The notes under the pieces are model-generated. The model saw only the letters and a list, made by a program, of their open reading frames with translations. It was not told the origin of the DNA and did no database searches. The translations under genes were made by a program, and so were the position numbers. Shown here piece by piece: positions 1-64,000 of a DNA stretch of 64,000 nucleotides. The stretch comes from a virus. Numbering within the stretch: the first letter of the stretch is position 1; the number at the start of each line of letters is the position of its first letter. The stretch lies in IMG/VR virus record IMGVR_UViG_3300009508_000011, positions 142,118-206,117 of that record. One strand, written 5' to 3'.

Positions 1-56
1 GTACCGTGAATAGATACACCGTTAGTTGGCCCTAGGCCACATACTGCACATTTCAT
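1..56 (-). CDS. Partial unknown CDS beginning with a CxxC motif
   Basis: A start codon at 54-56 (minus strand) lies two bases beyond the stop of the RNA polymerase beta-prime gene. It opens a frame reading MKCAVCGLGPTNGVSIHG to the window edge. The CAVC motif could begin a zinc ribbon. Only 18 residues are visible, so no function can be assigned. Close spacing suggests co-transcription with the polymerase gene. Confidence 0.45.
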   Translation of the reverse strand, partial: MKCAVCGLGPTNGVSIHG

Positions 57-58
57 AA

Positions 59-1693
59 TTACAATACCTTTTCTGAGCCAAAGGTTAGACCACGTAGAGT
101 CCAATCGATGGTATCTGTACCAAACATCTGTAAACCACCGCGAGGGTCTATATAACCAGTAGGTTGGTCAAAGTACTTATGGATTTCTGCTTCCGCATCG
201 TCCGATAGTAAGAAGTTACAACTTACGGTATCGCCATCAAAGTCGGCACCTAGACCAACTAGCCTGTTAGGGTTTACACCTATAGTGTCGAAGAACGGAA
301 CTCCATGTCTAGGGAATTCGTAAGCGATATGGTCATCACCTATCTGTTCCCATTGGTCATCAAGTTCATGTAGGATATCACCCTCAACAGTAGTTTTAAG
401 ATATACTGTAGATGGGTAAGTAGAACCAAGGCCAGTAATCGGATAACGAGTAACTGTACAAGTCAAGCGATTCCATTCCTTATACCCTGCTAGATATAAA
501 AACTCAGCGTAGGTAATAGGGTGGACGTTCTCTTTGCGACTAGGTAGCATTCTATCGTATTCGCCTGGATTAAGGATACGGAAGCTAACACCATCTTTAT
601 AGATTAATGCTAGGTACTTCCCCTCTACCAAAATAGGCTTATGGCGAATTGTTGCATTACCGTAATAGTTAATAAACTTCTCAAGCCCTTCAACAGTAGC
701 CCATCTATCCATAGTGTCTGTAGATACATTGACCCAGACAGTCTTTCTAGTTTTACGGTCTACTAGCGGTACATTATTAGAACCAGTGAATATCTTAGAT
801 AGATGTCCTTTAGTCAACCAGTTAACAGCTAAAGGTAGAACACCCTTTGCAGTCTGGTATAACCCCACTACTGTATCAGTTGAATCGATAGAGCGTGGTG
901 AATCTAAATCATCGGTACCAACATCCATACTGGTGATTACATTACGAGTACCGTTAAAGATTCTACGTGAACCCCATTTAGCCTGAATGAAACCTTTCTT
1001 ACCAGTTAGGAAGTTTTCGATATGTTCATAGATTGCATTAACTGCTGTCTGTAGAGAATAACGAGAACGGTCGTATACTGGGTCATTGGTATTGCCTGCA
1101 CCGACCATAATGGTATTTGCTACAGATAGAACCTTACGATACATATCGTTTATTTCATCTTCCTGTACATAACCATCTTCGGAGATTTGTATCTCCCTTA
1201 GTCCTGCTGGTAACACTAACCATTTATCAACGGTAGCGTTGTTTCTGTAAGTGTTAACAACTTTAATTCTGAGGTTACGCTGGTCTGAGTTACTTTCTTG
1301 TAACTTCAAGTCTTTAAAGTATTCCATAAAGAAAGCAAAACCAGTACGTCCCTCTATTTCGTCAGAGGCTACAAAGTCTTTATCTTTAGGTACCCACTTA
1401 GCATATTTCTTACCTGAGATGATATCACCGTACAATGCTTTTATTCTTGTAAGGTGTCTGTGAATTAACGGATGTAGAACACTAACCTTTAGGTCTATGA
1501 AACTAAATCTATTGTTACGTTCTTTAGTGCCGGTAGCACCAAATGTTGAAACAGAATATAGCCCATCTTCATGGAAGTTAGTTGTACCGCCATCGTATAT
1601 ATCGGAAACCTTTATTGGTTTCATAGCGGCGGAATTCTGACCCGTTAGCTTTAGCAGTTCAACGTTAAACGGCAGCTTGCTTATTTGTGTCAT
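59..1693 (-). CDS. Phage multisubunit RNA polymerase, beta-prime N-terminal part
   Basis: This 544-residue protein is a phage-type part of the RNA polymerase beta-prime subunit, which supplies the catalytic magnesium site. Near residue 482 it reads GADFDGD, matching the universal NADFDGD motif whose Asp residues bind Mg. Near residue 60 it reads RFSFIDLKVSVLHP, which resembles the clamp start of beta-prime (GHIELA-PV-H). The cellular subunit is over 1200 residues, so this is one piece of a split subunit, as in phiKZ and AR9; the rest should be encoded elsewhere. An SD (AGGA) lies 8 bases before ATG. A promoter-like element lies at 1715-1746. Whether it belongs to the virion or the non-virion polymerase cannot be told. 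Confidence 0.85.
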   Translation of the reverse strand: MTQISKLPFNVELLKLTGQNSAAMKPIKVSDIYDGGTTNFHEDGLYSVSTFGATGTKERNNRFSFIDLKVSVLHPLIHRHLTRIKALYGDIISGKKYAKWVPKDKDFVASDEIEGRTGFAFFMEYFKDLKLQESNSDQRNLRIKVVNTYRNNATVDKWLVLPAGLREIQISEDGYVQEDEINDMYRKVLSVANTIMVGAGNTNDPVYDRSRYSLQTAVNAIYEHIENFLTGKKGFIQAKWGSRRIFNGTRNVITSMDVGTDDLDSPRSIDSTDTVVGLYQTAKGVLPLAVNWLTKGHLSKIFTGSNNVPLVDRKTRKTVWVNVSTDTMDRWATVEGLEKFINYYGNATIRHKPILVEGKYLALIYKDGVSFRILNPGEYDRMLPSRKENVHPITYAEFLYLAGYKEWNRLTCTVTRYPITGLGSTYPSTVYLKTTVEGDILHELDDQWEQIGDDHIAYEFPRHGVPFFDTIGVNPNRLVGLGADFDGDTVSCNFLLSDDAEAEIHKYFDQPTGYIDPRGGLQMFGTDTIDWTLRGLTFGSEKVL

Positions 1694-1714
1694 TGTGCTG
1701 TTCCTATGATTGGG

Positions 1715-1746
1715 TGGTCTTATTATAAATAGACACAGTATTTTTT
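1715..1746 (-). promoter_or_regulatory. Promoter-like element (A6TAC-N14 box)
   Basis: On the minus strand the sequence reads AAAAAATAC, 14 bases, then ATAAGACCA, just upstream of the polymerase gene. The first box is exact. The second is a weak match to the GTATAGAAC box seen at other sites. Confidence 0.5.
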
Positions 1747-1765
1747 AATTTAAAAGGAGTCCGTT

Positions 1766-4700
1766 ATGTCCGACGATTATGACATCGAAGATGATGGCTT
1801 TGATAGCTTTGATGATTTCGATGCTCCTGATTTCGACGGTGATGTCGGGGGCGGAAGTAAAGACCGTACACCCATCACGGTGGCGGCTACTAGCTTCACC
1901 GAAGCAGCTACTAGTAACCTATTAAGTGTTAACGCTGCGCAACGCATTGCCAGAAAGGGCTTACCTAAAGGATATAGCGAAGCTGCCGACCTTGTCGACG
2001 ATGTAGCATTTGAGGCTTCTGACCTATACGATAAAGCCGAGAAAAGGTTAGAACCTGCTATTAAATCTGCCAAAGAAGCTACTCGTGGTCTTCTCCCTAA
2101 AGCTGAAGGTATTTTACCGAAAGGCGTCTACGAGAAAATAAACTCTTGGTCAGAGGACGATTCACGTCGTGGTAGTAATGTAAATGCGGATGAGGAAAGT
2201 ATAAGTACTGCCCTTAGTAGCATCTTTACTACGCAGATGGAAGAACAGGAAAGGGATAAGCAAGAAGAAAGAGTTCAGGGTGCGTTTAAAGACCAAGTCG
2301 AGAACCAACGACATGAACAAAGCGTAGATAAACTTTCACTTATCCAACAGTCTATGTCTAGACTTGTAGGGTATCAGGATAGTATTACCGCTGCTTACCA
2401 AAAGAAATCCCTTGACTTACAATTCCGTCATTATTTTGCTGCTCGTGATTTACTCAAATTACAAACTGCTAGTAACACTGATGTAATCACAGCGTTAAAC
2501 GATATCAAAACAAACACTGGTTTACCTGACTGGGTTAAAACTCAGAACTCAGAGAACTTCCAGTCTATGTTACAAGAACGTCTTATGGGCGGGACTGTTG
2601 ATAACGTAAGTGACTACATGCAAAGCTTTCGCACTAATCTGATTAGTGGCGTTAAAGATAAAGTAATGGAGACAGTCGGTGAAGTAGCTGACGGTATCAG
2701 TGAAATATCTGGCGGTATTACACAGTTAAATGAAGCCTCTGAAATGATGGGTGGAATGGAAGATGGTCCTAAGGATTCTGGAGCTACTAAAGCTGCTGGC
2801 TTTGCCGGTGATGCTGCAGGTGGTGCCATATCTAATAAAATCATCGGTATGGCTGGTAAAGCCTTACAGAAAGAAACTGGGGCTAGTAAGTACATTGTAG
2901 AGAAAGGTCTAGCTGCTTCTAACATGGTTCGCGGTGCTGATGGTAAACTTAAAGAGTTTATCGACACTGCTGATGATAGAGATGGCATTGCTGGTATGTT
3001 TGGTAGATTCCTTAAGGAAGCTGCCCCTACTCTTAATACTAGACCTGAAGTATTGCAGAATTTATCTAAGGATGCTACTGCTAGTGTTCAATGGGATGTA
3101 TTGTCCCGTAGGACATTAATAGAAATAATTCCTGAGTACTTGGCACGCATTACCCAGAATACTGAATCTATGGCTACGGGTCAACCAGCTGAGAAGATGG
3201 TGTTCAGTAAACTTAGTGAACGGTTTGTCACTGAGGGTGAGGCTGTTGCTGAAGCTACTGATAAGTTTGTTAAGCGTTCTGAAATTACCGACTATCAAGA
3301 AAGGAATCAAAAGCTACTGAATAAAATATTTGGTGATGCTAAGATATCTGAAGAAGCAAGAGCAGTTATGTCCGAGCAGATTCATACAGACCTTGACCGT
3401 GGTTGGAATATAGACCCTCGTCGTTATGTTGAGACTGGTGCATTCGAAAATAGATTTGACCGTGATGCAGTTGGTGAACTTCAGGAATTCTTCCGTGATA
3501 AGTTCAAGGCTAAAGACGTAGGTGAGGGCGGTAAGGAAGACTGGGAGTTTGATTTAAGCGAACAGAACCTGAAACAGATTGGAAACATCTTCAATGAAGG
3601 TAAGAATCTACAACAGGTTATTCCTAACATGCAAGGGGCTATTAACGAGTTCGTAGGGACTGGTGATAAAGACTTGTTACGTTCTACAGGATGGATTGAT
3701 GATACATCGGGTAAAGACCAATTTAATCTGGAAAGAATGAATGGTTTACTCACTGGTCGTTTGTCTCTGGATGACCTACAGTCTGAATGGGATAGGTACT
3801 CTTTAAAAGAGGAACGTAAAGAAAATAGTACTAAGTGGAGAGAACAGGACAGAGGTGAGTGGCAATTGGGAGACCAACCACAGACACCTACAGTTGAACG
3901 TACTCGTTCAGTTGAGCAATCCGTTACTCCAATGGCTGGTAAAGACTTAGATATAGTTTCACAACTTACTAGGGTACTTAACCAACATGCTGACAACAGT
4001 AAGGGTAGTTTGGATAAGTTATCATTATTAGTTAGTACTGGTACTGAAGCCCAAACTCTAACAAGTCAACAAGTAGGACTCCTAACGGAAATCCGTGACA
4101 TACTTGCTACTCAACAGGTCAATGGTCTTTCTGCTGAAGAATCGGCAATGGGTGCTGAGCTACTTAAGAAATTAGGAGCTGGTGCTGGTATTGACCAACC
4201 ATCACTGATGGGTAATCTATCTAGTAAAGTTATGGGTGCTGGTAAAGCTGGTATCGATATGCTTGGTAGTTACTATGGAATGTTGGGTAATGCTGCTGGG
4301 TCTGCCTTAAACTTTGCTAAAGAGAAAGGTTCTGCCGCACTAGGTTACTTAGGTGCTAAGAAAGATACCGTTGATGTATTCATTGCCGGTATTAAGAAAC
4401 CTGCTCTTAGGGCTGACTTTATAAAGGCTGGTAGATATGTCGATGTTGCTACTGGTAATGTCATCACTAACCTTAAAGATATAACTGGTGCTGTTAAGGA
4501 CTTGTCCACAGGTAATCTAGTTATAACTGAAGAAGACTATGAAAATGGTATTTTCGATGGTTCTGGTGAATCTTTAATCAGTAGACTTGGTACAGGTGCT
4601 AGAGATTTAGTATCTGGTGGTGTAGACATGCTAGGTGGTTACTATGGGTTCCTATTCAAGGGTGCTAGTAGTATCATTGGTGGTGTGAAGGAAAGAGCCA

Positions 4701-7700
4701 TTGGCTTAGACCGTAAACTTAAAAACCAAGTCGATGTGTATGTTAAAAGTCGCATGGGGGATGGCCCTGCTTTATTAAGGACTAAATTACTACGTGGTGC
4801 TTACTTCGATAAGGATGGTAATTCGATATTCTCCATTGGGGACATCGATGGACCTGTCTACGATGAAGAAGGTAACATGGTTCTTACCGATGAAGATATT
4901 TCAGCTGGATTAGTTGACCCTCAGGGTGAAGAGATTCAAATTGCTGGATTATTCGGTAACGGCGTTGGTATGATTGGTTCTGGTATTGGGTTAGCAAAGA
5001 CTGCTGGTTCTAAAGTGTGGGAAGCCTTAAAGGGTTACTACTCTGGAATTGGAAAAGCTGGTAAGAGTCTGCTAGATAGATTTAAGGGTGGTATTCCATC
5101 TATGGGTGGCGGTGATGTTGATGTAATGAACATCAGTGCTAACACAGTTTACCTTAATGGTAACATCCAACAATCTCCTGCGGAAGCTGCTGGTACAGCT
5201 GCACCTACCGTTAACGAAAATGTTAGCGATATTGGGGAGCAGTTGAAAGGTACTGCTACAAACATCAAAGACCGTGCTACTGAAGAAATAAGCGTTGCTG
5301 CTTCAAAGGCTAAAGATGTTGCCGATAAGGCTGTCGACAAAGTCAAGTCTGTAGATACAACCAAAGCTGAAGAGACTATCAAGGATGTTAAGAACAAAGC
5401 TACTGACAAGCTTGCTCAGGCTAAGGATAAACTACTTGGTAAGGAACTCGGTGAGGATACTGTATTAGTTGGTGATGCTGATGGTAACGTTAGTATTAAG
5501 ACTGAGAACAATACAATCCCTGCTGGCGATGGTTCTACCAAAGGCTATATGGCTTCATTGCTAGCTTACTTCCATGGTAAGGATGACCGTGAACTGAATG
5601 ACACCGACGGTGATGGTTTCAGGGACGGTGGTTGGAGAAGTAAACTCTTCGGTAAAGATGAAGAGGAAGACGGAACCGACAAGGGTGATGGTCAATCTGA
5701 AACTAAACCTAAAGGAAAAGGTATGCTAGCTGGTTTAGCTGGTGCACTTGGGTTTGGTGGAGATGATGATGACGGTGGTAGTCTGGCTGGTGATATAGCA
5801 TCTGAAGCTGCTGGTGAAGTTATCGGTGATAAAATATCCGGTAATGGTAAAGATGAAGATGGTGGTCGTAGAAGACGCAACGGTCCTAAGGTTAAACCAA
5901 AGGGTCGTATGGGTCGAGCATGGCAAGCCATTAAAGGTGTCGGTAGTGGGGCTAAGAAATTAGCTACGTCTGGTAAAGGCCTTGGTCTACTAGGTGGGAC
6001 TGCTGCTACTATTAGTACCGCAGGTGGAATGCTCTCAGGGGCTGGTGGTTCTGTAGCTACTAAGATGGCTGCTACATCAGGACTTAAGAAAGCCGCACTG
6101 TGGGGACTCAAGGGAGCATTAGGTTTAGCAGGTGGTATCTTAGCTGCGCCAGCAGTTGGAACAGCCTTAGCGATAGCCGGAGCTGCTTATACGGCATATG
6201 AAGTATTTAGCTTCTTTAGTAACCGTGAAGGCACTGAGCCATTGGAAGAATACCGCTTCCGTCAGTATGGTTTAGACCCAGAGGACAGTAGTCACCGTTC
6301 ATTCATTCGTCAGTTAGAAGATGAAGCAATTGACCATGTTAATTATCGTGGTCAAGAGGGAACTGAGAATAGTCTAGATTTACCAGAGGACTTCCATGAT
6401 GACATTCTGGAACTATTGAATATAGACCTTAGTGTTCCTTACGAAGAAGACCCAGAGAACTCTAGACGAGCAAGTGCTTACGGTCAGTGGTTCAATAACA
6501 GATTTAAAGAGGTATTCCTTTTACATCATGGTATTTCCATGGCGTTGGACCCCGATGTTGATTTGTTGGACATTGATGATGAGTTAGATGACTCTAAGAA
6601 GTTAAAGTTTACTAAGGGAGCTTACTATCCTAACGATGGAACTGGTCGCAGCCCTTACTTCATTCCAGCAGATATGATGGAGGATTATGAATCTGATGTC
6701 GGTTACGACAAGATTGATGAGATGAAGAAAGGTCTCATGGAAGAGTACAAGGAAGATGCTGAAGGCGAAGAGAAGACCAAAGAAGAAGGTTCTAGTTTCT
6801 TAAGTAAATTAGGAACAGCTGCTTTAGCGGTGACTCCAGTTGGTGCTTCATTAGCACTTAAGAAAGTCATCAGCGATAAACCTAAAACGGAAGACAAGGT
6901 TGCTGAAGTAGTTGAGGGTGATGGTGGAAAGGAAGTAGTTACTGAAAGAAAAAGAGCTGACTACGACGCCATAAAGGCAAAAGCCCTGTCCCGAATGTCC
7001 GATAAAACTAGGCAATATATAGAAGGTAAAACTGAAGAACGGTCTGCTAAGGCTGGTACTGAAGCAGTTACTAAACCACCTATATCTACAGCCACTGCTG
7101 TGAAGCGTAAGTTGAAGACTTCTAAGGTCTCTGGTAAGAGCGGGTTTATAATGCCCACTGATGGAAGAATAACTTCTAACTTTGGTAAGAACACCAACTC
7201 CGATACTGGTGAGGTTACTTTTAATTCTGGTATAGATATCGTTGCTCCTAAGGGAACAGAGGTATTGGCTACTCAGGGTGGGGTGATAACTCGTAGAGGA
7301 TACTCTCGCAATGATGGTAATGTTATCTACATCGATAATGATGATGGTACACATAGCCGTTACGCTAATCTTGACAAATTCGAAGCTGGCTATACGGTTG
7401 GTGATAGAGTTGAACAAGGGGCTAAAATTGCAGAGGTTGGTGACACTGGTTGGGTTACTAGTCCAAGACTACACTTCGAGGTTCGTAAAAATGCGCACGA
7501 TAAGAAATCTGCTGTAAATCCACTTGACCTATTCAAGGGTTCAGTTGGAACTAAGGCTAAGGAACAAGTCGCTGCTGCTATTAAAGAATCTAAAGAGCAA
7601 GTTAAGGTTAGTAAGACGCATGACCAGAAACGTGAGAACGTATCACGTAAGACCACTCCTTTAGTTAAACCTAGTTTAATGGTCCCTACTCAGGTAGGTA

Positions 7701-8176
7701 CTAACACTAAACCAAGTTACACTGAAGATACCATTGCTGTAGCAGATACTGACACAGTAGTGGCAACTCCTAAGTCCAAACTTAACATGGCTCCCGCGAG
7801 TCCTATTAGGAAAGGAACTAAGGAAGATAGTGTTGTAGTTGAAGGTGAAGTAATTCAGCAGAGACGTGCACAGTTAAGTCAGGAGAACGCTAACGTTCGT
7901 AGTGAAAAGCAGTTAGAGGCTATCGGCATGTTAATGTCGGAACAGTTGAAGACTCAGCAACGAATGGTTGACGTACTACAAGAGGTGGCTACCAATACCA
8001 AGGCTACGGCTGAAGGTGTACATAAGCAACCTCAATCGACTACTATCGAGGGTGAAGCAACCCAAGTTAAAAAGCCGGTACAACCTAACTTATCAGTGAA
8101 GCAACTAAGTGGTCTAATGAACCAAGGTAAATCTAAATCAGTTTCTTACCCTCTACTTATGGGTCGAAACAAGTAA
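1766..8176 (+). CDS. Giant virion protein with degenerate LytM/M23 domain; tape-measure candidate
   Basis: A 2136-residue protein with an SD (AAAAGGAG) before ATG. It has an acidic N-terminus, long Ala/Gly/Lys/Glu-rich helical stretches and a hydrophobic Gly/Ala-rich stretch at about 1405-1485. A LytM/M23-like domain lies at about 1792-1916 (NSGIDIVAP to RLHFEV). In that fold the metal and catalytic residues are His, Asp, His and the HxH pair. Here the first His is Asn/Ser, the YxH is YAN, and HLH is RLH, so only the Asp and the last His remain and peptidase activity is unlikely. Length, hydrophobic core and position next to a structural gene suggest a tape measure or internal virion protein; this is inferred. 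Confidence 0.7.
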   Translation: MSDDYDIEDDGFDSFDDFDAPDFDGDVGGGSKDRTPITVAATSFTEAATSNLLSVNAAQRIARKGLPKGYSEAADLVDDVAFEASDLYDKAEKRLEPAIKSAKEATRGLLPKAEGILPKGVYEKINSWSEDDSRRGSNVNADEESISTALSSIFTTQMEEQERDKQEERVQGAFKDQVENQRHEQSVDKLSLIQQSMSRLVGYQDSITAAYQKKSLDLQFRHYFAARDLLKLQTASNTDVITALNDIKTNTGLPDWVKTQNSENFQSMLQERLMGGTVDNVSDYMQSFRTNLISGVKDKVMETVGEVADGISEISGGITQLNEASEMMGGMEDGPKDSGATKAAGFAGDAAGGAISNKIIGMAGKALQKETGASKYIVEKGLAASNMVRGADGKLKEFIDTADDRDGIAGMFGRFLKEAAPTLNTRPEVLQNLSKDATASVQWDVLSRRTLIEIIPEYLARITQNTESMATGQPAEKMVFSKLSERFVTEGEAVAEATDKFVKRSEITDYQERNQKLLNKIFGDAKISEEARAVMSEQIHTDLDRGWNIDPRRYVETGAFENRFDRDAVGELQEFFRDKFKAKDVGEGGKEDWEFDLSEQNLKQIGNIFNEGKNLQQVIPNMQGAINEFVGTGDKDLLRSTGWIDDTSGKDQFNLERMNGLLTGRLSLDDLQSEWDRYSLKEERKENSTKWREQDRGEWQLGDQPQTPTVERTRSVEQSVTPMAGKDLDIVSQLTRVLNQHADNSKGSLDKLSLLVSTGTEAQTLTSQQVGLLTEIRDILATQQVNGLSAEESAMGAELLKKLGAGAGIDQPSLMGNLSSKVMGAGKAGIDMLGSYYGMLGNAAGSALNFAKEKGSAALGYLGAKKDTVDVFIAGIKKPALRADFIKAGRYVDVATGNVITNLKDITGAVKDLSTGNLVITEEDYENGIFDGSGESLISRLGTGARDLVSGGVDMLGGYYGFLFKGASSIIGGVKERAIGLDRKLKNQVDVYVKSRMGDGPALLRTKLLRGAYFDKDGNSIFSIGDIDGPVYDEEGNMVLTDEDISAGLVDPQGEEIQIAGLFGNGVGMIGSGIGLAKTAGSKVWEALKGYYSGIGKAGKSLLDRFKGGIPSMGGGDVDVMNISANTVYLNGNIQQSPAEAAGTAAPTVNENVSDIGEQLKGTATNIKDRATEEISVAASKAKDVADKAVDKVKSVDTTKAEETIKDVKNKATDKLAQAKDKLLGKELGEDTVLVGDADGNVSIKTENNTIPAGDGSTKGYMASLLAYFHGKDDRELNDTDGDGFRDGGWRSKLFGKDEEEDGTDKGDGQSETKPKGKGMLAGLAGALGFGGDDDDGGSLAGDIASEAAGEVIGDKISGNGKDEDGGRRRRNGPKVKPKGRMGRAWQAIKGVGSGAKKLATSGKGLGLLGGTAATISTAGGMLSGAGGSVATKMAATSGLKKAALWGLKGALGLAGGILAAPAVGTALAIAGAAYTAYEVFSFFSNREGTEPLEEYRFRQYGLDPEDSSHRSFIRQLEDEAIDHVNYRGQEGTENSLDLPEDFHDDILELLNIDLSVPYEEDPENSRRASAYGQWFNNRFKEVFLLHHGISMALDPDVDLLDIDDELDDSKKLKFTKGAYYPNDGTGRSPYFIPADMMEDYESDVGYDKIDEMKKGLMEEYKEDAEGEEKTKEEGSSFLSKLGTAALAVTPVGASLALKKVISDKPKTEDKVAEVVEGDGGKEVVTERKRADYDAIKAKALSRMSDKTRQYIEGKTEERSAKAGTEAVTKPPISTATAVKRKLKTSKVSGKSGFIMPTDGRITSNFGKNTNSDTGEVTFNSGIDIVAPKGTEVLATQGGVITRRGYSRNDGNVIYIDNDDGTHSRYANLDKFEAGYTVGDRVEQGAKIAEVGDTGWVTSPRLHFEVRKNAHDKKSAVNPLDLFKGSVGTKAKEQVAAAIKESKEQVKVSKTHDQKRENVSRKTTPLVKPSLMVPTQVGTNTKPSYTEDTIAVADTDTVVATPKSKLNMAPASPIRKGTKEDSVVVEGEVIQQRRAQLSQENANVRSEKQLEAIGMLMSEQLKTQQRMVDVLQEVATNTKATAEGVHKQPQSTTIEGEATQVKKPVQPNLSVKQLSGLMNQGKSKSVSYPLLMGRNK

Positions 8177-8182
8177 CGTTTT

Positions 8183-8214
8183 GGGAGGCCTCGTGCCTCC
8201 CATTATTTTTTTCT
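8183..8214 (+). terminator. Intrinsic terminator
   Basis: Perfect 7-bp stem GGGAGGC/GCCTCCC with loop CTCGT, followed by a T-rich tract, directly after the 2136-residue gene. Confidence 0.85.
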
Positions 8215-8232
8215 TTTATAGGGAGTAGTTCT

Positions 8233-10179
8233 ATGAGCGGTTTAAAAGATTCGTCATGGCTACGACAAGCATTCATACTTCCGAGTACTGAAAAGGCTAT
8301 CACTGCCAAAGATAATTTTAATCGTAGTTACAGTGCAGCTTTTAATAAGTTTACAGATACTACCCCTGGTGGTAACTTTACGATTAACAATCCGCCACAA
8401 GCATGTCGGAATGCCGATATTAAAAACATAGCACTCAGAGACTATCTGGGTAGACAGAACATCAAGGCATCCAACTGTAAAGGTATGGGGCGTTTCTATA
8501 GTGAAGCGTATGATGATAATTCTGTAAAGGTTCACCTTAGTTTTGGTGTTCCTGAATTCAACAGTATAACTAGATTCTTTTCTAACTTCTACGACCCTGA
8601 GATGGGTTCTATGGCTAGAACTGGTGAAACAGCAGGGCTTAGTTATTCATTAGGTAAAGCCTTGGGTTGGTTAGTATCAGCACCGTTGATTCCTTTCGTA
8701 CTTGCCGGTTCTTTAATTAGATACTTAAGTGGTAAGCCTAATAGTAAATTCTATTATGTCAAGCCTACCATGGGTCCTTATTGGAACGCCGTAAACTTAA
8801 TGGCTAATAAGTTAGCTGTTAATATTGGTATACAGCCTGGTGTATTTGGTAGTAGTACTACTGAAGAGATTGTTGCCGGTATGGGACAAACAGCTGGTAA
8901 AGCTAAACGTGCCGATTATTCCAGTGATACCCCAGGTGCTAGTTGGGATGACTATACTAAAATACTACCAGATGTCTTCAGACGTGAGGGTGGTATAGAC
9001 GTATACGCTATGGCTACTAGGGCACAACGCATTTACGATGCGCAATTAAACGCACAGATAAAAGCCATTGAGGGAGCTGCTACTGAAGCAGACCTTGAAG
9101 CTAAACTTGCTGCTATTGCTGGTGGTAACTTCGATAAGAATGTTAACAACAAAAATATTCGTGACTACACAGAGAACTATCGTAAGTCTAGTCTTGCTAA
9201 AGTTAAGGATGCCGAAGCTAGAGAGAAAGCAGCGGCTGGTGGTGAAGAAGTACTTAAGTCTGACGACTCAAGCTTTACTGACTACCTACAGGCTGAGCTA
9301 CGAGATGGTTCTAATTGGGTAGCCTTTCGTTTAGATGAAGTTGGTAGCATTGGTGAGAGTTTCAATAACTCTACTAAAGAACCAGGCATCGCATCTACTA
9401 TCAATGGTATTTCTAGTAATGCTAGGGATATGAAAACAAACGCTATGAACTTTAATCTAGGTGATGGTGTTGTTGGTGAAACTATTGGTGCGTTTAAAGA
9501 TGCTATCGTTAGCTTTGCTCAGGGTGCTCTAGATGGTGTAGGTCTAAGTGGTGTTGCTGTTTTAGGTGGTGGTGCTATGGCAGATATTCAGAATGTGTGG
9601 GATAGTTCTTCAGCTAGTCTTCCGTCTGAATCCTTTACCATTCAGTTAAGAAGTCCTTATGGTAACAAGGTAAGTCTTTTCCAGAATCTTTACATTCCAT
9701 TGTCAATGATTCTTGCTGGCGCTTTACCTCTATCTACAGGACCTAGTTCTTATACCTCACCGTTTATGTGTCAATGTTTCGTTCCGGGACGTATGCAAAC
9801 TCGCTGTGGTATGATTACAGACTTGAGTATTACTCGTGGTACTTCAAATGCTGGATGGAGTGTTGATGGGTTACCTACTGGTATTGATATAACATTTACC
9901 GTTACTGACATGTCCTCTATTTTACATGTTCCTCTAGATGAGCGAGCTGGTATTCTAGATGACGACAATGCCTTTAATGATTACATGGCTATATTAAGTG
10001 CCTTAGGAGTAGCTGAACAATTCTACCCTACTGCTAAACTTAAGCGGGCGTGGGCTACTAAAGTACGAAGCTTCGAGAGTATGTTCTCGTATGGTAGAAC
10101 TGCTCAGTGGGCTGCTGGTACAATGCCTGGTAAATTATTATCAGCATTCTACCGTGGTGGTGCTAGTATTAGTAACTAA
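8233..10179 (+). CDS. Virion structural protein, probable tail/baseplate component
   Basis: A 648-residue protein preceded by GGGAG, lying 56 bases after the giant virion gene and after its terminator. A hydrophobic stretch lies near residues 139-160 and a charged helical segment near 270-345. The last third is a compact, conserved-looking domain (SPYGNKVSLFQNLYIPLS onward) resembling the C-terminal domain of jumbo-phage tail proteins. I cannot name the family. The structural role rests on context and composition. Confidence 0.55.
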   Translation: MSGLKDSSWLRQAFILPSTEKAITAKDNFNRSYSAAFNKFTDTTPGGNFTINNPPQACRNADIKNIALRDYLGRQNIKASNCKGMGRFYSEAYDDNSVKVHLSFGVPEFNSITRFFSNFYDPEMGSMARTGETAGLSYSLGKALGWLVSAPLIPFVLAGSLIRYLSGKPNSKFYYVKPTMGPYWNAVNLMANKLAVNIGIQPGVFGSSTTEEIVAGMGQTAGKAKRADYSSDTPGASWDDYTKILPDVFRREGGIDVYAMATRAQRIYDAQLNAQIKAIEGAATEADLEAKLAAIAGGNFDKNVNNKNIRDYTENYRKSSLAKVKDAEAREKAAAGGEEVLKSDDSSFTDYLQAELRDGSNWVAFRLDEVGSIGESFNNSTKEPGIASTINGISSNARDMKTNAMNFNLGDGVVGETIGAFKDAIVSFAQGALDGVGLSGVAVLGGGAMADIQNVWDSSSASLPSESFTIQLRSPYGNKVSLFQNLYIPLSMILAGALPLSTGPSSYTSPFMCQCFVPGRMQTRCGMITDLSITRGTSNAGWSVDGLPTGIDITFTVTDMSSILHVPLDERAGILDDDNAFNDYMAILSALGVAEQFYPTAKLKRAWATKVRSFESMFSYGRTAQWAAGTMPGKLLSAFYRGGASISN

Positions 10180-10181
10180 CG

Positions 10182-10211
10182 AAAAAAAAATATGGAGGGC
10201 GCAAGCCCTCC
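10182..10211. terminator. Bidirectional terminator
   Basis: 7-bp stem GGAGGGC/GCCCTCC with a GCAA tetraloop, preceded by nine A's (the U tract for the minus strand). It sits between convergent genes and is followed by TTTATGTCGTCT. Confidence 0.8.
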
Positions 10212-10223
10212 TATTTATGTCGT

Positions 10224-11357
10224 CTAGACTCTTGGTCGGATATGCTGTGGATAGATAGTATAACTAATCTTCCTATGGCTTCCAACGATAGCTACGTTTG
10301 CAGTATGTGGTTTCCTATAACCTAAAACATACAGTGCTTCATCAGTTGCTCTATAGTAATGCGTTAGGTCATTAACCATTGTACCGTTACGGTTAACTTT
10401 AAACCAATCAGGGTCTATGTCATCTAGGGCCTGAACTAGAGCATCGTGTGCTGTTCCGATATCTTGATTAAAGCTATCCATGAAACCCCAAGGATAAACT
10501 CTGAGTATATCCGGTACCAACTTAGGATTGAATCTAGTTAGGTATTCGGTAGCTGCCTTGTCCTGATTGTTAGTCTTTAACTTAGAGGCAACCTTTCTAA
10601 CAAACCTTACTTGCTTATCGCTTTGGAAGTCTGTTAGTGTAGTCTCCATGAAGTTAGTCGATAACCCTTCAAGGCGAGGACCTTGTTTATCAAGGATGGA
10701 ATCGTAAGAGTCATCGGTTAACCACTTAGCCCCACAACGTAAAGCTGCCAAAAGACTTGCATCCTTTGCTGCTCCCCTACCACGGTCATCGTCATTACTA
10801 CCGAACAATACATCAGGAAACAGAGATGACATATTGGATAGTAAACCCTTCATTGACTTATCACACTGCGTAGTGCTCCAGTCATATTCTTTTAAAAGGT
10901 TTAACTTAACTTTATTGTTGTAATCGTCCAGTGAGAACTCAGGTGCAATATCTTTAAGTCTCTTTTCAAGACCTACTGCTTTAGATAGTTTATCAATTGC
11001 TTTGGTATTACCTTCCAAAGAATCAATGGAACCATCTTCTTTCATTTCGTTAACAACTTCATTAGCTTTGTCAACGTCGTTAGTTGGTATATTGGCAACA
11101 GCATTAAGTGCAGCTGCTCCACCGGGTGAGGAATTGACCTCTGAAGCCGTAGAAGACATACTCTTGCCAGCTTCTGATTTCATAGCTTCTTGTTTTTCTG
11201 GTGGGGTAACTTCAGGTATTAAGGCATCGAATGTTGCCAACTCCCCTTCAGCATTAACCGCTGCTGCTTCTGCAGCCACTACCGCCGCAGAATCGCCAAC
11301 TAATAAATCATCATCGCCCCCATTGATGTAATAGGGTTCTGCAAGTTTACCTGCCAT
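10224..11357 (-). CDS. Unknown protein, possible virion component
   Basis: A 377-residue protein with SD GGAG 8 bases before ATG. The N-terminal 100 residues are rich in Ala, Glu and Ser and probably disordered. The remainder is a mixed alpha/beta domain with no motif I recognise. It converges on the two structural genes. No function can be assigned. Confidence 0.7.
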   Translation of the reverse strand: MAGKLAEPYYINGGDDDLLVGDSAAVVAAEAAAVNAEGELATFDALIPEVTPPEKQEAMKSEAGKSMSSTASEVNSSPGGAAALNAVANIPTNDVDKANEVVNEMKEDGSIDSLEGNTKAIDKLSKAVGLEKRLKDIAPEFSLDDYNNKVKLNLLKEYDWSTTQCDKSMKGLLSNMSSLFPDVLFGSNDDDRGRGAAKDASLLAALRCGAKWLTDDSYDSILDKQGPRLEGLSTNFMETTLTDFQSDKQVRFVRKVASKLKTNNQDKAATEYLTRFNPKLVPDILRVYPWGFMDSFNQDIGTAHDALVQALDDIDPDWFKVNRNGTMVNDLTHYYRATDEALYVLGYRKPHTANVAIVGSHRKISYTIYPQHIRPRV

Positions 11358-11397
11358 CTCGGTAGCTCCATTAATTTAGAATCATAGAAAAGAGCAC

Positions 11398-11435
11398 AAA
11401 AAAAAGAAGAGGGGCTGCCAAGCACCCTCTTCTCT
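11398..11435 (-). terminator. Terminator after the 254-residue gene
   Basis: Long stem AGAAGAGGGGCT/AGCACCCTCTTCT with one bulge. A run of A's on the plus strand supplies the U tract for minus-strand transcription. Confidence 0.75.
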
Positions 11436-11453
11436 TATATTCAAATGGAATAA

Positions 11454-11490
11454 ATATAATACTATACTCTATAGATTCAGTATTATATTC
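11454..11490. repeat. Perfect 10-bp inverted repeat, 17-base loop
   Basis: Arms AATATAATAC (11454-11463) and GTATTATATT (11481-11490). The element sits between a gene end and its terminator, upstream of the gene starting at 11357. It could be an operator or an RNA hairpin. Its geometry matches the inverted repeat at 28766-28802. Confidence 0.6.
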
Positions 11491-11501
11491 ACTTCGCCCA
11501 A

Positions 11502-12266
11502 CTAAGACTTTACGATTGGCTGTCGTAATTTCTCAAAACGTTCAAGTCGTTGTTGTTCAACTTCTTTATAACGGCGTTGGAAACACACTCGATTGCACAC
11601 ATTTCTTATTTTGATTCTGTGACTAGATTCTTCGCCATCGCGAAAACAGATTACCTTTAGTGACATTTCATGTACACCTAGGAACCTTAATCCACGTAAG
11701 AACATTTTCCAAGTCATGGTCTCTGTATGTAGTTCTTTCTCCACTCGGGATTTAACGGCACTTCGCTCACCGCCTCTGTCTGGTAAACCCAGCTCAGGTG
11801 CTTTGAGGAATGTATCCATTAACATTAACCACTTTTCAGGACCTATCTCTAAATCAAGACGTATGTTATTAAATATTTCTGCAAGTAGGAATCCAGCATC
11901 TTTGTTACGTACGATGTTATCGCAGACGTGGATACTTACCTGATTGAAACGTTGTAGTTCAATTTCAAAAGCGACTCGTTCCATTCCAAGAACCATAAAG
12001 GTTTTACAGAAAACTTTCCAAGCTATTTCATCTTTAGAAAATTCCTTTGTTATATTTCCTTTAAGGGTGGAGCGTGAACTTCCAGTGTGGACTTCTTCCT
12101 GTAGCTCTTTGTCTAGATACTTGTTAACTCTTCTTTCCCATTCCATCGGTGTAACTTCTAGGTTACTTAGGATAGTTCTGAAAAGTCCAGCTAATGCATC
12201 TTTGACACGTCCTCTACCATAGTCGTCTAACTTAAGCAATTGAACCATGCGATTTCTTCCGCGCAT
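11502..12266 (-). CDS. Unknown protein with internal tandem duplication
   Basis: A 254-residue basic protein. Two halves resemble each other: LAGLFRTILSNLEVTPMEW...EIAWKVFCKTFMVLGMERVAF near residues 25-110, and LAEIFNNIRLDLEIGPEKW...TMTWKMFLRGLRFLGVHEMSL near 125-205. Each ends in a short beta segment. The C-terminus is Arg-rich. The duplicated module is not one I recognise. SD AGAGGA precedes ATG. It follows the 159-residue gene closely and probably shares its transcript. Confidence 0.75.
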   Translation of the reverse strand: MRGRNRMVQLLKLDDYGRGRVKDALAGLFRTILSNLEVTPMEWERRVNKYLDKELQEEVHTGSSRSTLKGNITKEFSKDEIAWKVFCKTFMVLGMERVAFEIELQRFNQVSIHVCDNIVRNKDAGFLLAEIFNNIRLDLEIGPEKWLMLMDTFLKAPELGLPDRGGERSAVKSRVEKELHTETMTWKMFLRGLRFLGVHEMSLKVICFRDGEESSHRIKIRNVCNRVCFQRRYKEVEQQRLERFEKLRQPIVKS

Positions 12267-12285
12267 GATGACAATCCTCTGTGGT

Positions 12286-12765
12286 TTAAGTTATACTGTT
12301 GACTAGCATTCTAAATTCGATAGCCTCGGTTATGTAGGGTTTAAGCGTTCGCCTGTAATAGCTACACCTTACTTCGTCCGTATCTTGTAATCTCTCAAGT
12401 GTATCTGAAATCTCACCTAATACTTTTTGAAGTTCCCCATCGGCGTTCTTAATAGAATACGGATATCCGTCGCTTGTAGTTAGATATTTTGTTAACGATA
12501 TTTCTCCTTTTTCTCTGCTGATAAATTTAATCTTAGGTAGGTTCTCTCTTTTCCCCATAGCGCTACTTACGGAATAGAGTGACTCTACCAGCTTTTCCAC
12601 GGTACCACATCTTGACATAATGGAAAGTCTATCCAGAGCCTTGGATGTTAGTTCGATACCAACATACACGGGTAGGACTTTCTGGTTATGCAGTCTGTAT
12701 TCCCAGTCTACTTTGTCAGAGTTAAAATGTGATAGTCTCCTTTTAAGTAACCATCTTTTAAACAT
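12286..12765 (-). CDS. Unknown small basic protein
   Basis: A 159-residue protein with a basic start (MFKRWLLKRRLSHFNSDK). SD AGGAAAA precedes ATG. It is divergent from the plus-strand gene at 12835 and begins a two-gene minus unit. No recognisable domain. Confidence 0.65.
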   Translation of the reverse strand: MFKRWLLKRRLSHFNSDKVDWEYRLHNQKVLPVYVGIELTSKALDRLSIMSRCGTVEKLVESLYSVSSAMGKRENLPKIKFISREKGEISLTKYLTTSDGYPYSIKNADGELQKVLGEISDTLERLQDTDEVRCSYYRRTLKPYITEAIEFRMLVNSIT

Positions 12766-12834
12766 TTGTTTGTTTTCCTATGATACTATAGCACCTGAAT
12801 GATATATGTGTGAGATTTATTAACCGGAGTTCCC

Positions 12835-13284
12835 ATGACACACGAAGAACTATTGAAGCTTGTCCAACAGGGTGAGCTGTCTGAAGATTTAATACTTCAG
12901 ATAACCCAAGAAACAAGACGTAGTATGTTAGTCAATACTTTACAGGATGGTATTCCTGGTGGTAAAGACATGTACCGCGTTATGAAGCTATTGGAAGACA
13001 TGGATGGCACAGCACTCAACATGAAGAAAATTGAGAGTGATGATGCTAACCAAGATGCTGACCGTAAGGCTGCTGTTATCATTGCTTCTATGAATAAACA
13101 ACTAGGTGGTACTAACCCATTCGAAGTAGACCCCAATGAACAGGGTAGACGGGAAATAGATATTACCCCACCAGCTGACGAGATTCCATTAATAGAACCT
13201 AAGTGTGAAGAAGATGCCATTGGTGTATCTAACTTAACCTACGATGAGTTTGTTACCGAGAATCCTCAAGTAGACGAAGACTAG
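12835..13284 (+). CDS. Unknown acidic helical protein
   Basis: A 149-residue protein with SD CGGAG before ATG. The N-terminal two thirds is predicted helical (MTHEELLKLVQQGELSEDL). The tail is acidic and Pro-containing. Size and acidity are like those of scaffold or terminase-small-subunit proteins, but no motif supports either. Its stop codon overlaps the stop of the convergent gene in a shared CTAG. Confidence 0.65.
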   Translation: MTHEELLKLVQQGELSEDLILQITQETRRSMLVNTLQDGIPGGKDMYRVMKLLEDMDGTALNMKKIESDDANQDADRKAAVIIASMNKQLGGTNPFEVDPNEQGRREIDITPPADEIPLIEPKCEEDAIGVSNLTYDEFVTENPQVDED

Positions 13285-13973
13285 ATTATTATCGAGACTT
13301 CCTGTGGTGTAATCCACTCGACGCCAAGAAACTCTACTAGTGCTCCGGAAACTTCTAAAGTTGGGTCCATCTCAATGTCTTCATCTAATGGTTTCTTAAG
13401 AAGCCTTGGTGCTATACATATTACAGATGGAATTGGGGTGTCGAGTAATGCTTCACTGTGTATACTAAACCACTCGTCGAAGTTATATATACTAAAGCTA
13501 CACCAGCTACCACGTATTGCCTTAGGGGTTAATTCCTCTGGGGCAATATTAATTATTCCGACTTCTAAATCCTTACCGATATATTCACGAATAACTTCTT
13601 TAAGTTGTTCGCCTTCAACCATTCCAAGTTTATATGGCCAGATGTTAATGTCAACAGCTACAGTACCAGCCATGGGGTGACTCTCTGAACCATCTCTAAG
13701 GATAGTTATATCAGCTATTAACCTAGACATGTAACCAGACATAACTGAGTTAGTGTGTACATCACCATCTCTACCGCGATACCAGTAATGCGTATTGAAT
13801 AGTTCCCTATCGAAATCTGGTATCCACTGTTCGTAGAAATCACCATCTCTAGTCTTCCAACCATTCTCCAATACTACACTTGGATATTCAATATCCATCT
13901 TAGCCAAGGTTGCTAATCGGGTATCCAGTAAGACGTCCAGACTAACTAGTAGCCTTTGTTCTTGACGCTTCAT
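13281..13973 (-). CDS. Unknown protein
   Basis: A 230-residue protein with no motif I recognise. The start lies inside the end of the upstream gene (32-base overlap), which suggests translational coupling; the SD is weak. It belongs to the minus-strand run 13281-15134. Confidence 0.65.
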   Translation of the reverse strand: MKRQEQRLLVSLDVLLDTRLATLAKMDIEYPSVVLENGWKTRDGDFYEQWIPDFDRELFNTHYWYRGRDGDVHTNSVMSGYMSRLIADITILRDGSESHPMAGTVAVDINIWPYKLGMVEGEQLKEVIREYIGKDLEVGIINIAPEELTPKAIRGSWCSFSIYNFDEWFSIHSEALLDTPIPSVICIAPRLLKKPLDEDIEMDPTLEVSGALVEFLGVEWITPQEVSIII

Positions 13974-14451
13974 CTAAATCAACCTCATCAAAATCAATTG
14001 AAAACAGTGCCATTATCGTAATGGCCCATCTGTGTTTACATAACACATCTTTGACCTGCGTAGGTTCTTTACAGATTCTAGACCCTAAGTCTTCATCACC
14101 GTATAGTTCAGTGATGTCACCTATAAATATACTGTTAGAGTAAGACTCACGTACTGAATCTAGAACATACTCTGTGCCACTAGCTAAAGATATACGACGA
14201 TAGGTATTCATAAACCAATCGATAATCTTCTGGTCGCGGTTACGGGCATGTTCCCATGTTTCAACTATACTGTCTTCGGTCATTAGTATATTAGGTACAC
14301 TACTACTAATGATATCAGTGATGAAGTCCTGCACCACCTTATCTGCGGTTACTAGGGAATCTATTGCGATGTTTTCCACCGTAGCAGTAGCACTAAGTAT
14401 ATGTGCCGCTAGTTCAAACTTTTCCAAACTGACTGTTGACTTGTTAGTCAT
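13942..14451 (-). CDS. Unknown helical protein
   Basis: A 169-residue, largely helical acidic protein with SD AGGGTG before ATG. It lies 11 bases after the RNA polymerase beta-like gene and overlaps the next gene, so all three are probably co-transcribed. No domain recognised. Confidence 0.65.
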   Translation of the reverse strand: MTNKSTVSLEKFELAAHILSATATVENIAIDSLVTADKVVQDFITDIISSSVPNILMTEDSIVETWEHARNRDQKIIDWFMNTYRRISLASGTEYVLDSVRESYSNSIFIGDITELYGDEDLGSRICKEPTQVKDVLCKHRWAITIMALFSIDFDEVDLDEASRTKATS

Positions 14452-14462
14452 TGTAATTCACC

Positions 14463-15134
14463 CTATAAATTAATAGGCGATATCATCATGCCTCTGAAGA
14501 ATGCAGATAGGCTCTCGGTTGATTTAACTTTACCGCCTGCCTTAGATACCTGCTCTAAAGAGAAACCGCCTGTTTCATGTGCTGCTTTATTCATTGCAAT
14601 GTATGCTGCATCGTTACCGCCACGTACCTTCAATAGTTCTTCGATTGTACTATCTAAGCCCAACGCATATAACACTTGCATTTCAGGATTAGATAACGAA
14701 GAACCTTTGGACTTACCAGTAGGTTGACCAGTTAAGTCATCTCGTGAATCATTATCTGCTGGTACAGACATCTTCTTAACTAGATGTTGCGCCTGACGAC
14801 GGAATGGTAACGAAAGGATTAGGTACTTATGTGGCGTGGTGTACTGCTGACCAGTAGCTGGGTCTTTAAGGCTCAACTGTTGGAAGAACTCGTACCCCAA
14901 CTCTTTACCAATTTTGACATTTCTAGATACGCTTAATTTACTAGCTGCTAGATTAGGTGCCTTGATTTGAAGTGTGGTAACTCCATCCTTTAAGTCTTTC
15001 ATGAATGTAGCGAATTGTTTATCGCTCATTGACTCTAGACGAGATTTTAATTTTTCGCTGTTGCCCGACTTAGGACTTATCTTCTCGATATACGACACAG
15101 CCATTTCTGTCGCTAACTTACGTGCTTTAGACAT
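14463..15134 (-). CDS. Phage RNA polymerase, beta C-terminal part
   Basis: A 223-residue protein. ATG at 15134 is chosen because GGAG sits 7 bases upstream; an in-frame TTG lies at 15146. The C-terminal half follows the end of cellular RNA polymerase beta: TGQPTGKSKG...PEMQVLYALG...TIEELLKVRGG matches TQQPLGGKAQFGG...GEMEVWALEAYGA...TLQEMLTVKSDD. The final ESLSAFFRGMMISPINL matches ESFNVLLKEIRSLGINIEL. The cellular subunit is over 1100 residues, so this is a split piece. The N-terminal 100 residues do not obviously match. With the beta-prime part at 59-1693 it indicates a phage-encoded multisubunit polymerase. Confidence 0.72.
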   Translation of the reverse strand: MSKARKLATEMAVSYIEKISPKSGNSEKLKSRLESMSDKQFATFMKDLKDGVTTLQIKAPNLAASKLSVSRNVKIGKELGYEFFQQLSLKDPATGQQYTTPHKYLILSLPFRRQAQHLVKKMSVPADNDSRDDLTGQPTGKSKGSSLSNPEMQVLYALGLDSTIEELLKVRGGNDAAYIAMNKAAHETGGFSLEQVSKAGGKVKSTESLSAFFRGMMISPINL

Positions 15135-15172
15135 TATAGTCTCCAATAACTATTCGGACTCAAATGATTTGG

Positions 15173-15673
15173 CTAAGCTGCTTGTGGAAACTCTTCATTA
15201 AGTAAAGGTATTAACTTACCCCATCCGAGTTCCTTAACCTTATCAGACATTCTTCTATTTTCATAACTTCTAATAGGTATAACTTCCTCGACCGACATGT
15301 CTTTGTCCAATCTTACTACAATGCAACGTTTTGATTTCTTGATGGCGTAGTCTATAGCATGTTTAGTGCCTTTACTCTTACCGTCCCAGAAAGCAATTAC
15401 CATATCCCCAGCATTTATCATTTCAATGTTGCGGAGTATACCTGCTCTCTTACCAAATTTGTCCCAGTCGGCATCGAATCTTTCTCGCTTTATACCACGC
15501 ATTATGGCGTAACGTAACGCAAGTCTATCAATACCTCTAGCGCCACCCTCTAACAGTCTTATATTTCTACCAGTTCTTTTAACTTTAAGTAAATCATCTA
15601 AGGAGTTGGCAAAGGTATTGAACTCGGTAAATTCTCTAGAGCCTGAGATTACTATATTGAATGTATTATCCAT
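15173..15673 (-). CDS. SLOG-fold (DUF2493/YspA-like) nucleotide-binding protein
   Basis: A 166-residue protein. The N-terminus NIVISGSREF and the following GGARGIDRLALRYA are the signatures of the DUF2493/YspA branch of the SLOG superfamily, a Rossmann-like fold that binds nucleotides or NAD-derived ligands. A further motif, DMVIAFWDGKSKGTKHAI, matches the family core. Length is typical. Its ligand and role are unknown; related SLOG domains sense or process nucleotide signals in bacterial defence. Confidence 0.8.
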   Translation of the reverse strand: MDNTFNIVISGSREFTEFNTFANSLDDLLKVKRTGRNIRLLEGGARGIDRLALRYAIMRGIKRERFDADWDKFGKRAGILRNIEMINAGDMVIAFWDGKSKGTKHAIDYAIKKSKRCIVVRLDKDMSVEEVIPIRSYENRRMSDKVKELGWGKLIPLLNEEFPQAA

Positions 15674-15688
15674 GGCTGTGTAGCCTAG

Positions 15689-16066
15689 TTACTTTTCTGG
15701 GTTATGTCCCCACAGTAACAACGAAGTGTGTTTTCTAGTTTTATTACCCTTGTCGTCGTATAGTGGACCTTTATTACCAATCATTCTGGAGTTGAAGCTA
15801 ACTTGTCGTTTAGCCCACTCCCACATTTTATCCGTCCACTCATTACGCTTAGTGCGTTTCATTTTAATAATCCACTCTGCGGACTCTTGACCAGACTTGA
15901 TACCTTTGTCCTTAGCTTCTTCTTTACTAAGACCAGCTTCCTTGCCCTCATCAGTTTTCAAGAAAGCTTCTAGTTCCGAGGCAGACATATTAACTAATTC
16001 TTTCCACTTAGTATAAAGTTTGTCCTTGGCTTCATTATCCAATTTTTTCTTTATATTAGAACGCAT
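15689..16066 (-). CDS. Unknown Lys-rich helical protein
   Basis: 125 residues from ATG at 16066, chosen for its GGAG SD 7 bases upstream; a longer in-frame start at 16099 would overlap the previous gene. Very rich in Lys and Glu (KEEAKDKGIKSGQES). No domain recognised; it could bind nucleic acid. Confidence 0.6.
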   Translation of the reverse strand: MRSNIKKKLDNEAKDKLYTKWKELVNMSASELEAFLKTDEGKEAGLSKEEAKDKGIKSGQESAEWIIKMKRTKRNEWTDKMWEWAKRQVSFNSRMIGNKGPLYDDKGNKTRKHTSLLLWGHNPEK

Positions 16067-16082
16067 AACGAAACTCCGGATT

Positions 16083-16379
16083 TTAATGTAGGTTTGCATC
16101 CAAGAAAGGTATTACCTTATTTCTTAGGTTCATAGACCAATATTCGATATTATCGTTATCGTCCAATAGAATACGAATTTCCATAGTGTCTATCTGCAAT
16201 TCTGACAGACTGGCACGTAGGGTACGATTTAACTGCTTACGAAAATCATCAATGGTAGCACAGTTTCTACCTAGGTTACTAATAGTGTTTCCAAACATGG
16301 TGGTCAACTTAGGGGAGACTGAGTTAAGCGTACCCAGTAGACGTTGACTAAACTCCACGGCCGGTGTTATTTCGGACAT
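16083..16379 (-). CDS. Unknown small protein
   Basis: A 98-residue mixed-composition protein with SD AAGGAAA. It is first in a minus-strand unit behind the promoter-like element at 16427-16458. No recognisable family. Confidence 0.6.
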   Translation of the reverse strand: MSEITPAVEFSQRLLGTLNSVSPKLTTMFGNTISNLGRNCATIDDFRKQLNRTLRASLSELQIDTMEIRILLDDNDNIEYWSMNLRNKVIPFLDANLH

Positions 16380-16426
16380 TGTACATTTCCTTACTTAAAA
16401 GGGTTTAAGTTTATCCCTATAAAAAA

Positions 16427-16458
16427 TAACTGTACTGTAATTTATGTACGTATTTTTT
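16427..16458 (-). promoter_or_regulatory. Promoter-like element (A6TAC-N14 box)
   Basis: Minus strand: AAAAAATAC, 14 bases, GTACAGTTA, about 50 bases upstream of the 98-residue gene. Confidence 0.5.
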
Positions 16459-16480
16459 AGCGGTATTATATATTTGGTTG

Positions 16481-16506
16481 AAAAAATAAAGGAGTCCTGA
16501 GACTCC
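16481..16506 (-). terminator. Terminator after the UvsX-like gene
   Basis: 6-bp stem GGAGTC/GACTCC with loop CTGA; the preceding A tract gives the minus-strand U tract. Confidence 0.75.
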
Positions 16507-16522
16507 GATATTCAGTTAACGC

Positions 16523-17956
16523 TTATGCTTTTTTCTTAGGTAGCCAGTATGGGTGATACTCATCATTAGCCATTTTGAGTAAGTCCATAGTAGACAAGAA
16601 GTTAAGTGGGTCTGTAGAGCCCTCAAACACCCAGTAGCCACGAGTATTCAATAACACTGACCAATCATAGCCTTTGTCTTTAATACGCGCATATAGCTCT
16701 TCTGGGGTTATACGATACTTGTCTGCTAACTTGTCACCTTTCCAGATTAACTGCATCTGACACATTTCAGAGGTTATTTCCATAGCTCTCTGAAGTAAGT
16801 AGTCTGCATCACAGATACCACGAACTGTAGTACGCATCAATTTAACATCGGGATAAAGGTCTAACATGTAACCACGGTCATTACCATGGATACCAAAACC
16901 CATAGGGTAATTAATGTTAGATACTTTCTTATTGCTACGTAAATACGTAAGTTCAGTAAGTGATGGCAGAAGACCTTCAGACTGAGATACAACTATCTGG
17001 AATGGAATGCCAGACGGGCCAGATTTAGCACGCAGGTTTTGAACCTGAATGATTTGTAAATCTTGGTCCATTGGATTACGGTCGTTCTCATCCTTAGGGA
17101 AGTATGGAGTTTTATCCGCTTGGTTGTGATGTGCCTTAGCGCCTGAACAATAATACAAGTTGTTAGTAAGGAACGTAAAGTTCTCTGGTACTTTCTTGAA
17201 CTTGATTTTCTGCTTCATGGTAGCAAGTTTTTTCTGAGGTGGTGCCATTGGGTCTAACGCTAGGTCATCGCCCATGTGCGCCACTACAGTAGTATAGATT
17301 TGACCTTTAGATGCAACACTAGGCATTTGTCCTAACATACGAGATTTAATTAGGTTATCACGTAGCGCCATTGTGTTCTGGTCTTTAGAATCTACTTCTG
17401 CTTTTGTATTAACTGTTTCAGTAGCATCGAATTGCATTTGTGACATTGAGTCTAGTAATAGTAGACTAGGTACAGTTATACTGATAGTTTTACCGTCGAT
17501 AACAAAAGGAGTTAAGATTTTAGCCTTGTCACCCATCTTGTGTTTTTTCTCTGAGAACTGACGAACGCTTTCCCAGTAATCATTAGCCATGGTTGTACCA
17601 TCTGTAAGGATACAACGCCCTTCAGCAAACAAATCTAATCCACCGATATTGTGCATACGTGAAGCTAGGCTATTAACACGTGCTGGTGTTTTTGAGTATT
17701 CTGAATCATAGGCCATTTCATTAACTTGTTCGTAGCGATTAACTACCGTTAAGTTAAGCCAGTCCGATAGAGTCGACTTATACGAGTTACCACGACCACA
17801 TGCACCAGTGACTTGTTGTAGACCACCGTTTAATATTGACTCACCATGTTTACCGGTGTAGTAGGTACCAATAGGTATGTCAAATAAACAACCGACGTTC
17901 ATCGCTGGTCGTAAAACTGGTACCTGTGGAAATAAATCTTCAGCTCCGAAATTCAT
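16523..17956 (-). CDS. UvsX/RecA-like recombinase ATPase
   Basis: A 477-residue RecA-superfamily ATPase, probably pairing DNA strands in recombination and repair. Walker A at residues 51-62 reads GACGRGNSYKST; an aromatic residue before the Lys is typical of T4 UvsX (KSFKS) rather than RecA (GKT). Walker B is LLLLDSMSQM near residue 165. Longer than UvsX (about 390 residues), with extra C-terminal sequence. SD AAGGA precedes ATG, and the promoter-like element at 18000-18031 lies upstream. The assignment to recombinase rather than another RecA-fold ATPase is probable, not certain. Confidence 0.75.
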   Translation of the reverse strand: MNFGAEDLFPQVPVLRPAMNVGCLFDIPIGTYYTGKHGESILNGGLQQVTGACGRGNSYKSTLSDWLNLTVVNRYEQVNEMAYDSEYSKTPARVNSLASRMHNIGGLDLFAEGRCILTDGTTMANDYWESVRQFSEKKHKMGDKAKILTPFVIDGKTISITVPSLLLLDSMSQMQFDATETVNTKAEVDSKDQNTMALRDNLIKSRMLGQMPSVASKGQIYTTVVAHMGDDLALDPMAPPQKKLATMKQKIKFKKVPENFTFLTNNLYYCSGAKAHHNQADKTPYFPKDENDRNPMDQDLQIIQVQNLRAKSGPSGIPFQIVVSQSEGLLPSLTELTYLRSNKKVSNINYPMGFGIHGNDRGYMLDLYPDVKLMRTTVRGICDADYLLQRAMEITSEMCQMQLIWKGDKLADKYRITPEELYARIKDKGYDWSVLLNTRGYWVFEGSTDPLNFLSTMDLLKMANDEYHPYWLPKKKA

Positions 17957-17999
17957 CTGCTGTTCCTTATAATTTTACTTTAATTTAGCTAAATAGCTT

Positions 18000-18031
18000 T
18001 ACACATAGGTAGTGCTATTTGAGTATTTTTT
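18000..18031 (-). promoter_or_regulatory. Promoter-like element (A6TAC-N14 box)
   Basis: Minus strand: AAAAAATAC, 14 bases, CTATGTGTA, upstream of the UvsX-like gene in a divergent intergenic region. Confidence 0.5.
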
Positions 18032-18082
18032 AATAATGGTATGTCTAGACACTATTTCACTTGCATCTTAAGGAGCTATACA

Positions 18083-18892
18083 GTGGACCACTTAATTAAC
18101 TTATATCAGCGGGCTTCGCTAGAGGCCCGTGCTGATGTTGAAGACCAGACAATTTTTGGGACGCACCTAGGTCGTTTCATAGACGGTCTCAAAGAATACA
18201 CAACCGGTATGGTTGGTAATGGAATTTTTAGTTTTAACGGACAACTGCAGAAAGTTCGTTCTAAAGAAGATTACATGGCTATCCGTAGTAAAACGGTTTA
18301 TCGTCCTATCCATCTTAACTCTAAGGCTACTATGGCTGAGTTAGTGGAATTGGTTAAAGAAAACTTCGAAGCTCAACAAGACATTGAGAAACGTATCTTT
18401 GGACCATGGCGTGCTATACTTGCAAACTTCTTGACAAACCCATCTGCCCTACAAGCAATATACGATGTTAAAGAATTACACAAAGGTAAGTTATTTAAAC
18501 TAACTCCTTTGGACAGTATGGAAAAGAAACTTAAAAAGATTTATAATCCTACTAAGTCTCAACCTACTGATTCATTTGGTAATCTTTATCGCAACTCCAA
18601 TGAATGGACAGATACTTGCCGCACTATGGTTAAGCTTAATGAAGAAGCCATTAAATTCAACTTTGCTGATATCATTTCACAAGCTGAAGAAATTAATGAA
18701 CTTGCTTCTAAGTTAGCTGATAACATATTTAACAATCCAGATGATTATCAGGTATCTAACTCCGCTATGGACTTACTTACTGAAGGTAGTTATCTAATTG
18801 GTAAAGAGTTAGAATTCCTTGGTGCCACTGGTAGCATGATGGATTCAATCTCAGGTGCCATTGCTTCCACAGCAGACGTGCTTAAGAAGTAA
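18083..18892 (+). CDS. Unknown protein, possible virion component
   Basis: A 269-residue protein. The GTG at 18083 is preferred because AAGGAG lies 8 bases upstream; an upstream in-frame ATG at 18041 lacks an SD. Mostly helical. The C-terminal part ends in a small Ala/Ser/Gly-rich stretch (GATGSMMDSISGAIAS). It is an isolated plus-strand gene among minus genes with its own terminator. Function unknown. Confidence 0.65.
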   Translation: MDHLINLYQRASLEARADVEDQTIFGTHLGRFIDGLKEYTTGMVGNGIFSFNGQLQKVRSKEDYMAIRSKTVYRPIHLNSKATMAELVELVKENFEAQQDIEKRIFGPWRAILANFLTNPSALQAIYDVKELHKGKLFKLTPLDSMEKKLKKIYNPTKSQPTDSFGNLYRNSNEWTDTCRTMVKLNEEAIKFNFADIISQAEEINELASKLADNIFNNPDDYQVSNSAMDLLTEGSYLIGKELEFLGATGSMMDSISGAIASTADVLKK

Positions 18893-18908
18893 AGACGGCA
18901 TAAAACTA

Positions 18909-18937
18909 GGGCGGGGTGACCCGCCCTTGCTTTTTTT
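18909..18937 (+). terminator. Intrinsic terminator
   Basis: 7-bp GC stem GGGCGGG/CCCGCCC with loop GTGA and a T7 tract, preceded by GACGGCATAAA. Confidence 0.85.
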
Positions 18938-18939
18938 GC

Positions 18940-19326
18940 TTAGGCATATTGACCAAGTGAAAAAGATACTGCGTGTTGAACATCATTCTGCATATCACTA
19001 TAGCGACCGTACCGTAACCATGATGGGATATTATCCATTATCTTGGCTACTATCGAGTCATGCCCACCGTGTAAATCAAGGTTATCTAACTCACTACCTT
19101 CCCAAATGCCTTTACTTAATGTAGCAGGAAAGTCGAGTGCTTTAACGTTGTGTGATAAACGACATGCATCGTTGAGGTCAGACAACTTACACTCTTTGCT
19201 TTTGCTAAGGGTGTGTAGATAGGTGGCTGTAGAAACGACTAGAATCATTCTACGCATTTTCTGATTTAAAACCAGACCAAGTACGCCACCTCCTATTTGT
19301 TTACTAAGTTTGTTAAGTTTGCCCAT
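18940..19326 (-). CDS. Unknown protein with N-terminal hydrophobic segment
   Basis: 128 residues with SD GGAG. The first 40 residues include a Gly-rich hydrophobic stretch split by QKMRRM, a possible membrane anchor or amphipathic helix. The rest is polar. It follows the RNase HI fusion by 12 bases and is probably in the same operon. No family recognised. Confidence 0.6.
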   Translation of the reverse strand: MGKLNKLSKQIGGGVLGLVLNQKMRRMILVVSTATYLHTLSKSKECKLSDLNDACRLSHNVKALDFPATLSKGIWEGSELDNLDLHGGHDSIVAKIMDNIPSWLRYGRYSDMQNDVQHAVSFSLGQYA

Positions 19327-19338
19327 ATTAATCTCCGA

Positions 19339-20823
19339 TTAAACTAGACACAGGTTAGAATAAGCCGAAGCGTAAAGTGCTACATCATCTTCAGTCTCGA
19401 CCACCACTGCGTATCGGATAGTTTGTTTAGATTCTGGCCAAGTAATAACCGTAATGGTTGGTGACTCTTTAGCCATTGCAGTTAACATATTCTTGGTCGG
19501 TGCATCCATACCAACTGTAAGCACTACATCCTTTGTACCACTGCGCTTACCTGACTTCCAGCCAACAGGAACAGTTAGGAATTTCGCATTTTCTACGATA
19601 TCCTTACTTGGGACAAGTTTGACCTTACCTTTAGAATCTTCTTCCGATACATAGAATTTGTCTGTAACATCGGTAGAAACCATTTCTGACTTCTTCTTAC
19701 CCTCTACTCCCTTAGGGTCTAAATACTCTTCTAAGCGGGCGGTGAGGTGGTCTAAAGTCTCTAAACCTATAAAGGCTAAACCAGGTGGATGTGCAGGGTT
19801 CGTCAGTACTTGTTCACCAACTGTTGATAGTGTTGGTACACGTAATCCAACTTGTAGGTAGTCTGCACCGTTATGGTAGATTTCAGGGTATATCTTAGAA
19901 CTACGAATTGTATCGAAGCGACCATAGATTGGTACTATGTATTCATTACCCACAGAATCTTGCTTGGTACGTAATGTTTCCAATACTTTGTTTTCTTCTT
20001 TAAGGAAGACTACTGAGTTAGAAGCATCCGATACACGCTTACCATGAAGTTCATCATCACTGTGTACACCAAACATGTATACGTTGCGTCCATCTCTAGA
20101 TAACTGTTTACCAGTGTTAGTGGTGAAGTACCACTTAGAGTGTAACAATAAACGATTGTACGGTGGAGTCTTAGGTTTCTTAGGCTTGACCGATTTACCT
20201 TTGTCTTTGCCGTCTTCTGCTATTTCCAATATTGTTTCATGCACTGGTTCATATACACCAGACCCAGCTAAGGCACCGCCTTTCTTGGCGCACTCATCAG
20301 CCTTATCATTACCAACATTACCAGAATGACCTTTAACCCAAGTATACTTAATATTGATGTTACTAGCATCAATGATTGCAGTATCTAACATTTTCCATTG
20401 TGGTAGATAAGATGGGGTTACACCATCACCTTTTTTCCAACCACGGGCTTTCCATCCGTCAATCCACTTAGTAGCACCATTAAGTGCTATTTTAGAATCA
20501 GAACGAATTTCTAAATTTTTAATATCTTTATCGATGGCGTAGTTTATTGCATTTGTAATTGCATAAATCTCACCCTCGTTATTGTCACAGCGACCTTTCA
20601 ACCCGCCCCAAGATTGCCATTCACTAAGCTTGACAGGTTCAGCAGGTTTGCCGTCCTTGCCTTTAACTACTTCCGTCGTAACCTTAAGACCTTTAGTGTC
20701 AACAGGTTTATCGTAAGTAATTGTCTCAGTGTAAGTATAACCATAATTACCCCAGCCACTCATTGTACCGGGATTCGGGCGAGCCGAGCCATCTGTATAA
20801 ATTATGGCGTTTAATTCACTCAT
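19339..20823 (-). CDS. RNase HI with about 300-residue C-terminal extension
   Basis: 494 residues. Residues 1-185 form an RNase HI domain that would cleave RNA in RNA-DNA hybrids. It starts YTDGSARPNPG (D11), then GEIYAI (E85), RSDS (D109), VKGHSG (H166) and KADECA (D176), so the catalytic DEDD set and the His are intact. An unusual insert lies between strands 1 and 3 (about residues 31-75). Residues 190-494 contain a separate domain I do not recognise. Typical RNase HI is about 155 residues. Likely role: removal of RNA primers or R-loops. Promoter-like element at 20850-20881. Confidence 0.85.
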   Translation of the reverse strand: MSELNAIIYTDGSARPNPGTMSGWGNYGYTYTETITYDKPVDTKGLKVTTEVVKGKDGKPAEPVKLSEWQSWGGLKGRCDNNEGEIYAITNAINYAIDKDIKNLEIRSDSKIALNGATKWIDGWKARGWKKGDGVTPSYLPQWKMLDTAIIDASNINIKYTWVKGHSGNVGNDKADECAKKGGALAGSGVYEPVHETILEIAEDGKDKGKSVKPKKPKTPPYNRLLLHSKWYFTTNTGKQLSRDGRNVYMFGVHSDDELHGKRVSDASNSVVFLKEENKVLETLRTKQDSVGNEYIVPIYGRFDTIRSSKIYPEIYHNGADYLQVGLRVPTLSTVGEQVLTNPAHPPGLAFIGLETLDHLTARLEEYLDPKGVEGKKKSEMVSTDVTDKFYVSEEDSKGKVKLVPSKDIVENAKFLTVPVGWKSGKRSGTKDVVLTVGMDAPTKNMLTAMAKESPTITVITWPESKQTIRYAVVVETEDDVALYASAYSNLCLV

Positions 20824-20849
20824 TGCTTTTGGCTCCGTTAATCCATACT

Positions 20850-20881
20850 ACTACACATCATAGTACAGTTAAATATTTTTT
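20850..20881 (-). promoter_or_regulatory. Promoter-like element (A6TAT-N14 box)
   Basis: Minus strand: AAAAAATAT, 14 bases, ATGTGTAGT, 27 bases upstream of the RNase HI start. A weak match in both boxes. Confidence 0.4.
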
Positions 20882-20890
20882 GTTCGGGAC

Positions 20891-20917
20891 ATAGAGGCGG
20901 GAAACCCCGCCATCTAT
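20891..20917 (-). terminator. Hairpin after the 199-residue gene
   Basis: Stem core GGCGGG/CCCGCC extended by ATAGA/TCTAT, with the T-rich AAAAAATATT side on the minus-strand exit. Confidence 0.6.
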
Positions 20918-21516
20918 TATGGGTTCAAAACCTTTTGCTCTAGAGCAATGACTTTATCATTGAGTAACGCATTACGTTTCTCTAACTCTCTACGTTTGGC
21001 ATAGTCTGAAGTACGGTTGTTAATGTCTATTTCACGAATAGCTTCTAGAACAGGTACGTCCTCAGAAGACACCCTACCCAATAACGGGATAGCGTGCACA
21101 TTAGCTTCTGGTTCACCACCAACAATATCACTTGCCAGATTAGTAATCTGGTTAAGTAAATACTGCGGGTCCCAATGACTGCTTATAACTCCTAAGTCAA
21201 CCGAAACAACTATACGTTGTGGGATTGCTTCACCCATGTTAGGGTAAGAGGTTATATGACTATCTGGGATGTACACGGTACTTTCACCATCGGTACCCAA
21301 CGCAATAACGTTGATTCCTTTAGATGAATCTTCCAAATACACTGCTCTATCCAGACCTACCTTTTCGTAGACCTCTACCCAGACATCCATTCCACGCTCT
21401 TCACATTCTTGGAATGTACGAATAGCCTGACACGTATAGTCTATACCGTCAAGTAGAGAAAATGGTTCCTTAACCGTATATCTACCTCTAGCATAGATTG
21501 TTGGCGTAAGTTGCAT
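20917..21516 (-). CDS. Unknown, probable virion structural protein
   Basis: 199 residues with strong SD AAGGAG. A compact beta-rich region (TVYIPDSHITSYPNMGE) is followed by a C-terminal coiled coil (RRELEKRNALLNDKVIALE). It resembles small structural proteins of large myophages in layout. It is 10 bases from the 436-residue protein and probably acts with it. Confidence 0.6.
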   Translation of the reverse strand: MQLTPTIYARGRYTVKEPFSLLDGIDYTCQAIRTFQECEERGMDVWVEVYEKVGLDRAVYLEDSSKGINVIALGTDGESTVYIPDSHITSYPNMGEAIPQRIVVSVDLGVISSHWDPQYLLNQITNLASDIVGGEPEANVHAIPLLGRVSSEDVPVLEAIREIDINNRTSDYAKRRELEKRNALLNDKVIALEQKVLNP

Positions 21517-21526
21517 TATCTACTCC

Positions 21527-22837
21527 TTATTGAGGTGCTGTTAACTCTACGTAAGAACGTTTAGTCAGCGCATGGTAAAGATACCCATTTAAACTATAGG
21601 TAATGAACTCACGGTTATTACGGACTGTTTTACTAAACCCTTCCGGTAGAGCAAAATAATCATTGTATTTTTCAGCGTAAGTCAGTAGACTATAAATCAG
21701 GGCAGCTACTTCACGAGTAGGTTCATTCATGCGATGGAAGTCTGTGTCTGTAGTTCTTGTCAGAATGTAATCTGGGAACAATACTCCAAACTCAGGGCTT
21801 GGTTTATCATCGGCAGGCTCGTGTGGTGTTACAGCCATAACTATACCACGCCATAGCGTAGGTACCTGATTTACCTTTTCGGCAATATGTACAGGTGAGA
21901 AGTTAGGTGTAAAGTCCAAAGCCAGTTGCTTGATACGGTCTGGGTGCACTACCGAACGATATATGTCATCTTCCAGAGGGTCGTACGATTCTAATACTGA
22001 CTGCCAGTATGGAATCATTACCATCTCGTTAGGGCTAAAAAGCTCAGGTAGTACCTTTGCCCAAGAAGAACGGTCGTAGTTACTCTGTGCTAATATATCA
22101 CTAACAATTGATTCACGGATAACATCTACGTTATCACCAGCTTTACCGTAAATGACTACAGCGAAACTAATTGGTAAGGTTGTAATACTAGAAGATTTAT
22201 CATGCCAAGTATAATCTTCACCCTTGTTAACCGTTGACGGGGCTTCTTTTTCGATAGCCACAATCTTGTTAAGTATAGATGTGGAAGTAGACTTAGCCAG
22301 TTCACCCTGAACATAAACATAATCCCGATGTAGGTCATCGATGTTATCTACTGGGAATACTGTCTCAACATGGTATTCATCATACTGGGCTTGGAATTCA
22401 GCATCGCCTAACCATAACTTCCAGCTTCCAGAGTCTGTCACATAACTAACAGAAGATGCGAACCAACCACCGTTCATCTGGACTAGGTTACCGACACTGA
22501 ACTCACCGGTCATCTCAATAAAGTGTCCGGTTATAGAATCAATGTATGATGGTAAGTCAGATGGTGCTAGCTTTAAATCACCTTGGGACATTACCCATTG
22601 AGCGATAGTTTGCATCAAGTCAAGGTCATCTTGTGAGGGAGACGTATACTCAGTTGTCCCGCTCTCATGAGCAGAAAACAAATTAATTAATATTTCCGGC
22701 TCAGTTGGATTCGGAAACAGTTTGATGTCGCGACTGTAAGAGCGACTTATTTTGCTAAGCTCCCCTATGGGGGCTGTCGCATTACTTTCATTGTTGGCAT
22801 AAGTCGTCTTAGTGACGAAAGCCTTTATTTCTAACAT
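21527..22837 (-). CDS. Unknown, probable virion structural protein
   Basis: 436 residues from the ATG at 22837, which has GGAG 8 bases upstream; another in-frame ATG 6 bases earlier is too close to the SD. Beta-rich throughout, no signal peptide, no catalytic motif recognised. Divergent from the spanin genes. Confidence 0.6.
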   Translation of the reverse strand: MLEIKAFVTKTTYANNESNATAPIGELSKISRSYSRDIKLFPNPTEPEILINLFSAHESGTTEYTSPSQDDLDLMQTIAQWVMSQGDLKLAPSDLPSYIDSITGHFIEMTGEFSVGNLVQMNGGWFASSVSYVTDSGSWKLWLGDAEFQAQYDEYHVETVFPVDNIDDLHRDYVYVQGELAKSTSTSILNKIVAIEKEAPSTVNKGEDYTWHDKSSSITTLPISFAVVIYGKAGDNVDVIRESIVSDILAQSNYDRSSWAKVLPELFSPNEMVMIPYWQSVLESYDPLEDDIYRSVVHPDRIKQLALDFTPNFSPVHIAEKVNQVPTLWRGIVMAVTPHEPADDKPSPEFGVLFPDYILTRTTDTDFHRMNEPTREVAALIYSLLTYAEKYNDYFALPEGFSKTVRNNREFITYSLNGYLYHALTKRSYVELTAPQ

Positions 22838-22881
22838 GGACATAGCTCCAAGCTGATTAAAAAAATAAGGGAGGTTTAGCT

Positions 22882-23415
22882 TTGTTTACCATACTGGAAA
22901 AGCTACTAGTATTCATACTAGAAGGGGCAAAGGACGCACCCGGTGACGGTGGTGCCGAAGTGCTACCAAGCCGTAATCATAAAAAGCCTATGGTTATATT
23001 GTCTGTGTTGACTATAATAGGTATTGGTATATGGTACGTTTGGTACGATAGTTACGTTAAAAATGCTCGGGAGATAGCTAAAATAAAAGAAGCTCAGTCA
23101 AAAAGAGTCATTGCTGATTTACAAAGGGCTAACCTTAGTCTTAAAGATGAACGCATTCGACTAGCGGCTGATGTACGTAGAATAACCGATAACTTAACTA
23201 CCGTAACCCGTGAAAGGGATAAACTCCAAAACGCCTATGATAGGGTAGTGGTTACTCTTAAGGCAGAACAGACTGTAGTTACTAAACAGGTAGAACAGTT
23301 ATCTAATCTTAAACATCAAATTGAGAAACTACAATTACAGCTAGATACCTATGCTAAAGATAATAGGATTATCTGGGACGAGATAGTTACTTTAGGTAAA
23401 GAGGAGGGCACCTAG
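22882..23415 (+). CDS. i-spanin-like inner-membrane lysis protein
   Basis: 177 residues. Start is TTG at 22882, supported by GGGAGG 7 bases upstream. One transmembrane helix at about 34-56 is followed by a long coiled coil (residues 60-170), the topology of inner-membrane spanins (Rz), which disrupt the outer membrane at the last step of lysis. The next gene, a lipoprotein, overlaps its stop codon by one base, matching a two-component spanin pair. The N-terminal segment before the helix is longer than in Rz. Family by topology only. Confidence 0.6.
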   Translation: MFTILEKLLVFILEGAKDAPGDGGAEVLPSRNHKKPMVILSVLTIIGIGIWYVWYDSYVKNAREIAKIKEAQSKRVIADLQRANLSLKDERIRLAADVRRITDNLTTVTRERDKLQNAYDRVVVTLKAEQTVVTKQVEQLSNLKHQIEKLQLQLDTYAKDNRIIWDEIVTLGKEEGT

Positions 23416-23969
23416 TGCGTGTAAAACTATTTATACTTATAATGTCCCTAGCACTGACTTCATGTGTAACCACGGACGAGATTTTAGGTACTGACAATAC
23501 CAAGGACAAGGAATTGGGTAATAGTTCATATATACCTTACCAGTATATACATACTAACCCACCTGATAAACTACTGCCATCTCCTACGTTTATACATTCC
23601 GCTAAAGGTGAGTATACTTACTACAAAGAGAAAGAACTTGAGGCTTATGCTGATGCCCTGATGGAATACCATGGTTACCTTGAAAGATACATACGTTCTT
23701 TAGAGGGTAGTGATGGTAAACCATTAGTTACTATTGGTAGGGAAAGATGCCTGATAGAGCTTGCAAGGGTAACCGTTATAACTCCACCACCTAACCGACC
23801 TATACCACCTACCTACAGTAGTGTGGAAAAGTCAGAGGGTACAGACTTAATGATTTCCTATCTCAATGAGGTAGACAAGTGGATTGAGAATCTTGAGAAA
23901 CACAACAGTGACTCAGTTAAACAATTCAATAAACTCATTATGTCAATAAAGAAAGTGTGTAGTTCATAA
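23415..23969 (+). CDS. o-spanin-like lipoprotein
   Basis: 184 residues from GTG at 23415, which shares a base with the upstream stop (TAGTG). A signal peptide MRVKLFILIMSLALTSC with lipobox LTSC makes Cys17 the lipidation site, so the mature protein would be anchored in the outer membrane. A Pro-rich patch (TPPPNRPIPPT) is usual in o-spanins. Longer than typical Rz1 (about 60 residues). Role: outer-membrane partner of the upstream i-spanin. Good context, no sequence family assigned. Confidence 0.6.
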   Translation: MRVKLFILIMSLALTSCVTTDEILGTDNTKDKELGNSSYIPYQYIHTNPPDKLLPSPTFIHSAKGEYTYYKEKELEAYADALMEYHGYLERYIRSLEGSDGKPLVTIGRERCLIELARVTVITPPPNRPIPPTYSSVEKSEGTDLMISYLNEVDKWIENLEKHNSDSVKQFNKLIMSIKKVCSS

Positions 23970-23979
23970 TCGACATAAG

Positions 23980-24000
23980 GGAGAGCTTTCGCTCTCCTTT
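23980..24000. terminator. Bidirectional terminator
   Basis: 7-bp stem GGAGAGC/GCTCTCC with loop TTTC and a T tract, between the convergent spanin and thioredoxin genes; CGACATAA precedes and TTGCCGTCT follows. Confidence 0.75.
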
Positions 24001-24011
24001 ACTTTTGCCGT

Positions 24012-24338
24012 CTAGATGTTTTCGTTTAAGAAGCCCACTAGTTGCTGTTTACTAATAGCGCCTACTTTACTACCTACAACGGCCCCATCTTTAAACATTA
24101 GCATAGTGGGAATGCCACGAATACCGAACTTAGGGGCAATGTCGCCATGGTCATCGATGTTAAGTTTAGCTATTGTAGCCTTACCATCAAACTCATCTGC
24201 TGCTTCATCTAATAAAGGAGCAACCATTTTACAAGGACCGCACCAAGGTGCCCAGAAATCAACCAATACTGGACCATCTGCATTTAACACTTCACTATCG
24301 AAATTATCACTAGTTAGCGTTACAATCTTTTCGTTCAT
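24012..24338 (-). CDS. trxA: Thioredoxin
   Basis: 108 residues, the normal thioredoxin length. The active site WAPWCGPCK (C33, C36) and the cis-Pro region GIRGIPTML are intact. It would act as a cytoplasmic disulfide reductase, for example feeding electrons to a ribonucleotide reductase or serving a polymerase; the partner is not in this window. SD AGGAGA precedes ATG. It sits 9 bases after a small Cys-rich protein gene in one operon. Confidence 0.95.
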
Positions 24339-24347
24339 ATACTTCTC

Positions 24348-24623
24348 CTATTTATTTCCCGTCATCATTACATTACTACGGAAAGCTAAGTCATTAATAA
24401 ATGATATCGCCACATCTGCACTTGACCAAGTTGACCCTATGGCGAATGACTCTACCTTTTTATCAGAGTAGAGAGATACGTGTCTTCTACAACGAGTACA
24501 CATTCTCTCTGACCCTGACGTGAATTTCATGTTTTCCCAAGGTTGCCACAAGTGACCCTCATCATAACACCTTTCGATTAGATGTTTGTGAGCACCACTC
24601 ATTACCTGTAATCCATCAGACAT
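24348..24623 (-). CDS. Small Cys/His-rich protein
   Basis: 91 residues with SD GGAG. It contains CYDEGH and CTRCRRH, a possible zinc-binding set. It overlaps the SbcC-like gene by one base (stop/start), so it is translationally coupled to it. No specific family recognised. Confidence 0.65.
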   Translation of the reverse strand: MSDGLQVMSGAHKHLIERCYDEGHLWQPWENMKFTSGSERMCTRCRRHVSLYSDKKVESFAIGSTWSSADVAISFINDLAFRSNVMMTGNK

Positions 24624-27115
24624 TATCCGAACTCCACATGTTCATTGTATCTACTAGGAACTGTAATGTTAGATTTGTCTACTACGCATGTCTCACAAGC
24701 GCCTAAAGAATTTTGAACGGCGTATGCATGGGAGATAGTCCACAACTGACTACAGTTACTACTGTCGATTAGGAGTTTAAGAAAACGCTGTAAATTCTCT
24801 CTATGCTCTTCATCAAAAGAAGAACCTAACTCATCGGTGTAAAGTGGGTAATCGTCCATACCTAGGTAAGACATCGATACTAAGATGAATGCGAAGTCTA
24901 TAATATCCGCCTGACCAGTAGAGGATAGAGCAACGTCGGCATTAGCTTCTGGTTCTCCCTCTACGCGCAATGGAAATTTATAGTCTAGGTTTTCACCTGA
25001 GCCCTTACATGGTAAAACTTCTAAGTCGTGTGTCCAGACTTTATCTATTATACCGTTTATAGATTCAGTGAATTTATGCATGAAGCCTAATAACTGTTCA
25101 GCAATCAATCCAGTAGTAGGAGATAAGGCACTGGTAAGTAACTTCCACATTTCACCATCCTTTTCCAACTTAAGTGATTGTTCCTCTAAGTCGTTCAGGA
25201 TACCTCGTTGTGTCTCCTGTTCTTGTATTGTTTTGGTTACAGTTGCTAACTTCTGTTGGTGGATAGCTATATCTTCCTGAAGCCTTAGTTCGCGCATTGC
25301 CTCAACCCGTTCTTCCAATAGTCGTTCATAATCACTAAGCATGTTACCAATGACTACTTCAGCGCGAGAGACAAAGTCAGCTCGTTTAAAATTGGACTGT
25401 AGGAACGTTCTAGTCTTTTCTAGCTCCTCTAACGCCTTCAGAGAGCCGTTTAACTTATCGGTTAGGCTTGACTCTCGTTTAGCTATGGACTCAAGACGAC
25501 TGCTTACGTTGCTTGATTCACCAGCCTTGATTAACTTGCGCTCTGCATCTAGAATAGTATCTTGGAGTTGGTTAATCTCCTGCATGTTCAACAATTCTAA
25601 TTCTGCATCAACTAGGTAATGTAAAACATTCATTGGGTCATTATAGAGTACTTCGTCAGATATTACTTCTTTCCATACTCCACGGAACATCATGAAACCA
25701 TTTATGATATTCCTAAATTCACGCATGTTAGATTCACATCGTTCAAAACCAATTACCGCCTCTTCTATTTTTTCCAAGGCTTTGGTTTCTTTCTCGATGA
25801 AGGCAACACCGTTTTCAATCTTAGCTTCTAACTCAGCTGATTCTTTTTCACTAACGCCAGGGATGTATATATAACTACACTTAGGACACTCTTCACGCTT
25901 AGCTTCTTTAATGTCCTGTACACGATGGCGTAATTTATCTAAGGTGTTTTCAGCTCTAACGAATACTGTTCTTCTTTCATGTAGTTCATGTTTAAGTTTC
26001 CCGTACTCACCACGTTCTATCTCACCCTTGAAATCAATAGCTGTCTTACAGTCAATAAATTCAGATAACATACCACGTACTTCGGTAAGTAGTGGAATAT
26101 ATTCAGAGTCGAAGTTCATCCAAGCGAATCTTTCTTCCTTAGCTTTGAGTTTCTCAAGTTTCTTCTCAGACTCTTCTTTAATACGTGCCCACTTAACAGC
26201 ATCAATGGATTCAAACTTACGTAGGTCTTCTAACTCACGCTGTAGTTCATCTAGTTCACCCATGATGGTATCACGGTTTGTAACTAGTCCAGACTTATTA
26301 CCATTTAATTCAGATAGTCTGTGTTGGTAGTCGGATAGGGAAAATATACTTTCTTCAGCTATTACCAATGGTTTAAAGCCCATGTACTCATCTAGATGCT
26401 TATCCACTAGATTGTGCATTCTACCTGCTTGTTCTTGAAACTGTCTATCTACCTCATTGAAGTTACGAGCACTTGAATTGGTAAAACCCATGAGTTGTGT
26501 TAGTGTAGATGATAACCTATCTTGAATACCTCTCCACTGTTCCCAATCCTCATCTTTCCAAACATTAGCTGTTTCGTTAACCATACGTTTATCTAACAAT
26601 TTCTTAGCGCCAGCAACGTCACGAGAGGCTGAGGCTACACGTTTAAATAAACCAATGGCATATGTAAGGTCAAGGCCAGATATCTTCGTAAGGAACTCCC
26701 TACGCTGAGTAGGATTCATTTTAGTAAAGCGTACCTTACCCAACATTATATCCATAACTTCAGAATCTAGACCGAAGTGTATCTTAAGTAGTTCTTTCTG
26801 GACAGCACCTGTCTCACCTTCGTTTATATTCGCCCCATCGACAATGAACTCAAACGTTGAATTCTTCTTGTGGAAATATTGTCGTGTTTCGTATATGGTG
26901 TTGTTGTGCTCAACTTTAACTATCTTCTTACCGCCTACTTTAAAATCTTTTCTATCGGCAACCCAACAGTTAACTTGTTCTTGTAGACTCGACTTACCAG
27001 AGCCATTTGTTCCAATAATCAATTGTATTAGTTCAGATGCCGTTATCTTAATACTGTTTACTTTGTTAAGTTTTAAACGACGATACCCTTCAAGGTATAC
27101 TTCAATTATTCTCAT
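24623..27115 (-). CDS. SbcC/Rad50-like recombination ATPase (gp46-like)
   Basis: 830 residues, an SMC-type ATPase acting with a nuclease partner in DNA-end processing and recombination. Walker A IIGTNGSGKSS near residue 33-43, a long coiled coil of two arms, a zinc hook CPKCSYIY near residue 410, and a C-terminal head with signature SSTGQADIIDFA and Walker B YPLYTDELGSSFDEEH near 757. Longer than T4 gp46 (560 residues). The SbcD/gp47 nuclease is not adjacent; the small phosphoesterase at 54340 is not an obvious match. Promoter-like element at 27137-27168. Confidence 0.9.
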   Translation of the reverse strand: MRIIEVYLEGYRRLKLNKVNSIKITASELIQLIIGTNGSGKSSLQEQVNCWVADRKDFKVGGKKIVKVEHNNTIYETRQYFHKKNSTFEFIVDGANINEGETGAVQKELLKIHFGLDSEVMDIMLGKVRFTKMNPTQRREFLTKISGLDLTYAIGLFKRVASASRDVAGAKKLLDKRMVNETANVWKDEDWEQWRGIQDRLSSTLTQLMGFTNSSARNFNEVDRQFQEQAGRMHNLVDKHLDEYMGFKPLVIAEESIFSLSDYQHRLSELNGNKSGLVTNRDTIMGELDELQRELEDLRKFESIDAVKWARIKEESEKKLEKLKAKEERFAWMNFDSEYIPLLTEVRGMLSEFIDCKTAIDFKGEIERGEYGKLKHELHERRTVFVRAENTLDKLRHRVQDIKEAKREECPKCSYIYIPGVSEKESAELEAKIENGVAFIEKETKALEKIEEAVIGFERCESNMREFRNIINGFMMFRGVWKEVISDEVLYNDPMNVLHYLVDAELELLNMQEINQLQDTILDAERKLIKAGESSNVSSRLESIAKRESSLTDKLNGSLKALEELEKTRTFLQSNFKRADFVSRAEVVIGNMLSDYERLLEERVEAMRELRLQEDIAIHQQKLATVTKTIQEQETQRGILNDLEEQSLKLEKDGEMWKLLTSALSPTTGLIAEQLLGFMHKFTESINGIIDKVWTHDLEVLPCKGSGENLDYKFPLRVEGEPEANADVALSSTGQADIIDFAFILVSMSYLGMDDYPLYTDELGSSFDEEHRENLQRFLKLLIDSSNCSQLWTISHAYAVQNSLGACETCVVDKSNITVPSRYNEHVEFG

Positions 27116-27136
27116 TATCTTAATATCCCCTAAGAC

Positions 27137-27168
27137 GTTCTATACTAGAAGGGAGTGAAGTATTTTTT
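27137..27168 (-). promoter_or_regulatory. Promoter-like element, strong match
   Basis: Minus strand: AAAAAATAC, 14 bases, GTATAGAAC, about 22 bases from the SbcC-like gene start. It shares its second box exactly with the elements at 54898 and 55800. Confidence 0.65.
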
Positions 27169-27172
27169 AGAC

Positions 27173-27208
27173 GGCATAAAGGACGGTTTCCCGTCCTAGG
27201 TTTATGCC
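27173..27208 (-). terminator. Hairpin terminator overlapping the gene end
   Basis: Inner stem GGACGG/CCGTCC with loop TTTC, extended by outer stem GGCATAAA/TTTATGCC. The stop codon of the gene at 27202 lies inside the outer stem. Confidence 0.7.
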
Positions 27209-27444
27209 ACATCTAAAGCTAGTTCTGGTTCTACGTCACCAATGATTTCTCTATTGGTTAAGTTACCTACTAACCTACTAAGTCTACCTTTTACAGATTT
27301 AGTAGATGTATCAAGTCCTCCTGATAAAAAGACTTGTATGTTGCCTTGGTTTGTCTGGTTAGTCACTTCGGCAAATTCGGAAGCATCTAACCAAGCGGCT
27401 GGTACTACTTCCACTTTATCGGATTTACGATTTCGTTTGCTCAT
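27202..27444 (-). CDS. Unknown small protein
   Basis: 80 residues from ATG at 27444, chosen because AAAGGA lies upstream; a longer start at 27468 would overlap the next gene more. Basic start MSKRNRKSDKV, then polar. It overlaps the stop of the 264-residue gene by about 18 bases. No function recognised. Confidence 0.55.
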   Translation of the reverse strand: MSKRNRKSDKVEVVPAAWLDASEFAEVTNQTNQGNIQVFLSGGLDTSTKSVKGRLSRLVGNLTNREIIGDVEPELALDVA

Positions 27445-28219
27445 CCGTCCTTTCTCCAATATCTTCAACTGGGACTTTAGCCAGTTCCTCAGCTATCTTC
27501 TGCTTGTAGAACTTTTTAAGGTTAATGCCCTCTGGTGAATCATGTCTAATCATGAAGAGTTTAAATACCAACTCTTCCTCAATGGTTGCTCGCCTTAACA
27601 TTTCATCTTCAGGTAACTTAGTACGTTCAGAATCGCTATCACGGAATACTAAAAACTCATCACTGAACCAGTGAGGTTTCATTCCCATATTTCGCCAATC
27701 CATTAAGTCTTTGTTGATTAGATGTTGTGACGTAAAAACCTCTTCGGTTGAGATACCCACAGCTGTAAAGTTTGAGCGTTTATTAACCATACGCTTACAC
27801 AACATGATAATGCGCATTAGTCCAGCAACTGGCTTCTCTACACTGAGTTCTTGTAACCTTGCTTGTTCCTGAGCGTAAATTTCCTCACGTCCCTTTAGAG
27901 GCATACCTGATAATGCTTCTACCCGTAAGAAGAAACTACTAACCTCGTCCGGTAGTGGGGTTGCCATTACGTCAGGTTCAAGTGCAGTCATGAACTCGGT
28001 TGCATATACCCAACCATTCATCGCCTCTGATGGCGTTTGGTTAGCGTTGATAACCCCAATTATTTCAAGTTGTCTAATTGCAGCTTTATAAGCCTGCTCT
28101 CGATTATCGTTATCTGGCAGTAACAATGTATCTAAGCAGAGCTTTAGGAAGCGAAGACGTCTAACTAAAGTAGTGTCCACCGCTAAGTGTTCATGGTCGT
28201 GATGGTCGTGGGTACTCAT
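27425..28219 (-). CDS. Unknown helical protein, His-rich N-terminus
   Basis: 264 residues beginning MSTHDHHDHEH, a possible metal-binding tail, then helical. No recognised domain. SD AGGATT is weak. It has a clear promoter-like element (28263-28294) and heads a two-gene unit. Confidence 0.65.
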   Translation of the reverse strand: MSTHDHHDHEHLAVDTTLVRRLRFLKLCLDTLLLPDNDNREQAYKAAIRQLEIIGVINANQTPSEAMNGWVYATEFMTALEPDVMATPLPDEVSSFFLRVEALSGMPLKGREEIYAQEQARLQELSVEKPVAGLMRIIMLCKRMVNKRSNFTAVGISTEEVFTSQHLINKDLMDWRNMGMKPHWFSDEFLVFRDSDSERTKLPEDEMLRRATIEEELVFKLFMIRHDSPEGINLKKFYKQKIAEELAKVPVEDIGERTDEQTKS

Positions 28220-28262
28220 TTTGTTCTAATCCTAAATAACATGTGATTGGGTAGTACGCCCT

Positions 28263-28294
28263 AGTCTATAGTATTATCTAGGTATGTATTTTTT
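28263..28294 (-). promoter_or_regulatory. Promoter-like element
   Basis: Minus strand: AAAAAATAC, 14 bases, CTATAGACT, upstream of the 264-residue gene. Confidence 0.6.
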
Positions 28295-28312
28295 AAAGGC
28301 TCATTGTCTGCA

Positions 28313-28615
28313 TCAAATGACCCCCTGTCCTATTAGCATACGTAAATCCTCAGTTGACAGTACAATATGAAAATCGTACTCAGTGTCTTGTGGAGTAAGT
28401 ACTTCAACAGTTTCCTTAAGTTCCTTTTCCCATAAGCCATACATAATTTCAACAGCCGTGTCGAAATCTTCCGCTAAGAGTGCTTTAGTAGCTATATGCA
28501 TATCTACATAACCTACCTTACCAACAACCCTTAACATAGCCTTTGACATATACATGTCAGGTTCAAGTTTAATAATACCCTGAACTATATTCGAAAACTT
28601 ATTATCTCTATCCAC
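28313..28615 (-). CDS. Unknown small protein
   Basis: 100 residues starting at GTG (28613-28615) with GAGGT 8 bases upstream. Mixed helical, acidic; no motif. First gene downstream of the large non-coding region on the minus strand. Confidence 0.6.
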   Translation of the reverse strand: MDRDNKFSNIVQGIIKLEPDMYMSKAMLRVVGKVGYVDMHIATKALLAEDFDTAVEIMYGLWEKELKETVEVLTPQDTEYDFHIVLSTEDLRMLIGQGVI

Positions 28616-28765
28616 TATAGATACCTCATTAATTAGTGACTTCTTGAGTTATCTCTGGTCGGGCTTATAATTATAGTTATTCCCATACGCCCTCATGCAA
28701 TAAACATGGAAAAGAAAAAATACTTCACTAACTCCTCTTCTGGGGAGGGGAGAGATTATATAAAA

Positions 28766-28802
28766 ACAATATTAATTCGAGTTCTACGAGAGTTAATATT
28801 GT
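28766..28802. repeat. Perfect 10-bp inverted repeat, 17-base loop
   Basis: Arms ACAATATTAA and TTAATATTGT. A third copy of the arm lies at 29140-29149. Same geometry as the inverted repeat at 11454-11490. Confidence 0.65.
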
Positions 28803-29220
28803 ATCCTTATCCCTTCTCTTCAATCTCTTAATTGTTTAATATTTAATCATCTTTATTCGCTATCTTAAGGATAGCTATACACTCAATATTTTTAATATAT
28901 TTTTTTACTATATATTATGTCTCAACTAAAAGAAAGAGACAGAGAGAGTTCCTATGGTAACTAAGGAATATCGAATCGCCAATAGTCTTCGACCTGCTTT
29001 ATACTCTTTACGGGGTATAGGGTAGGTTGGACTTCCAGTGTTCTTAGAACATTCGTTGGCGTGGAGGAGAGTAGAGAAAGAAACACCCCAACAAGTAGGA
29101 GTGTTATAACTATTAAAGAGACTCCCTAAGAGTCTCGCATTAATATTGTTATAGACTAGTAAATACTAAGAGATTATATAAATTTTCTAAAAAAATTCGA
29201 TTTTTGATTATTTTTTAAAC

Positions 29221-29247
29221 AAAAAAAGAGGAGCCGTCAAGCTCCTC
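29221..29247 (-). terminator. Terminator after the 221-residue gene
   Basis: 7-bp stem GAGGAGC/GCTCCTC with loop CGTCAA; seven A's on the plus strand form the minus-strand U tract. TTTATGTCGTC follows. Confidence 0.8.
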
Positions 29248-29263
29248 GATTTATGTCGTCTAA

Positions 29264-29929
29264 CTAATCTTCTAATCCAGTCTTGAAGAAGTCAGGATTG
29301 ATGATGTTGATATGGTCTTCATGTGTCACATGAACTTTCTCACCATGTAGCAACAACACAATTGACTCACCTGGGGCAGGCCACTCATCATCATTCAGTT
29401 CCGAATGTCTCTCTCTGAAGTCTTCTAAACCTTCATGGGTTAGGTCACACACTCTATAAGCACCGTGTGTTTCCCAATGAACAATGGGTGCAAGTGGGCG
29501 AATTGGTTCGTTAGTTCCCCAAATCTTTATAACCTTACCCTTAACATCGCTGTTAGGGACATTGTGGTTAGTAACGAGTAGATACTGATTACCCTTACGT
29601 TCGATAGACCAAGAGTTCTTCACGAACTCAGCTAAGGTACTACTGAATGCCATCTTCTCAGCTATACTACTAGTTAAGTAGATACGTCCTTCAAGAGACT
29701 CACGGAGAGTCTCCTCGTCAAACTTACCAATGGCAAGCTTACCCTGAATCTCAATACTGAACCCAGCACCTTTGGTGCAGATATAGTAAGCATTGAAATC
29801 ACGACGTACATCTGGAGTAGCGTTCTGTAAAGAAACACTCCATTCTGCAGTTTCAGGAATAGCCCCACGAATGATATCATGTTCGCCATCTTTCACTTCT
29901 TGTAGTTTACGAGGTTTAAATTCTGACAT
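29264..29929 (-). CDS. Unknown protein
   Basis: 221 residues with strong SD AAAAGGAGA. Mixed alpha/beta; the C-terminus is acidic (INPDFFKTGLED). Followed by its own terminator. It ends a run of minus genes 29264-31095. No family recognised. Confidence 0.65.
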   Translation of the reverse strand: MSEFKPRKLQEVKDGEHDIIRGAIPETAEWSVSLQNATPDVRRDFNAYYICTKGAGFSIEIQGKLAIGKFDEETLRESLEGRIYLTSSIAEKMAFSSTLAEFVKNSWSIERKGNQYLLVTNHNVPNSDVKGKVIKIWGTNEPIRPLAPIVHWETHGAYRVCDLTHEGLEDFRERHSELNDDEWPAPGESIVLLLHGEKVHVTHEDHINIINPDFFKTGLED

Positions 29930-29957
29930 TGTATTCTCCTTTTAGATTTAATGTCGG

Positions 29958-30608
29958 TTAGATTGATAGATTGTTTATACGGTAGTTTAGGATAGTATCC
30001 AAATATACCTCTGAGTCATCGAGTATGAAGTAAACACGATGTCCGTCAGTTTGTGGTTTATGTACTTGATAGTCCCCGTCTAAAACATAGCCACGGTATA
30101 CGAACGTATACTTCACATCGTTATGTTTAAACAGCGCACAGTTAAACTTAAGTTCATCCATTGAGAGATTAAAGAGTGGATAAGTTCGATTAATCTCTTC
30201 GAAAGTATTCTTGTCACAGGCACCAATGGGTAAGGAGTCAAACGCCAGTAAACTATTAAGTAGTTGGCAACTGCTACCCAGCACTTTATTACTAGACCAC
30301 CTGACAACCACTTCACGATGATAACTTAAAGTCTTTACTAACTTACCAGACTCTGAGTTACCACCATCCATTTCAAGTACGTACTTGAAGTTCAATGACT
30401 TTGTTAACATGCTACTAAAACGTGGACACTCTTCACCAATGTAGATACATGGAGAACGTGAAAGTATAGATTCAACAGTATCGTAATCCTTACCAGTGTC
30501 CATCACTCTAGCTGACAATACCCACCCAAGTGCTTTGTTTCTTTCACCAATAACTCGGTAGCGGAAAGCATTAACCGCGTAGTTAGATTCAATATGTTTT
30601 AAGCGCAT
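29958..30608 (-). CDS. Unknown protein
   Basis: 216 residues from ATG at 30608, preferred because AGGGGG lies 8 bases upstream. Mixed composition. No recognisable motif. Confidence 0.6.
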   Translation of the reverse strand: MRLKHIESNYAVNAFRYRVIGERNKALGWVLSARVMDTGKDYDTVESILSRSPCIYIGEECPRFSSMLTKSLNFKYVLEMDGGNSESGKLVKTLSYHREVVVRWSSNKVLGSSCQLLNSLLAFDSLPIGACDKNTFEEINRTYPLFNLSMDELKFNCALFKHNDVKYTFVYRGYVLDGDYQVHKPQTDGHRVYFILDDSEVYLDTILNYRINNLSI

Positions 30609-30621
30609 TGTAAGCCCCCTG

Positions 30622-31095
30622 TTAGCCAACAACTAATGAATGGTTACCAATGGGTCTAGCTGTCTTAACAAACAGACATAGACGCTGTGAGGACCACACA
30701 TCAAATAGAACCACTTCTTCCCACTCACGCGATGGAAAGTCCAGTTTACGAGTACGATTAATGTCTAGACGGAACAACTTAAGAATTCTAGATTCTTCAG
30801 TATCTAGGTTCTTAATGGTTATTTGTAATAGATGCCAAGCACTATCCAACTCGTCAGCTATATTACATAACTCGTAAATTATCTCCTCAACCTCCCTATT
30901 ATCGATAGTAGAGGTAGCTGGGTGACCGCTATCAATAGCCGGTTGAAACGCAGGTAGGAATCTAGATAACTCAGCTAACATTTCATCAGCTCCCACAATC
31001 TTCTTATCTTCTTTCTTACGCCACGGTACCACGCCCTCAGTTGAGTCCGCCATGGTTATTTTTGTTATTTCTACTCGTTCGTTAGATTGATACAT
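30622..31095 (-). CDS. Unknown protein
   Basis: 157 residues from ATG at 31095 with AGGA 8 bases upstream; a longer in-frame start at 31131 lacks an SD. Acidic and helical in the middle. No recognised domain. Heads the 29958-31095 operon. Confidence 0.6.
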   Translation of the reverse strand: MYQSNERVEITKITMADSTEGVVPWRKKEDKKIVGADEMLAELSRFLPAFQPAIDSGHPATSTIDNREVEEIIYELCNIADELDSAWHLLQITIKNLDTEESRILKLFRLDINRTRKLDFPSREWEEVVLFDVWSSQRLCLFVKTARPIGNHSLVVG

Positions 31096-31130
31096 TTTCT
31101 TTTTCCTGTTAGTAAAAGATTTAAACGGCA

Positions 31131-31156
31131 TAAGTGAGGGTCCAACGACCCCCGCT
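31131..31156 (-). terminator. Imperfect hairpin, probable terminator
   Basis: 12-position stem TAAGTGAGGGTC/GACCCCCGCTTA with one mismatch and one G-T pair, right after the 389-residue gene and preceded by AACGGCA. Confidence 0.55.
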
Positions 31157-31162
31157 TACATT

Positions 31163-32332
31163 TTAACCAGCATCGAATCCGTTAAGGATACTTTGCCATT
31201 CTTCGTAAGTTAACTCTACGTCCCCAAAAGGAGTAGGTAACATTACTTCTTCACCTTCTTCTGGCCAGTCTACAGTTGGAATGTAGTTGACTAGGTTGGT
31301 TTCAATTTCCTGACGTTGCTCAATAGACAATTCAGATAATCGCATTTTAGGAAACTCCTCAGTAAGTAGGTCCATATGCCTTACAGGATTGAATTTAATA
31401 GATGGATACTTCCAACCATTCAACTCTAGGTCACATGCTTTAGTTAAAAGTGCAGATAGCAGCTCTTGGGTCAACCCGTAGAACTTTCTACGTAACTCAA
31501 AACCAGTGGTTAAACATAAGGCTTTGAACGTGTCTTTGGACAACGCTGCATTCTCATACACAGTAGACCATTTATAATTAAGTTCACGCAGTATACGATG
31601 TCTTGTATCCCAATCGCTAACGTCGAACTCATCGCTAATGATTAGTATGGCACTACAGCCACTTAGATTACCAGTGACTATTATTTTCCAGCCATCTGGA
31701 CCAACTTTAGAAAGTGGTTCACGAACCTTAAATACTGAAAGACTACCCTGAGACATAGTTTCCCTAGGTAAAGGTGCTAGTCTACCACCCTGTACAGGTA
31801 CCCAGTTATCCAAACCTAGTAAACGCATACATGTTCTATCGCTCACTACTTCAACAACGTATGAACTCTTAACACTACTACCATCAGGTACGAATAACCG
31901 AACGGCATCTACTGTGTAGTCGTATGTAACAGCATCGTCGTGTTCCACTATTCGGTTAACTTGGTCGTCTTCATATTTTGATTTAGATATACTTGGTGGA
32001 ATCTTAGCATTGATGCTTGTCTCATATTCAGCTATGTCCATCTTAGTGGCTACGTTAACCCATTGTTCCAACTGAGCAGTATTCACTATCTGGTCATTCC
32101 AAGCCTGCGATAAATCAACTACGTCACTAGTGGCAAAGCCTACATTAGGCTTCATCCAAATGAGACAGTCCAAATAACGCACAGCTGTTTGACCATTACT
32201 TAATTCAGGAGACAACTCCCAACGTATGGCGAAATCTAACACATCCAACTTATCAAACAAGTCAGTGTTATCTGGTAAGTCACCCAATTCAACTCTTCGT
32301 AGTGAACCTCTTGCTATTCTAATCTGAGACAT
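31163..32332 (-). CDS. Unknown protein
   Basis: 389 residues with SD AAAAGGA. Two or three mixed domains, no transmembrane helix and no catalytic motif that I recognise. Its first base is also the last base of the 156-residue gene, so the two are coupled. Confidence 0.65.
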   Translation of the reverse strand: MSQIRIARGSLRRVELGDLPDNTDLFDKLDVLDFAIRWELSPELSNGQTAVRYLDCLIWMKPNVGFATSDVVDLSQAWNDQIVNTAQLEQWVNVATKMDIAEYETSINAKIPPSISKSKYEDDQVNRIVEHDDAVTYDYTVDAVRLFVPDGSSVKSSYVVEVVSDRTCMRLLGLDNWVPVQGGRLAPLPRETMSQGSLSVFKVREPLSKVGPDGWKIIVTGNLSGCSAILIISDEFDVSDWDTRHRILRELNYKWSTVYENAALSKDTFKALCLTTGFELRRKFYGLTQELLSALLTKACDLELNGWKYPSIKFNPVRHMDLLTEEFPKMRLSELSIEQRQEIETNLVNYIPTVDWPEEGEEVMLPTPFGDVELTYEEWQSILNGFDAG

Positions 32333-32802
32333 TAACTTATTCCTTTTATAAAATTAACTACCACGTTACCAAGGGTAACCGCAACCACAACCGATAGGAG
32401 TAATATAGGAACTAGGTTAGACTTCTTTTTTACTTCACCGGTATTTGGTTTAGTACCAAGACCATAAGCACTCTTAATCAGACCTACTTCTACATCTCTA
32501 CGTTCCCATCTAGCTTTATTAGCTTCTGCAAATATTTCTAAATGTCTACCCCAGCTTGTAATAACCTTTTCAAGTTCAGAGTCTTCAACCTTATACTTGT
32601 TAGGTACCTGAATGAAACATTCCATGGATGGAGTAGTTACGTGACTACCAATTCTACCACCATACGGAACGAACCAAGCTTTGATATTCATTTCTGACAC
32701 ACCGCCTATTACAGCTTTGCGTTCAATTTCTTTTGCTTCCTGTATTACTTTAATGGTACCTAGAGACATGGTTAGTCCATGGTACGATACGTCAACAATC
32801 AT
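32332..32802 (-). CDS. C-terminally membrane-anchored protein
   Basis: 156 residues with SD AAAAGGA. Residues 1-110 are soluble. A single C-terminal transmembrane helix (NLVPILLLSVVVAVTL) lies near 130-150. No family recognised. Operon with the 389-residue gene. Confidence 0.65.
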   Translation of the reverse strand: MIVDVSYHGLTMSLGTIKVIQEAKEIERKAVIGGVSEMNIKAWFVPYGGRIGSHVTTPSMECFIQVPNKYKVEDSELEKVITSWGRHLEIFAEANKARWERRDVEVGLIKSAYGLGTKPNTGEVKKKSNLVPILLLSVVVAVTLGNVVVNFIKGIS

Positions 32803-32856
32803 TTTAACTATCCTTTTAATTTAGTTACTTAAATACATTAGAATAATATATGCGTG

Positions 32857-32882
32857 AAAAAAGATGGAGCTTACGCCCCATC
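32857..32882 (-). terminator. Hairpin after the Tad2-like gene
   Basis: Stem GATGGAGC/GCCCCATC with one internal mismatch and an A-rich side on the plus strand. Confidence 0.6.
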
Positions 32883-32901
32883 TAATTAGTTGGTTATGTA
32901 T

Positions 32902-33426
32902 TTATTGTTGTGCAGCTAGTGCTGCATCATCTTCAGCCTTACGAGCATCAGCTTTTTCCTGAGTCCATAAGTACCAGTTACTTGCTTGCATTTCCTGCCA
33001 ATCAGGATACCAGCCATTAAATACTTCACCTTCTTCAGTTACTATGTCAAATAAGAATGCATTGTATTTATCAGTTACGCTAGTAGGGTATTCCGTTAAA
33101 CTACCGTCTGCTATTTCCGACAATGGTGGGATTGTTTTCTTAGTTGTACCTAACTTCACATGCATGAAGTATGTTCTCCAGTTGCTGCAACCAACCTTAT
33201 GTCCTTGTAACATTAAATGTAATGCTTCAGGGAAAGTTAGTTCAGTTTCAGGATTGTATTCAGAATCGAATACAGATTTAGGTATCCAAGTAACGGAAGC
33301 ATCCGCACTTGTTACTTCATAACCGTCAGCACCTTCTGCATGACCGGTCATTGAGGGATACTGTGGTGTTGCAGCTACTTGCATAGGAACTGCGTCGACT
33401 ACTTTGATGGCAACGTGTTTAGTCAT
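32902..33426 (-). CDS. Tad2-like (DUF2829) protein, candidate anti-Thoeris sponge
   Basis: 174 residues. Residues 60-165 fit the DUF2829/Tad2 plan: LTFPEALHLMLQGHKV, then a Trp, then a C-terminal GWYPDWQEMQASNWYLW matching the family W-P-S-x-x-D-M-L-A-x-D-W. Tad2 binds NAD-derived signals of the Thoeris system and so blocks defence. The usual Arg in VxRxxW is Cys here (VGCSNW). An N-terminal 60-residue segment ends in SVTWIPKSVFDSEY, an SWxPKxxFxxxY-type motif I have seen in phage proteins. SD AAAAGGA. Divergent from the spike gene. Confidence 0.6.
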   Translation of the reverse strand: MTKHVAIKVVDAVPMQVAATPQYPSMTGHAEGADGYEVTSADASVTWIPKSVFDSEYNPETELTFPEALHLMLQGHKVGCSNWRTYFMHVKLGTTKKTIPPLSEIADGSLTEYPTSVTDKYNAFLFDIVTEEGEVFNGWYPDWQEMQASNWYLWTQEKADARKAEDDAALAAQQ

Positions 33427-33476
33427 CAGATTGTCCTTTTGTTGTGATTAAAATTAAATTTACCGAGGAGTAAACA

Positions 33477-34463
33477 ATGCTTACTGGTCTTAAGATGATA
33501 AGCTTAGGTATCGTGGCCGAACATAAAAAGCCTTCATCTAAGTTAGCACTTGTACACCCTGCGGAGGCATTAACCGAAATAGATGGGGAATTACGAGCAA
33601 TCCCTATCACACTATATGCCGCAGGAGTGGACGGGGAGAACCGTGAATATCAGGTTAATATCCAAGCCACTACCTCATTGGAGTGTGAATGGTTACAACT
33701 TGGTGAACATCGCATGACTGCCCCAGATATAAGAAGGGGCGAACAGGTAATTATTTGGGAAATAGAAGGCTCTACGGATGAGAAATATTATTGGAGTAGC
33801 GTTGGACGTGATTCTAACTTACGTAGATTAGAGACGATTCTATGGGCCTTCAGTAATGTATCCGACCCAGAGGAAGACGTAGAGGAATTGAACTACGATA
33901 ATGCATACACCGTTGAGTTTTCGACCCATACGAAGCAGCTGACCATCCGTACTAACAAATATGATGATGAGCCATTTGCTTACGTTATACAGTTGAATAC
34001 CAAAGACGGTAACTACACGGTACAGGATGACGTAGGTAATTACATACAGCTTGATTCGGCCGAAACAACCATCGACCTTACCAACAAGGATAAGACTCAC
34101 TTTAGACTAAATAAGAAAGACATCTTTGGCTATGCTCCAGATAGCATGTACATGAAAGCTGTTAACACTATGGAGTTTAAGTGTAAGGACTTTATCCTAG
34201 AAGCAGAGAAGACTATAAGTACTAAAACTGAAACTGCGACACATGAAGCTAAGACCATGTTACATAAGGCTGATAACATAACCCTCAAAGCTACAGCAGT
34301 TAAGATAGATTCTCCCAATACGGAATGTACTGGGTTACTTAAGTGTAAGACACTGGATGCTGGCGGAGGAGCGTTAACCGCAGATTCTGGTGGTATTAAA
34401 GCTAAGGCGGCGGCATTTGATGCAGCACCTACCGCACCTGGTGGTAAGTGGCATATGCCATAG
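33477..34463 (+). CDS. Tail spike of gpV/gp5 type
   Basis: 328 residues with SD GAGGAG. An OB-fold-like N-terminal region is followed by repeated short beta strands (VQDDVGNYIQL, TLKATAVKIDSP) consistent with a trimeric beta-helix. It ends in a compact tip (FDAAPTAPGGKWHMP). This is the plan of the central spike that pierces the outer membrane in contractile-tail phages. It sits alone on the plus strand between minus genes with its own terminator. Assigned by repeat layout, so moderate certainty. Confidence 0.65.
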   Translation: MLTGLKMISLGIVAEHKKPSSKLALVHPAEALTEIDGELRAIPITLYAAGVDGENREYQVNIQATTSLECEWLQLGEHRMTAPDIRRGEQVIIWEIEGSTDEKYYWSSVGRDSNLRRLETILWAFSNVSDPEEDVEELNYDNAYTVEFSTHTKQLTIRTNKYDDEPFAYVIQLNTKDGNYTVQDDVGNYIQLDSAETTIDLTNKDKTHFRLNKKDIFGYAPDSMYMKAVNTMEFKCKDFILEAEKTISTKTETATHEAKTMLHKADNITLKATAVKIDSPNTECTGLLKCKTLDAGGGALTADSGGIKAKAAAFDAAPTAPGGKWHMP

Positions 34464-34464
34464 C

Positions 34465-34500
34465 AAAAAAAAATAGGAGGGCATTAAGCCCTCCGTTTTT
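34465..34500. terminator. Bidirectional terminator
   Basis: 7-bp stem GGAGGGC/GCCCTCC, loop ATTAA, with A-tract left and T-tract right. Confidence 0.85.
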
Positions 34501-34504
34501 GACG

Positions 34505-34849
34505 CTAACCTATCTCAGCATGTTCCATATCTGAACGTGTGATTTGGTAACGTAGTTTATTTTCACGCGATGGGTATAACCCATGGTTTAACAACAGTTG
34601 AAACCAATCGGTGTGTTTTGATTCCCCTTCCAAATTAACCACTATCGCCACCGTACCTAATTCCTTAGCTATGGTAAAGATGCGACCGAAGTAATATTGA
34701 AAGCGCATGAAGAGGTCATCGGTACGTTTCATGTTTACAGTAATGACGCCTTCAATAGACCCGTCTACGATAAACCCCTCATTAATAGATTCTTGATTAA
34801 GCGCACCATTCTCAATTAGTTGAGATTGTAATTCTGTTTTCTCTGGCAT
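34505..34849 (-). CDS. Unknown protein
   Basis: 114 residues with SD AAAAGG. Possible alpha/beta fold; no motif recognised. It is last in the run of small minus genes. Confidence 0.55.
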   Translation of the reverse strand: MPEKTELQSQLIENGALNQESINEGFIVDGSIEGVITVNMKRTDDLFMRFQYYFGRIFTIAKELGTVAIVVNLEGESKHTDWFQLLLNHGLYPSRENKLRYQITRSDMEHAEIG

Positions 34850-34862
34850 TTGTAACTACCTT

Positions 34863-35156
34863 TTAATTATTATAGTCTTCGTTTAATTCAGCAAGTATAG
34901 TATCAATTGTATCAACCAACTCAATGTCTGTATCTTGAGCTTTCCACAAACGGTAACGTATGTGGGTGTCAGAGTAACCTCTGTTCTCAAACTCTGCATA
35001 TAGCAAAGGGTGAAGAAGTTTAACTGCTGACTTAACTGATACATCAAAGAAGGCACCGTCTGCTTCAGGGATACCGTTAGTTGACTGCTCCCACGATTGG
35101 GTGGTTACAAATTGTTCTATTACTGGATTTAACTCGACGTTATTTACTAGGGACAT
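34863..35156 (-). CDS. Unknown small acidic protein
   Basis: 97 residues with SD AGGAAG. Acidic and helical C-terminus (TILAELNEDYNN). No family recognised. Confidence 0.55.
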   Translation of the reverse strand: MSLVNNVELNPVIEQFVTTQSWEQSTNGIPEADGAFFDVSVKSAVKLLHPLLYAEFENRGYSDTHIRYRLWKAQDTDIELVDTIDTILAELNEDYNN

Positions 35157-35202
35157 ATTTTCTCTTCCTGTTGTTTAGAGATTGTTATTATTAAATAATG
35201 GT

Positions 35203-35556
35203 CTAGGCTACTAACTTAGACCAGTTGTTTTTGTAACTCCACACCGGAGTCTTTAGTACAGGCATTTCGGACACATCACCAAACTCTTGGTCATTGATAA
35301 TCTCCTTAACCACCTTAAGTACACTCATGGTCTTATCAGTACAATTAAAGTCACCGATAATTTTCTCACGAGTATCTGGAATTATTACTAAGTCATCGAT
35401 GTCTTCTACTGACACCTGTTGACCCTCACCTAACATGGTGTAGACATAGTAACAAATATTATCGTTATCACCTACAGACATACGCTGTTCGATGTATACC
35501 TTAGGAGCAAACTTCTTTTCCTTCATGTAGCTTACTATACAGCTCTTGCTATACAT
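35203..35556 (-). CDS. Unknown small protein
   Basis: 117 residues; ATG at 35556 has AAAGGA 8 bases upstream. Mixed alpha/beta. No motif recognised. Confidence 0.55.
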   Translation of the reverse strand: MYSKSCIVSYMKEKKFAPKVYIEQRMSVGDNDNICYYVYTMLGEGQQVSVEDIDDLVIIPDTREKIIGDFNCTDKTMSVLKVVKEIINDQEFGDVSEMPVLKTPVWSYKNNWSKLVA

Positions 35557-35613
35557 ACTCTTTTCCTTTAATTTAAGAGAACGGGCGTGGTAGCATATGC
35601 TACCACTATTAAA

Positions 35614-36045
35614 CTACAACCATACGTTGGAGTTTACCTTACCCGGTGTTGTATGCCATTCTGTTGCTAGACAGGCATAGAGTTTAGTATTGACGTCTTC
35701 TGTAGTGGATGCTTTAGATAAGATATCAAACTTATCAATTATATCCATAGCCAGCGACGACATAATGGTTTTGAAAGTACGTAGGAAATCCATAATACTA
35801 ACAGCAGATAAAGTAGGTTTCTTATCAACCACGAAATGGAACTCGTTATCACGTAAACATATCTGCAATGCATCGATAGTCATGTGAGGTCGGTTTACCA
35901 ATTCTAGGTTATCAAATCCACCTAACTTTAAAAGTGTATCGTTACACACTAAAGTGGCAACGTGTAGAACACCATTAAGTTCTTTACACTGTAGTACTAC
36001 CCTGCCTTGTGGTACAGGTACATTTACTCTGATTAACTTTTCCAT
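35614..36045 (-). CDS. Unknown small protein
   Basis: 143 residues with SD TAGGAG. Starts MEKLIRVNVPVPQGRVVLQ, beta-rich, then helical. Second gene behind the 49-base element at 36431. No family recognised. Confidence 0.55.
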   Translation of the reverse strand: MEKLIRVNVPVPQGRVVLQCKELNGVLHVATLVCNDTLLKLGGFDNLELVNRPHMTIDALQICLRDNEFHFVVDKKPTLSAVSIMDFLRTFKTIMSSLAMDIIDKFDILSKASTTEDVNTKLYACLATEWHTTPGKVNSNVWL

Positions 36046-36055
36046 GAGTATACTC

Positions 36056-36376
36056 CTAGTGTGACATTAAGTCATCTACCATTTCAGCAAGTTTATATTT
36101 ATCAGTACCAATGCTCTCAGCACTACCTTCATAGACTACTGGAACCATGGTAGTAGTATCTACTGCCAACAGAGTCTTTGTTTTTGCTATTGTAGAAATA
36201 CCATTAGCAATAGTATTCTTAACAGCTTCAACAACCTTGATTTCCAAGTAACCGTCTTCAAGGTTAATGATACAATAACGATGAGTAGTGCTCTTACGTA
36301 CTAAGTCACGGATTGTATTTTGAAACGATTGGAAAGGTGTTAATACTTTATCTTCTGTACATTTATAAGTTGTCAT
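36056..36376 (-). CDS. Unknown small protein
   Basis: 106 residues with SD AAAAGGA. The first gene after the 49-base repeat at 36431-36479, so probably driven by it. No motif recognised. Confidence 0.55.
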   Translation of the reverse strand: MTTYKCTEDKVLTPFQSFQNTIRDLVRKSTTHRYCIINLEDGYLEIKVVEAVKNTIANGISTIAKTKTLLAVDTTTMVPVVYEGSAESIGTDKYKLAEMVDDLMSH

Positions 36377-36430
36377 GATTCTCTTCCTTTTATTTAGAGA
36401 TAGATTATATAACTACAATTGTTTAAGTAG

Positions 36431-36479
36431 CTACTTCACTAATGTAATATGTATCTATCGTTTTTTGGAAACGACATAA
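36431..36479 (-). promoter_or_regulatory. 49-base exact repeat, promoter candidate
   Basis: Identical over 49 bases to 56552-56600. Both copies lie between the terminator of one minus gene and the start of the next. On the minus strand it contains AAAAAACGA, 14 bases (with ATATTAC) and ATTAGTGAA, a variant of the A6TAC-N14 layout. Confidence 0.6.
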
Positions 36480-36509
36480 ATGGGAGTCTTTCGACTCCCA
36501 TGGTTTATG
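36475..36509 (-). terminator. Terminator with CATAAA/TTTATG outer stem
   Basis: Inner 8-bp stem TGGGAGTC/GACTCCCA with loop TTTC; outer bases CATAAA and TTTATG pair around it. Confidence 0.7.
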
Positions 36510-36514
36510 TTGTC

Positions 36515-37768
36515 TTAGAAGTTATCAGGTAGTACATGGTACTGTACCATCTTAACCTTATCCATGGTAAAACCTTTACCACCCACATAACTACCTTGTG
36601 TCCCGTATTGAGTCTTACCACCTAACCTAGTATCGAAGGAGTCAGGATAGTGTCCCATCAATGGTAGATTGAACATGGTGTACTCTTCCCTAGCTATGTC
36701 GTAACTACAACGGTCTCTAGACTTCTTATAGGAAAATGTTTCCCCGTCCCCAGTAAATGCAACCCCAGTTAAGTCGTGAGGGTATTCATAAACCCCAGGT
36801 AGACCTTTACTGATTAACGGTGTTATTGACTTGGTGATGTCTGGACGATTGAAAACCATCAAGAAGGTAAACATAGATGAAACTATATCTTCAATCCATT
36901 CATTGGACGTAACATCACTCTCAGATACTAACTCCTTATTACGGACAGTAGTTAACCAAGGTGTCTTACCTTTGATTTTTATTGCCCTGTCCAATAATGG
37001 AACCTTTCTCCAATCTACCTTAATTTGCGTCTTACCAACTATTTCGATTACACCATCAAGCAAGTGTAGGTACCCATCCAATACCACTCCGAATACTTTA
37101 TCGGTTACGTCATATCCAAGGTCAAAGCAACAATTATCGTACCACTTAACACTACCCTTATCCATTTTGTACATCTTAGACCTAGGGAGTCTCTCTACTA
37201 CATAACCACCAATGTTCTCAAAATTTATTAAGTTAATGTCCTTGATGGTTGAGCCGTGTAAGGCATCGTATCCACCTTTAGCATACATACCAAAATCGTT
37301 AAGTATCAAAGGGTGTATTACACCGTTTATTGATACCAGTACCTTACCTACTAATAGGCTGTAGTCAGTATTATCGCGAGATAGCCGTAAGTCCTTACCT
37401 AAACTATTGGCATCTGAGGCAGGATTAATATACGCATTGGAACGCTCTGCATTAAAACCAACATCAAATGCACTGTAACTATCTATTCGTTTTAAACCTG
37501 TAAAAGTAAATGGTGTACTAGTAACATCTAACCGTATGTCATTATCATTACAATGACTAATCCATTCCAGTAGGGTGTATGAAGTTCTATACATGTCTGC
37601 ATAGAACTCTGAAGTCATAGGTCGCCAGTTAACGAGAGAACCGTCGTTGTCTAAAGTAATGTGTACTTCCTCAAACCCTGTGAGGACCTCTGACATCTTT
37701 TTACTGGCTAAGTCTACCTCAAGCCATTCTCGTTTACTTCTAGCATACGAGGCTGTTATTAAATACAT
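36515..37768 (-). CDS. Unknown, possible virion structural protein
   Basis: 417 residues, beta-rich with many aromatic residues and a Gly-rich end (GGKTQYGTQGSYVGGKG). It is divergent from the tail-fibre island. A structural role is inferred from composition and place. SD AGGGGA. Confidence 0.5.
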   Translation of the reverse strand: MYLITASYARSKREWLEVDLASKKMSEVLTGFEEVHITLDNDGSLVNWRPMTSEFYADMYRTSYTLLEWISHCNDNDIRLDVTSTPFTFTGLKRIDSYSAFDVGFNAERSNAYINPASDANSLGKDLRLSRDNTDYSLLVGKVLVSINGVIHPLILNDFGMYAKGGYDALHGSTIKDINLINFENIGGYVVERLPRSKMYKMDKGSVKWYDNCCFDLGYDVTDKVFGVVLDGYLHLLDGVIEIVGKTQIKVDWRKVPLLDRAIKIKGKTPWLTTVRNKELVSESDVTSNEWIEDIVSSMFTFLMVFNRPDITKSITPLISKGLPGVYEYPHDLTGVAFTGDGETFSYKKSRDRCSYDIAREEYTMFNLPLMGHYPDSFDTRLGGKTQYGTQGSYVGGKGFTMDKVKMVQYHVLPDNF

Positions 37769-37914
37769 CTGATTTCCCCTCAGAAAGTTGAATAAGTGCT
37801 AACATAAAAAAACCCATTTTTACTATTTAATCTGTTAATGAGAGAAATAGTATGTTGGGGCAGTTAAGGCCTTAGCTGTCTCTAATGTAACCGAATTCGC
37901 TAAAGGAGTTCATT

Positions 37915-39447
37915 TTGACTAGTCAATACCAATACCCATACGACCCGACAGGCACTGCGCCCGAAAATGTCGTTACGGATTTACCACATCCGCTTACCCC
38001 GGTACAGGGTAAGGGTTACTCTCTAATCGTTCCTAAAGCTGGTCCATTCTTTAAGAAAGATTTCAAACTTGTACATAAATCAAGTGGTAAGATACTTACT
38101 CCAGACGTGGATTATGTTTTCACTCACTTGGTCATGGATTTATCACATGCTTTACAGCTCCACATATATGGCTCTGTGACAGTGGTAAACCAAAGAATTA
38201 TGGGCGACGTCGTTCCAGTATACCGCACCATTGGTGGAGAGTATGTACTGGAAGAAGATAAATTCGCACAGTATGCAATCCACCTTTTGGAAAGTGATGG
38301 TGCATATCCGTGGGATAAGTTAACAGATATACCTGGTGAGTTTCCACCAGACCGTCATGAGGTACCTTTGGGTACTACTGGCGGTCACGATGAACTGATA
38401 GCGGCTATTCGTCAAATCAGTCTTGGTGGCGACCACATGCATGATATCTCTAACATTCGTCACTTGGATGACAGACTAAGTAATAAGTTGGATAGTAACG
38501 GTAGTTATAAAATCCTAACCGATGCTAAGTTACATATTCAAGGTATCTTTACTGGTAGCGTTCAGTGTCGTTTACCTAAGGTTAAAACACGCTGTTTGAT
38601 AAAGGCAAAGATTCAAATTACTGAAGGTAACGAGGTAAGTACACTAGAAGTTTCCGGTAGCATAAAGGCATACAACGATGGGGTCATCCCAGAGAAGTGG
38701 AGTAATATTAAAATTACCCCAGCCTATAGCTGTTGGGATGGTGATGTATTCATCACTTACGATAGTGAGCACTACCCTGTTATTATCTTAGGTAAGGACA
38801 AAGACTGGAACGATGCCCATATCTCAATCATCGAATACTTCACGGTTAACCCTGAAGAGATAGAAGGTGAGATTAATCCTTTCCGTGTTAGCATGGCCTC
38901 TTCATTAGCTGGGTTACAATATACCAACACTAATGACGAAGGACTTATACTACTACCTGCTACTACAGAAGGTGAGTTATCAAATGTTATCAATCGTCGT
39001 TACTTTGGAGTTATGCCTGAGGGTCTTTACCATGGCTTTAGTATAACCCAGACAGCAGTTGATAAGATTAGAGTTGGTATTAATACCGAAAGACACTCTG
39101 CTGTTATTTACGATGGTCAGGAAGCGGCTACTATTGTCCTAGACAAAGATGCTCAAATCTTAACCGTTAGTGAACCACAGTACAGTGCTATCGTGTTGGA
39201 ACTTGTTCCTGTCGGCGAGGTAGGTGACCCTAGAATCATGGTTGATTTACCAGATAGAGAAGCACAGATTCGTCTTGTCCATACCAACTCTGTTACCGAT
39301 AACATGTTAATTATTGGTGAAATTAACTGGCCTGCCAACGAAGCAGAGTTAACCACTGCCCACTTGTCTTACGATAATCGTCAGAATGCTCAATGGAACG
39401 CTGGCACAATACTACCTATAACATCAGAAGTTGTATTCCAAGGCTAA
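37915..39447 (+). CDS. Tail-fibre/adaptor protein with shared N-terminal domain
   Basis: 510 residues from TTG at 37915 with GGAG upstream. The first 165 residues resemble the N-terminus of the 1464-residue repeat fibre: YPYDPTGTAPEN, a GPFF segment, GDY-like turns, then DIPGEFPPDRHE...HDELIAAI versus NVPTAFPPTSHA...MDELIMAI. The shared domain probably docks both to the baseplate. The remainder is beta-rich. First gene of the plus-strand fibre island; its promoter is not obvious. Confidence 0.65.
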   Translation: MTSQYQYPYDPTGTAPENVVTDLPHPLTPVQGKGYSLIVPKAGPFFKKDFKLVHKSSGKILTPDVDYVFTHLVMDLSHALQLHIYGSVTVVNQRIMGDVVPVYRTIGGEYVLEEDKFAQYAIHLLESDGAYPWDKLTDIPGEFPPDRHEVPLGTTGGHDELIAAIRQISLGGDHMHDISNIRHLDDRLSNKLDSNGSYKILTDAKLHIQGIFTGSVQCRLPKVKTRCLIKAKIQITEGNEVSTLEVSGSIKAYNDGVIPEKWSNIKITPAYSCWDGDVFITYDSEHYPVIILGKDKDWNDAHISIIEYFTVNPEEIEGEINPFRVSMASSLAGLQYTNTNDEGLILLPATTEGELSNVINRRYFGVMPEGLYHGFSITQTAVDKIRVGINTERHSAVIYDGQEAATIVLDKDAQILTVSEPQYSAIVLELVPVGEVGDPRIMVDLPDREAQIRLVHTNSVTDNMLIIGEINWPANEAELTTAHLSYDNRQNAQWNAGTILPITSEVVFQG

Positions 39448-39606
39448 ATACATTAAGTGGTTTTTACGCCTACTCTTATGTAGGGCGTCGTTGAGGGTTT
39501 ATTGAAAAGCGTCCTATGTTCTTCGCTAGTGAGGAACTTCAATTGGGACTAGCAGGCCAACAACCCTCTCAACTATTTATTCCGGTAAACCTTAAGGAAC
39601 CAAAAA
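39448..39606 (+). promoter_or_regulatory. Structured 5' leader candidate
   Basis: The 159-base gap holds a long-range stem: GTTGAGGGTT (39490-39499) with AACCCTCTCAAC (39562-39573, 2-base bulge), enclosing smaller pairings such as AGCG/CGCT. A smaller hairpin with arms CGCCTAC/GTAGGGCG lies just upstream. It could be a leader of the following fibre mRNA or a terminator of the previous gene; no T tract is seen. Confidence 0.4.
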
Positions 39607-40695
39607 ATGACAGTACAAATTCGCGTGAAAACTGGTTTGGAAGCTAACCGTCTGGCATATACGCCTGCATTAGGTGAACTTCTTGTAACCACAGATACTC
39701 GCAAAATCTACGCTGGTGACGGCGCTACCGCTGGTGGTGTTGGAATCGGTGCAAGCTGTGAGTTAGTTGCAGACCAAACAGCCATGCTTGCTTCTAAAGC
39801 AATGCCAGGTGATTTGGTATTCCGTTCTGACCTTGGTCATGTGTTCGTATTGGCTGGTGCCGATGCTACAGTTCTTGCCAACTGGATTGACACAGACCTT
39901 ACTACTGCGTCTGACGTCGGTCTTGGTAATGTTCAAAACTTCGGAATCAGCGATTCAGTTGACGAAGACGTTTCTGGTCAATACGCAAGTTCTAAAGCAG
40001 TTTACACTGCTAACCAACGTGCTATCTCAGCAGAAAACAATGCTGTTGCATATGCTGACCAAGTTAAAGCTGACTTGTTAGGTGGAGCACCTGATGCTGC
40101 ACTTGATACTCTTCTTGAGCTAGGTGCTGCCATCACTGATAACGACAGTGAAATTGCTGGTATCGTTTCTGCAATAGCAACTAAGTTGGATATCACTACG
40201 TTCGATGCATTTACTGCACGTACAGATAACCCACATGCTGTTACTAAAACTCAAGTTGGTTTAGGTAACGTAGAAAACTACGGCATCACTGATTTGGTAA
40301 CTGAAGATGTTTCAACTCTTTACGCATCTGCTAAAGCTGTTAAAACTGCATACGACATGGCCGCTCTTGCTCGTTCTGAATCTTTGGATTCTCAACAGTT
40401 AGAAGGTAAGTCTCTTGCTGAAGTTATCTCATTGGCACAAACTGGTCTTGCTACCGATACTAACTTACAAGCTCACATTACGGATACTGCTAACCCGCAC
40501 AACGTAACTAAAGCACAAGTTGGTTTAGGTAAAGTTGAAAACAAAACAGTTGCTGAAATCTTAGCATCTGATGCAGTAACTTTAGCTTCTACTGATGCGT
40601 CAGAAAGCATTGCTACTACTAACTTTGTTCAAAACAAATTAGTTGACGACAAATACCTTAAAGACGGTGATGTTCTTGACGGCGGTAGCTTCTAA
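39607..40695 (+). CDS. Tail fibre with Mtd_N-like domain and PHxVTKxQVGLG repeats
   Basis: 362 residues with SD AAGGAA. N-terminal TPALGELLVTTDTRKIYAGD resembles the start of the major tropism determinant N-terminal domain, which attaches to the tail. The middle carries three tandem units of type NPHAVTKTQVGLGNVENYGI, a repeat common in phage fibre stalks. No C-terminal receptor-binding domain is seen, so it may be a stalk or a partner. Codon use looks biased to a few codons, as in highly expressed virion genes. Confidence 0.8.
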   Translation: MTVQIRVKTGLEANRLAYTPALGELLVTTDTRKIYAGDGATAGGVGIGASCELVADQTAMLASKAMPGDLVFRSDLGHVFVLAGADATVLANWIDTDLTTASDVGLGNVQNFGISDSVDEDVSGQYASSKAVYTANQRAISAENNAVAYADQVKADLLGGAPDAALDTLLELGAAITDNDSEIAGIVSAIATKLDITTFDAFTARTDNPHAVTKTQVGLGNVENYGITDLVTEDVSTLYASAKAVKTAYDMAALARSESLDSQQLEGKSLAEVISLAQTGLATDTNLQAHITDTANPHNVTKAQVGLGKVENKTVAEILASDAVTLASTDASESIATTNFVQNKLVDDKYLKDGDVLDGGSF

Positions 40696-40721
40696 GACTA
40701 ACCCCTTAGACAGTTAAACTG

Positions 40722-40747
40722 AAAAGGCGGGTAATTCCGCCTTTTTT
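40722..40747 (+). terminator. Intrinsic terminator
   Basis: 9-bp stem AAAAGGCGG/CCGCCTTTT, loop GTAATT, then T's and TTGCCG. Confidence 0.85.
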
Positions 40748-40767
40748 GCCGTACATGCGGACATAGT

Positions 40768-40790
40768 GGAGAGGGATAGACCCTCTCCAA
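40768..40790 (-). terminator. Hairpin after the Nudix-like gene
   Basis: 8-bp stem GGAGAGGG/CCCTCTCC, loop ATAGA, between convergent genes; no clear U tract. Confidence 0.6.
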
Positions 40791-40801
40791 AAATATGACG
40801 T

Positions 40802-41422
40802 TTAAAGTTCCAACGTATCTAGAATGGTGCAAATCTTCTTAGTCCACGTTTCATTCTTATCGGCACCAATGACTAATAACTCATCTGGTTTAAACCAACC
40901 GTACCAATATAGCTCATCTTCCACTGGGTTAGGCATTAGGTCTTCTTGGTCTAGATGTACCACGGTAACCAATGCAACATATTGTCTATCGGTAATGGTT
41001 TCATCAGCGGCTATTGCATATTCTAGAGTTTCAGATTTAATAATCTCTACATCATCACCAATTACTACTTCTTCTTCAATTTCACGTGAAGATGCTTTTA
41101 AGATAGCTGCCTCTATATCTATAATAGAATTGTTGTGTTGTAGGTCGCGTAGCTCAAAGTGTCCACCTACACCTAACGTTATCTTACCGCGCAATGCTTC
41201 GTGTTGATGGTCGTCCCTTCTCATAAAGGCTGCCACCTTACCATGACAAACAAAAATTGTAAGGGGCATAAGTTTACGATAGTTAAAATCGTTTAGTAAA
41301 GACGCTCTACGTTTTAAAACGATATGGTCGGAAAGTTTACTTGGTAACCTAACAATGCCATCTGTTCTTTCAGTAACTATTGATGCGGGAATAGCTACTA
41401 TGTGTTCTTGATATTCTATCAT
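40802..41422 (-). CDS. Nudix-family hydrolase, divergent
   Basis: 206 residues. LRGKITLGVGGHFE (residues 78-90) followed by ASSREIEEEVVIG (110-122) is the pattern of a Nudix subgroup with an insertion in the Nudix box; the REXXEE catalytic core is present. The Glu of the canonical Gx5Ex7RE spacing is shifted by one. Substrate unknown, probably a nucleoside diphosphate derivative such as NADH or ADP-ribose. The C-terminal strand segment (VEDELYWYGWFKPDELL) fits the family. Confidence 0.7.
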   Translation of the reverse strand: MIEYQEHIVAIPASIVTERTDGIVRLPSKLSDHIVLKRRASLLNDFNYRKLMPLTIFVCHGKVAAFMRRDDHQHEALRGKITLGVGGHFELRDLQHNNSIIDIEAAILKASSREIEEEVVIGDDVEIIKSETLEYAIAADETITDRQYVALVTVVHLDQEDLMPNPVEDELYWYGWFKPDELLVIGADKNETWTKKICTILDTLEL

Positions 41423-41471
41423 TGATATTTCTTCCGTCTGTTAATATAGTCAAAACAATAATGAATCGAGT

Positions 41472-41503
41472 AAAAAATACCCTTGTAAGTAATAGCTAAA
41501 GAT
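41472..41503 (+). promoter_or_regulatory. Promoter-like element, plus strand
   Basis: AAAAAATAC, 14 bases, GCTAAAGAT, about 93 bases before the 119-residue gene of the fibre island. A palindrome TTTTTTCGAAAAAA lies at 41566-41579. Confidence 0.5.
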
Positions 41504-41595
41504 TACGGGCTATCCTATGAGTAGTGTCTCCGGAGATGCTGCTGTAGGTATAATTCGTACCCAATTTTTTCGAAAAAATAAATGGAGAGACTCCA

Positions 41596-41955
41596 ATGAT
41601 TATTTTGGACATCATTACGTCTACCGAGAGTGGACGTAACAACTTTATACCTGAAGAGGGACAGTTCCTAGTCTGTACCGATTCTGAGAAGTTGTATCTA
41701 GGTGATGGCATAGCCGTGGGTGGAATACCAACCACTAAAAAAGCGGTTAGATTAGGTGTAGGTCTCGATGAGTTAGGACTCAAAGAAACCATGGAATCAC
41801 ACTACGTCATAGCCATTCCTGAAGAAAAACGTACTGATGAAACAGAAGGCAGTATGTTCCTTGTAACCGATGAGAGTCAAGAACCTATGTTCGGCTCCGC
41901 AAAAGAACCGAATGCTGACGATTATCTCGTTGGTGATATCGTGTTCGTATACTAA
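41596..41955 (+). CDS. Small Mtd_N-like protein
   Basis: 119 residues with SD GGAG. Contains EGQFLVCTDSEKLYLGDGIAVGG-like sequence matching the tail-docking domain of the 362-residue fibre. It ends shortly after this domain and may serve as a small fibre adaptor or chaperone for the adjacent repeat fibre. Operon with the 1023-residue protein, 14 bases apart. Confidence 0.65.
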   Translation: MIILDIITSTESGRNNFIPEEGQFLVCTDSEKLYLGDGIAVGGIPTTKKAVRLGVGLDELGLKETMESHYVIAIPEEKRTDETEGSMFLVTDESQEPMFGSAKEPNADDYLVGDIVFVY

Positions 41956-41969
41956 GTGGGGAGTTGATA

Positions 41970-44900
41970 ATGTCACAGTTAGATGTTTTAATGCGCGACC
42001 AGCATTCCCTACTGCGTGTACGCAAGATAATGCAGAAGCAAACAGACGGTGCGTGGAATACCATGTACTCTCTAAGTAACGATGCTGAAGTTTCTACTGC
42101 ATGGGAAACTGGTGTGCAAACCCAGACCCAATGGGATTCTATTTTCACCACTAGTCACAGCACAATCAGTGCGTTTGATACTGACGTTGTTACTAGTAAA
42201 CAAACAGGCACGGCTTGGATTACTGACCGAACTACCGACGCTTCTAGAATAACTGCTGCTTCTACTCAAACAGAGTGGACTACCAGTCGTATTACAGAAC
42301 ACGCTACTTCTCAGGATACCCAAACCAACTGGAACATTCAGACGACAACTTCTTTTGTTACTGACCAAACCACACAAACCGATTGGACGTCTAATCGTCA
42401 AACTGACTATAGCTATTCTAAGTCAACTACGACCAATTGGACTACTGTTGTGGATACAACTTTAACTACCAATAGAAGTACAACGACTCAATGGACGACG
42501 TCTCACTCGTCAGCTACTATGTGGACTACAAGTCACAGTACTGATTATAATACGTCACATACTACTACTACCTCATGGAATACCAGTCAGGCTACCAACA
42601 AGTCAACTACGACCCAATGGACTACTGCCCGCGATACAAGTAATAGTACTTCCAAGTCTACCAATACGGTATGGACAACTGGACACGCAACGACTAGAAC
42701 CACTACGGTTAATAAAAATACCGCAGGTACTACGTCACGCAGTACTAGTAGGTCTACCTCGACTGCGTTCAATACGTCAGTAACAACTAGTCACAGTACT
42801 ACAACTCTGTGGGGCACTGCTGTAACAACAACGTTCAGTACTAGTAGGTCCACGAGTACTAGTTATGGAACATCGTATAATACAAGTAGAAGTACAGCTA
42901 CCAGTTTCAATACTTCACACAGTACGACAAAGACCGCATCTAGAAGCACAACAACTTCTTACAATACTACCTGGGGAACTTCTCACGGTACGTCTAAGTC
43001 TACTTCGTATAGTGCAAGTACTAGTTGGACTACTTCGCATGGAACGTCTAGAAATACCTCTTATAGTGCTACTACTACTTGGAGTACTGCTAAATCAAAG
43101 ACAACGTCTAGGTCTACGACAAAGTCAAAGACAACGTCTAGGTCTACGACCAAAGCAGCTAGTAGAACCACCACATGGACAACTAACTATTGGACATTTT
43201 GGGGTGAGGATTGGGATGGTGCTGGTGGTTCAAGTAGACAGACAAGTAGAAGTACTTCTGGTACTACTTCCTGGAATTACTCTGCAACAACTAGTTTCAG
43301 TACTAGTTACGCTGCCAATACGTCGTATACAACCTCGTATTCAGCTAATACTAGTAGGTCTACGACCAAGTCTCGCTCTACTTCTTTAACAACTAGTTAT
43401 AGCACTAGTAGGTCTACGACCAAGGCACGTACTACTAGCTACACTACTAGTTACAATACGTCTAAGTCTACGTCTAAATCTACTAACACTTCTTGGGGTT
43501 ACTCTGCCAATACTACGTATGGTACATCCAAGAATACTGTAACTACTTTTGGTACTTCCCACACCACTTCCAAGAGTACAAATACTTCTTGGAATACGTC
43601 ACGTGGTACTACTAGAAACACGTCTAGAACCACAAGTACTGCGTATGGAACTACGTGGGTAACGTCTAAGAGTACTAACACTACTTATAACACGACTTAC
43701 GCCACAACTAAAGTTACTACGTCTAGTTGGTCAACTGGGTACACTACTAACTATGCCACTAACAAGTCAACTACGACTACGTGGACTACGACGAAGAGTA
43801 CCAACGTGGTGACTGGTAAGTCAACAGATACTACATGGACAACATCGTGGGGTACGTCTAAATCCACTACGACTACTTACGCAACTGCTAAGGATACTAA
43901 TTACCAAACATCGTTCGGTACATTAACTAGTTATACGACTTCCAAGTCTACTACTACCTCCTTTACAACAGTTCGTGAGACTAACAGAACCACAAGTCAG
44001 GCAACTAACACTGCTTGGTCGGTAAGTTCTACCACTAGTGTTGCAATGAGTACCTCGACCACCACGTCTTGGGACACAAGCAAGTCTACCTCTGAAGCTA
44101 GAAGTGGGACAACCACAACTGCATGGACTACATCGTATAGTACTAACGTGCAAACAACTATCATGACTACAACAAACTGGATGACTTCATTCCAGCGTCA
44201 GACTGATATTGATGCAGGTAAGACAACTACAACAAACTGGGTCACTCAAGTGGCAACAACCACAAGTTGGACTACGTCTTATAGTACCGGTGTATCAACG
44301 GTTAAGTTTACCAATTCAAATTGGACGACTTCGGCCAATACCACTAAAGAGGTTGGTGAACTTACTACGTCGGCAACGACTACGTGGACAACCATGCGTA
44401 ATACCCAAAGTGTGTTCAATACCGCAGGTGATGCTTCTGTGGCTACGGATACTTCTTGGACTACCGCTAAATCTACGTTAACTGTTTGGTCAACGAATAC
44501 TTCAGCGACTACTCAAACAACGTGGTCAACTGATGGTACCATGACCACTAGCGTTGAAATAACTTGGAATACTACCGAATCTCGTAATACAGATTTGGGT
44601 GCCGGTACTATGATTAGTACTGACTTCTTAGTTAGCACAAGTCGTTATAGTGACAGACAAACTGATGGCTCGTTCAATACTTCCGTATCCACTGCAACTG
44701 CATGGGCTACTGATACAGTTAAGTCAACGACAACATCGTGGCAAACTACTATATCAACCACCACTACGGTAGCTGGTAATGTACAAACTACGACTACGTG
44801 GACTACGTCTTACAGCACAACTGCTGATGTTACGTATACTACAAATGCTGACTACACTACCCAGTGGACTACTGCTAGACAGACAGATGTATTACATGCT

Positions 44901-45041
44901 ACGTCGGTTCTAACATCGACTTCTTGGAATACTACTGATTACTACGGTGCAGAGCGTACTACATCACAAGTTGCCTCAACAGCTTGGATAACTGGTGAAG
45001 AACGTCAAACAACGTGGGTTACTAGTCGAACTACTTCTTAA
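41970..45041 (+). CDS. Giant Thr/Ser-rich repeat fibre protein (1023 residues)
   Basis: ATG at 41970 with GGGGAG upstream (a TTG 6 bases earlier is possible). Almost the whole protein is a Thr/Ser-rich quasi-repeat. Locally it runs in a four-residue register T-[ST]-x-x, where x is often Trp, Tyr, Phe, His, Lys or Arg (for example TSYNTTWGTSHGTSKSTSYS). It has almost no Cys, Pro or aliphatic residues, so a conventional hydrophobic core is unlikely. A central block YWTFWGEDWDGAGGSSRQ differs from the rest and is shared with the 1464-residue fibre. Open long frames also exist in other phases because of low stop content; they are not genes. No N-terminal adaptor domain is seen. Position in the fibre island suggests a virion fibre. 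Confidence 0.8.
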   Translation: MSQLDVLMRDQHSLLRVRKIMQKQTDGAWNTMYSLSNDAEVSTAWETGVQTQTQWDSIFTTSHSTISAFDTDVVTSKQTGTAWITDRTTDASRITAASTQTEWTTSRITEHATSQDTQTNWNIQTTTSFVTDQTTQTDWTSNRQTDYSYSKSTTTNWTTVVDTTLTTNRSTTTQWTTSHSSATMWTTSHSTDYNTSHTTTTSWNTSQATNKSTTTQWTTARDTSNSTSKSTNTVWTTGHATTRTTTVNKNTAGTTSRSTSRSTSTAFNTSVTTSHSTTTLWGTAVTTTFSTSRSTSTSYGTSYNTSRSTATSFNTSHSTTKTASRSTTTSYNTTWGTSHGTSKSTSYSASTSWTTSHGTSRNTSYSATTTWSTAKSKTTSRSTTKSKTTSRSTTKAASRTTTWTTNYWTFWGEDWDGAGGSSRQTSRSTSGTTSWNYSATTSFSTSYAANTSYTTSYSANTSRSTTKSRSTSLTTSYSTSRSTTKARTTSYTTSYNTSKSTSKSTNTSWGYSANTTYGTSKNTVTTFGTSHTTSKSTNTSWNTSRGTTRNTSRTTSTAYGTTWVTSKSTNTTYNTTYATTKVTTSSWSTGYTTNYATNKSTTTTWTTTKSTNVVTGKSTDTTWTTSWGTSKSTTTTYATAKDTNYQTSFGTLTSYTTSKSTTTSFTTVRETNRTTSQATNTAWSVSSTTSVAMSTSTTTSWDTSKSTSEARSGTTTTAWTTSYSTNVQTTIMTTTNWMTSFQRQTDIDAGKTTTTNWVTQVATTTSWTTSYSTGVSTVKFTNSNWTTSANTTKEVGELTTSATTTWTTMRNTQSVFNTAGDASVATDTSWTTAKSTLTVWSTNTSATTQTTWSTDGTMTTSVEITWNTTESRNTDLGAGTMISTDFLVSTSRYSDRQTDGSFNTSVSTATAWATDTVKSTTTSWQTTISTTTTVAGNVQTTTTWTTSYSTTADVTYTTNADYTTQWTTARQTDVLHATSVLTSTSWNTTDYYGAERTTSQVASTAWITGEERQTTWVTSRTTS
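43095..43154 (+). repeat. 30-base tandem repeat
   Basis: Two 30-base units (43095-43124, 43125-43154), identical over the first 26 bases, encoding SKTTSRSTTK twice. A sign of recent slippage or unequal recombination in the repeat gene. Confidence 0.75.
43161..43258 (+). repeat. 98-base exact repeat shared by the two fibre genes (copy 1)
   Basis: Identical base by base to 49187-49284. It encodes RTTTWTTNYWTFW, then GEDWDGAGGSSRQ, an acidic and Trp-rich insert unlike the surrounding repeat. Confidence 0.9.
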
Positions 45042-45044
45042 TCT

Positions 45045-45077
45045 AAAATGGGGTTGTTTATTCAACCCCTTCGTTTA
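45045..45077 (+). terminator. Hairpin between the fibre and the modification genes
   Basis: 7-bp stem GGGGTTG/CAACCCC with loop TTTATT, preceded by AAAA and followed by TTCGTTT. It may be a leaky terminator that lowers expression of the two genes downstream. Confidence 0.6.
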
Positions 45078-45090
45078 AAGGATGGTTAAA

Positions 45091-45858
45091 TTGAATGACG
45101 TGACAAATAACCGTGCCTCTGTCTTCAGTCAAGTTTGCGGAAAGAGAGGTATTGAATTATCAACTTCCCACAGAGTAAATACTGGAGTATACGGTAAAGG
45201 CAAAGATTTGATTTATGGGGAACTACTAGGTGGGGTGATACTATTACCTAAGTCTCTAGGCCTTCGTATTAGAACTTTGAATGAGGTTATGGACAATAGG
45301 GAACACGATGATTTCATCAAAGACCTTATTCCGGTACATCAAGAAACAACTAACAATGCCAAGGTTGTTGTTCTACCGGAACGTTTTGTCTTGGAAATGA
45401 CCCCTAAGTGTTGTAATCAAATAGTTGATTGGGCTGCTGGTGAACCATGTTTCGTTATACCTATGGGGGATACCCCTCCTGAACTAATTGCAGGACTCCA
45501 TAAGACAGGTGACAATTTTACTATACTATCAACAAATACTGATAGACATGCCCTAATGGTTAGGTCCAAGGAAGCTATGTTCAGTACAGTAGACGCATTG
45601 GGTATTGTGGCTGTTTGGTACAATAAACCTTTCTCTTTTTTGAAAGAAGGTGGTAAACATGACTTTGGTCCGTTTAGACTAATAAATATTTTATTAGCTA
45701 ATGACCTAACCAATAGACGTATACGTCTAAACAATTTACTTAATTCGGAACTTGGTGGGTTTTTTTTACCAACAAAAAATGGTATTAATGAACTTAACAA
45801 ATTCCTAGATTATTACGAGGATAGACATGGAAAATTTACCAATACACATCGCACTTAA
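45091..45858 (+). CDS. Unknown protein coupled to the radical-SAM gene
   Basis: 255 residues if started at TTG (45091), which has AAAGGA 8 bases upstream; an ATG at 45082 sits on the SD itself. Its end overlaps the radical-SAM start by 32 bases, so it is translationally coupled. The sequence has a central ETTNNAKVVVLPERFVLEMT stretch, a Cys-Cys pair (CCNQIVDWAAGEPC) and a C-terminal helical region. No family recognised. Its place suggests a partner such as a substrate-recognition protein; that is inference. Confidence 0.6.
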   Translation: MNDVTNNRASVFSQVCGKRGIELSTSHRVNTGVYGKGKDLIYGELLGGVILLPKSLGLRIRTLNEVMDNREHDDFIKDLIPVHQETTNNAKVVVLPERFVLEMTPKCCNQIVDWAAGEPCFVIPMGDTPPELIAGLHKTGDNFTILSTNTDRHALMVRSKEAMFSTVDALGIVAVWYNKPFSFLKEGGKHDFGPFRLINILLANDLTNRRIRLNNLLNSELGGFFLPTKNGINELNKFLDYYEDRHGKFTNTHRT

Positions 45859-46786
45859 CATGACTAGTGCATGTAACATGGATTGTTCATATTGTTATCA
45901 GGACGCACTAAACTCCGGTAAACGCATGAGCAATCAGGTTTTAGATTCTGTAATAGAAATGCTTAACAAGACAGATGGGCAACGTTTCAGGATAAGTTTT
46001 TTTGGTGGTGAACCAACCCTAGCCAGTAGAGGTATGGAATATTTCATCGATAAGGTAAACATTGATAAGGTGGAGGGTTTTGAACTAACTACAAATGGTA
46101 CAAACATAGACGTAGTTAATAAAATAGCACGCATGGGTTTTGATAAGTCTGGTGGTAGAGTTACTACAGGTGTCCTAGTGTCTAATAAAGACCAACGCAC
46201 GCCACACGAAGAATTGGACCTGGATGTTGTGGATAATTCATATAGATACATAATCAGTGTGGACGATATAGATAACGTGGATGAACAGCTAGTATCTGAG
46301 TTACTAGATAGTGAATTCATACGAGTGGATTTCCGTTTTGACTATTACGGAAATTGGGAAGATATAGAGACATCTAGAGTGGAGCGAGTAATCGAACTAC
46401 TTAGAACCTTCCAACAGGCCACCACCAGATTGGAATTTAGACCACCTAAGATATTTAAACCTGTCTTCGTCAAAAAGTGTCCCTCACCACACATGAGTAT
46501 AGATACAAATGGTGATATAATGCCCTGTCATCGTATGTTCAATAGTACTCGTGGTATAGGTCAGTCGGTAGGTAATATAGTTACTGAAATGGAAGCAGCG
46601 GTAGCACGTCTACAAGCATTCCATCAAGAGATGCATTATAGTAGTGCGTGTATTGGTTTCAATGCTAACATTGGTCAGACTAGTGATACTTACGTTCTTA
46701 GTCTAGGTACTGTAGAGTTTGAAGAACGCTCAGAACCTATGCAAGAAGGTGAACTACAGGCGGCAATCCAACAGAGCTGTCGCTAA
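45827..46786 (+). CDS. Radical-SAM enzyme, SPASM-like, fibre-modification candidate
   Basis: 319 residues with SD AGGA before ATG. The N-terminal TSACNMDCSYCYQ contains CxxxCxxC (C16, C20, C23), which holds the 4Fe-4S cluster that cleaves SAM. GGEP (60-63) is the SAM-binding motif, and TTNGT follows at 88-92. The C-terminal part has C218, C234, C275 and C318, including IDTNGDIMPCHR, as in SPASM/twitch domains of peptide maturases. Such enzymes install C-C, C-S or C-O cross-links or epimerise residues in peptides. Neighbouring repeat fibres are the obvious substrates, but this is inferred from location. Confidence 0.85.
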   Translation: MENLPIHIALNMTSACNMDCSYCYQDALNSGKRMSNQVLDSVIEMLNKTDGQRFRISFFGGEPTLASRGMEYFIDKVNIDKVEGFELTTNGTNIDVVNKIARMGFDKSGGRVTTGVLVSNKDQRTPHEELDLDVVDNSYRYIISVDDIDNVDEQLVSELLDSEFIRVDFRFDYYGNWEDIETSRVERVIELLRTFQQATTRLEFRPPKIFKPVFVKKCPSPHMSIDTNGDIMPCHRMFNSTRGIGQSVGNIVTEMEAAVARLQAFHQEMHYSSACIGFNANIGQTSDTYVLSLGTVEFEERSEPMQEGELQAAIQQSCR

Positions 46787-46814
46787 ATTGTAAAGTTAAA
46801 AAATTACAGTTATA

Positions 46815-46842
46815 GGGAGAGGGCGAAAGCCCTCTCCTTTTA
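46815..46842 (+). terminator. Intrinsic terminator
   Basis: 9-bp stem GGAGAGGGC/GCCCTCTCC closed by a GAAA tetraloop and followed by TTTTAT. Confidence 0.85.
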
Positions 46843-46900
46843 TATGACCGGACGCGGTTAAAATAGAAGATTCTAGAATGTTTTATAAGGATGCATCCCT

Positions 46901-49900
46901 ATGTCAATCGAACCGATAAAGAAATATCCATTCGATAGCACAGCTGAGTCACCGACTAATTATTTTCAAAATGAAAGTCATGTGATTGAGCCGGATGGTC
47001 AAAAGACAATAGTGGTTAGAGCTGGTCCTTTCTACAGCGAAAAACTTGTTGTCCGAACACCGTCGGCTATTGAACCCCTTGTGCGTGGTGAAGATTACCA
47101 CATCAAATATCTTTTTGAAGACGCAACACTGAAGACAGGTAAGGAAGTACACATTGCCATTTCGATGGTGGACCCTAACTGGCACGGAGAACTATTACTC
47201 TCCGGGCAAGTAGTTGGTGGCGATTACTCTCACTTGTATCCTACGGTTGTGAATATCGTAAATGATATTAAAAAGAACTACGAGTCAGTAAGTTACGCCG
47301 ATTTAGAAAATGTACCAACAGCTTTTCCTCCAACTAGCCATGCTCACAATGTCAGAGACCTGACGGACATGGATGAGTTGATTATGGCGATAAAAGAAAA
47401 CAGTGCCAACCTTAGTGGTGCATTGTTATTCAATACTCGACCATTAGAGCGCTTAGTGCGTCAAGCTGTTTCACGTACCGACCGTATTCAACGTCAACCT
47501 TTTGAGGGTTCGACATATGTAGGGAGACATACAGGTCCACTTACATTCATAATGCCTGGTACACAAACCCATAACTCTAACTTTGTAGCACGTATTCAAA
47601 TACAGAACCACGAAGGCTTTGAAATCCTTACTGTGTCTGCCAAAGAAAACTTGGAACTAATTGAAGAAGTTAGAGTACATAGCGATACCAGTTTAGCGGT
47701 TGATATATACCGCGATAAAAATATGCGTATCTGTGTATCCATGGGTGATGATACTGAAGAGTGGATTGATGCCACCGTAGGTATTGAAAGTATCATGTGG
47801 AGTGTGGACGACCCGGTTTACCGTGAAGTACCACTGCGTTGGTCGCACTTGTCAGTTGACGAACTTAAAACTCGTGAACCTACCCACATGGAAAAAATTC
47901 TTGTTGTTGGTTCTCAGGCAGCGGGACAGATGTATGGTTTCAGCGATGGTATCATTCCAGATTTTGGAAACTCCATTGTACCTATGTCACTTACTGAACC
48001 TAGTGAAGAAGAAGTTCGTCTTCGCGAAATTGAAGCCTCATTAGGTATTCTAGAGCCTCGTATCTTTGGTAGCTTAACCAGACCTGATATAGGCGGCGCT
48101 CCGATTCGACAATGGGTAAGTGTTAATGATGATAGTGGTACAAATACCATTATACGTGTTGCCAACATTCCTGAGGGAATGATAGATGACATGGACAATT
48201 CATTACGTTGGGTACTTCGTGTAAACGATTTAGATGGTTATGTCTATACCGAACCTGCGGTTATTCTATCAGATGGTTCTGTTGCTTGGCGCTTCAAAGG
48301 TTCCGAACTTGCCGATTGGCATTATTGGGAATATGGTAGAGCAATTCAAGAACGTTTAGAAATCGCTAAGGTTCCTTTACATGCATTGGATGGTATTACT
48401 AAACCTGAACAGTTAGACCCGTATATCCTTACTAGTATTCCTACTTGGGGTACGATATGGGATACTGCCTATGGCACAACTTACTCAACTACCCAGTTCG
48501 AGAAAGCAAATACTCAATGGCTTACTGAAGCAGGTCCTGAAGCAGAGACCAGTAGAAGTACCACATGGGACACTACTAATCTCACTAACAAGACAACAAC
48601 CGTTGAAGGTACTGGTGATTACCAAACTCTTTGGACTACCAATAAAACTACCTCAACTACCTACAACACTGGTTACAACACCGATACGTCTCGTAGTACT
48701 AACAGGTCTACAACGACTACTTGGTCTACGGCTACAGGTAAGACTACAAGTCGCGCCACTCAGAAGTCTACGACAACTGCTTGGACAACTTCGTTCAGTA
48801 CTACCAAGTCGCGTACAACCGATGCTGGTACACAGACTACTTGGAACACAAGTAAGTCTACCACTAAGTCACATGTAACAAGTGTGAGTACTGGTGGGTC
48901 TAGAACAACTAGTAAGTCTACAACTACGAGCTATGGTACCAACTACAGCACTAGTTATAACACTAACTATACTACCAGCAGAACTACAAGCACTGCATTT
49001 GGCACTAGTAAGAGTACAACAACTAGTTACACAACTGGTTATACTACTAATTACAACACCACTTACAGCACTAGTAAGTCAACAACGACCAGTAAGTCAA
49101 CATCTAAAACCACTAGTAAGAGTACAACAACTAGTTACCAAGCTAGTCGTTCAACTACACATAGTAGGTCTACGACCAAAACCGCGAGTAGAACCACCAC
49201 ATGGACAACTAACTATTGGACATTTTGGGGTGAGGATTGGGATGGTGCTGGTGGTTCAAGTAGACAGACAAGTAGAAGTACTTCCATAACCACGTCTTGG
49301 GACTATTCTGCAACAACTAGTTGGAGTGCCAATACTGCAATTACGGCATCTAAAACCACTAATACGTCTTTCAACACTACGTATAACACTAGCTATGCTA
49401 CGACCACCGCGTGGAACACGTCACACGGAACTTCTCACGGTACGTCTAAGTCTACCTCTAAGAGTACGACTACAACATGGACCACTAGTAAGAACACTGG
49501 GACATCTTGGACAACTGGACATACTACTAGTAGGGCTACAAGTCACGTTACTAGCAAGGCTACAACAACAAGTTATAGTACAGCCATTGGTGCAACAACC
49601 TCATGGACTACGTCGTACAGTGCAAACACTACGTTTAGTACTAACAAGACTACTACAACACAATGGGCGACTAACTACTCAGGTGGTACATCGCGTTCAA
49701 CTAACCAGTCAACTACGACTTCTTGGAATACAAACTACTCAACCGGTAGTTCTAAGAATACTAGCGCCACTACTACTACAACGTTTACTACTACGTTTAG
49801 TACTACAACTGGCGTGGCTACTAGCCGTGACACAACTACTGCATACCAGACATCTCGCACGACCACAGGCTTTAGTAATGTGAGCGTAACAAGATTAACT

Positions 49901-51295
49901 GAAGCAGAAACATCCGTAATTACAAATGGTGAAGTGTTGACTACATGGTCTACATCTAGAACCACAAGTGGTGAAATGTTATCACAAACTACTACAAGCT
50001 GGTCTACGGACTATGTGGATGGTACGGCGTGGTCAACTAGTAAGGTTACAAGTAAGAATACTACCAGAACAACGAATACTACATTCGATACTTCTGCAAG
50101 TACTACAGTGGATTCTACAAGTACGTTCACAACGTCTTGGGATACTTCTGTATCAACATCTATTGACACTTCAGCTACTACAGTTACATCGTGGAACACT
50201 GTACGTGATACATCAATGTTGACGTCTAAGGAAACTGTGACGGTATTCAGTACTGTAATTGATGGTGTTACAAGAGAGACTATTACTTCTTGGACTACCG
50301 AATTCTCGACAACTCATGCGACAAGTATTGCGACTAGCCAGTCTACAACGACTAGCTGGACAATATCTACTGGAGCTACGACAAGTCAGGATACAACTAC
50401 ATCTTGGAACACGAACGTTGCGACGATTGCTAACACTTCTAGAAGTACAGTTAGTTCTATGTCAACCATTGTGGATGGTGAAACTGTTCAAACGGCTACC
50501 GTATGGACAACCAACTTTAGTACTGCTGTTAATACGGCAATTGCTACAAGTGCAACTACCACAACAACTTGGGGTATTGGTGGTAATACTACCAGAACTA
50601 CAAGTGTGGAAACTTCGACAAGTGCTTCTGTTACAGCAGATACAACGTGGTCTACCACGGCGTCAACTGTAACTCAATGGTCTACTGCTGATACCACATC
50701 CTGGACAACAGGTGTGAACACGACGCATACTAAGACTACTGAGGCTACAACAGCCACAAGCTGGACGAGTTCTGTAGTAACAACGTACGAGACAGGTGCA
50801 TTGACGGCCACAAGCTGGACAACGCTTAAAGATACCCGTTTCAATACGACGTACTCTACAACAGTACAAACTGGTGCAAGTGTTACAACTGCATGGGAAA
50901 CTCAGGCTTCAACGTCTGGACAGACTCAAGTTGTATTACGCTCTACTAATACTGGAGTTGCAACATCAGTTTCAACTACGTGGGATACGGAAGTAACGAC
51001 TCAGTATAACACAAGTCGTGGTACTACAGTAAGCTGGCAGACAGCGCATCCAAGTGACCCAACTACAACGTTGACCACTAGCGCCGATGTGAGCACTGCA
51101 TGGGTTGAAGAAGAAACAGTTCAAGTTAGCACGTCTAGCTCGTACATGACAGTTGCGGAAAGTGCGTTCTTAACAGAACATACTCAAAACACTGACTGGT
51201 ACACTGCTGTTAATACCGACGTCTTAGTTACTGAGACTTCATCGGTTCAAACTTCTGTAACCACTTCTCGTGATACGAGTTGGCAAGGTACTTAA
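46901..51295 (+). CDS. Giant Thr/Ser-rich repeat fibre with N-terminal adaptor (1464 residues)
   Basis: SD AAGGA precedes ATG. Residues 1-165 match the N-terminus of the 510-residue fibre protein. Residues about 165-510 are a normal folded, beta-rich region. From about residue 515 to the end the protein becomes the same Thr/Ser-rich repeat as the 1023-residue fibre, with Trp, Tyr, Phe, His, Lys and Arg at regular places. The YWTFWGEDWDGAGGSSRQ block lies near residue 768. It is thus a docked fibre with a 900-residue repeat shaft. The radical-SAM gene upstream may act on it. Not recognised from a known family. Confidence 0.8.
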   Translation: MSIEPIKKYPFDSTAESPTNYFQNESHVIEPDGQKTIVVRAGPFYSEKLVVRTPSAIEPLVRGEDYHIKYLFEDATLKTGKEVHIAISMVDPNWHGELLLSGQVVGGDYSHLYPTVVNIVNDIKKNYESVSYADLENVPTAFPPTSHAHNVRDLTDMDELIMAIKENSANLSGALLFNTRPLERLVRQAVSRTDRIQRQPFEGSTYVGRHTGPLTFIMPGTQTHNSNFVARIQIQNHEGFEILTVSAKENLELIEEVRVHSDTSLAVDIYRDKNMRICVSMGDDTEEWIDATVGIESIMWSVDDPVYREVPLRWSHLSVDELKTREPTHMEKILVVGSQAAGQMYGFSDGIIPDFGNSIVPMSLTEPSEEEVRLREIEASLGILEPRIFGSLTRPDIGGAPIRQWVSVNDDSGTNTIIRVANIPEGMIDDMDNSLRWVLRVNDLDGYVYTEPAVILSDGSVAWRFKGSELADWHYWEYGRAIQERLEIAKVPLHALDGITKPEQLDPYILTSIPTWGTIWDTAYGTTYSTTQFEKANTQWLTEAGPEAETSRSTTWDTTNLTNKTTTVEGTGDYQTLWTTNKTTSTTYNTGYNTDTSRSTNRSTTTTWSTATGKTTSRATQKSTTTAWTTSFSTTKSRTTDAGTQTTWNTSKSTTKSHVTSVSTGGSRTTSKSTTTSYGTNYSTSYNTNYTTSRTTSTAFGTSKSTTTSYTTGYTTNYNTTYSTSKSTTTSKSTSKTTSKSTTTSYQASRSTTHSRSTTKTASRTTTWTTNYWTFWGEDWDGAGGSSRQTSRSTSITTSWDYSATTSWSANTAITASKTTNTSFNTTYNTSYATTTAWNTSHGTSHGTSKSTSKSTTTTWTTSKNTGTSWTTGHTTSRATSHVTSKATTTSYSTAIGATTSWTTSYSANTTFSTNKTTTTQWATNYSGGTSRSTNQSTTTSWNTNYSTGSSKNTSATTTTTFTTTFSTTTGVATSRDTTTAYQTSRTTTGFSNVSVTRLTEAETSVITNGEVLTTWSTSRTTSGEMLSQTTTSWSTDYVDGTAWSTSKVTSKNTTRTTNTTFDTSASTTVDSTSTFTTSWDTSVSTSIDTSATTVTSWNTVRDTSMLTSKETVTVFSTVIDGVTRETITSWTTEFSTTHATSIATSQSTTTSWTISTGATTSQDTTTSWNTNVATIANTSRSTVSSMSTIVDGETVQTATVWTTNFSTAVNTAIATSATTTTTWGIGGNTTRTTSVETSTSASVTADTTWSTTASTVTQWSTADTTSWTTGVNTTHTKTTEATTATSWTSSVVTTYETGALTATSWTTLKDTRFNTTYSTTVQTGASVTTAWETQASTSGQTQVVLRSTNTGVATSVSTTWDTEVTTQYNTSRGTTVSWQTAHPSDPTTTLTTSADVSTAWVEEETVQVSTSSSYMTVAESAFLTEHTQNTDWYTAVNTDVLVTETSSVQTSVTTSRDTSWQGT
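49187..49284 (+). repeat. 98-base exact repeat shared by the two fibre genes (copy 2)
   Basis: Identical to 43161-43258; the flanking repeat sequence is diverged. See the first copy. Confidence 0.9.
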
Positions 51296-51319
51296 GTACT
51301 AAAGTAGTAAGTTAAATTC

Positions 51320-51352
51320 TGGGAGGGCTTCGGCTCTCCCATTATTTTTTTC
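51320..51352 (+). terminator. Intrinsic terminator, UUCG tetraloop
   Basis: 8-bp stem GGGAGGGC/GCTCTCCC (one G-T pair, closing C-G) with a TTCG loop, then a T7 tract. Confidence 0.85.
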
Positions 51353-51382
51353 TTTGCTATGACTAACCAAGGAGATATTACA

Positions 51383-51970
51383 ATGTTAACAAGAAATAGA
51401 ATTATAGAAAGAACAGTACACCTTAAAGAGAAAGGGTACGCCAATCTTAAAAATGATAGTGGTGGGGAAACGATGTGGGGTATTACCACAGCTACCGCAG
51501 CTAAACATAAAGACCTCTGGCCCAAGTATGACTTTAACGGTGATATGAAGCGTTTACCTTTAGCAATGGCGTATGAGATATACGTATTGGACTATTGGGA
51601 AGCACAGAGCCTAGACGATGTCCTTAGAATCTCTCCAATGCTCGCTGAAGAGCTTTTCGACACTGGGGTAAACTGTGGCACTGAATTACCACAAGTCTCG
51701 CTACAGCGCTGTTTAAACGTCCTGAACGGACAGGGTAAATACTATAAGGATTTGACAGTGGATGGTGACGTTGGACCCAATACAATCAAAGCCCTAACTG
51801 CATTCTTCGAGTTACGTGGCAATGAGGGGATAGCTGTATTGTTCACCATGTTAAATAGTATTCAATCTGTCTACTACATAGAACTTGCGGAGAAAAAAGA
51901 GACCCAGGAAGATTTTGTGTATGGTTGGAATAGGTCTCGCGTATTTATGAATCTAGTAACGCATCTTTAA
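51383..51970 (+). CDS. GH108-type endolysin (N-acetylmuramidase)
   Basis: 195 residues from ATG at 51383, which has AAGGAGAT upstream; the longer ATG at 51359 has no SD. LKEKGYANLKNDSGGETMWGIT matches the GH108 start (EGGYxNxPxDxGGxTxxGIT). E16 is the likely catalytic acid, and the Asp-Gly-Gly region follows. The C-terminal DGDVGPNTIKAL is the peptidoglycan-binding helical module. It cleaves the peptidoglycan glycan chain at lysis. Length is normal for the family. Its location after the fibre island is typical of some large phages. Confidence 0.9.
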   Translation: MLTRNRIIERTVHLKEKGYANLKNDSGGETMWGITTATAAKHKDLWPKYDFNGDMKRLPLAMAYEIYVLDYWEAQSLDDVLRISPMLAEELFDTGVNCGTELPQVSLQRCLNVLNGQGKYYKDLTVDGDVGPNTIKALTAFFELRGNEGIAVLFTMLNSIQSVYYIELAEKKETQEDFVYGWNRSRVFMNLVTHL

Positions 51971-51972
51971 CC

Positions 51973-52008
51973 AAAAAAATAATGGGAGGTATTAACCTCC
52001 CTGTTTTT
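51973..52008 (+). terminator. Intrinsic terminator after the endolysin
   Basis: 7-bp stem GGGAGGT/ACCTCCC with loop ATTA, A-tract left and T5 right. Confidence 0.85.
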
Positions 52009-52018
52009 GACGCATAGA

Positions 52019-52047
52019 CAAAAAAATAAAAGGAGACCTAAGTCTCC
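52019..52047 (-). terminator. Terminator, minus strand
   Basis: 6-bp stem GGAGAC/GTCTCC with loop CTAA; the preceding A-rich run supplies the U tract on the minus strand. Confidence 0.8.
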
Positions 52048-52090
52048 GATTATTCTGAACCAATAGGAACACCAATAGAGAAGATAGTTC
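52019..52090 (-). ncRNA. Candidate small RNA between promoter and terminator
   Basis: A promoter-like element (52096-52127) directly follows the stop of the minus-strand membrane gene and points away from any minus-strand gene. About 40 bases on is a minus-strand terminator. A stem GAGAAGA/TCTTCTC (52077-52099) lies between. A transcript of about 70 bases is predicted; nothing shows it is made. Confidence 0.35.
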
Positions 52091-52095
52091 ATGTC

Positions 52096-52127
52096 TTCTC
52101 ATAAAAGGTATCACTAGTGTATTTTTT
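52096..52127 (-). promoter_or_regulatory. Promoter-like element with no gene behind it
   Basis: Minus strand: AAAAAATAC, 14 bases, TTATGAGAA. It overlaps the stop codon of the gene at 52126. Confidence 0.5.
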
Positions 52128-52734
52128 ATTTATAACCTTTAGACCTACCATCTTCAATTATGTATAACTCTTCCATAACGTGAATGTATACATATCTACT
52201 AATGATTAAACACGACGTAGTTAACGTAACCGCATAAAGTGTAGACACCCTATAGTACAATAACGCAAAACCTATGGTTGCTATAACTACTGCACCTAAG
52301 GCATTAACCCTAGCCCTAAGTATTGAGAACTCCCCATCGCCCTTAATAACCTGAGAAATGTTTTTATCTTTCAAAGGTTTAAGTACAGAGGCAGTACACA
52401 TCATAACACACCAAGACCCAATAAGTAGAAAGCCTGGATAAATTCCCCATTCGGTTAACCAGAAACCCAAGACACAAACTACTTCTACAGCAACTACCCA
52501 AGTATAGGAACGCACAGGGTTCTTAACGATGTATCTACTAATACCAGGTAAGAATACGGCAAGTCCCATTAGTGGAACTAACCACTCTTTTAGAATCTTA
52601 CCTACCTCACCAAAGTTAAGTCCCAATAGCCCTACAGTAAGAGCTATCAGGAATACATACGTGGTCTTAGTTAGAAACTCGTACAGTAGGTAATACTTAC
52701 GTAATCTACTAAGTTGCTGGAACTGCTTTAACAT
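52126..52734 (-). CDS. Multi-spanning membrane protein, copy A
   Basis: 202 residues from ATG at 52734, with AGAGGG 8 bases upstream; a GTG at 52743 is less likely because the paralogue starts the same way. About six hydrophobic segments. It aligns with the 206-residue neighbour over its whole length, with the same loop motif (ISQVIKGDGEFSIL). No signal of transporter or enzyme motif. Overlaps the upstream stop by 26 bases, exactly as the paralogue does with its own neighbour. Confidence 0.7.
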   Translation of the reverse strand: MLKQFQQLSRLRKYYLLYEFLTKTTYVFLIALTVGLLGLNFGEVGKILKEWLVPLMGLAVFLPGISRYIVKNPVRSYTWVVAVEVVCVLGFWLTEWGIYPGFLLIGSWCVMMCTASVLKPLKDKNISQVIKGDGEFSILRARVNALGAVVIATIGFALLYYRVSTLYAVTLTTSCLIISRYVYIHVMEELYIIEDGRSKGYK

Positions 52735-53329
52735 CTGACTCACCCTCTTCTGATTTGTTCAACTCTATCAGAAAATAATGGTAAACCCAACGACTTAGCG
52801 CTATAAAGGTAATCGATAGGAAAGCATTCACTAACGTATTAACGTGGTACGTGGTCATTGCCACACCTATAACCGTTACAATAACCATAGCCAAGGATGA
52901 GAAGCGTTCTGCAAGGACTGCAAACTCACCATCACCTTTAATCACCTGTGATGAATTCTTAGTACGTAACGGCCTAACTAAGGTATTACAAGAACCAAGG
53001 AAGAACATCGATAGTAATAAGATTGGTACTGGGTAGAATCCCTGAGCTACTACCATATAGCCGGTAACGCAAGTAATCTCAATAGCTACTATATAAGGAT
53101 AACACTTAAATGGATTATCGACTATATACTTACTAACCTTAGGGATAAATAACAATAGTCCAAAAATCGGTGCTGAGTAATCTCGAAGTATGATTCCCAG
53201 CGCATCAAAATATTGTATTATTAAAGTAGCGGTTACAGCTATCAGGAATACGTTACAGGCTTGAGTTAGGAAACTATAGATTAATAGTAACTTACGTACT
53301 TTACTAAGATTCTTCAGTTGTTGCAACAT
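52709..53329 (-). CDS. Multi-spanning membrane protein, copy B
   Basis: 206 residues with AGGGA before ATG. Paralogue of copy A: LSKVRKLLLIYSFLTQ versus LSRLRKYYLLYEFLTK, and SSQVIKGDGEFAVL versus ISQVIKGDGEFSIL. About six hydrophobic helices. Family unknown. Start overlaps the end of the HExxH gene upstream by 26 bases, so the three genes form one operon. Confidence 0.7.
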   Translation of the reverse strand: MLQQLKNLSKVRKLLLIYSFLTQACNVFLIAVTATLIIQYFDALGIILRDYSAPIFGLLLFIPKVSKYIVDNPFKCYPYIVAIEITCVTGYMVVAQGFYPVPILLLSMFFLGSCNTLVRPLRTKNSSQVIKGDGEFAVLAERFSSLAMVIVTVIGVAMTTYHVNTLVNAFLSITFIALSRWVYHYFLIELNKSEEGESDVKAVPAT

Positions 53330-53993
53330 CAGTTTCAGTCCCTAAATCAGCAGCGGTTTCCTCAACCACTTCCATTGCCTTTACTGGTGCTTCAGGTACT
53401 ACGCGACCATATAACTCCAATACTTCTTTAAGGTCTGAGATAGTTTGTTCCTGACCGTGCTCGAATATATGATGTATCTGTGCGTCACTAAACTGTAGAG
53501 CATATGCTTCAGTTTCCCAAGGTAACTCACGCCACTGATAGGCAATGCGTTCAGGAGTAGTTGTCGTAGCAATTAACTCACTAGGATACAACGTACCCTT
53601 CCATACTGTACCTGAGGCTATGAAGTTTAAGTCTCCACGTAGGAACTGTTGTAAATGAATAGTTTCGTGTTTAACAGTAACTTCCATTAGGGCAACATCA
53701 GTGTTGATGATAATCCAAGGAACACCATTAACCGTAGTGAAGAAAGTAGAAACGTCAAAGTCGATAATTGGACGTAGTTCACGACCAACGATGGCCTGGT
53801 GGTGACGTGCAGATATAGTAGTGATTTTAACATCACCTAAGGCATCTTTGGTTTCTTTAGAAAGCATCTGCTTAAGACGCATCTTGTAAGTAGAATCATT
53901 ACAAGCTTTAGCCATAGCACGACGTTGCTCTTTGGTGTACATGCTTAGAGCTTCACGGTTATTCTTATCTTCAAAGAAGTTTTCAAAGTTCAT
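53304..53993 (-). CDS. HExxH putative zinc metallopeptidase, copy A
   Basis: 229 residues with SD AAGGAA. HETIH (109-113) and a downstream LPWETEAYA (157-165) resemble the two parts of a gluzincin-like zinc site (HExxH plus ExxA). The same layout is found in the 211-residue protein at 55886. The C-terminal 40 residues are acidic and Thr/Val-rich, lacking in the other copy. Substrate unknown. It forms an operon with the two membrane proteins. Confidence 0.6.
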   Translation of the reverse strand: MNFENFFEDKNNREALSMYTKEQRRAMAKACNDSTYKMRLKQMLSKETKDALGDVKITTISARHHQAIVGRELRPIIDFDVSTFFTTVNGVPWIIINTDVALMEVTVKHETIHLQQFLRGDLNFIASGTVWKGTLYPSELIATTTTPERIAYQWRELPWETEAYALQFSDAQIHHIFEHGQEQTISDLKEVLELYGRVVPEAPVKAMEVVEETAADLGTETDVATTEES

Positions 53994-54049
53994 TGTTGTG
54001 GTTTCCTTATTAAGGGTGAATAATTAATCGGGACATAGGTTAAGTGAGT

Positions 54050-54343
54050 TTAACAGTCACTGTTGTTTGGTACAGTGACACCATCTAGGTCTGAGTGTTC
54101 ATCACTCTCTAGTATCATGGTACAGTAATCTGGATGAACCCAAGAGCTTTCAGTGAACAGAAGAACTATTTTAAATATGTCTTCTCTACTTAGGTTATCC
54201 ACTTCAGTAGTGAATAGTACGAAGTTATTATCATTAACACTACGTTTAGTTAAACCCAATTTCAATTGAATGTTTATGTTAAGTACAGACATTACATCAC
54301 CTTGTCGGCAAGTAATACCTATCATTGTTTTACCGGTACTCAT
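54050..54343 (-). CDS. Unknown small protein
   Basis: 97 residues; ATG overlaps the TGA of the phosphoesterase gene (ATGA), so it is translationally coupled. Acidic C-terminus. No motif recognised. Confidence 0.6.
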   Translation of the reverse strand: MSTGKTMIGITCRQGDVMSVLNINIQLKLGLTKRSVNDNNFVLFTTEVDNLSREDIFKIVLLFTESSWVHPDYCTMILESDEHSDLDGVTVPNNSDC

Positions 54344-54861
54344 AATCTGTTTCTAGACTCGTGCGTGGCTATCATTTCAGAGAAAGATATAGGTTTCATG
54401 TCCCAGTGGTCAATTGCAACATTTATAAATCTTGGGTCTTCGATAGGTTTATCGGTATCGCTGTGTAGGTGACCGTGGATATTGTAGTCTCTACCGCGTA
54501 GATGGTCAGGGTGTATTGGGATATGTGACCACCAGCAATTACGTCTAGAGAGATAAGGTATTACTTCACAGTAGTTAGCTACTAGGTGTAACATACCTAT
54601 TTTCTTTTCTACATCGTGATTGCCTGGTACAAGAGTAATCTTAGCACAATGATGTTCATCCACTAACCTTTTCATTCTACCCAACCAATAGATATCCTGA
54701 CAGACATCACCAACCAGAATTAGAGAATCTTTTTTGTGTAGACTACTAGCTAGGTTATCAAAGATAACTTCGTTGTGTTCTTCTCTAGAGGAGAAACCTC
54801 TAAACTTGTAGGCATTACGTGCACCTAGGTGAAAGTCACCACCTGTTATTAATCTGGACAC
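54340..54861 (-). CDS. Calcineurin-like metallophosphoesterase
   Basis: 173 residues starting at GTG (54859-54861) with AGGAG upstream. The metal-binding set is visible: GDFHLG, VGDV, GNHD, SHIPIHP and NIHGHLH. These are the five motifs of the calcineurin-like superfamily. At 173 residues it is close to a bare catalytic core, shorter than Mre11/gp47. It may hydrolyse a nucleotide or phosphoprotein; substrate unknown. It has a promoter-like element at 54898-54929. Confidence 0.85.
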   Translation of the reverse strand: MSRLITGGDFHLGARNAYKFRGFSSREEHNEVIFDNLASSLHKKDSLILVGDVCQDIYWLGRMKRLVDEHHCAKITLVPGNHDVEKKIGMLHLVANYCEVIPYLSRRNCWWSHIPIHPDHLRGRDYNIHGHLHSDTDKPIEDPRFINVAIDHWDMKPISFSEMIATHESRNRL

Positions 54862-54897
54862 TGGGATGTTCTCCTACTAAAGTAATTATCACAGACG

Positions 54898-54929
54898 GTT
54901 CTATACTAAGGGACAGTGGTGTAAAATAT
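54898..54929 (-). promoter_or_regulatory. Promoter-like element
   Basis: Minus strand: ATATTTTAC, 14 bases, GTATAGAAC, about 37 bases before the phosphoesterase start. The second box is exact. Confidence 0.6.
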
Positions 54930-54940
54930 CTATAGACGGC

Positions 54941-54972
54941 AAAAAGAAGCTACCCCACAAGGAGGTAGCTCT
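54941..54972 (-). terminator. Hairpin after the 208-residue gene
   Basis: 7-bp stem AGCTACC/GGTAGCT with a long loop; AAAAA on its left is the minus-strand U tract, next to GACGGC. Confidence 0.6.
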
Positions 54973-54989
54973 AAAAGGGAAATATAACA

Positions 54990-55040
54990 ATGAAAAACCT
55001 TAATAAAAGGAATAGTCAACAACACAGTACCACGCTCTAA
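54990..55040 (+). CDS. Possible 16-residue mini-ORF
   Basis: ATG at 54990 preceded by AAGGGAAATATAACA reads MKNLNKRNSQQHSTTL. A short basic peptide in the non-coding gap between two minus genes. No homologue known to me; it may be a chance ORF. Confidence 0.25.
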   Translation: MKNLNKRNSQQHSTTL

Positions 55041-55117
55041 TCAATCTCAAGACCCGACTCCACTGATTGGTTAGTTAATGCAGGAACAAATGGCAATTAA
55101 CATATAATAAGTAATAA

Positions 55118-55744
55118 CTAAAGATTGCAGTTATGCATGTGCTCTTCTTCCTGACGAATAGATTCCATCAAGTAAGCATCTGTATCTTCAACTAAAAACT
55201 TATTTCTCTCTTGTACTTCTTTGATTCTTTTTGGACAGTGGTAATGTTTAATCAAGACTTGCTTGAGTTCATTCCCATCTACATCGTCAAAGTAAGTAAC
55301 TCCTTCTACATTATCGTCTTCATAGACACCCTTTGAATTAAAAGTAAGAGTTTGAAACTCCTTACTAAAATATACCGACCCTAGAAACCTAGGAGGTATT
55401 GTTAACGAGGCAATGCGGAAACAACTTTCCACTGAGGCCACCATCTTGTATATATTATCTGGCCTAACGTTAGCTCTCGCTAGAACTGTCTGTAACCGTC
55501 GCACTACCCTGTCGGGGACTAATTCATCCTCTTGGATTGGCGTGAGTCGGGCAATTACATACATGCAGAGAATGCGCATCAGGGCAATGTTAACTTTATC
55601 ATTGTCCCAACACAAACGTCCACGTACATTAAATATAACCGTCTGGCCTCGGTCGAACATAAGTTCAGATAATGGATTGTCTTCGCAACTTGCCCATTCA
55701 TCTTCGGAGGGGTTAATTCCTCTTCTATTACCGGGTATGGTCAT
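55118..55744 (-). CDS. Unknown protein
   Basis: 208 residues with SD AGAGGTAA. Helical, acidic C-terminal half (RIKEVQERNKFLVEDTDAYL). Has a strong promoter-like element at 55800-55831. No domain recognised. Confidence 0.65.
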   Translation of the reverse strand: MTIPGNRRGINPSEDEWASCEDNPLSELMFDRGQTVIFNVRGRLCWDNDKVNIALMRILCMYVIARLTPIQEDELVPDRVVRRLQTVLARANVRPDNIYKMVASVESCFRIASLTIPPRFLGSVYFSKEFQTLTFNSKGVYEDDNVEGVTYFDDVDGNELKQVLIKHYHCPKRIKEVQERNKFLVEDTDAYLMESIRQEEEHMHNCNL

Positions 55745-55799
55745 CAGGTTACCTCTGCTGGTTCTAATTACTACTTGCTAAAAAACTTACTACTTAATA

Positions 55800-55831
55800 G
55801 TTCTATACTTAAAGAGGTCTGTGTATTTTTT
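55800..55831 (-). promoter_or_regulatory. Promoter-like element, strong match
   Basis: Minus strand: AAAAAATAC, 14 bases, GTATAGAAC, about 56 bases before the 208-residue gene. Confidence 0.65.
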
Positions 55832-55850
55832 ATTTATTTGTAAATTAGAC

Positions 55851-55879
55851 AAAAAAATAAAGGGGGCCCCTGCCCCCCG
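55851..55879 (-). terminator. Terminator after HExxH copy B
   Basis: 6-bp stem GGGGGC/GCCCCC with a four-base loop, an A-rich run on the left (the minus-strand U tract). Confidence 0.75.
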
Positions 55880-55885
55880 TTATTA

Positions 55886-56521
55886 TTACACCGTTCTACC
55901 AAAGGACTCCATAGCAGCCTCTATTGATTTACAATGTTCTTTTTCATATTCGCCAATAAGGTTACGTAGATTAGTAATCTCTTCGTCAGTATACATAGTT
56001 GCATACGCCTCTAGTTCCCATGGTAGATGTCTCCACCAATGAACTGGGTCTATTTTATCTAAACCCATCCCTGCGATTACTTGGTCAGTGAATGGTTCAC
56101 CCTTCCAATATGTAGTGGCCTCAGTTTCAACATAAAGAAAATCACCACGTTCAAATTGCTTATAGTGAGTCACCTCATGTCTAAGTATTGCTTCCACAAA
56201 AGGAGTGTCTATATTAACCACTACTACTGGCACACCGTTAAATACTTTAAAGAAAGCACCAATATTAGTATCAAATACTGGAAATGCATTAGGTATTAGT
56301 TGACGAAGTCCGGTAACGCTAACGAAGCAGAAGTTACGGTCTTTGCTATCCTCAAAGAATTGTGGGCTGAAAGTATTACGCATGGCTTCGATTATAAAGT
56401 CGGCATTTATAATCGAGTGACCATTAAGAGTGTGGTTACTAATTAGTTGAACGTCGTCTATGTCTGTCTGCGTATGTTCGATGTTACGAAGATTCTCTTC
56501 AAATAGGTTTACTAAATTCAT
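55886..56521 (-). CDS. HExxH putative zinc metallopeptidase, copy B
   Basis: 211 residues with SD AAAAGGA. HEVTH at 115-119 and LPWELEAYA at 166-174, aligned with copy A. Both also share a GVPxxxxNxD segment before the HExxH and a QFxRGD segment after it. No signal peptide. The gene follows the 49-base repeat at 56552-56600, so it may be driven by the same promoter as the 36056 gene. Confidence 0.6.
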   Translation of the reverse strand: MNLVNLFEENLRNIEHTQTDIDDVQLISNHTLNGHSIINADFIIEAMRNTFSPQFFEDSKDRNFCFVSVTGLRQLIPNAFPVFDTNIGAFFKVFNGVPVVVVNIDTPFVEAILRHEVTHYKQFERGDFLYVETEATTYWKGEPFTDQVIAGMGLDKIDPVHWWRHLPWELEAYATMYTDEEITNLRNLIGEYEKEHCKSIEAAMESFGRTV

Positions 56522-56551
56522 TATCTTTTCCTTTTATTTAAGATTAATATA

Positions 56552-56600
56552 CTACTTCACTAATGTAATATGTATCTATCGTTTTTTGGAAACGACATAA
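56552..56600 (-). promoter_or_regulatory. 49-base exact repeat, copy 2
   Basis: Identical to 36431-36479, placed about 30 bases upstream of the 211-residue HExxH gene start. Confidence 0.6.
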
Positions 56601-56630
56601 GAGGACTCATTTACGAGTCCTCGACTTATG
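56596..56630 (-). terminator. Terminator after the holin-like gene
   Basis: 8-bp stem GAGGACTC/GAGTCCTC, with outer CATAA/TTATG bases that can pair. Confidence 0.7.
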
Positions 56631-56637
56631 CAGGGTT

Positions 56638-57297
56638 TTACAGCTTAAAGACTTTCTTAGTGATTACATCACCAATAGAACCACCGAACGTTTTCTTAGG
56701 TTCAGTTACTACGCCTACTTGTGCATTAGCACGGGCACGCTTATCCTCACTGCGGTCAAAGAAGTAAGAACGGATAACCCAAATAGGGAAACCTAATATA
56801 ATACTCCAAGAAGTGTAGTCTGGAAGTAATGTTCTTAACGCCGTTAACTCAGCAGCAGTACTAACACCCATCTTATCAGATTTGAAGGCTTCCATCACTG
56901 ACTGCGCAATGAACCAGTTTGAGTATATAGCACAACCTAAACCAGCCATCACTAAGATAGCCATTAGGATAACTACAGTCGGTCTTACCCAACCATAACC
57001 TTTATCCGCATGTAACATGGCAAGACGTATCTTAACCGTGTTATCATCGATGTGCTGTTCAAACTTATATCCCGCTACCTTCTTCGCGACTTCACTTTGA
57101 ATAAGGATAGCCTGCGTTTCTGGCGGGAGACCTTCGACTGCTTTAGCAACTTCTTCACCTGTTGCTGTCTTCGGGTCGAGCTTGTTATCTGTTCCAACGA
57201 ATTCATTTACCTTCTCTACTAATTTATCACCGAGTGAAGGGATTACGGAACTTAATACTGCCTTACCTACCGTTCCCAATATTGTCAGGAGACCCAT
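56638..57297 (-). CDS. Holin-like membrane protein (3-TM-holin type)
   Basis: 219 residues from ATG at 57297, which has AGAGGA 7 bases upstream; the longer start at 57321 has none. An N-terminal Gly/Val-rich helix and a conserved-looking middle (WVRPTVVILMAILVM) and late hydrophobic segment (SWSIILGFPIWVIRS) fit the WRP-type 3-TM holin family. Holins open the inner membrane and release the endolysin. Charged cytoplasmic tail. Its gene overlaps the thymidylate-kinase gene by 35 bases, so expression is coupled. Confidence 0.6.
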   Translation of the reverse strand: MGLLTILGTVGKAVLSSVIPSLGDKLVEKVNEFVGTDNKLDPKTATGEEVAKAVEGLPPETQAILIQSEVAKKVAGYKFEQHIDDNTVKIRLAMLHADKGYGWVRPTVVILMAILVMAGLGCAIYSNWFIAQSVMEAFKSDKMGVSTAAELTALRTLLPDYTSWSIILGFPIWVIRSYFFDRSEDKRARANAQVGVVTEPKKTFGGSIGDVITKKVFKL

Positions 57298-58138
57298 TCC
57301 AACATCCTCTACGTATTGCATCTGCTAAAGCCATCTTCACGGCTTGATGCTCATTTAAAAGTTCAGTACCTACTGTGGCATAACCAAAGTTAGTACTCCA
57401 TAGCTTGTCTTTATCACCATCGAATGTGTATCCGTAGTTGACAAGTTTTTCATATACGATATCAAGGTGAATGGAAGTGTAACCTGCTGAACCGTAATAG
57501 GTAACCATATCATTCACTATAACAATAGAAAGAGGGGAAATGGTTAAGGTAGCCTCTGTGAGGCTCTCTAACACTTCCTGATAGACTTCTTCCTGTGTTC
57601 CTGACGATGACACCGTAATTATAAAAGGATTGCTTCTAGCGCATTTAAGGTAGCGTTGACGCACCTCATCTTGATAGCCCTTCCCTTTCTTTTCAATGGT
57701 ATCCTTTTCACGGTCACCAATGCGAGCATCTGCTGTATCTACATCCAAATCAACGAGTATGACAATGTCAGGTAATACCATACCGTTATGTAGATTATTA
57801 AACAATAACCGTTGGTCATCACTATCTACCTGATAAGCCTCACTACAAAGGAAACATCTATCGGAGACTACGTGCTTACCATCAACCAACGCAGGAATGA
57901 TTAACTTCTCTTGCATTGAATCTCTAGCTGCTGTCATTAGCAGTAGTTGTTGCTTAAGTGTAAACCCTACACCATCACGATGTAACAAAATTTCCCTGAT
58001 AGCATCAGCTTCTGGAGTACCTGAATACTCATGAACGTTAACGATATCTCTAGGTTGGTTTTGCTCTAACCAATCAACGACGGCACGAGAGGCTGTGGAT
58101 TTACCACAGCCGTCTATGCCACTTAAGGCAATATACAT
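57263..58138 (-). CDS. Thymidylate-kinase-like protein with C-terminal extension
   Basis: 291 residues with SD AAGGAA. P-loop GIDGCGKST (7-15), DRx motif SDRCFLCSEAYQ (92-103), and a lid region DREKDTIEKKGKGYQ. Residues 1-197 are the kinase domain (dTMP to dTDP). Residues 198-291 form an extra domain not usual in the 210-residue bacterial enzyme. It supplies nucleotides for replication. The extra part could be a regulatory or targeting module. Confidence 0.85.
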   Translation of the reverse strand: MYIALSGIDGCGKSTASRAVVDWLEQNQPRDIVNVHEYSGTPEADAIREILLHRDGVGFTLKQQLLLMTAARDSMQEKLIIPALVDGKHVVSDRCFLCSEAYQVDSDDQRLLFNNLHNGMVLPDIVILVDLDVDTADARIGDREKDTIEKKGKGYQDEVRQRYLKCARSNPFIITVSSSGTQEEVYQEVLESLTEATLTISPLSIVIVNDMVTYYGSAGYTSIHLDIVYEKLVNYGYTFDGDKDKLWSTNFGYATVGTELLNEHQAVKMALADAIRRGCWNGSPDNIGNGR

Positions 58139-58151
58139 TTTCTTTTCCTTG

Positions 58152-58526
58152 TTATACTTTCGGGGTATGGTTATTAATCAGTTCATGAGGTTGACCTGTA
58201 AATATTTCCCCATCACTATCTCTAACCCATTCCCACGTACCTTTACCAGTGACGTATATATAACCGCCATGTCGTAAGGTATAAGTACCACGAATACAAT
58301 GGGTACCATAAGGAAGTGAACGGTCATGAAAGTTATCTTTGTAATCAACCGCTTTAAAATAAGCAAGTAAATCACCAACATGGTGTTCATTATGTTCGAG
58401 CCATTTTTCAATACTTATATAAAGTACCTTGACATCTTCATCATTAGGATGTCTACATGGTTCTTCCTTACCCGCTAAAGGTAATCCCGTTTGTATATTC
58501 GCTGGGGCTAAATGTATTTTACTCAT
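58152..58526 (-). CDS. Unknown small protein
   Basis: 124 residues. Mixed beta, aromatic. Weak SD. Operon with the RuvC-like and kinase genes. No family recognised. Confidence 0.55.
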   Translation of the reverse strand: MSKIHLAPANIQTGLPLAGKEEPCRHPNDEDVKVLYISIEKWLEHNEHHVGDLLAYFKAVDYKDNFHDRSLPYGTHCIRGTYTLRHGGYIYVTGKGTWEWVRDSDGEIFTGQPHELINNHTPKV

Positions 58527-58542
58527 ACTTACATACTGCTCT

Positions 58543-59112
58543 CTAAAAGTTGCTTTCGAACAGTTTACGAATTTTCCAATAACCCACAGCTATAGCATCT
58601 GAAGCATGTTCTGAAAGATACTCTAGAAGAATGACGGTGTCGGCATCGTAAACCACGTCCGGCAGCTTTCTAATGGCTGCCATCACTTCTTCTTTGTCTT
58701 TGGACTTACCGCTAACCCCAACAGCCTTTTTAGCACTAGGTGGGTCAACATGGTCAAAGTCAACTAGTATGTTGTATCTAATAGCAGCATTACGAATGCC
58801 GTGGACGGCTTCCACCAGAGCAGCGTAGCTCTGGGGAAAACGACCTAGGAAGGGAGACTCATGTACAATTGAATGAGGTTCCCATCGGTTGAAGAATTCA
58901 GTTAAGTATTCTTCGTGGTAACATAACTTAGCTTGACGAAGTCCAAAACTTGTGATAACTTCAGGATACTTACTTGAGCCAGCTACTGCATCAATTGTTT
59001 CAGCGTAGCGGATATGTATCTTTCTAGTGACTAAACAAACGTCTAGTATAGCGATACCTAATTTATCCAAAGCGGGGTCAATTGAGACCACTCTATAGAA
59101 GTTATCATTCAT
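58543..59112 (-). CDS. RuvC-like Holliday junction resolvase
   Basis: 189 residues. SIDPALDKLGIAI (D12), IVHESPFLGRF (E85) and LSEHASDAIAVG (D172) are the acidic catalytic residues and strands of the RuvC fold. The PPSAKKAVGVSGKSKDKEEV stretch matches the conserved DNA-binding lysines of RuvC. It would resolve recombination and replication intermediates before packaging. SD AAGG. Length normal (170-190). Confidence 0.85.
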   Translation of the reverse strand: MNDNFYRVVSIDPALDKLGIAILDVCLVTRKIHIRYAETIDAVAGSSKYPEVITSFGLRQAKLCYHEEYLTEFFNRWEPHSIVHESPFLGRFPQSYAALVEAVHGIRNAAIRYNILVDFDHVDPPSAKKAVGVSGKSKDKEEVMAAIRKLPDVVYDADTVILLEYLSEHASDAIAVGYWKIRKLFESNF

Positions 59113-59128
59113 TTCTTACTTTACCTTA

Positions 59129-59995
59129 TTAACCAAGGGGCAACTGTTGTCCACCTGTATTATCTACAGCTAGAGGTTCAGATGCACCTAAATCAATCTT
59201 CAAGTTAAAGCCGTTGTTAGCAAAGGCCATTGGGTACATACATGATACAAACACTGACACTTGTACACCACGAGCTTCTAACATAGAGTACGGGTTACCA
59301 GCAGGAGGTTGTACACTAATATTAAAATCTTGACCTGAACAGATGGCTATTTCAGATACAACCGCATACGCTTCATCATTGTGACGAATACGACAAACCT
59401 GTTTAAGATTCTCAGCATCAGTTGCATTGAAGTCAATTTCGAAAGTAGTACTTACCGAAAGAGTTTCACCTGTACCTGGAGTGACGCCTTCAGGTGGAAT
59501 ATCAACCGGAGTTGGATTCAGGTCAGCCTGAGTAGGTTGGAAACTAACAGTGTCAACACCATTTTCAGTTACCACACTATGTTCGTAACGAATTGGTTGT
59601 AAACCACTACCAACGCGCTTAAGGTAATAACAGTAATAATCAACACCAGCGAATTGTTCTACAGTACGAATAGCATACTTAGCACGTTCATTGGCATCAA
59701 GGTCATTGTCCATCTCACGCATTACGAATGGTAAGTGTTTAAACAACGCTGCGTCGCGAGCACGATGTGGCCTAGACTTAACTAAAGCTTGGCCATCGGC
59801 ACCAGTATAGTTTTTATGTCCACCACGACCAATAGCATAATAGCCAAGGGTAGGGTTAGAATCAGGATTCTCAGTAGCTAACACACCGAACTTTTCATTT
59901 AAAGTAGAGTGTTCCTGAATTTGATGTTCAGCATTATTAAACATCGCTGTTTGTAAGCCGTTACCATAAATGGTACGTTTAGTTGCTAAGCTCAT
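59129..59995 (-). CDS. Unknown, probable virion structural protein
   Basis: 288 residues with SD GAGGAA. Beta-rich with a Pro/Thr-rich linker (DIPPEGVTPGTGETLSV) in the middle. Coupled to the 691-residue gene by a one-base stop/start overlap. Looks like a decoration or tail protein. No family assigned with certainty. Confidence 0.6.
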   Translation of the reverse strand: MSLATKRTIYGNGLQTAMFNNAEHQIQEHSTLNEKFGVLATENPDSNPTLGYYAIGRGGHKNYTGADGQALVKSRPHRARDAALFKHLPFVMREMDNDLDANERAKYAIRTVEQFAGVDYYCYYLKRVGSGLQPIRYEHSVVTENGVDTVSFQPTQADLNPTPVDIPPEGVTPGTGETLSVSTTFEIDFNATDAENLKQVCRIRHNDEAYAVVSEIAICSGQDFNISVQPPAGNPYSMLEARGVQVSVFVSCMYPMAFANNGFNLKIDLGASEPLAVDNTGGQQLPLG

Positions 59996-62070
59996 TACAT
60001 TTCCTCGATATCTGTAATACGTACTGGTGCACTACTACCAGACGTTAATTGATTGTTTTGTTCAACAACTGAGAAGTTTACCCCAATGTTCAATGAGTGA
60101 TGAGTTTTTATCTGGTCATTATACGCAACGTCCATCATTGTCAATGGACTATCCGAATTAAGATGATGTCTTACTTTGGATAAAGACTTAACCCTATCTA
60201 AAGTAGGGTCCTGCGTAATTTTTGAATACTGCTTAGTCTTCATATCGCTTGAGCGTATGGTAGGCCAATCAGTACGTTTCAACTCAATCTCATTGGTGGT
60301 TTGGATAAATTGCAAGTCGTAACTACATAATCTCTTCATTGCTGATAACATAGCAGCTTGAAGCTCACGTAGAGATTGACCAGCATTAACATCAGCCCCT
60401 GTAACAGCAGCTAATATCTCATTAGCCATTATCTCAGCATCTGCAGGGGATAATGTATCTAACGATAAACCTTTCTCAATAAGCCATTCTTGTATATCAC
60501 CCACCCCGTAAACAGCACGATAATCGCGGTAGCAATATTCAACTGCCTTAGCATATTCACCGTGACTACGGAAGTCTTCCACCGACCCTAAGAAATTACG
60601 ATGTTTAATTATAGCATCCATGATGGCGCTACATGAATCGTAGAAATCTTCAGTATTGGTATATAACTCAACGTTAGGTACCGTAGATACAATATCTGAA
60701 ACAGTGGTCTCATCAACATACCTTTTATCCAATACAGACATTACATCTGTCCAAACAAAAGACTCAGTTCTAACCGTACGCTTACAATAGACATCTGGCA
60801 TACTAGTCAGGGTTCTACCGTTGGCTTTATTGTAACAATAAAAATACGCAATTACCGCATCTTTTGAACTCAGCCTCATGGTGTTGTTGGTGTATGGATT
60901 AGAGACATTAACATAGGTCTTATACCTATCTGTAGATGCCCAATCCAACCAGTGTTCAACTAATACATCACCCATGGTTATAGGTAATGAACCAGATATA
61001 TCTACCGCTTCGGATTCTAATACCTTAGTTGGTAATGAATCTCTAGCTGAATCAATTATTCTGGTATCTATGTCGATTATATCTTTATACTGATGGTCTA
61101 AGTTCCAAAGACCTAGGTCTTCTTCTAAACCAAGAACTTCCTGAATGGTACGTTCTATTTCTTCGGCATAATGATTGTTAAGTGGGGTTCGTCTAATTCT
61201 AGACTTAGGCTTGTTGTTACCGGTAAGTACTTCATCCACAACATGCTCAATACGATGACCGTAGATACTTAAACCGCGCTCAGTAAGGAAGTTATGTACT
61301 AACTCCTTAAAGATTTCTTGTTTACCGACGTTGGCTTCAAGGTAACGTATGTTACGATATAGCCAATGTGCCTGTTTAAAGGTTAAGTATTCTCTGAAAT
61401 CATCCATAGCTGAATGGCTACCTAAGTAGCTCCAGATATGGTAACTGTGTACCATTTCAGTATGACAGTTAGCGAGTCTGATATTTAATACCCTAAGGGG
61501 CATATTTAGATAAAGTATGCCCAGTAGACTAGGCGTGTACAGTTCGTCGGTTATGGTATAGCCATCGATACCGTAACGAAAAGCAAAACCGTTTATCCAT
61601 TTTTGCAATTCAGGAATAATGTTTTCTTCCTGTGGTTCCAGTAGACTTCTATCCCAGTTTAAGATAGTATAGTCTTCGGCATCCACGGCTTTATTAACAT
61701 CAACCGGATTTACAATTCCGCGAATTAATTCTTCCTGTTCTGGATAACGAAGAACCAATTGTTCGTAGTAGTCACTCTGTAAAGAGTACTCCTTACGAGT
61801 AGTTTTATGTAGCTCAAGATTGGCCTTGGTAAATTCAATTGTTTCTAAAGTGTCAAGAGAAGTAACAGTCATCGTTGTATCGGTGACGTGATATTCTCCG
61901 GCTAAGTTAAGAAAGTACTTCCATTTATGAGTCTCCGTCTCAGGAGTATAACCTGTCTCTGACAGATAAGCATTAATGGCCTCTGCAGTTTTCTGTGATT
62001 TAATAACCATAGACTTGCAGAGTTTTATAGTATTTTTCTTAAAAATAAAGAAATAGTTATTATTACTCAC
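59995..62070 (-). CDS. Unknown, probable virion structural protein
   Basis: 691 residues from GTG (62068-62070) with GGAGGA upstream. Long helical protein with no catalytic motif. Paired with the 288-residue protein. Divergent from the portal-like gene with only 33 bases between them. A structural role is inferred from context. Confidence 0.6.
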   Translation of the reverse strand: MSNNNYFFIFKKNTIKLCKSMVIKSQKTAEAINAYLSETGYTPETETHKWKYFLNLAGEYHVTDTTMTVTSLDTLETIEFTKANLELHKTTRKEYSLQSDYYEQLVLRYPEQEELIRGIVNPVDVNKAVDAEDYTILNWDRSLLEPQEENIIPELQKWINGFAFRYGIDGYTITDELYTPSLLGILYLNMPLRVLNIRLANCHTEMVHSYHIWSYLGSHSAMDDFREYLTFKQAHWLYRNIRYLEANVGKQEIFKELVHNFLTERGLSIYGHRIEHVVDEVLTGNNKPKSRIRRTPLNNHYAEEIERTIQEVLGLEEDLGLWNLDHQYKDIIDIDTRIIDSARDSLPTKVLESEAVDISGSLPITMGDVLVEHWLDWASTDRYKTYVNVSNPYTNNTMRLSSKDAVIAYFYCYNKANGRTLTSMPDVYCKRTVRTESFVWTDVMSVLDKRYVDETTVSDIVSTVPNVELYTNTEDFYDSCSAIMDAIIKHRNFLGSVEDFRSHGEYAKAVEYCYRDYRAVYGVGDIQEWLIEKGLSLDTLSPADAEIMANEILAAVTGADVNAGQSLRELQAAMLSAMKRLCSYDLQFIQTTNEIELKRTDWPTIRSSDMKTKQYSKITQDPTLDRVKSLSKVRHHLNSDSPLTMMDVAYNDQIKTHHSLNIGVNFSVVEQNNQLTSGSSAPVRITDIEEM

Positions 62071-62103
62071 AGGTCCTCCGTTTAAATAAGAAGGAGTATT
62101 AGG

Positions 62104-64000
62104 ATGTCCACCAAAGATAAGGACACCGTTCTCAAAAGATATGACCCGAAAGCCCAGCGTTTTGATGCAACCACTATTCGTAAGAAATTAGTGGCGGCTA
62201 GCGCTAAGGATGAAGGTCGTGAGGTCGGTTCCCCACAATATAATGTAGATAAAAATTCTGCTCGTAGAGTCGTTGACGATACGGCTGAACATATCACTGA
62301 CGCTAAGTCCGTCTTCGAAGTATTGCCGGATACAAAACTAGCCATGGACATCTTGGTGTCTGTTATCATGTCTCCAAACGATATGATATCAAACGAGCTG
62401 TTATTCCGAGTAAAGGATAGTACTAGCGATGATGAGATAACTCCACTATTACTATCTGTAGTAGAAGACTATTTCACCAATGAACTTAATCTATCTAAGA
62501 TGTGTGTTCCAGCATTGGAAGACATGCTGTTTAAAACAGGTAGTTATCCAGTTATAGCAGTACCACGCTCTAGCATTGATTCAATGATTAATGGTGAGTC
62601 AGTTTCTCTAGAATCCCTATCGGATGACTTCGATGAGGAATTCAACGTTAAGAATATAGGTTTCCTATCGGATAGTACTGACGGTAGCCTTAAAACTTCA
62701 CTGGAGTCATTAGCAGGTCAGTTAACTAGAAACACCGACCCTATTAAGGTAAATAGCTATCTAACGCTTGTGGACAACCCCACGGTACTTAAGAAGCCAT
62801 TGCTTAGTGAACGTATACGTGAAGAACGTAGTCGTAACCTGTTAGGGCTTATGGAATTCATCCCTACTCAAAATGTATCGGTTGAAGATGTTGGTGGGGA
62901 AACTAAGGAAGAGAAAGTAGTTCTTTATAATAAACGTAAGTTTAAGAAGACTCCTTTCATGGAAATGATGGACTGTAAAGAAGTAGATGACGATGAACCT
63001 ATCTTCTTCCACCCTCCATCTGAATCAATCATTCCTATTAATGTACCAGGTGACGTAACTCGTAAAGTTGGGTATTTCATTGTACTTGACGATTCAGGTA
63101 ACCCAGTTAGTGTGGCATCTAGCCGTAAACACTGGGACCGTCTAAAGTCATATTCATCGACCGATGGTGAAGCCACTGAAATAACACGTATCCGTGAACA
63201 ACTCTTCGGTCAAGATGAACATAAAGACATTAAGACCGTTAAGGAAATACACAAGGCGTATGTTACCCATTTAGAGCGTCGTCTACACGATGCGCTTAAG
63301 AATGGTGTACATGGTGATGAAGTAGATGTGGAGATAACAGGCGATGCTGAAATGCTGATGTTATCCCGTGCCCTAGGTCGTATGAAAACACAACTTCTTT
63401 ATATACCTAAAGAGTTGATGGTGTACATGGCGTTTGACTACAATGAACTAGGTGTTGGTAAATCATTGTTGGAGACTACTAAGATAATCTCCTCAATGCG
63501 TGCAATGCTTTTACTTGCCAATACTCAGGCAAGTATGCGTAACTCTACCCCAGGTACTCGTTTAGATATTGAACTAGACCCGATGGATAAAGACCCCGAC
63601 TCTACTGTAGAGAAGGTGTTAGCGTTACGCGAACAGGCATCTCAGGGTTCGTATCCGATTGGTAGTTTGGATTTAACAAACATTGCCAACTCAATGAATC
63701 GTTCCAACATTCAGGTATCTGTATCTAATCACCCTGCTTATCCACAGACTAAAGTAACGAGTGAAGATGTATCTCGTGCGGTTGGTACTGTGGACACTGA
63801 CCTAGAAGACCGTCTACGTGAAAGGCATCATCAAGGTTGGGGTGTTACTCCAGAAATGATTGATGCTACTCGGGAAACCGACTTTGCAGCTAATATCATC
63901 ATGGGTAATAAGTTGATGGTTAAGCGTGTATCAGTTTACCAAGGGGTATTCGTACCATTCCTTACTGATATAGCTAGACTGTTCACTAGACTGTCACCTA
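62104..64000 (+). CDS. Portal-like protein, 3' end cut by the window
   Basis: ATG at 62104 with AAGGAG upstream; 632 codons visible with no stop. The pattern LAMDILVSVIMSPND near the start, then YIPKELMVYMAFDYNELGVGK..., then a Q/S-rich stretch and a C-terminal helix is like phage portal proteins, which form the packaging channel at the head vertex. The gene runs off the window so full length is unknown. Assigned on layout and size. Confidence 0.55.
   Translation, partial: MSTKDKDTVLKRYDPKAQRFDATTIRKKLVAASAKDEGREVGSPQYNVDKNSARRVVDDTAEHITDAKSVFEVLPDTKLAMDILVSVIMSPNDMISNELLFRVKDSTSDDEITPLLLSVVEDYFTNELNLSKMCVPALEDMLFKTGSYPVIAVPRSSIDSMINGESVSLESLSDDFDEEFNVKNIGFLSDSTDGSLKTSLESLAGQLTRNTDPIKVNSYLTLVDNPTVLKKPLLSERIREERSRNLLGLMEFIPTQNVSVEDVGGETKEEKVVLYNKRKFKKTPFMEMMDCKEVDDDEPIFFHPPSESIIPINVPGDVTRKVGYFIVLDDSGNPVSVASSRKHWDRLKSYSSTDGEATEITRIREQLFGQDEHKDIKTVKEIHKAYVTHLERRLHDALKNGVHGDEVDVEITGDAEMLMLSRALGRMKTQLLYIPKELMVYMAFDYNELGVGKSLLETTKIISSMRAMLLLANTQASMRNSTPGTRLDIELDPMDKDPDSTVEKVLALREQASQGSYPIGSLDLTNIANSMNRSNIQVSVSNHPAYPQTKVTSEDVSRAVGTVDTDLEDRLRERHHQGWGVTPEMIDATRETDFAANIIMGNKLMVKRVSVYQGVFVPFLTDIARLFTRLSP

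Follow-up and report, generated by a model that had tools for sequence, protein, structure and literature searches.

A radical-SAM gene between two Thr/Ser-rich fibre genes of jumbo phages and the sugar-enzyme-like partner of such fibres

Introduction

What might a radical-SAM enzyme do between two giant fibre genes of a virus? The question is raised by a 64,000-nucleotide stretch (hereafter designated the window) of the viral record IMGVR_UViG_3300009508_000011 (positions 142,118 to 206,117), in which a check of the open reading frames (ORFs) revealed a radical-SAM gene (rSAM) and an overlapping gene (the companion) flanked by two giant Thr/Ser fibres (T/S fibres). If rSAM acts on the fibre, a structural protein of a virus would be the target of radical-SAM chemistry, for which we know of no precedent. 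The cassette context described below suggests that phages chemically finish their T/S fibres.

Results

Conserved layout of the locus

The earlier note had placed rSAM and an unknown overlapping gene exactly between the two fibres; the coordinates proved correct (Table 1), and the same gene order is kept in two related phages of 208–218 kb, making three jumbo phages in all. One relative (L003) carries an orthologue of fibre 1, and the other (L002) a fibre 1 fragment at the contig edge. The position of rSAM, the 32-nt overlap and the companion's membership of the KPHP family (see below) are conserved in all three, each genome having one rSAM gene; the orthologues are 68–70% identical, with dN of about 0.24–0.27 and saturated dS. 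The placement of rSAM between fibres is known from these three closely related phages only, and scans with alignments of the trio's companion, rSAM, fibre 2 N-terminus and fibre 1 matched only its two other members.

Other phages have clusters of unrelated rSAM genes, some of them near structural genes (PMC12390700), as would be expected if rSAM served host takeover or metabolism and lay between the fibres by chance. Such an explanation is highly improbable, however, as both the position and the overlap with the fibre partner are conserved across about 30% protein divergence. The view that rSAM is part of a fibre cassette is supported by the conserved position, overlap and companion family, together with the other SAM-dependent enzymes found between tandem T/S fibres elsewhere.

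Table 1 Features of the fibre locus (positions in the window)
Feature	Position	Strand	Description	Evidence
T/S fibre 1	41970..45041	+	1023 aa; xxTS-type repeats up to the C-terminus, preceded by a short unique N-terminus	ORF, composition, periodicity
98-bp tract in fibre 1	43161..43258	+	identical to 49187-49284 in fibre 2	
Companion gene	45082..45858	+	258 aa; divergent KPHP-family (phrog_26179) member by profile comparison	hhalign, AF2, Foldseek
Overlap of companion end and rSAM start	45827..45858	+	32 nt; equal length in 3/3 jumbo phages	
rSAM	45827..46786	+	319 aa; truncated, twitch-like auxiliary cluster motif	Pfam PF04055, phrog_1802, orthologues
CxxxCxxC motif of rSAM	45872..45895	+	C16, C20, C23; invariant	
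Auxiliary cluster half-motif of rSAM	46478..46528	+	C218-x10-G229-x4-C234	
C275 of rSAM	46649..46651	+	invariant	
C318 of rSAM	46778..46780	+	invariant, penultimate (end ...SCR)	
T/S fibre 2	46901..51295	+	1464 aa	ORF; order kept in relatives
Virion anchor domain of fibre 2 (phrog_2163)	46913..47398	+	residues 5-166	E=2.4e-40
T/S repeat part of fibre 2	48536..51292	+	T+S >40% from about residue 546	

A radical-SAM core with a partial SPASM motif

The rSAM protein belongs to the radical-SAM superfamily, scoring 46.2 bits (7.4e-12) against the Pfam model Radical_SAM (PF04055; cut-off, 29.5), and also matches phrog_1802 (3.3e-19). It contains exactly seven Cys residues (C16/C20/C23, C218, C234, C275 and C318), all conserved across the three relatives. 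The earlier description of a CxxxCxxC radical-SAM protein with SPASM-like cysteines is thus borne out for the radical-SAM core and in part for SPASM; the Pfam SPASM score of 19.1 bits falls under the cut-off of 21.5, and the full seven-Cys pattern (C-x9-15-G-x4-C ... CxxCx5Cx3C ... C) is absent from rSAM, which has only C-x10-G-x4-C and two more Cys residues. The closest NCBIfam models are mostly peptide maturases, PapB ranking first with 80.7 bits; this score is below the equivalog cut-off of 340 for the ranthipeptide maturase PapB, and fibre 1 and the fibre 2 repeats contain no Cys. While rSAM shares the CxxxCxxC core and, partially, the SPASM motif with PapB and other rSAM/SPASM peptide maturases, it differs from them in that its candidate substrate is giant, with Cys-free repeats, and no leader-peptide system was recognised.

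The nearest outgroup is the protein WPH65666.1 of Fusobacterium phage phiKSUM (E 7e-23, about 29% identical), which likewise has a near-terminal Cys and is likewise encoded in a tail gene module, next to a 2030-aa protein of that module; the 24.7 kb of surrounding sequence that was read, however, contain no T/S fibre. Most other viral rSAM matches (L004–L012) lie in rSAM clusters without T/S fibres, and the relatives in bacteria have no T/S fibre nearby.

Two-residue alternation and the cross-linking proposal

Both fibres consist of 35% Thr and 17–18% Ser; Pro is missing from fibre 1 and nearly so from the fibre 2 repeats. The repeats form a strict two-residue alternation. Indeed, among aromatic–aromatic spacings of up to 60 residues, the even:odd ratio is 465:62 in fibre 1 and 334:72 in fibre 2. 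Aromatic-x-Thr motifs account for 73 of the 97 aromatic residues in fibre 1 (34 ± 4.5 in shuffles) and for 63 of the 82 in fibre 2 (28.8 ± 4.2), far above chance, but the alternation already accounts for the motif. The 98-bp tract common to the two fibres codes for part of an aromatic insert, NYWTFWGEDWDGAGGSSRQTS, plus its flank; the relative L003 has a different insert, again common to its own two fibres. N-termini resembling that of fibre 2 occur in many jumbo-phage structural proteins. A match of fibre 1 to the 'serine-rich protein' model NF033849 (18 bits; cut-off, 650) was treated as compositional.

The earlier note had proposed that rSAM could cross-link the shafts at their aromatic-x-Thr motifs, through three-residue cyclophanes or in a similar manner, and thereby stiffen them. 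The motif is certainly abundant, and the peptide maturases heading the NCBIfam list, PapB first, would agree with such a role. However, in 109 non-redundant T/S fibres having no rSAM neighbour, a median of 93% of the aromatic residues lie in aromatic-x-Thr, compared with 47% expected. Being at least as regular in these rSAM-free fibres, the motif represents the structural periodicity of the class; it is therefore no evidence for a cyclophane (triceptide) enzyme, and was discarded as a signature of rSAM targets. Moreover, the PapB score is far below its cut-off, the Cys required for PapB-type thioethers is absent from the repeats, and the auxiliary-cluster motif of rSAM is truncated. The proposal thus becomes very unlikely. 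Homologous rSAM genes regularly occurring without such fibres had been named as a finding that would speak against it, and phiKSUM partly provides this. The co-occurrence to be looked for in related phages was found in the three jumbo phages, whereas most T/S fibres have no rSAM neighbour.

Linkage of T/S fibres to the KPHP family

As a tblastn search of phages and plasmids with the fibre repeat gave zero matches, probably from low-complexity masking, T/S fibres were located by a DNA motif scan in its place. Motif and homology searches revealed that they are widespread, occurring in marine phages, KVP40 and Caulobacter phages. They are accompanied by a gene for a protein of about 300 aa with the motif FKPHPITTH (the KPHP family), typical members of which fall in phrog_26179 / phrog_30602 (E 5e-35). 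Sufficient upstream sequence was available for 83 unique KPHP genes, and every one of them is linked to a T/S fibre, 81 directly beside the T/S ORF and two one gene off; the linkage also holds for 48/48 when only loci retrieved through KPHP homology are counted, and conversely KPHP is present in each of the 64 untruncated loci retrieved through their T/S fibres. The same fibre–KPHP module is seen in Lullwater, BL199, Cr30 and KVP40-like phages. A separate case is Stenotrophomonas phage DLP_6, where the KPHP gene follows a large repeat protein of different, Ig-like appearance. In the open-licence literature searched, we found no earlier description of the module, of the KPHP–fibre linkage or of the structural similarity described below, phrog_26179 being listed as of unknown function.

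The companion gave zero matches by tblastn against phages, and its family was revealed only by profile comparison (hhalign probability 97.5, E=7.7e-12 over 236 columns), on which it is a divergent KPHP-family member. It lacks the HP motif, reading FVIPMGDTP at 45451-45477, and K-P-H-P is absent from all three jumbo companions. An intact KPHP copy is nevertheless encoded elsewhere in each of the three genomes, adjoining a GT8-like glycosyltransferase gene.

The AlphaFold2 model of KPHP (pLDDT 90.7) retrieved mostly GT-B-type sugar enzymes in Foldseek (best E 2e-4 to 3e-4), the top full-length match being the Kdo transferase KpsC (probability 1.00, E=2.8e-4), a GT-B enzyme of capsule synthesis. 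As judged from these models, the family is nearest to sugar-nucleotide GT-B enzymes, and since the TM-scores are low (up to 0.41), a GT-B fold is no more than likely. With KpsC the TM-score is about 0.4 and the identity 10%, and KPHP differs further in being a phage gene beside a fibre and in having a jumbo companion without the HP motif. The companion model (pLDDT 83.6) also matched mostly GT-B-type enzymes, the best E being 1.9e-3.

SAM-dependent enzymes between tandem fibres

Among 41 tandem-fibre loci, 31 have a class-I SAM-dependent enzyme between the fibres: 19 SpdS-like, 11 GAMT-like and one with both, the other 10 having nothing between. Most of these 31 methyltransferase loci belong to a single lineage of marine phages and do not count as independent cases. 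The GAMT-like identity is given by E=4e-17, while the SpdS-like assignment relies on weak profile matches (E about 0.008), the GLGxG motif being largely kept. The position of rSAM is comparable to that of these enzymes, as a spatial analogy and not homology; unlike the jumbo companion, KPHP in the methyltransferase loci follows the second fibre.

Universal adjacency to very long fibres, as with dedicated tail-fibre chaperones, and loss of the HP motif in the companion might indicate that enzyme folds have been recycled here, with KPHP, the companion and the rSAM or methyltransferase-like proteins acting as chaperones of fibre folding or assembly and performing no chemistry. This is quite unlikely, since the HP motif is retained in at least 90% of aligned KPHP members and in the jumbo in-trans copies, the CxxxCxxC of rSAM is invariant, and the SpdS-like GLGxG is largely kept.

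Taken together, the KPHP linkage and the class-I SAM-dependent enzymes in a comparable between-fibre position indicate that rSAM most likely modifies the T/S fibres or their glycans. Sugars are substrates of some rSAM/twitch enzymes, for example BtrN, and sugar-enzyme-like genes (the GT-B-like KPHP, GT8-like, GT4-type, GT25 and DUF4422) recur near T/S fibres. Accordingly, the sugar rather than the peptide might be tailored, KPHP and the GT8-like enzyme placing a Ser/Thr glycan and rSAM (elsewhere the methyltransferase) modifying this glycan or its nucleotide-sugar donor. We regard this as rather unlikely, because the nearest named models of rSAM are mostly peptide maturases and the GAMT family comprises guanidino N-methyltransferases, not sugar-modifying enzymes.

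Discussion

The reading we prefer, which we hold to be about evenly poised between right and wrong, is that T/S fibres form a widespread class, each with a sugar-enzyme-like KPHP partner and often with a SAM-dependent enzyme between, in which the Ser/Thr shaft is decorated and rSAM adds a radical modification. Presumably, the shaft would be decorated post-translationally, the KPHP enzyme probably attaching O-linked glycans; in the jumbo phages, glycosylation would occur in trans through the intact KPHP copy and the GT8-like enzyme, and the HP-less companion may be a subunit that is altered or lacks catalytic function. Probably co-translated with this companion, rSAM would then introduce a further radical modification into the fibre polypeptide or glycan before assembly. 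More tentatively, and with somewhat less than even confidence, we propose that T/S fibres are a general appendage of phages, finished by a swappable modification cassette in which a GT-like partner goes with every T/S fibre and a GAMT-like, SpdS-like or, in jumbo phages, radical-SAM enzyme modifying the virion fibre stands between tandem fibres.

Hundreds of unannotated marine phage fibres are thus tied to one partner gene and predicted to be chemically modified, which, if true, would affect host binding, durability and the proteomic detection of virions. As the cultured KVP40, Caulobacter Lullwater and Cr30 carry the core pair, this prediction is testable in existing strains.

To our knowledge, mycobacteriophage virion glycosylation has no SAM-dependent partner. 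The glycans there are located at the C-termini of capsid and tail-tube subunits (Freeman et al. 2023, via PMC12619734); as summarised in that source, these are also glycan-modified phage virion proteins, but the glycans are not on Thr/Ser repeat fibres. The phiKZ-related jumbo phage 332-Vera has eight rSAM genes, clustered among structural genes (PMC12390700), a setting shared by the single rSAM of the jumbo phages described here.

A fibre motif shared with and without the radical-SAM enzyme

The 319-residue radical-SAM protein encoded between the two giant Thr/Ser repeat (T/S) fibres had been proposed in the earlier note to cross-link their aromatic-x-Thr motifs as three-residue cyclophanes. 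A target mark would be absent from fibres without the enzyme, whereas the motif was present there too, accounting for a median of 93% of aromatic residues (expected 47%) among 109 non-redundant fibres and for 75–77% in the radical-SAM-linked ones. It results from the two-residue alternation, which is strict in the window's fibres (Thr 35%, Ser 17–18%; repeats nearly without Pro and Cys). No T/S fibre was found in the vicinity of the nearest outgroup radical-SAM gene, in phiKSUM.

The positions of the four cassette genes agreed with the window's ORFs (see table), and the radical-SAM assignment held: the protein scores 46.2 bits with Pfam PF04055, whose cut-off is 29.5, and has its CxxxCxxC motif at C16/C20/C23. 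The cysteines described as SPASM-like do include C218-x10-G-x4-C234, but beyond C234 there are just two more, C275 and, close to the C-terminus, C318; at most one auxiliary cluster is therefore likely, as in "twitch" proteins. All seven Cys are unchanged in both orthologues (68–70% identical), which lie on IMG/VR contigs of 218 and 208 kb with the same gene order and the same 32-nt companion/radical-SAM overlap. Each of these three mutually related jumbo records, the genomes on which the arrangement rests, carries one radical-SAM gene, which is, judging from pairwise dN of 0.24–0.27 with dS saturated or about 2, under purifying selection.

Coordinates of the cassette and other loci
Feature	Coordinates	Remark
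Fibre 1	41970–45041 (+)	
Companion	45082–45858 (+)	
Radical-SAM gene	45827–46786 (+)	
Fibre 2	46901–51295 (+)	
98-bp tract identical between fibres	43161–43258 = 49187–49284	Codes for aromatic insert
Short coiled-coil-looking gene, intact KPHP, GT8-like glycosyltransferase gene	G000:C1:86075–88252 (L273:6076–8253)	Trio kept in 3/3 jumbo genomes
Fibre 2 of relative L002	about 6480–7170	Frame shifts near insert site
Vibrio phage phi-pp2 locus	L183:8211–14086	T/S protein, KPHP, QueC-like (PP-loop) gene, two MoaA/NifB/PqqE-type radical-SAM genes within 6 kb
Longer GAMT-like protein	L088:692–1738	C-terminal intein/Hint-like region (TGNHPMI...VGDKLY), also in relatives
Small Cys-rich protein	L004:9076–9594	Directly after two adjacent radical-SAM genes, another phage contig

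In relative L003, the two fibres have a common insert differing from the window's; the agreement within each pair would fit gene conversion or sites that are matched to each other. The L002 frame change may be a genuine frameshift or may stem from faulty assembly.

A fibre class and its KPHP partner

T/S fibres form a class. When IMG/VR was scanned with a degenerate nucleotide pattern encoding T-[ST]-K-[ST]-T-T-T-[ST]-W-x-T, 109 stretches matched, nearly all with giant T/S ORFs (recognised by composition, with mechanical gene calls). Adjoining them is a family of about 300 residues with FKPHPITTH (KPHP; phrog_26179), for which an alignment-based scan gave 435 relatives, 80 loci being retained. 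Among these, a T/S fibre lay immediately upstream of KPHP in 48/48 unique loci with enough upstream sequence, and across all loci pooled it did so in 81 of 83 (one gene off in 2/83); KPHP was found in 64/64 untruncated motif-picked loci. Cultured phages with the pair are Caulobacter Lullwater, BL199 and Cr30 and KVP40-like vibriophages (T/S protein annotated "cell wall mannoprotein"), their T/S proteins being short (117–218 residues). The phi-pp2 locus has similarly ordered counterparts in two further Vibrio phages, F86 and 6E35.1a.

Profile–profile comparison (236 columns, prob 97.5, E 7.7e-12) assigns the jumbo companion, which has lost the HP motif, to the KPHP family as a T/S fibre partner. 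AlphaFold2 models (pLDDT 83.6 for the companion, 90.7 for a typical KPHP) matched mostly GT-B-type sugar-nucleotide enzymes in Foldseek, suggesting, not proving, such a fold. For KPHP the best full-length match was KpsC (E 2.8e-4, prob 1.00, TM 0.41), followed by UDP-GlcNAc 2-epimerases, TagF and GtfA; the lowest E-value belonged to 8ahe, an entry titled for a fragment-capture study. About 100 kb from the cassette, all three jumbo genomes keep an intact KPHP gene; the gene directly after it matches Glyco_transf_8 (31.5 bits, above cut-off, in one genome and about 18 bits in each of the others).

SAM-dependent enzymes between tandem fibres

Among 41 unique loci with at least two tandem T/S fibres upstream of KPHP, 31 encode a class-I SAM-dependent enzyme between fibres (SpdS-like 19, GAMT-like 11, one of these with an additional 60-residue ORF, both 1) and 10 nothing; most of the loci with a methyltransferase belong to a single marine lineage. 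The GAMT-like proteins matched guanidinoacetate methyltransferase (E 4e-17), and the longer members bear an intein-like region at the C-terminus. The SpdS-like group matched methyltransferases weakly; its top matches, at E 0.008–0.01, were BpumL and an entry named "methyltransferase domain family". In GAMT-type pairs L080, L088, L113, L129, L138 and L139, the first fibre ends in a GGCxRGC[QI]-like motif, a Cys pair in proteins otherwise without Cys.

No radical-SAM gene was seen in the tandem-fibre loci above; in the jumbo trio, companion and radical-SAM gene fill the between-fibre space, whereas KPHP follows the second fibre in other T/S phages. By analogy of position, not homology, we read the radical-SAM gene as occupying the same kind of place as the methyltransferases. 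Beside the observed linkage, conservation, homology and model similarity, we infer the chemistry as a whole, favouring decoration of the shafts after translation: they would be O-glycosylated, probably by the KPHP enzyme, and a second, SAM-dependent step, for which jumbo phages would use the radical-SAM enzyme, would act on peptide or sugar.

On phage contigs L009, L010 and L012, several differing radical-SAM genes are clustered, and the part of each contig that was read contains no T/S fibre. The Cys-rich protein of L004 and its radical-SAM genes possibly form a RiPP-like arrangement.
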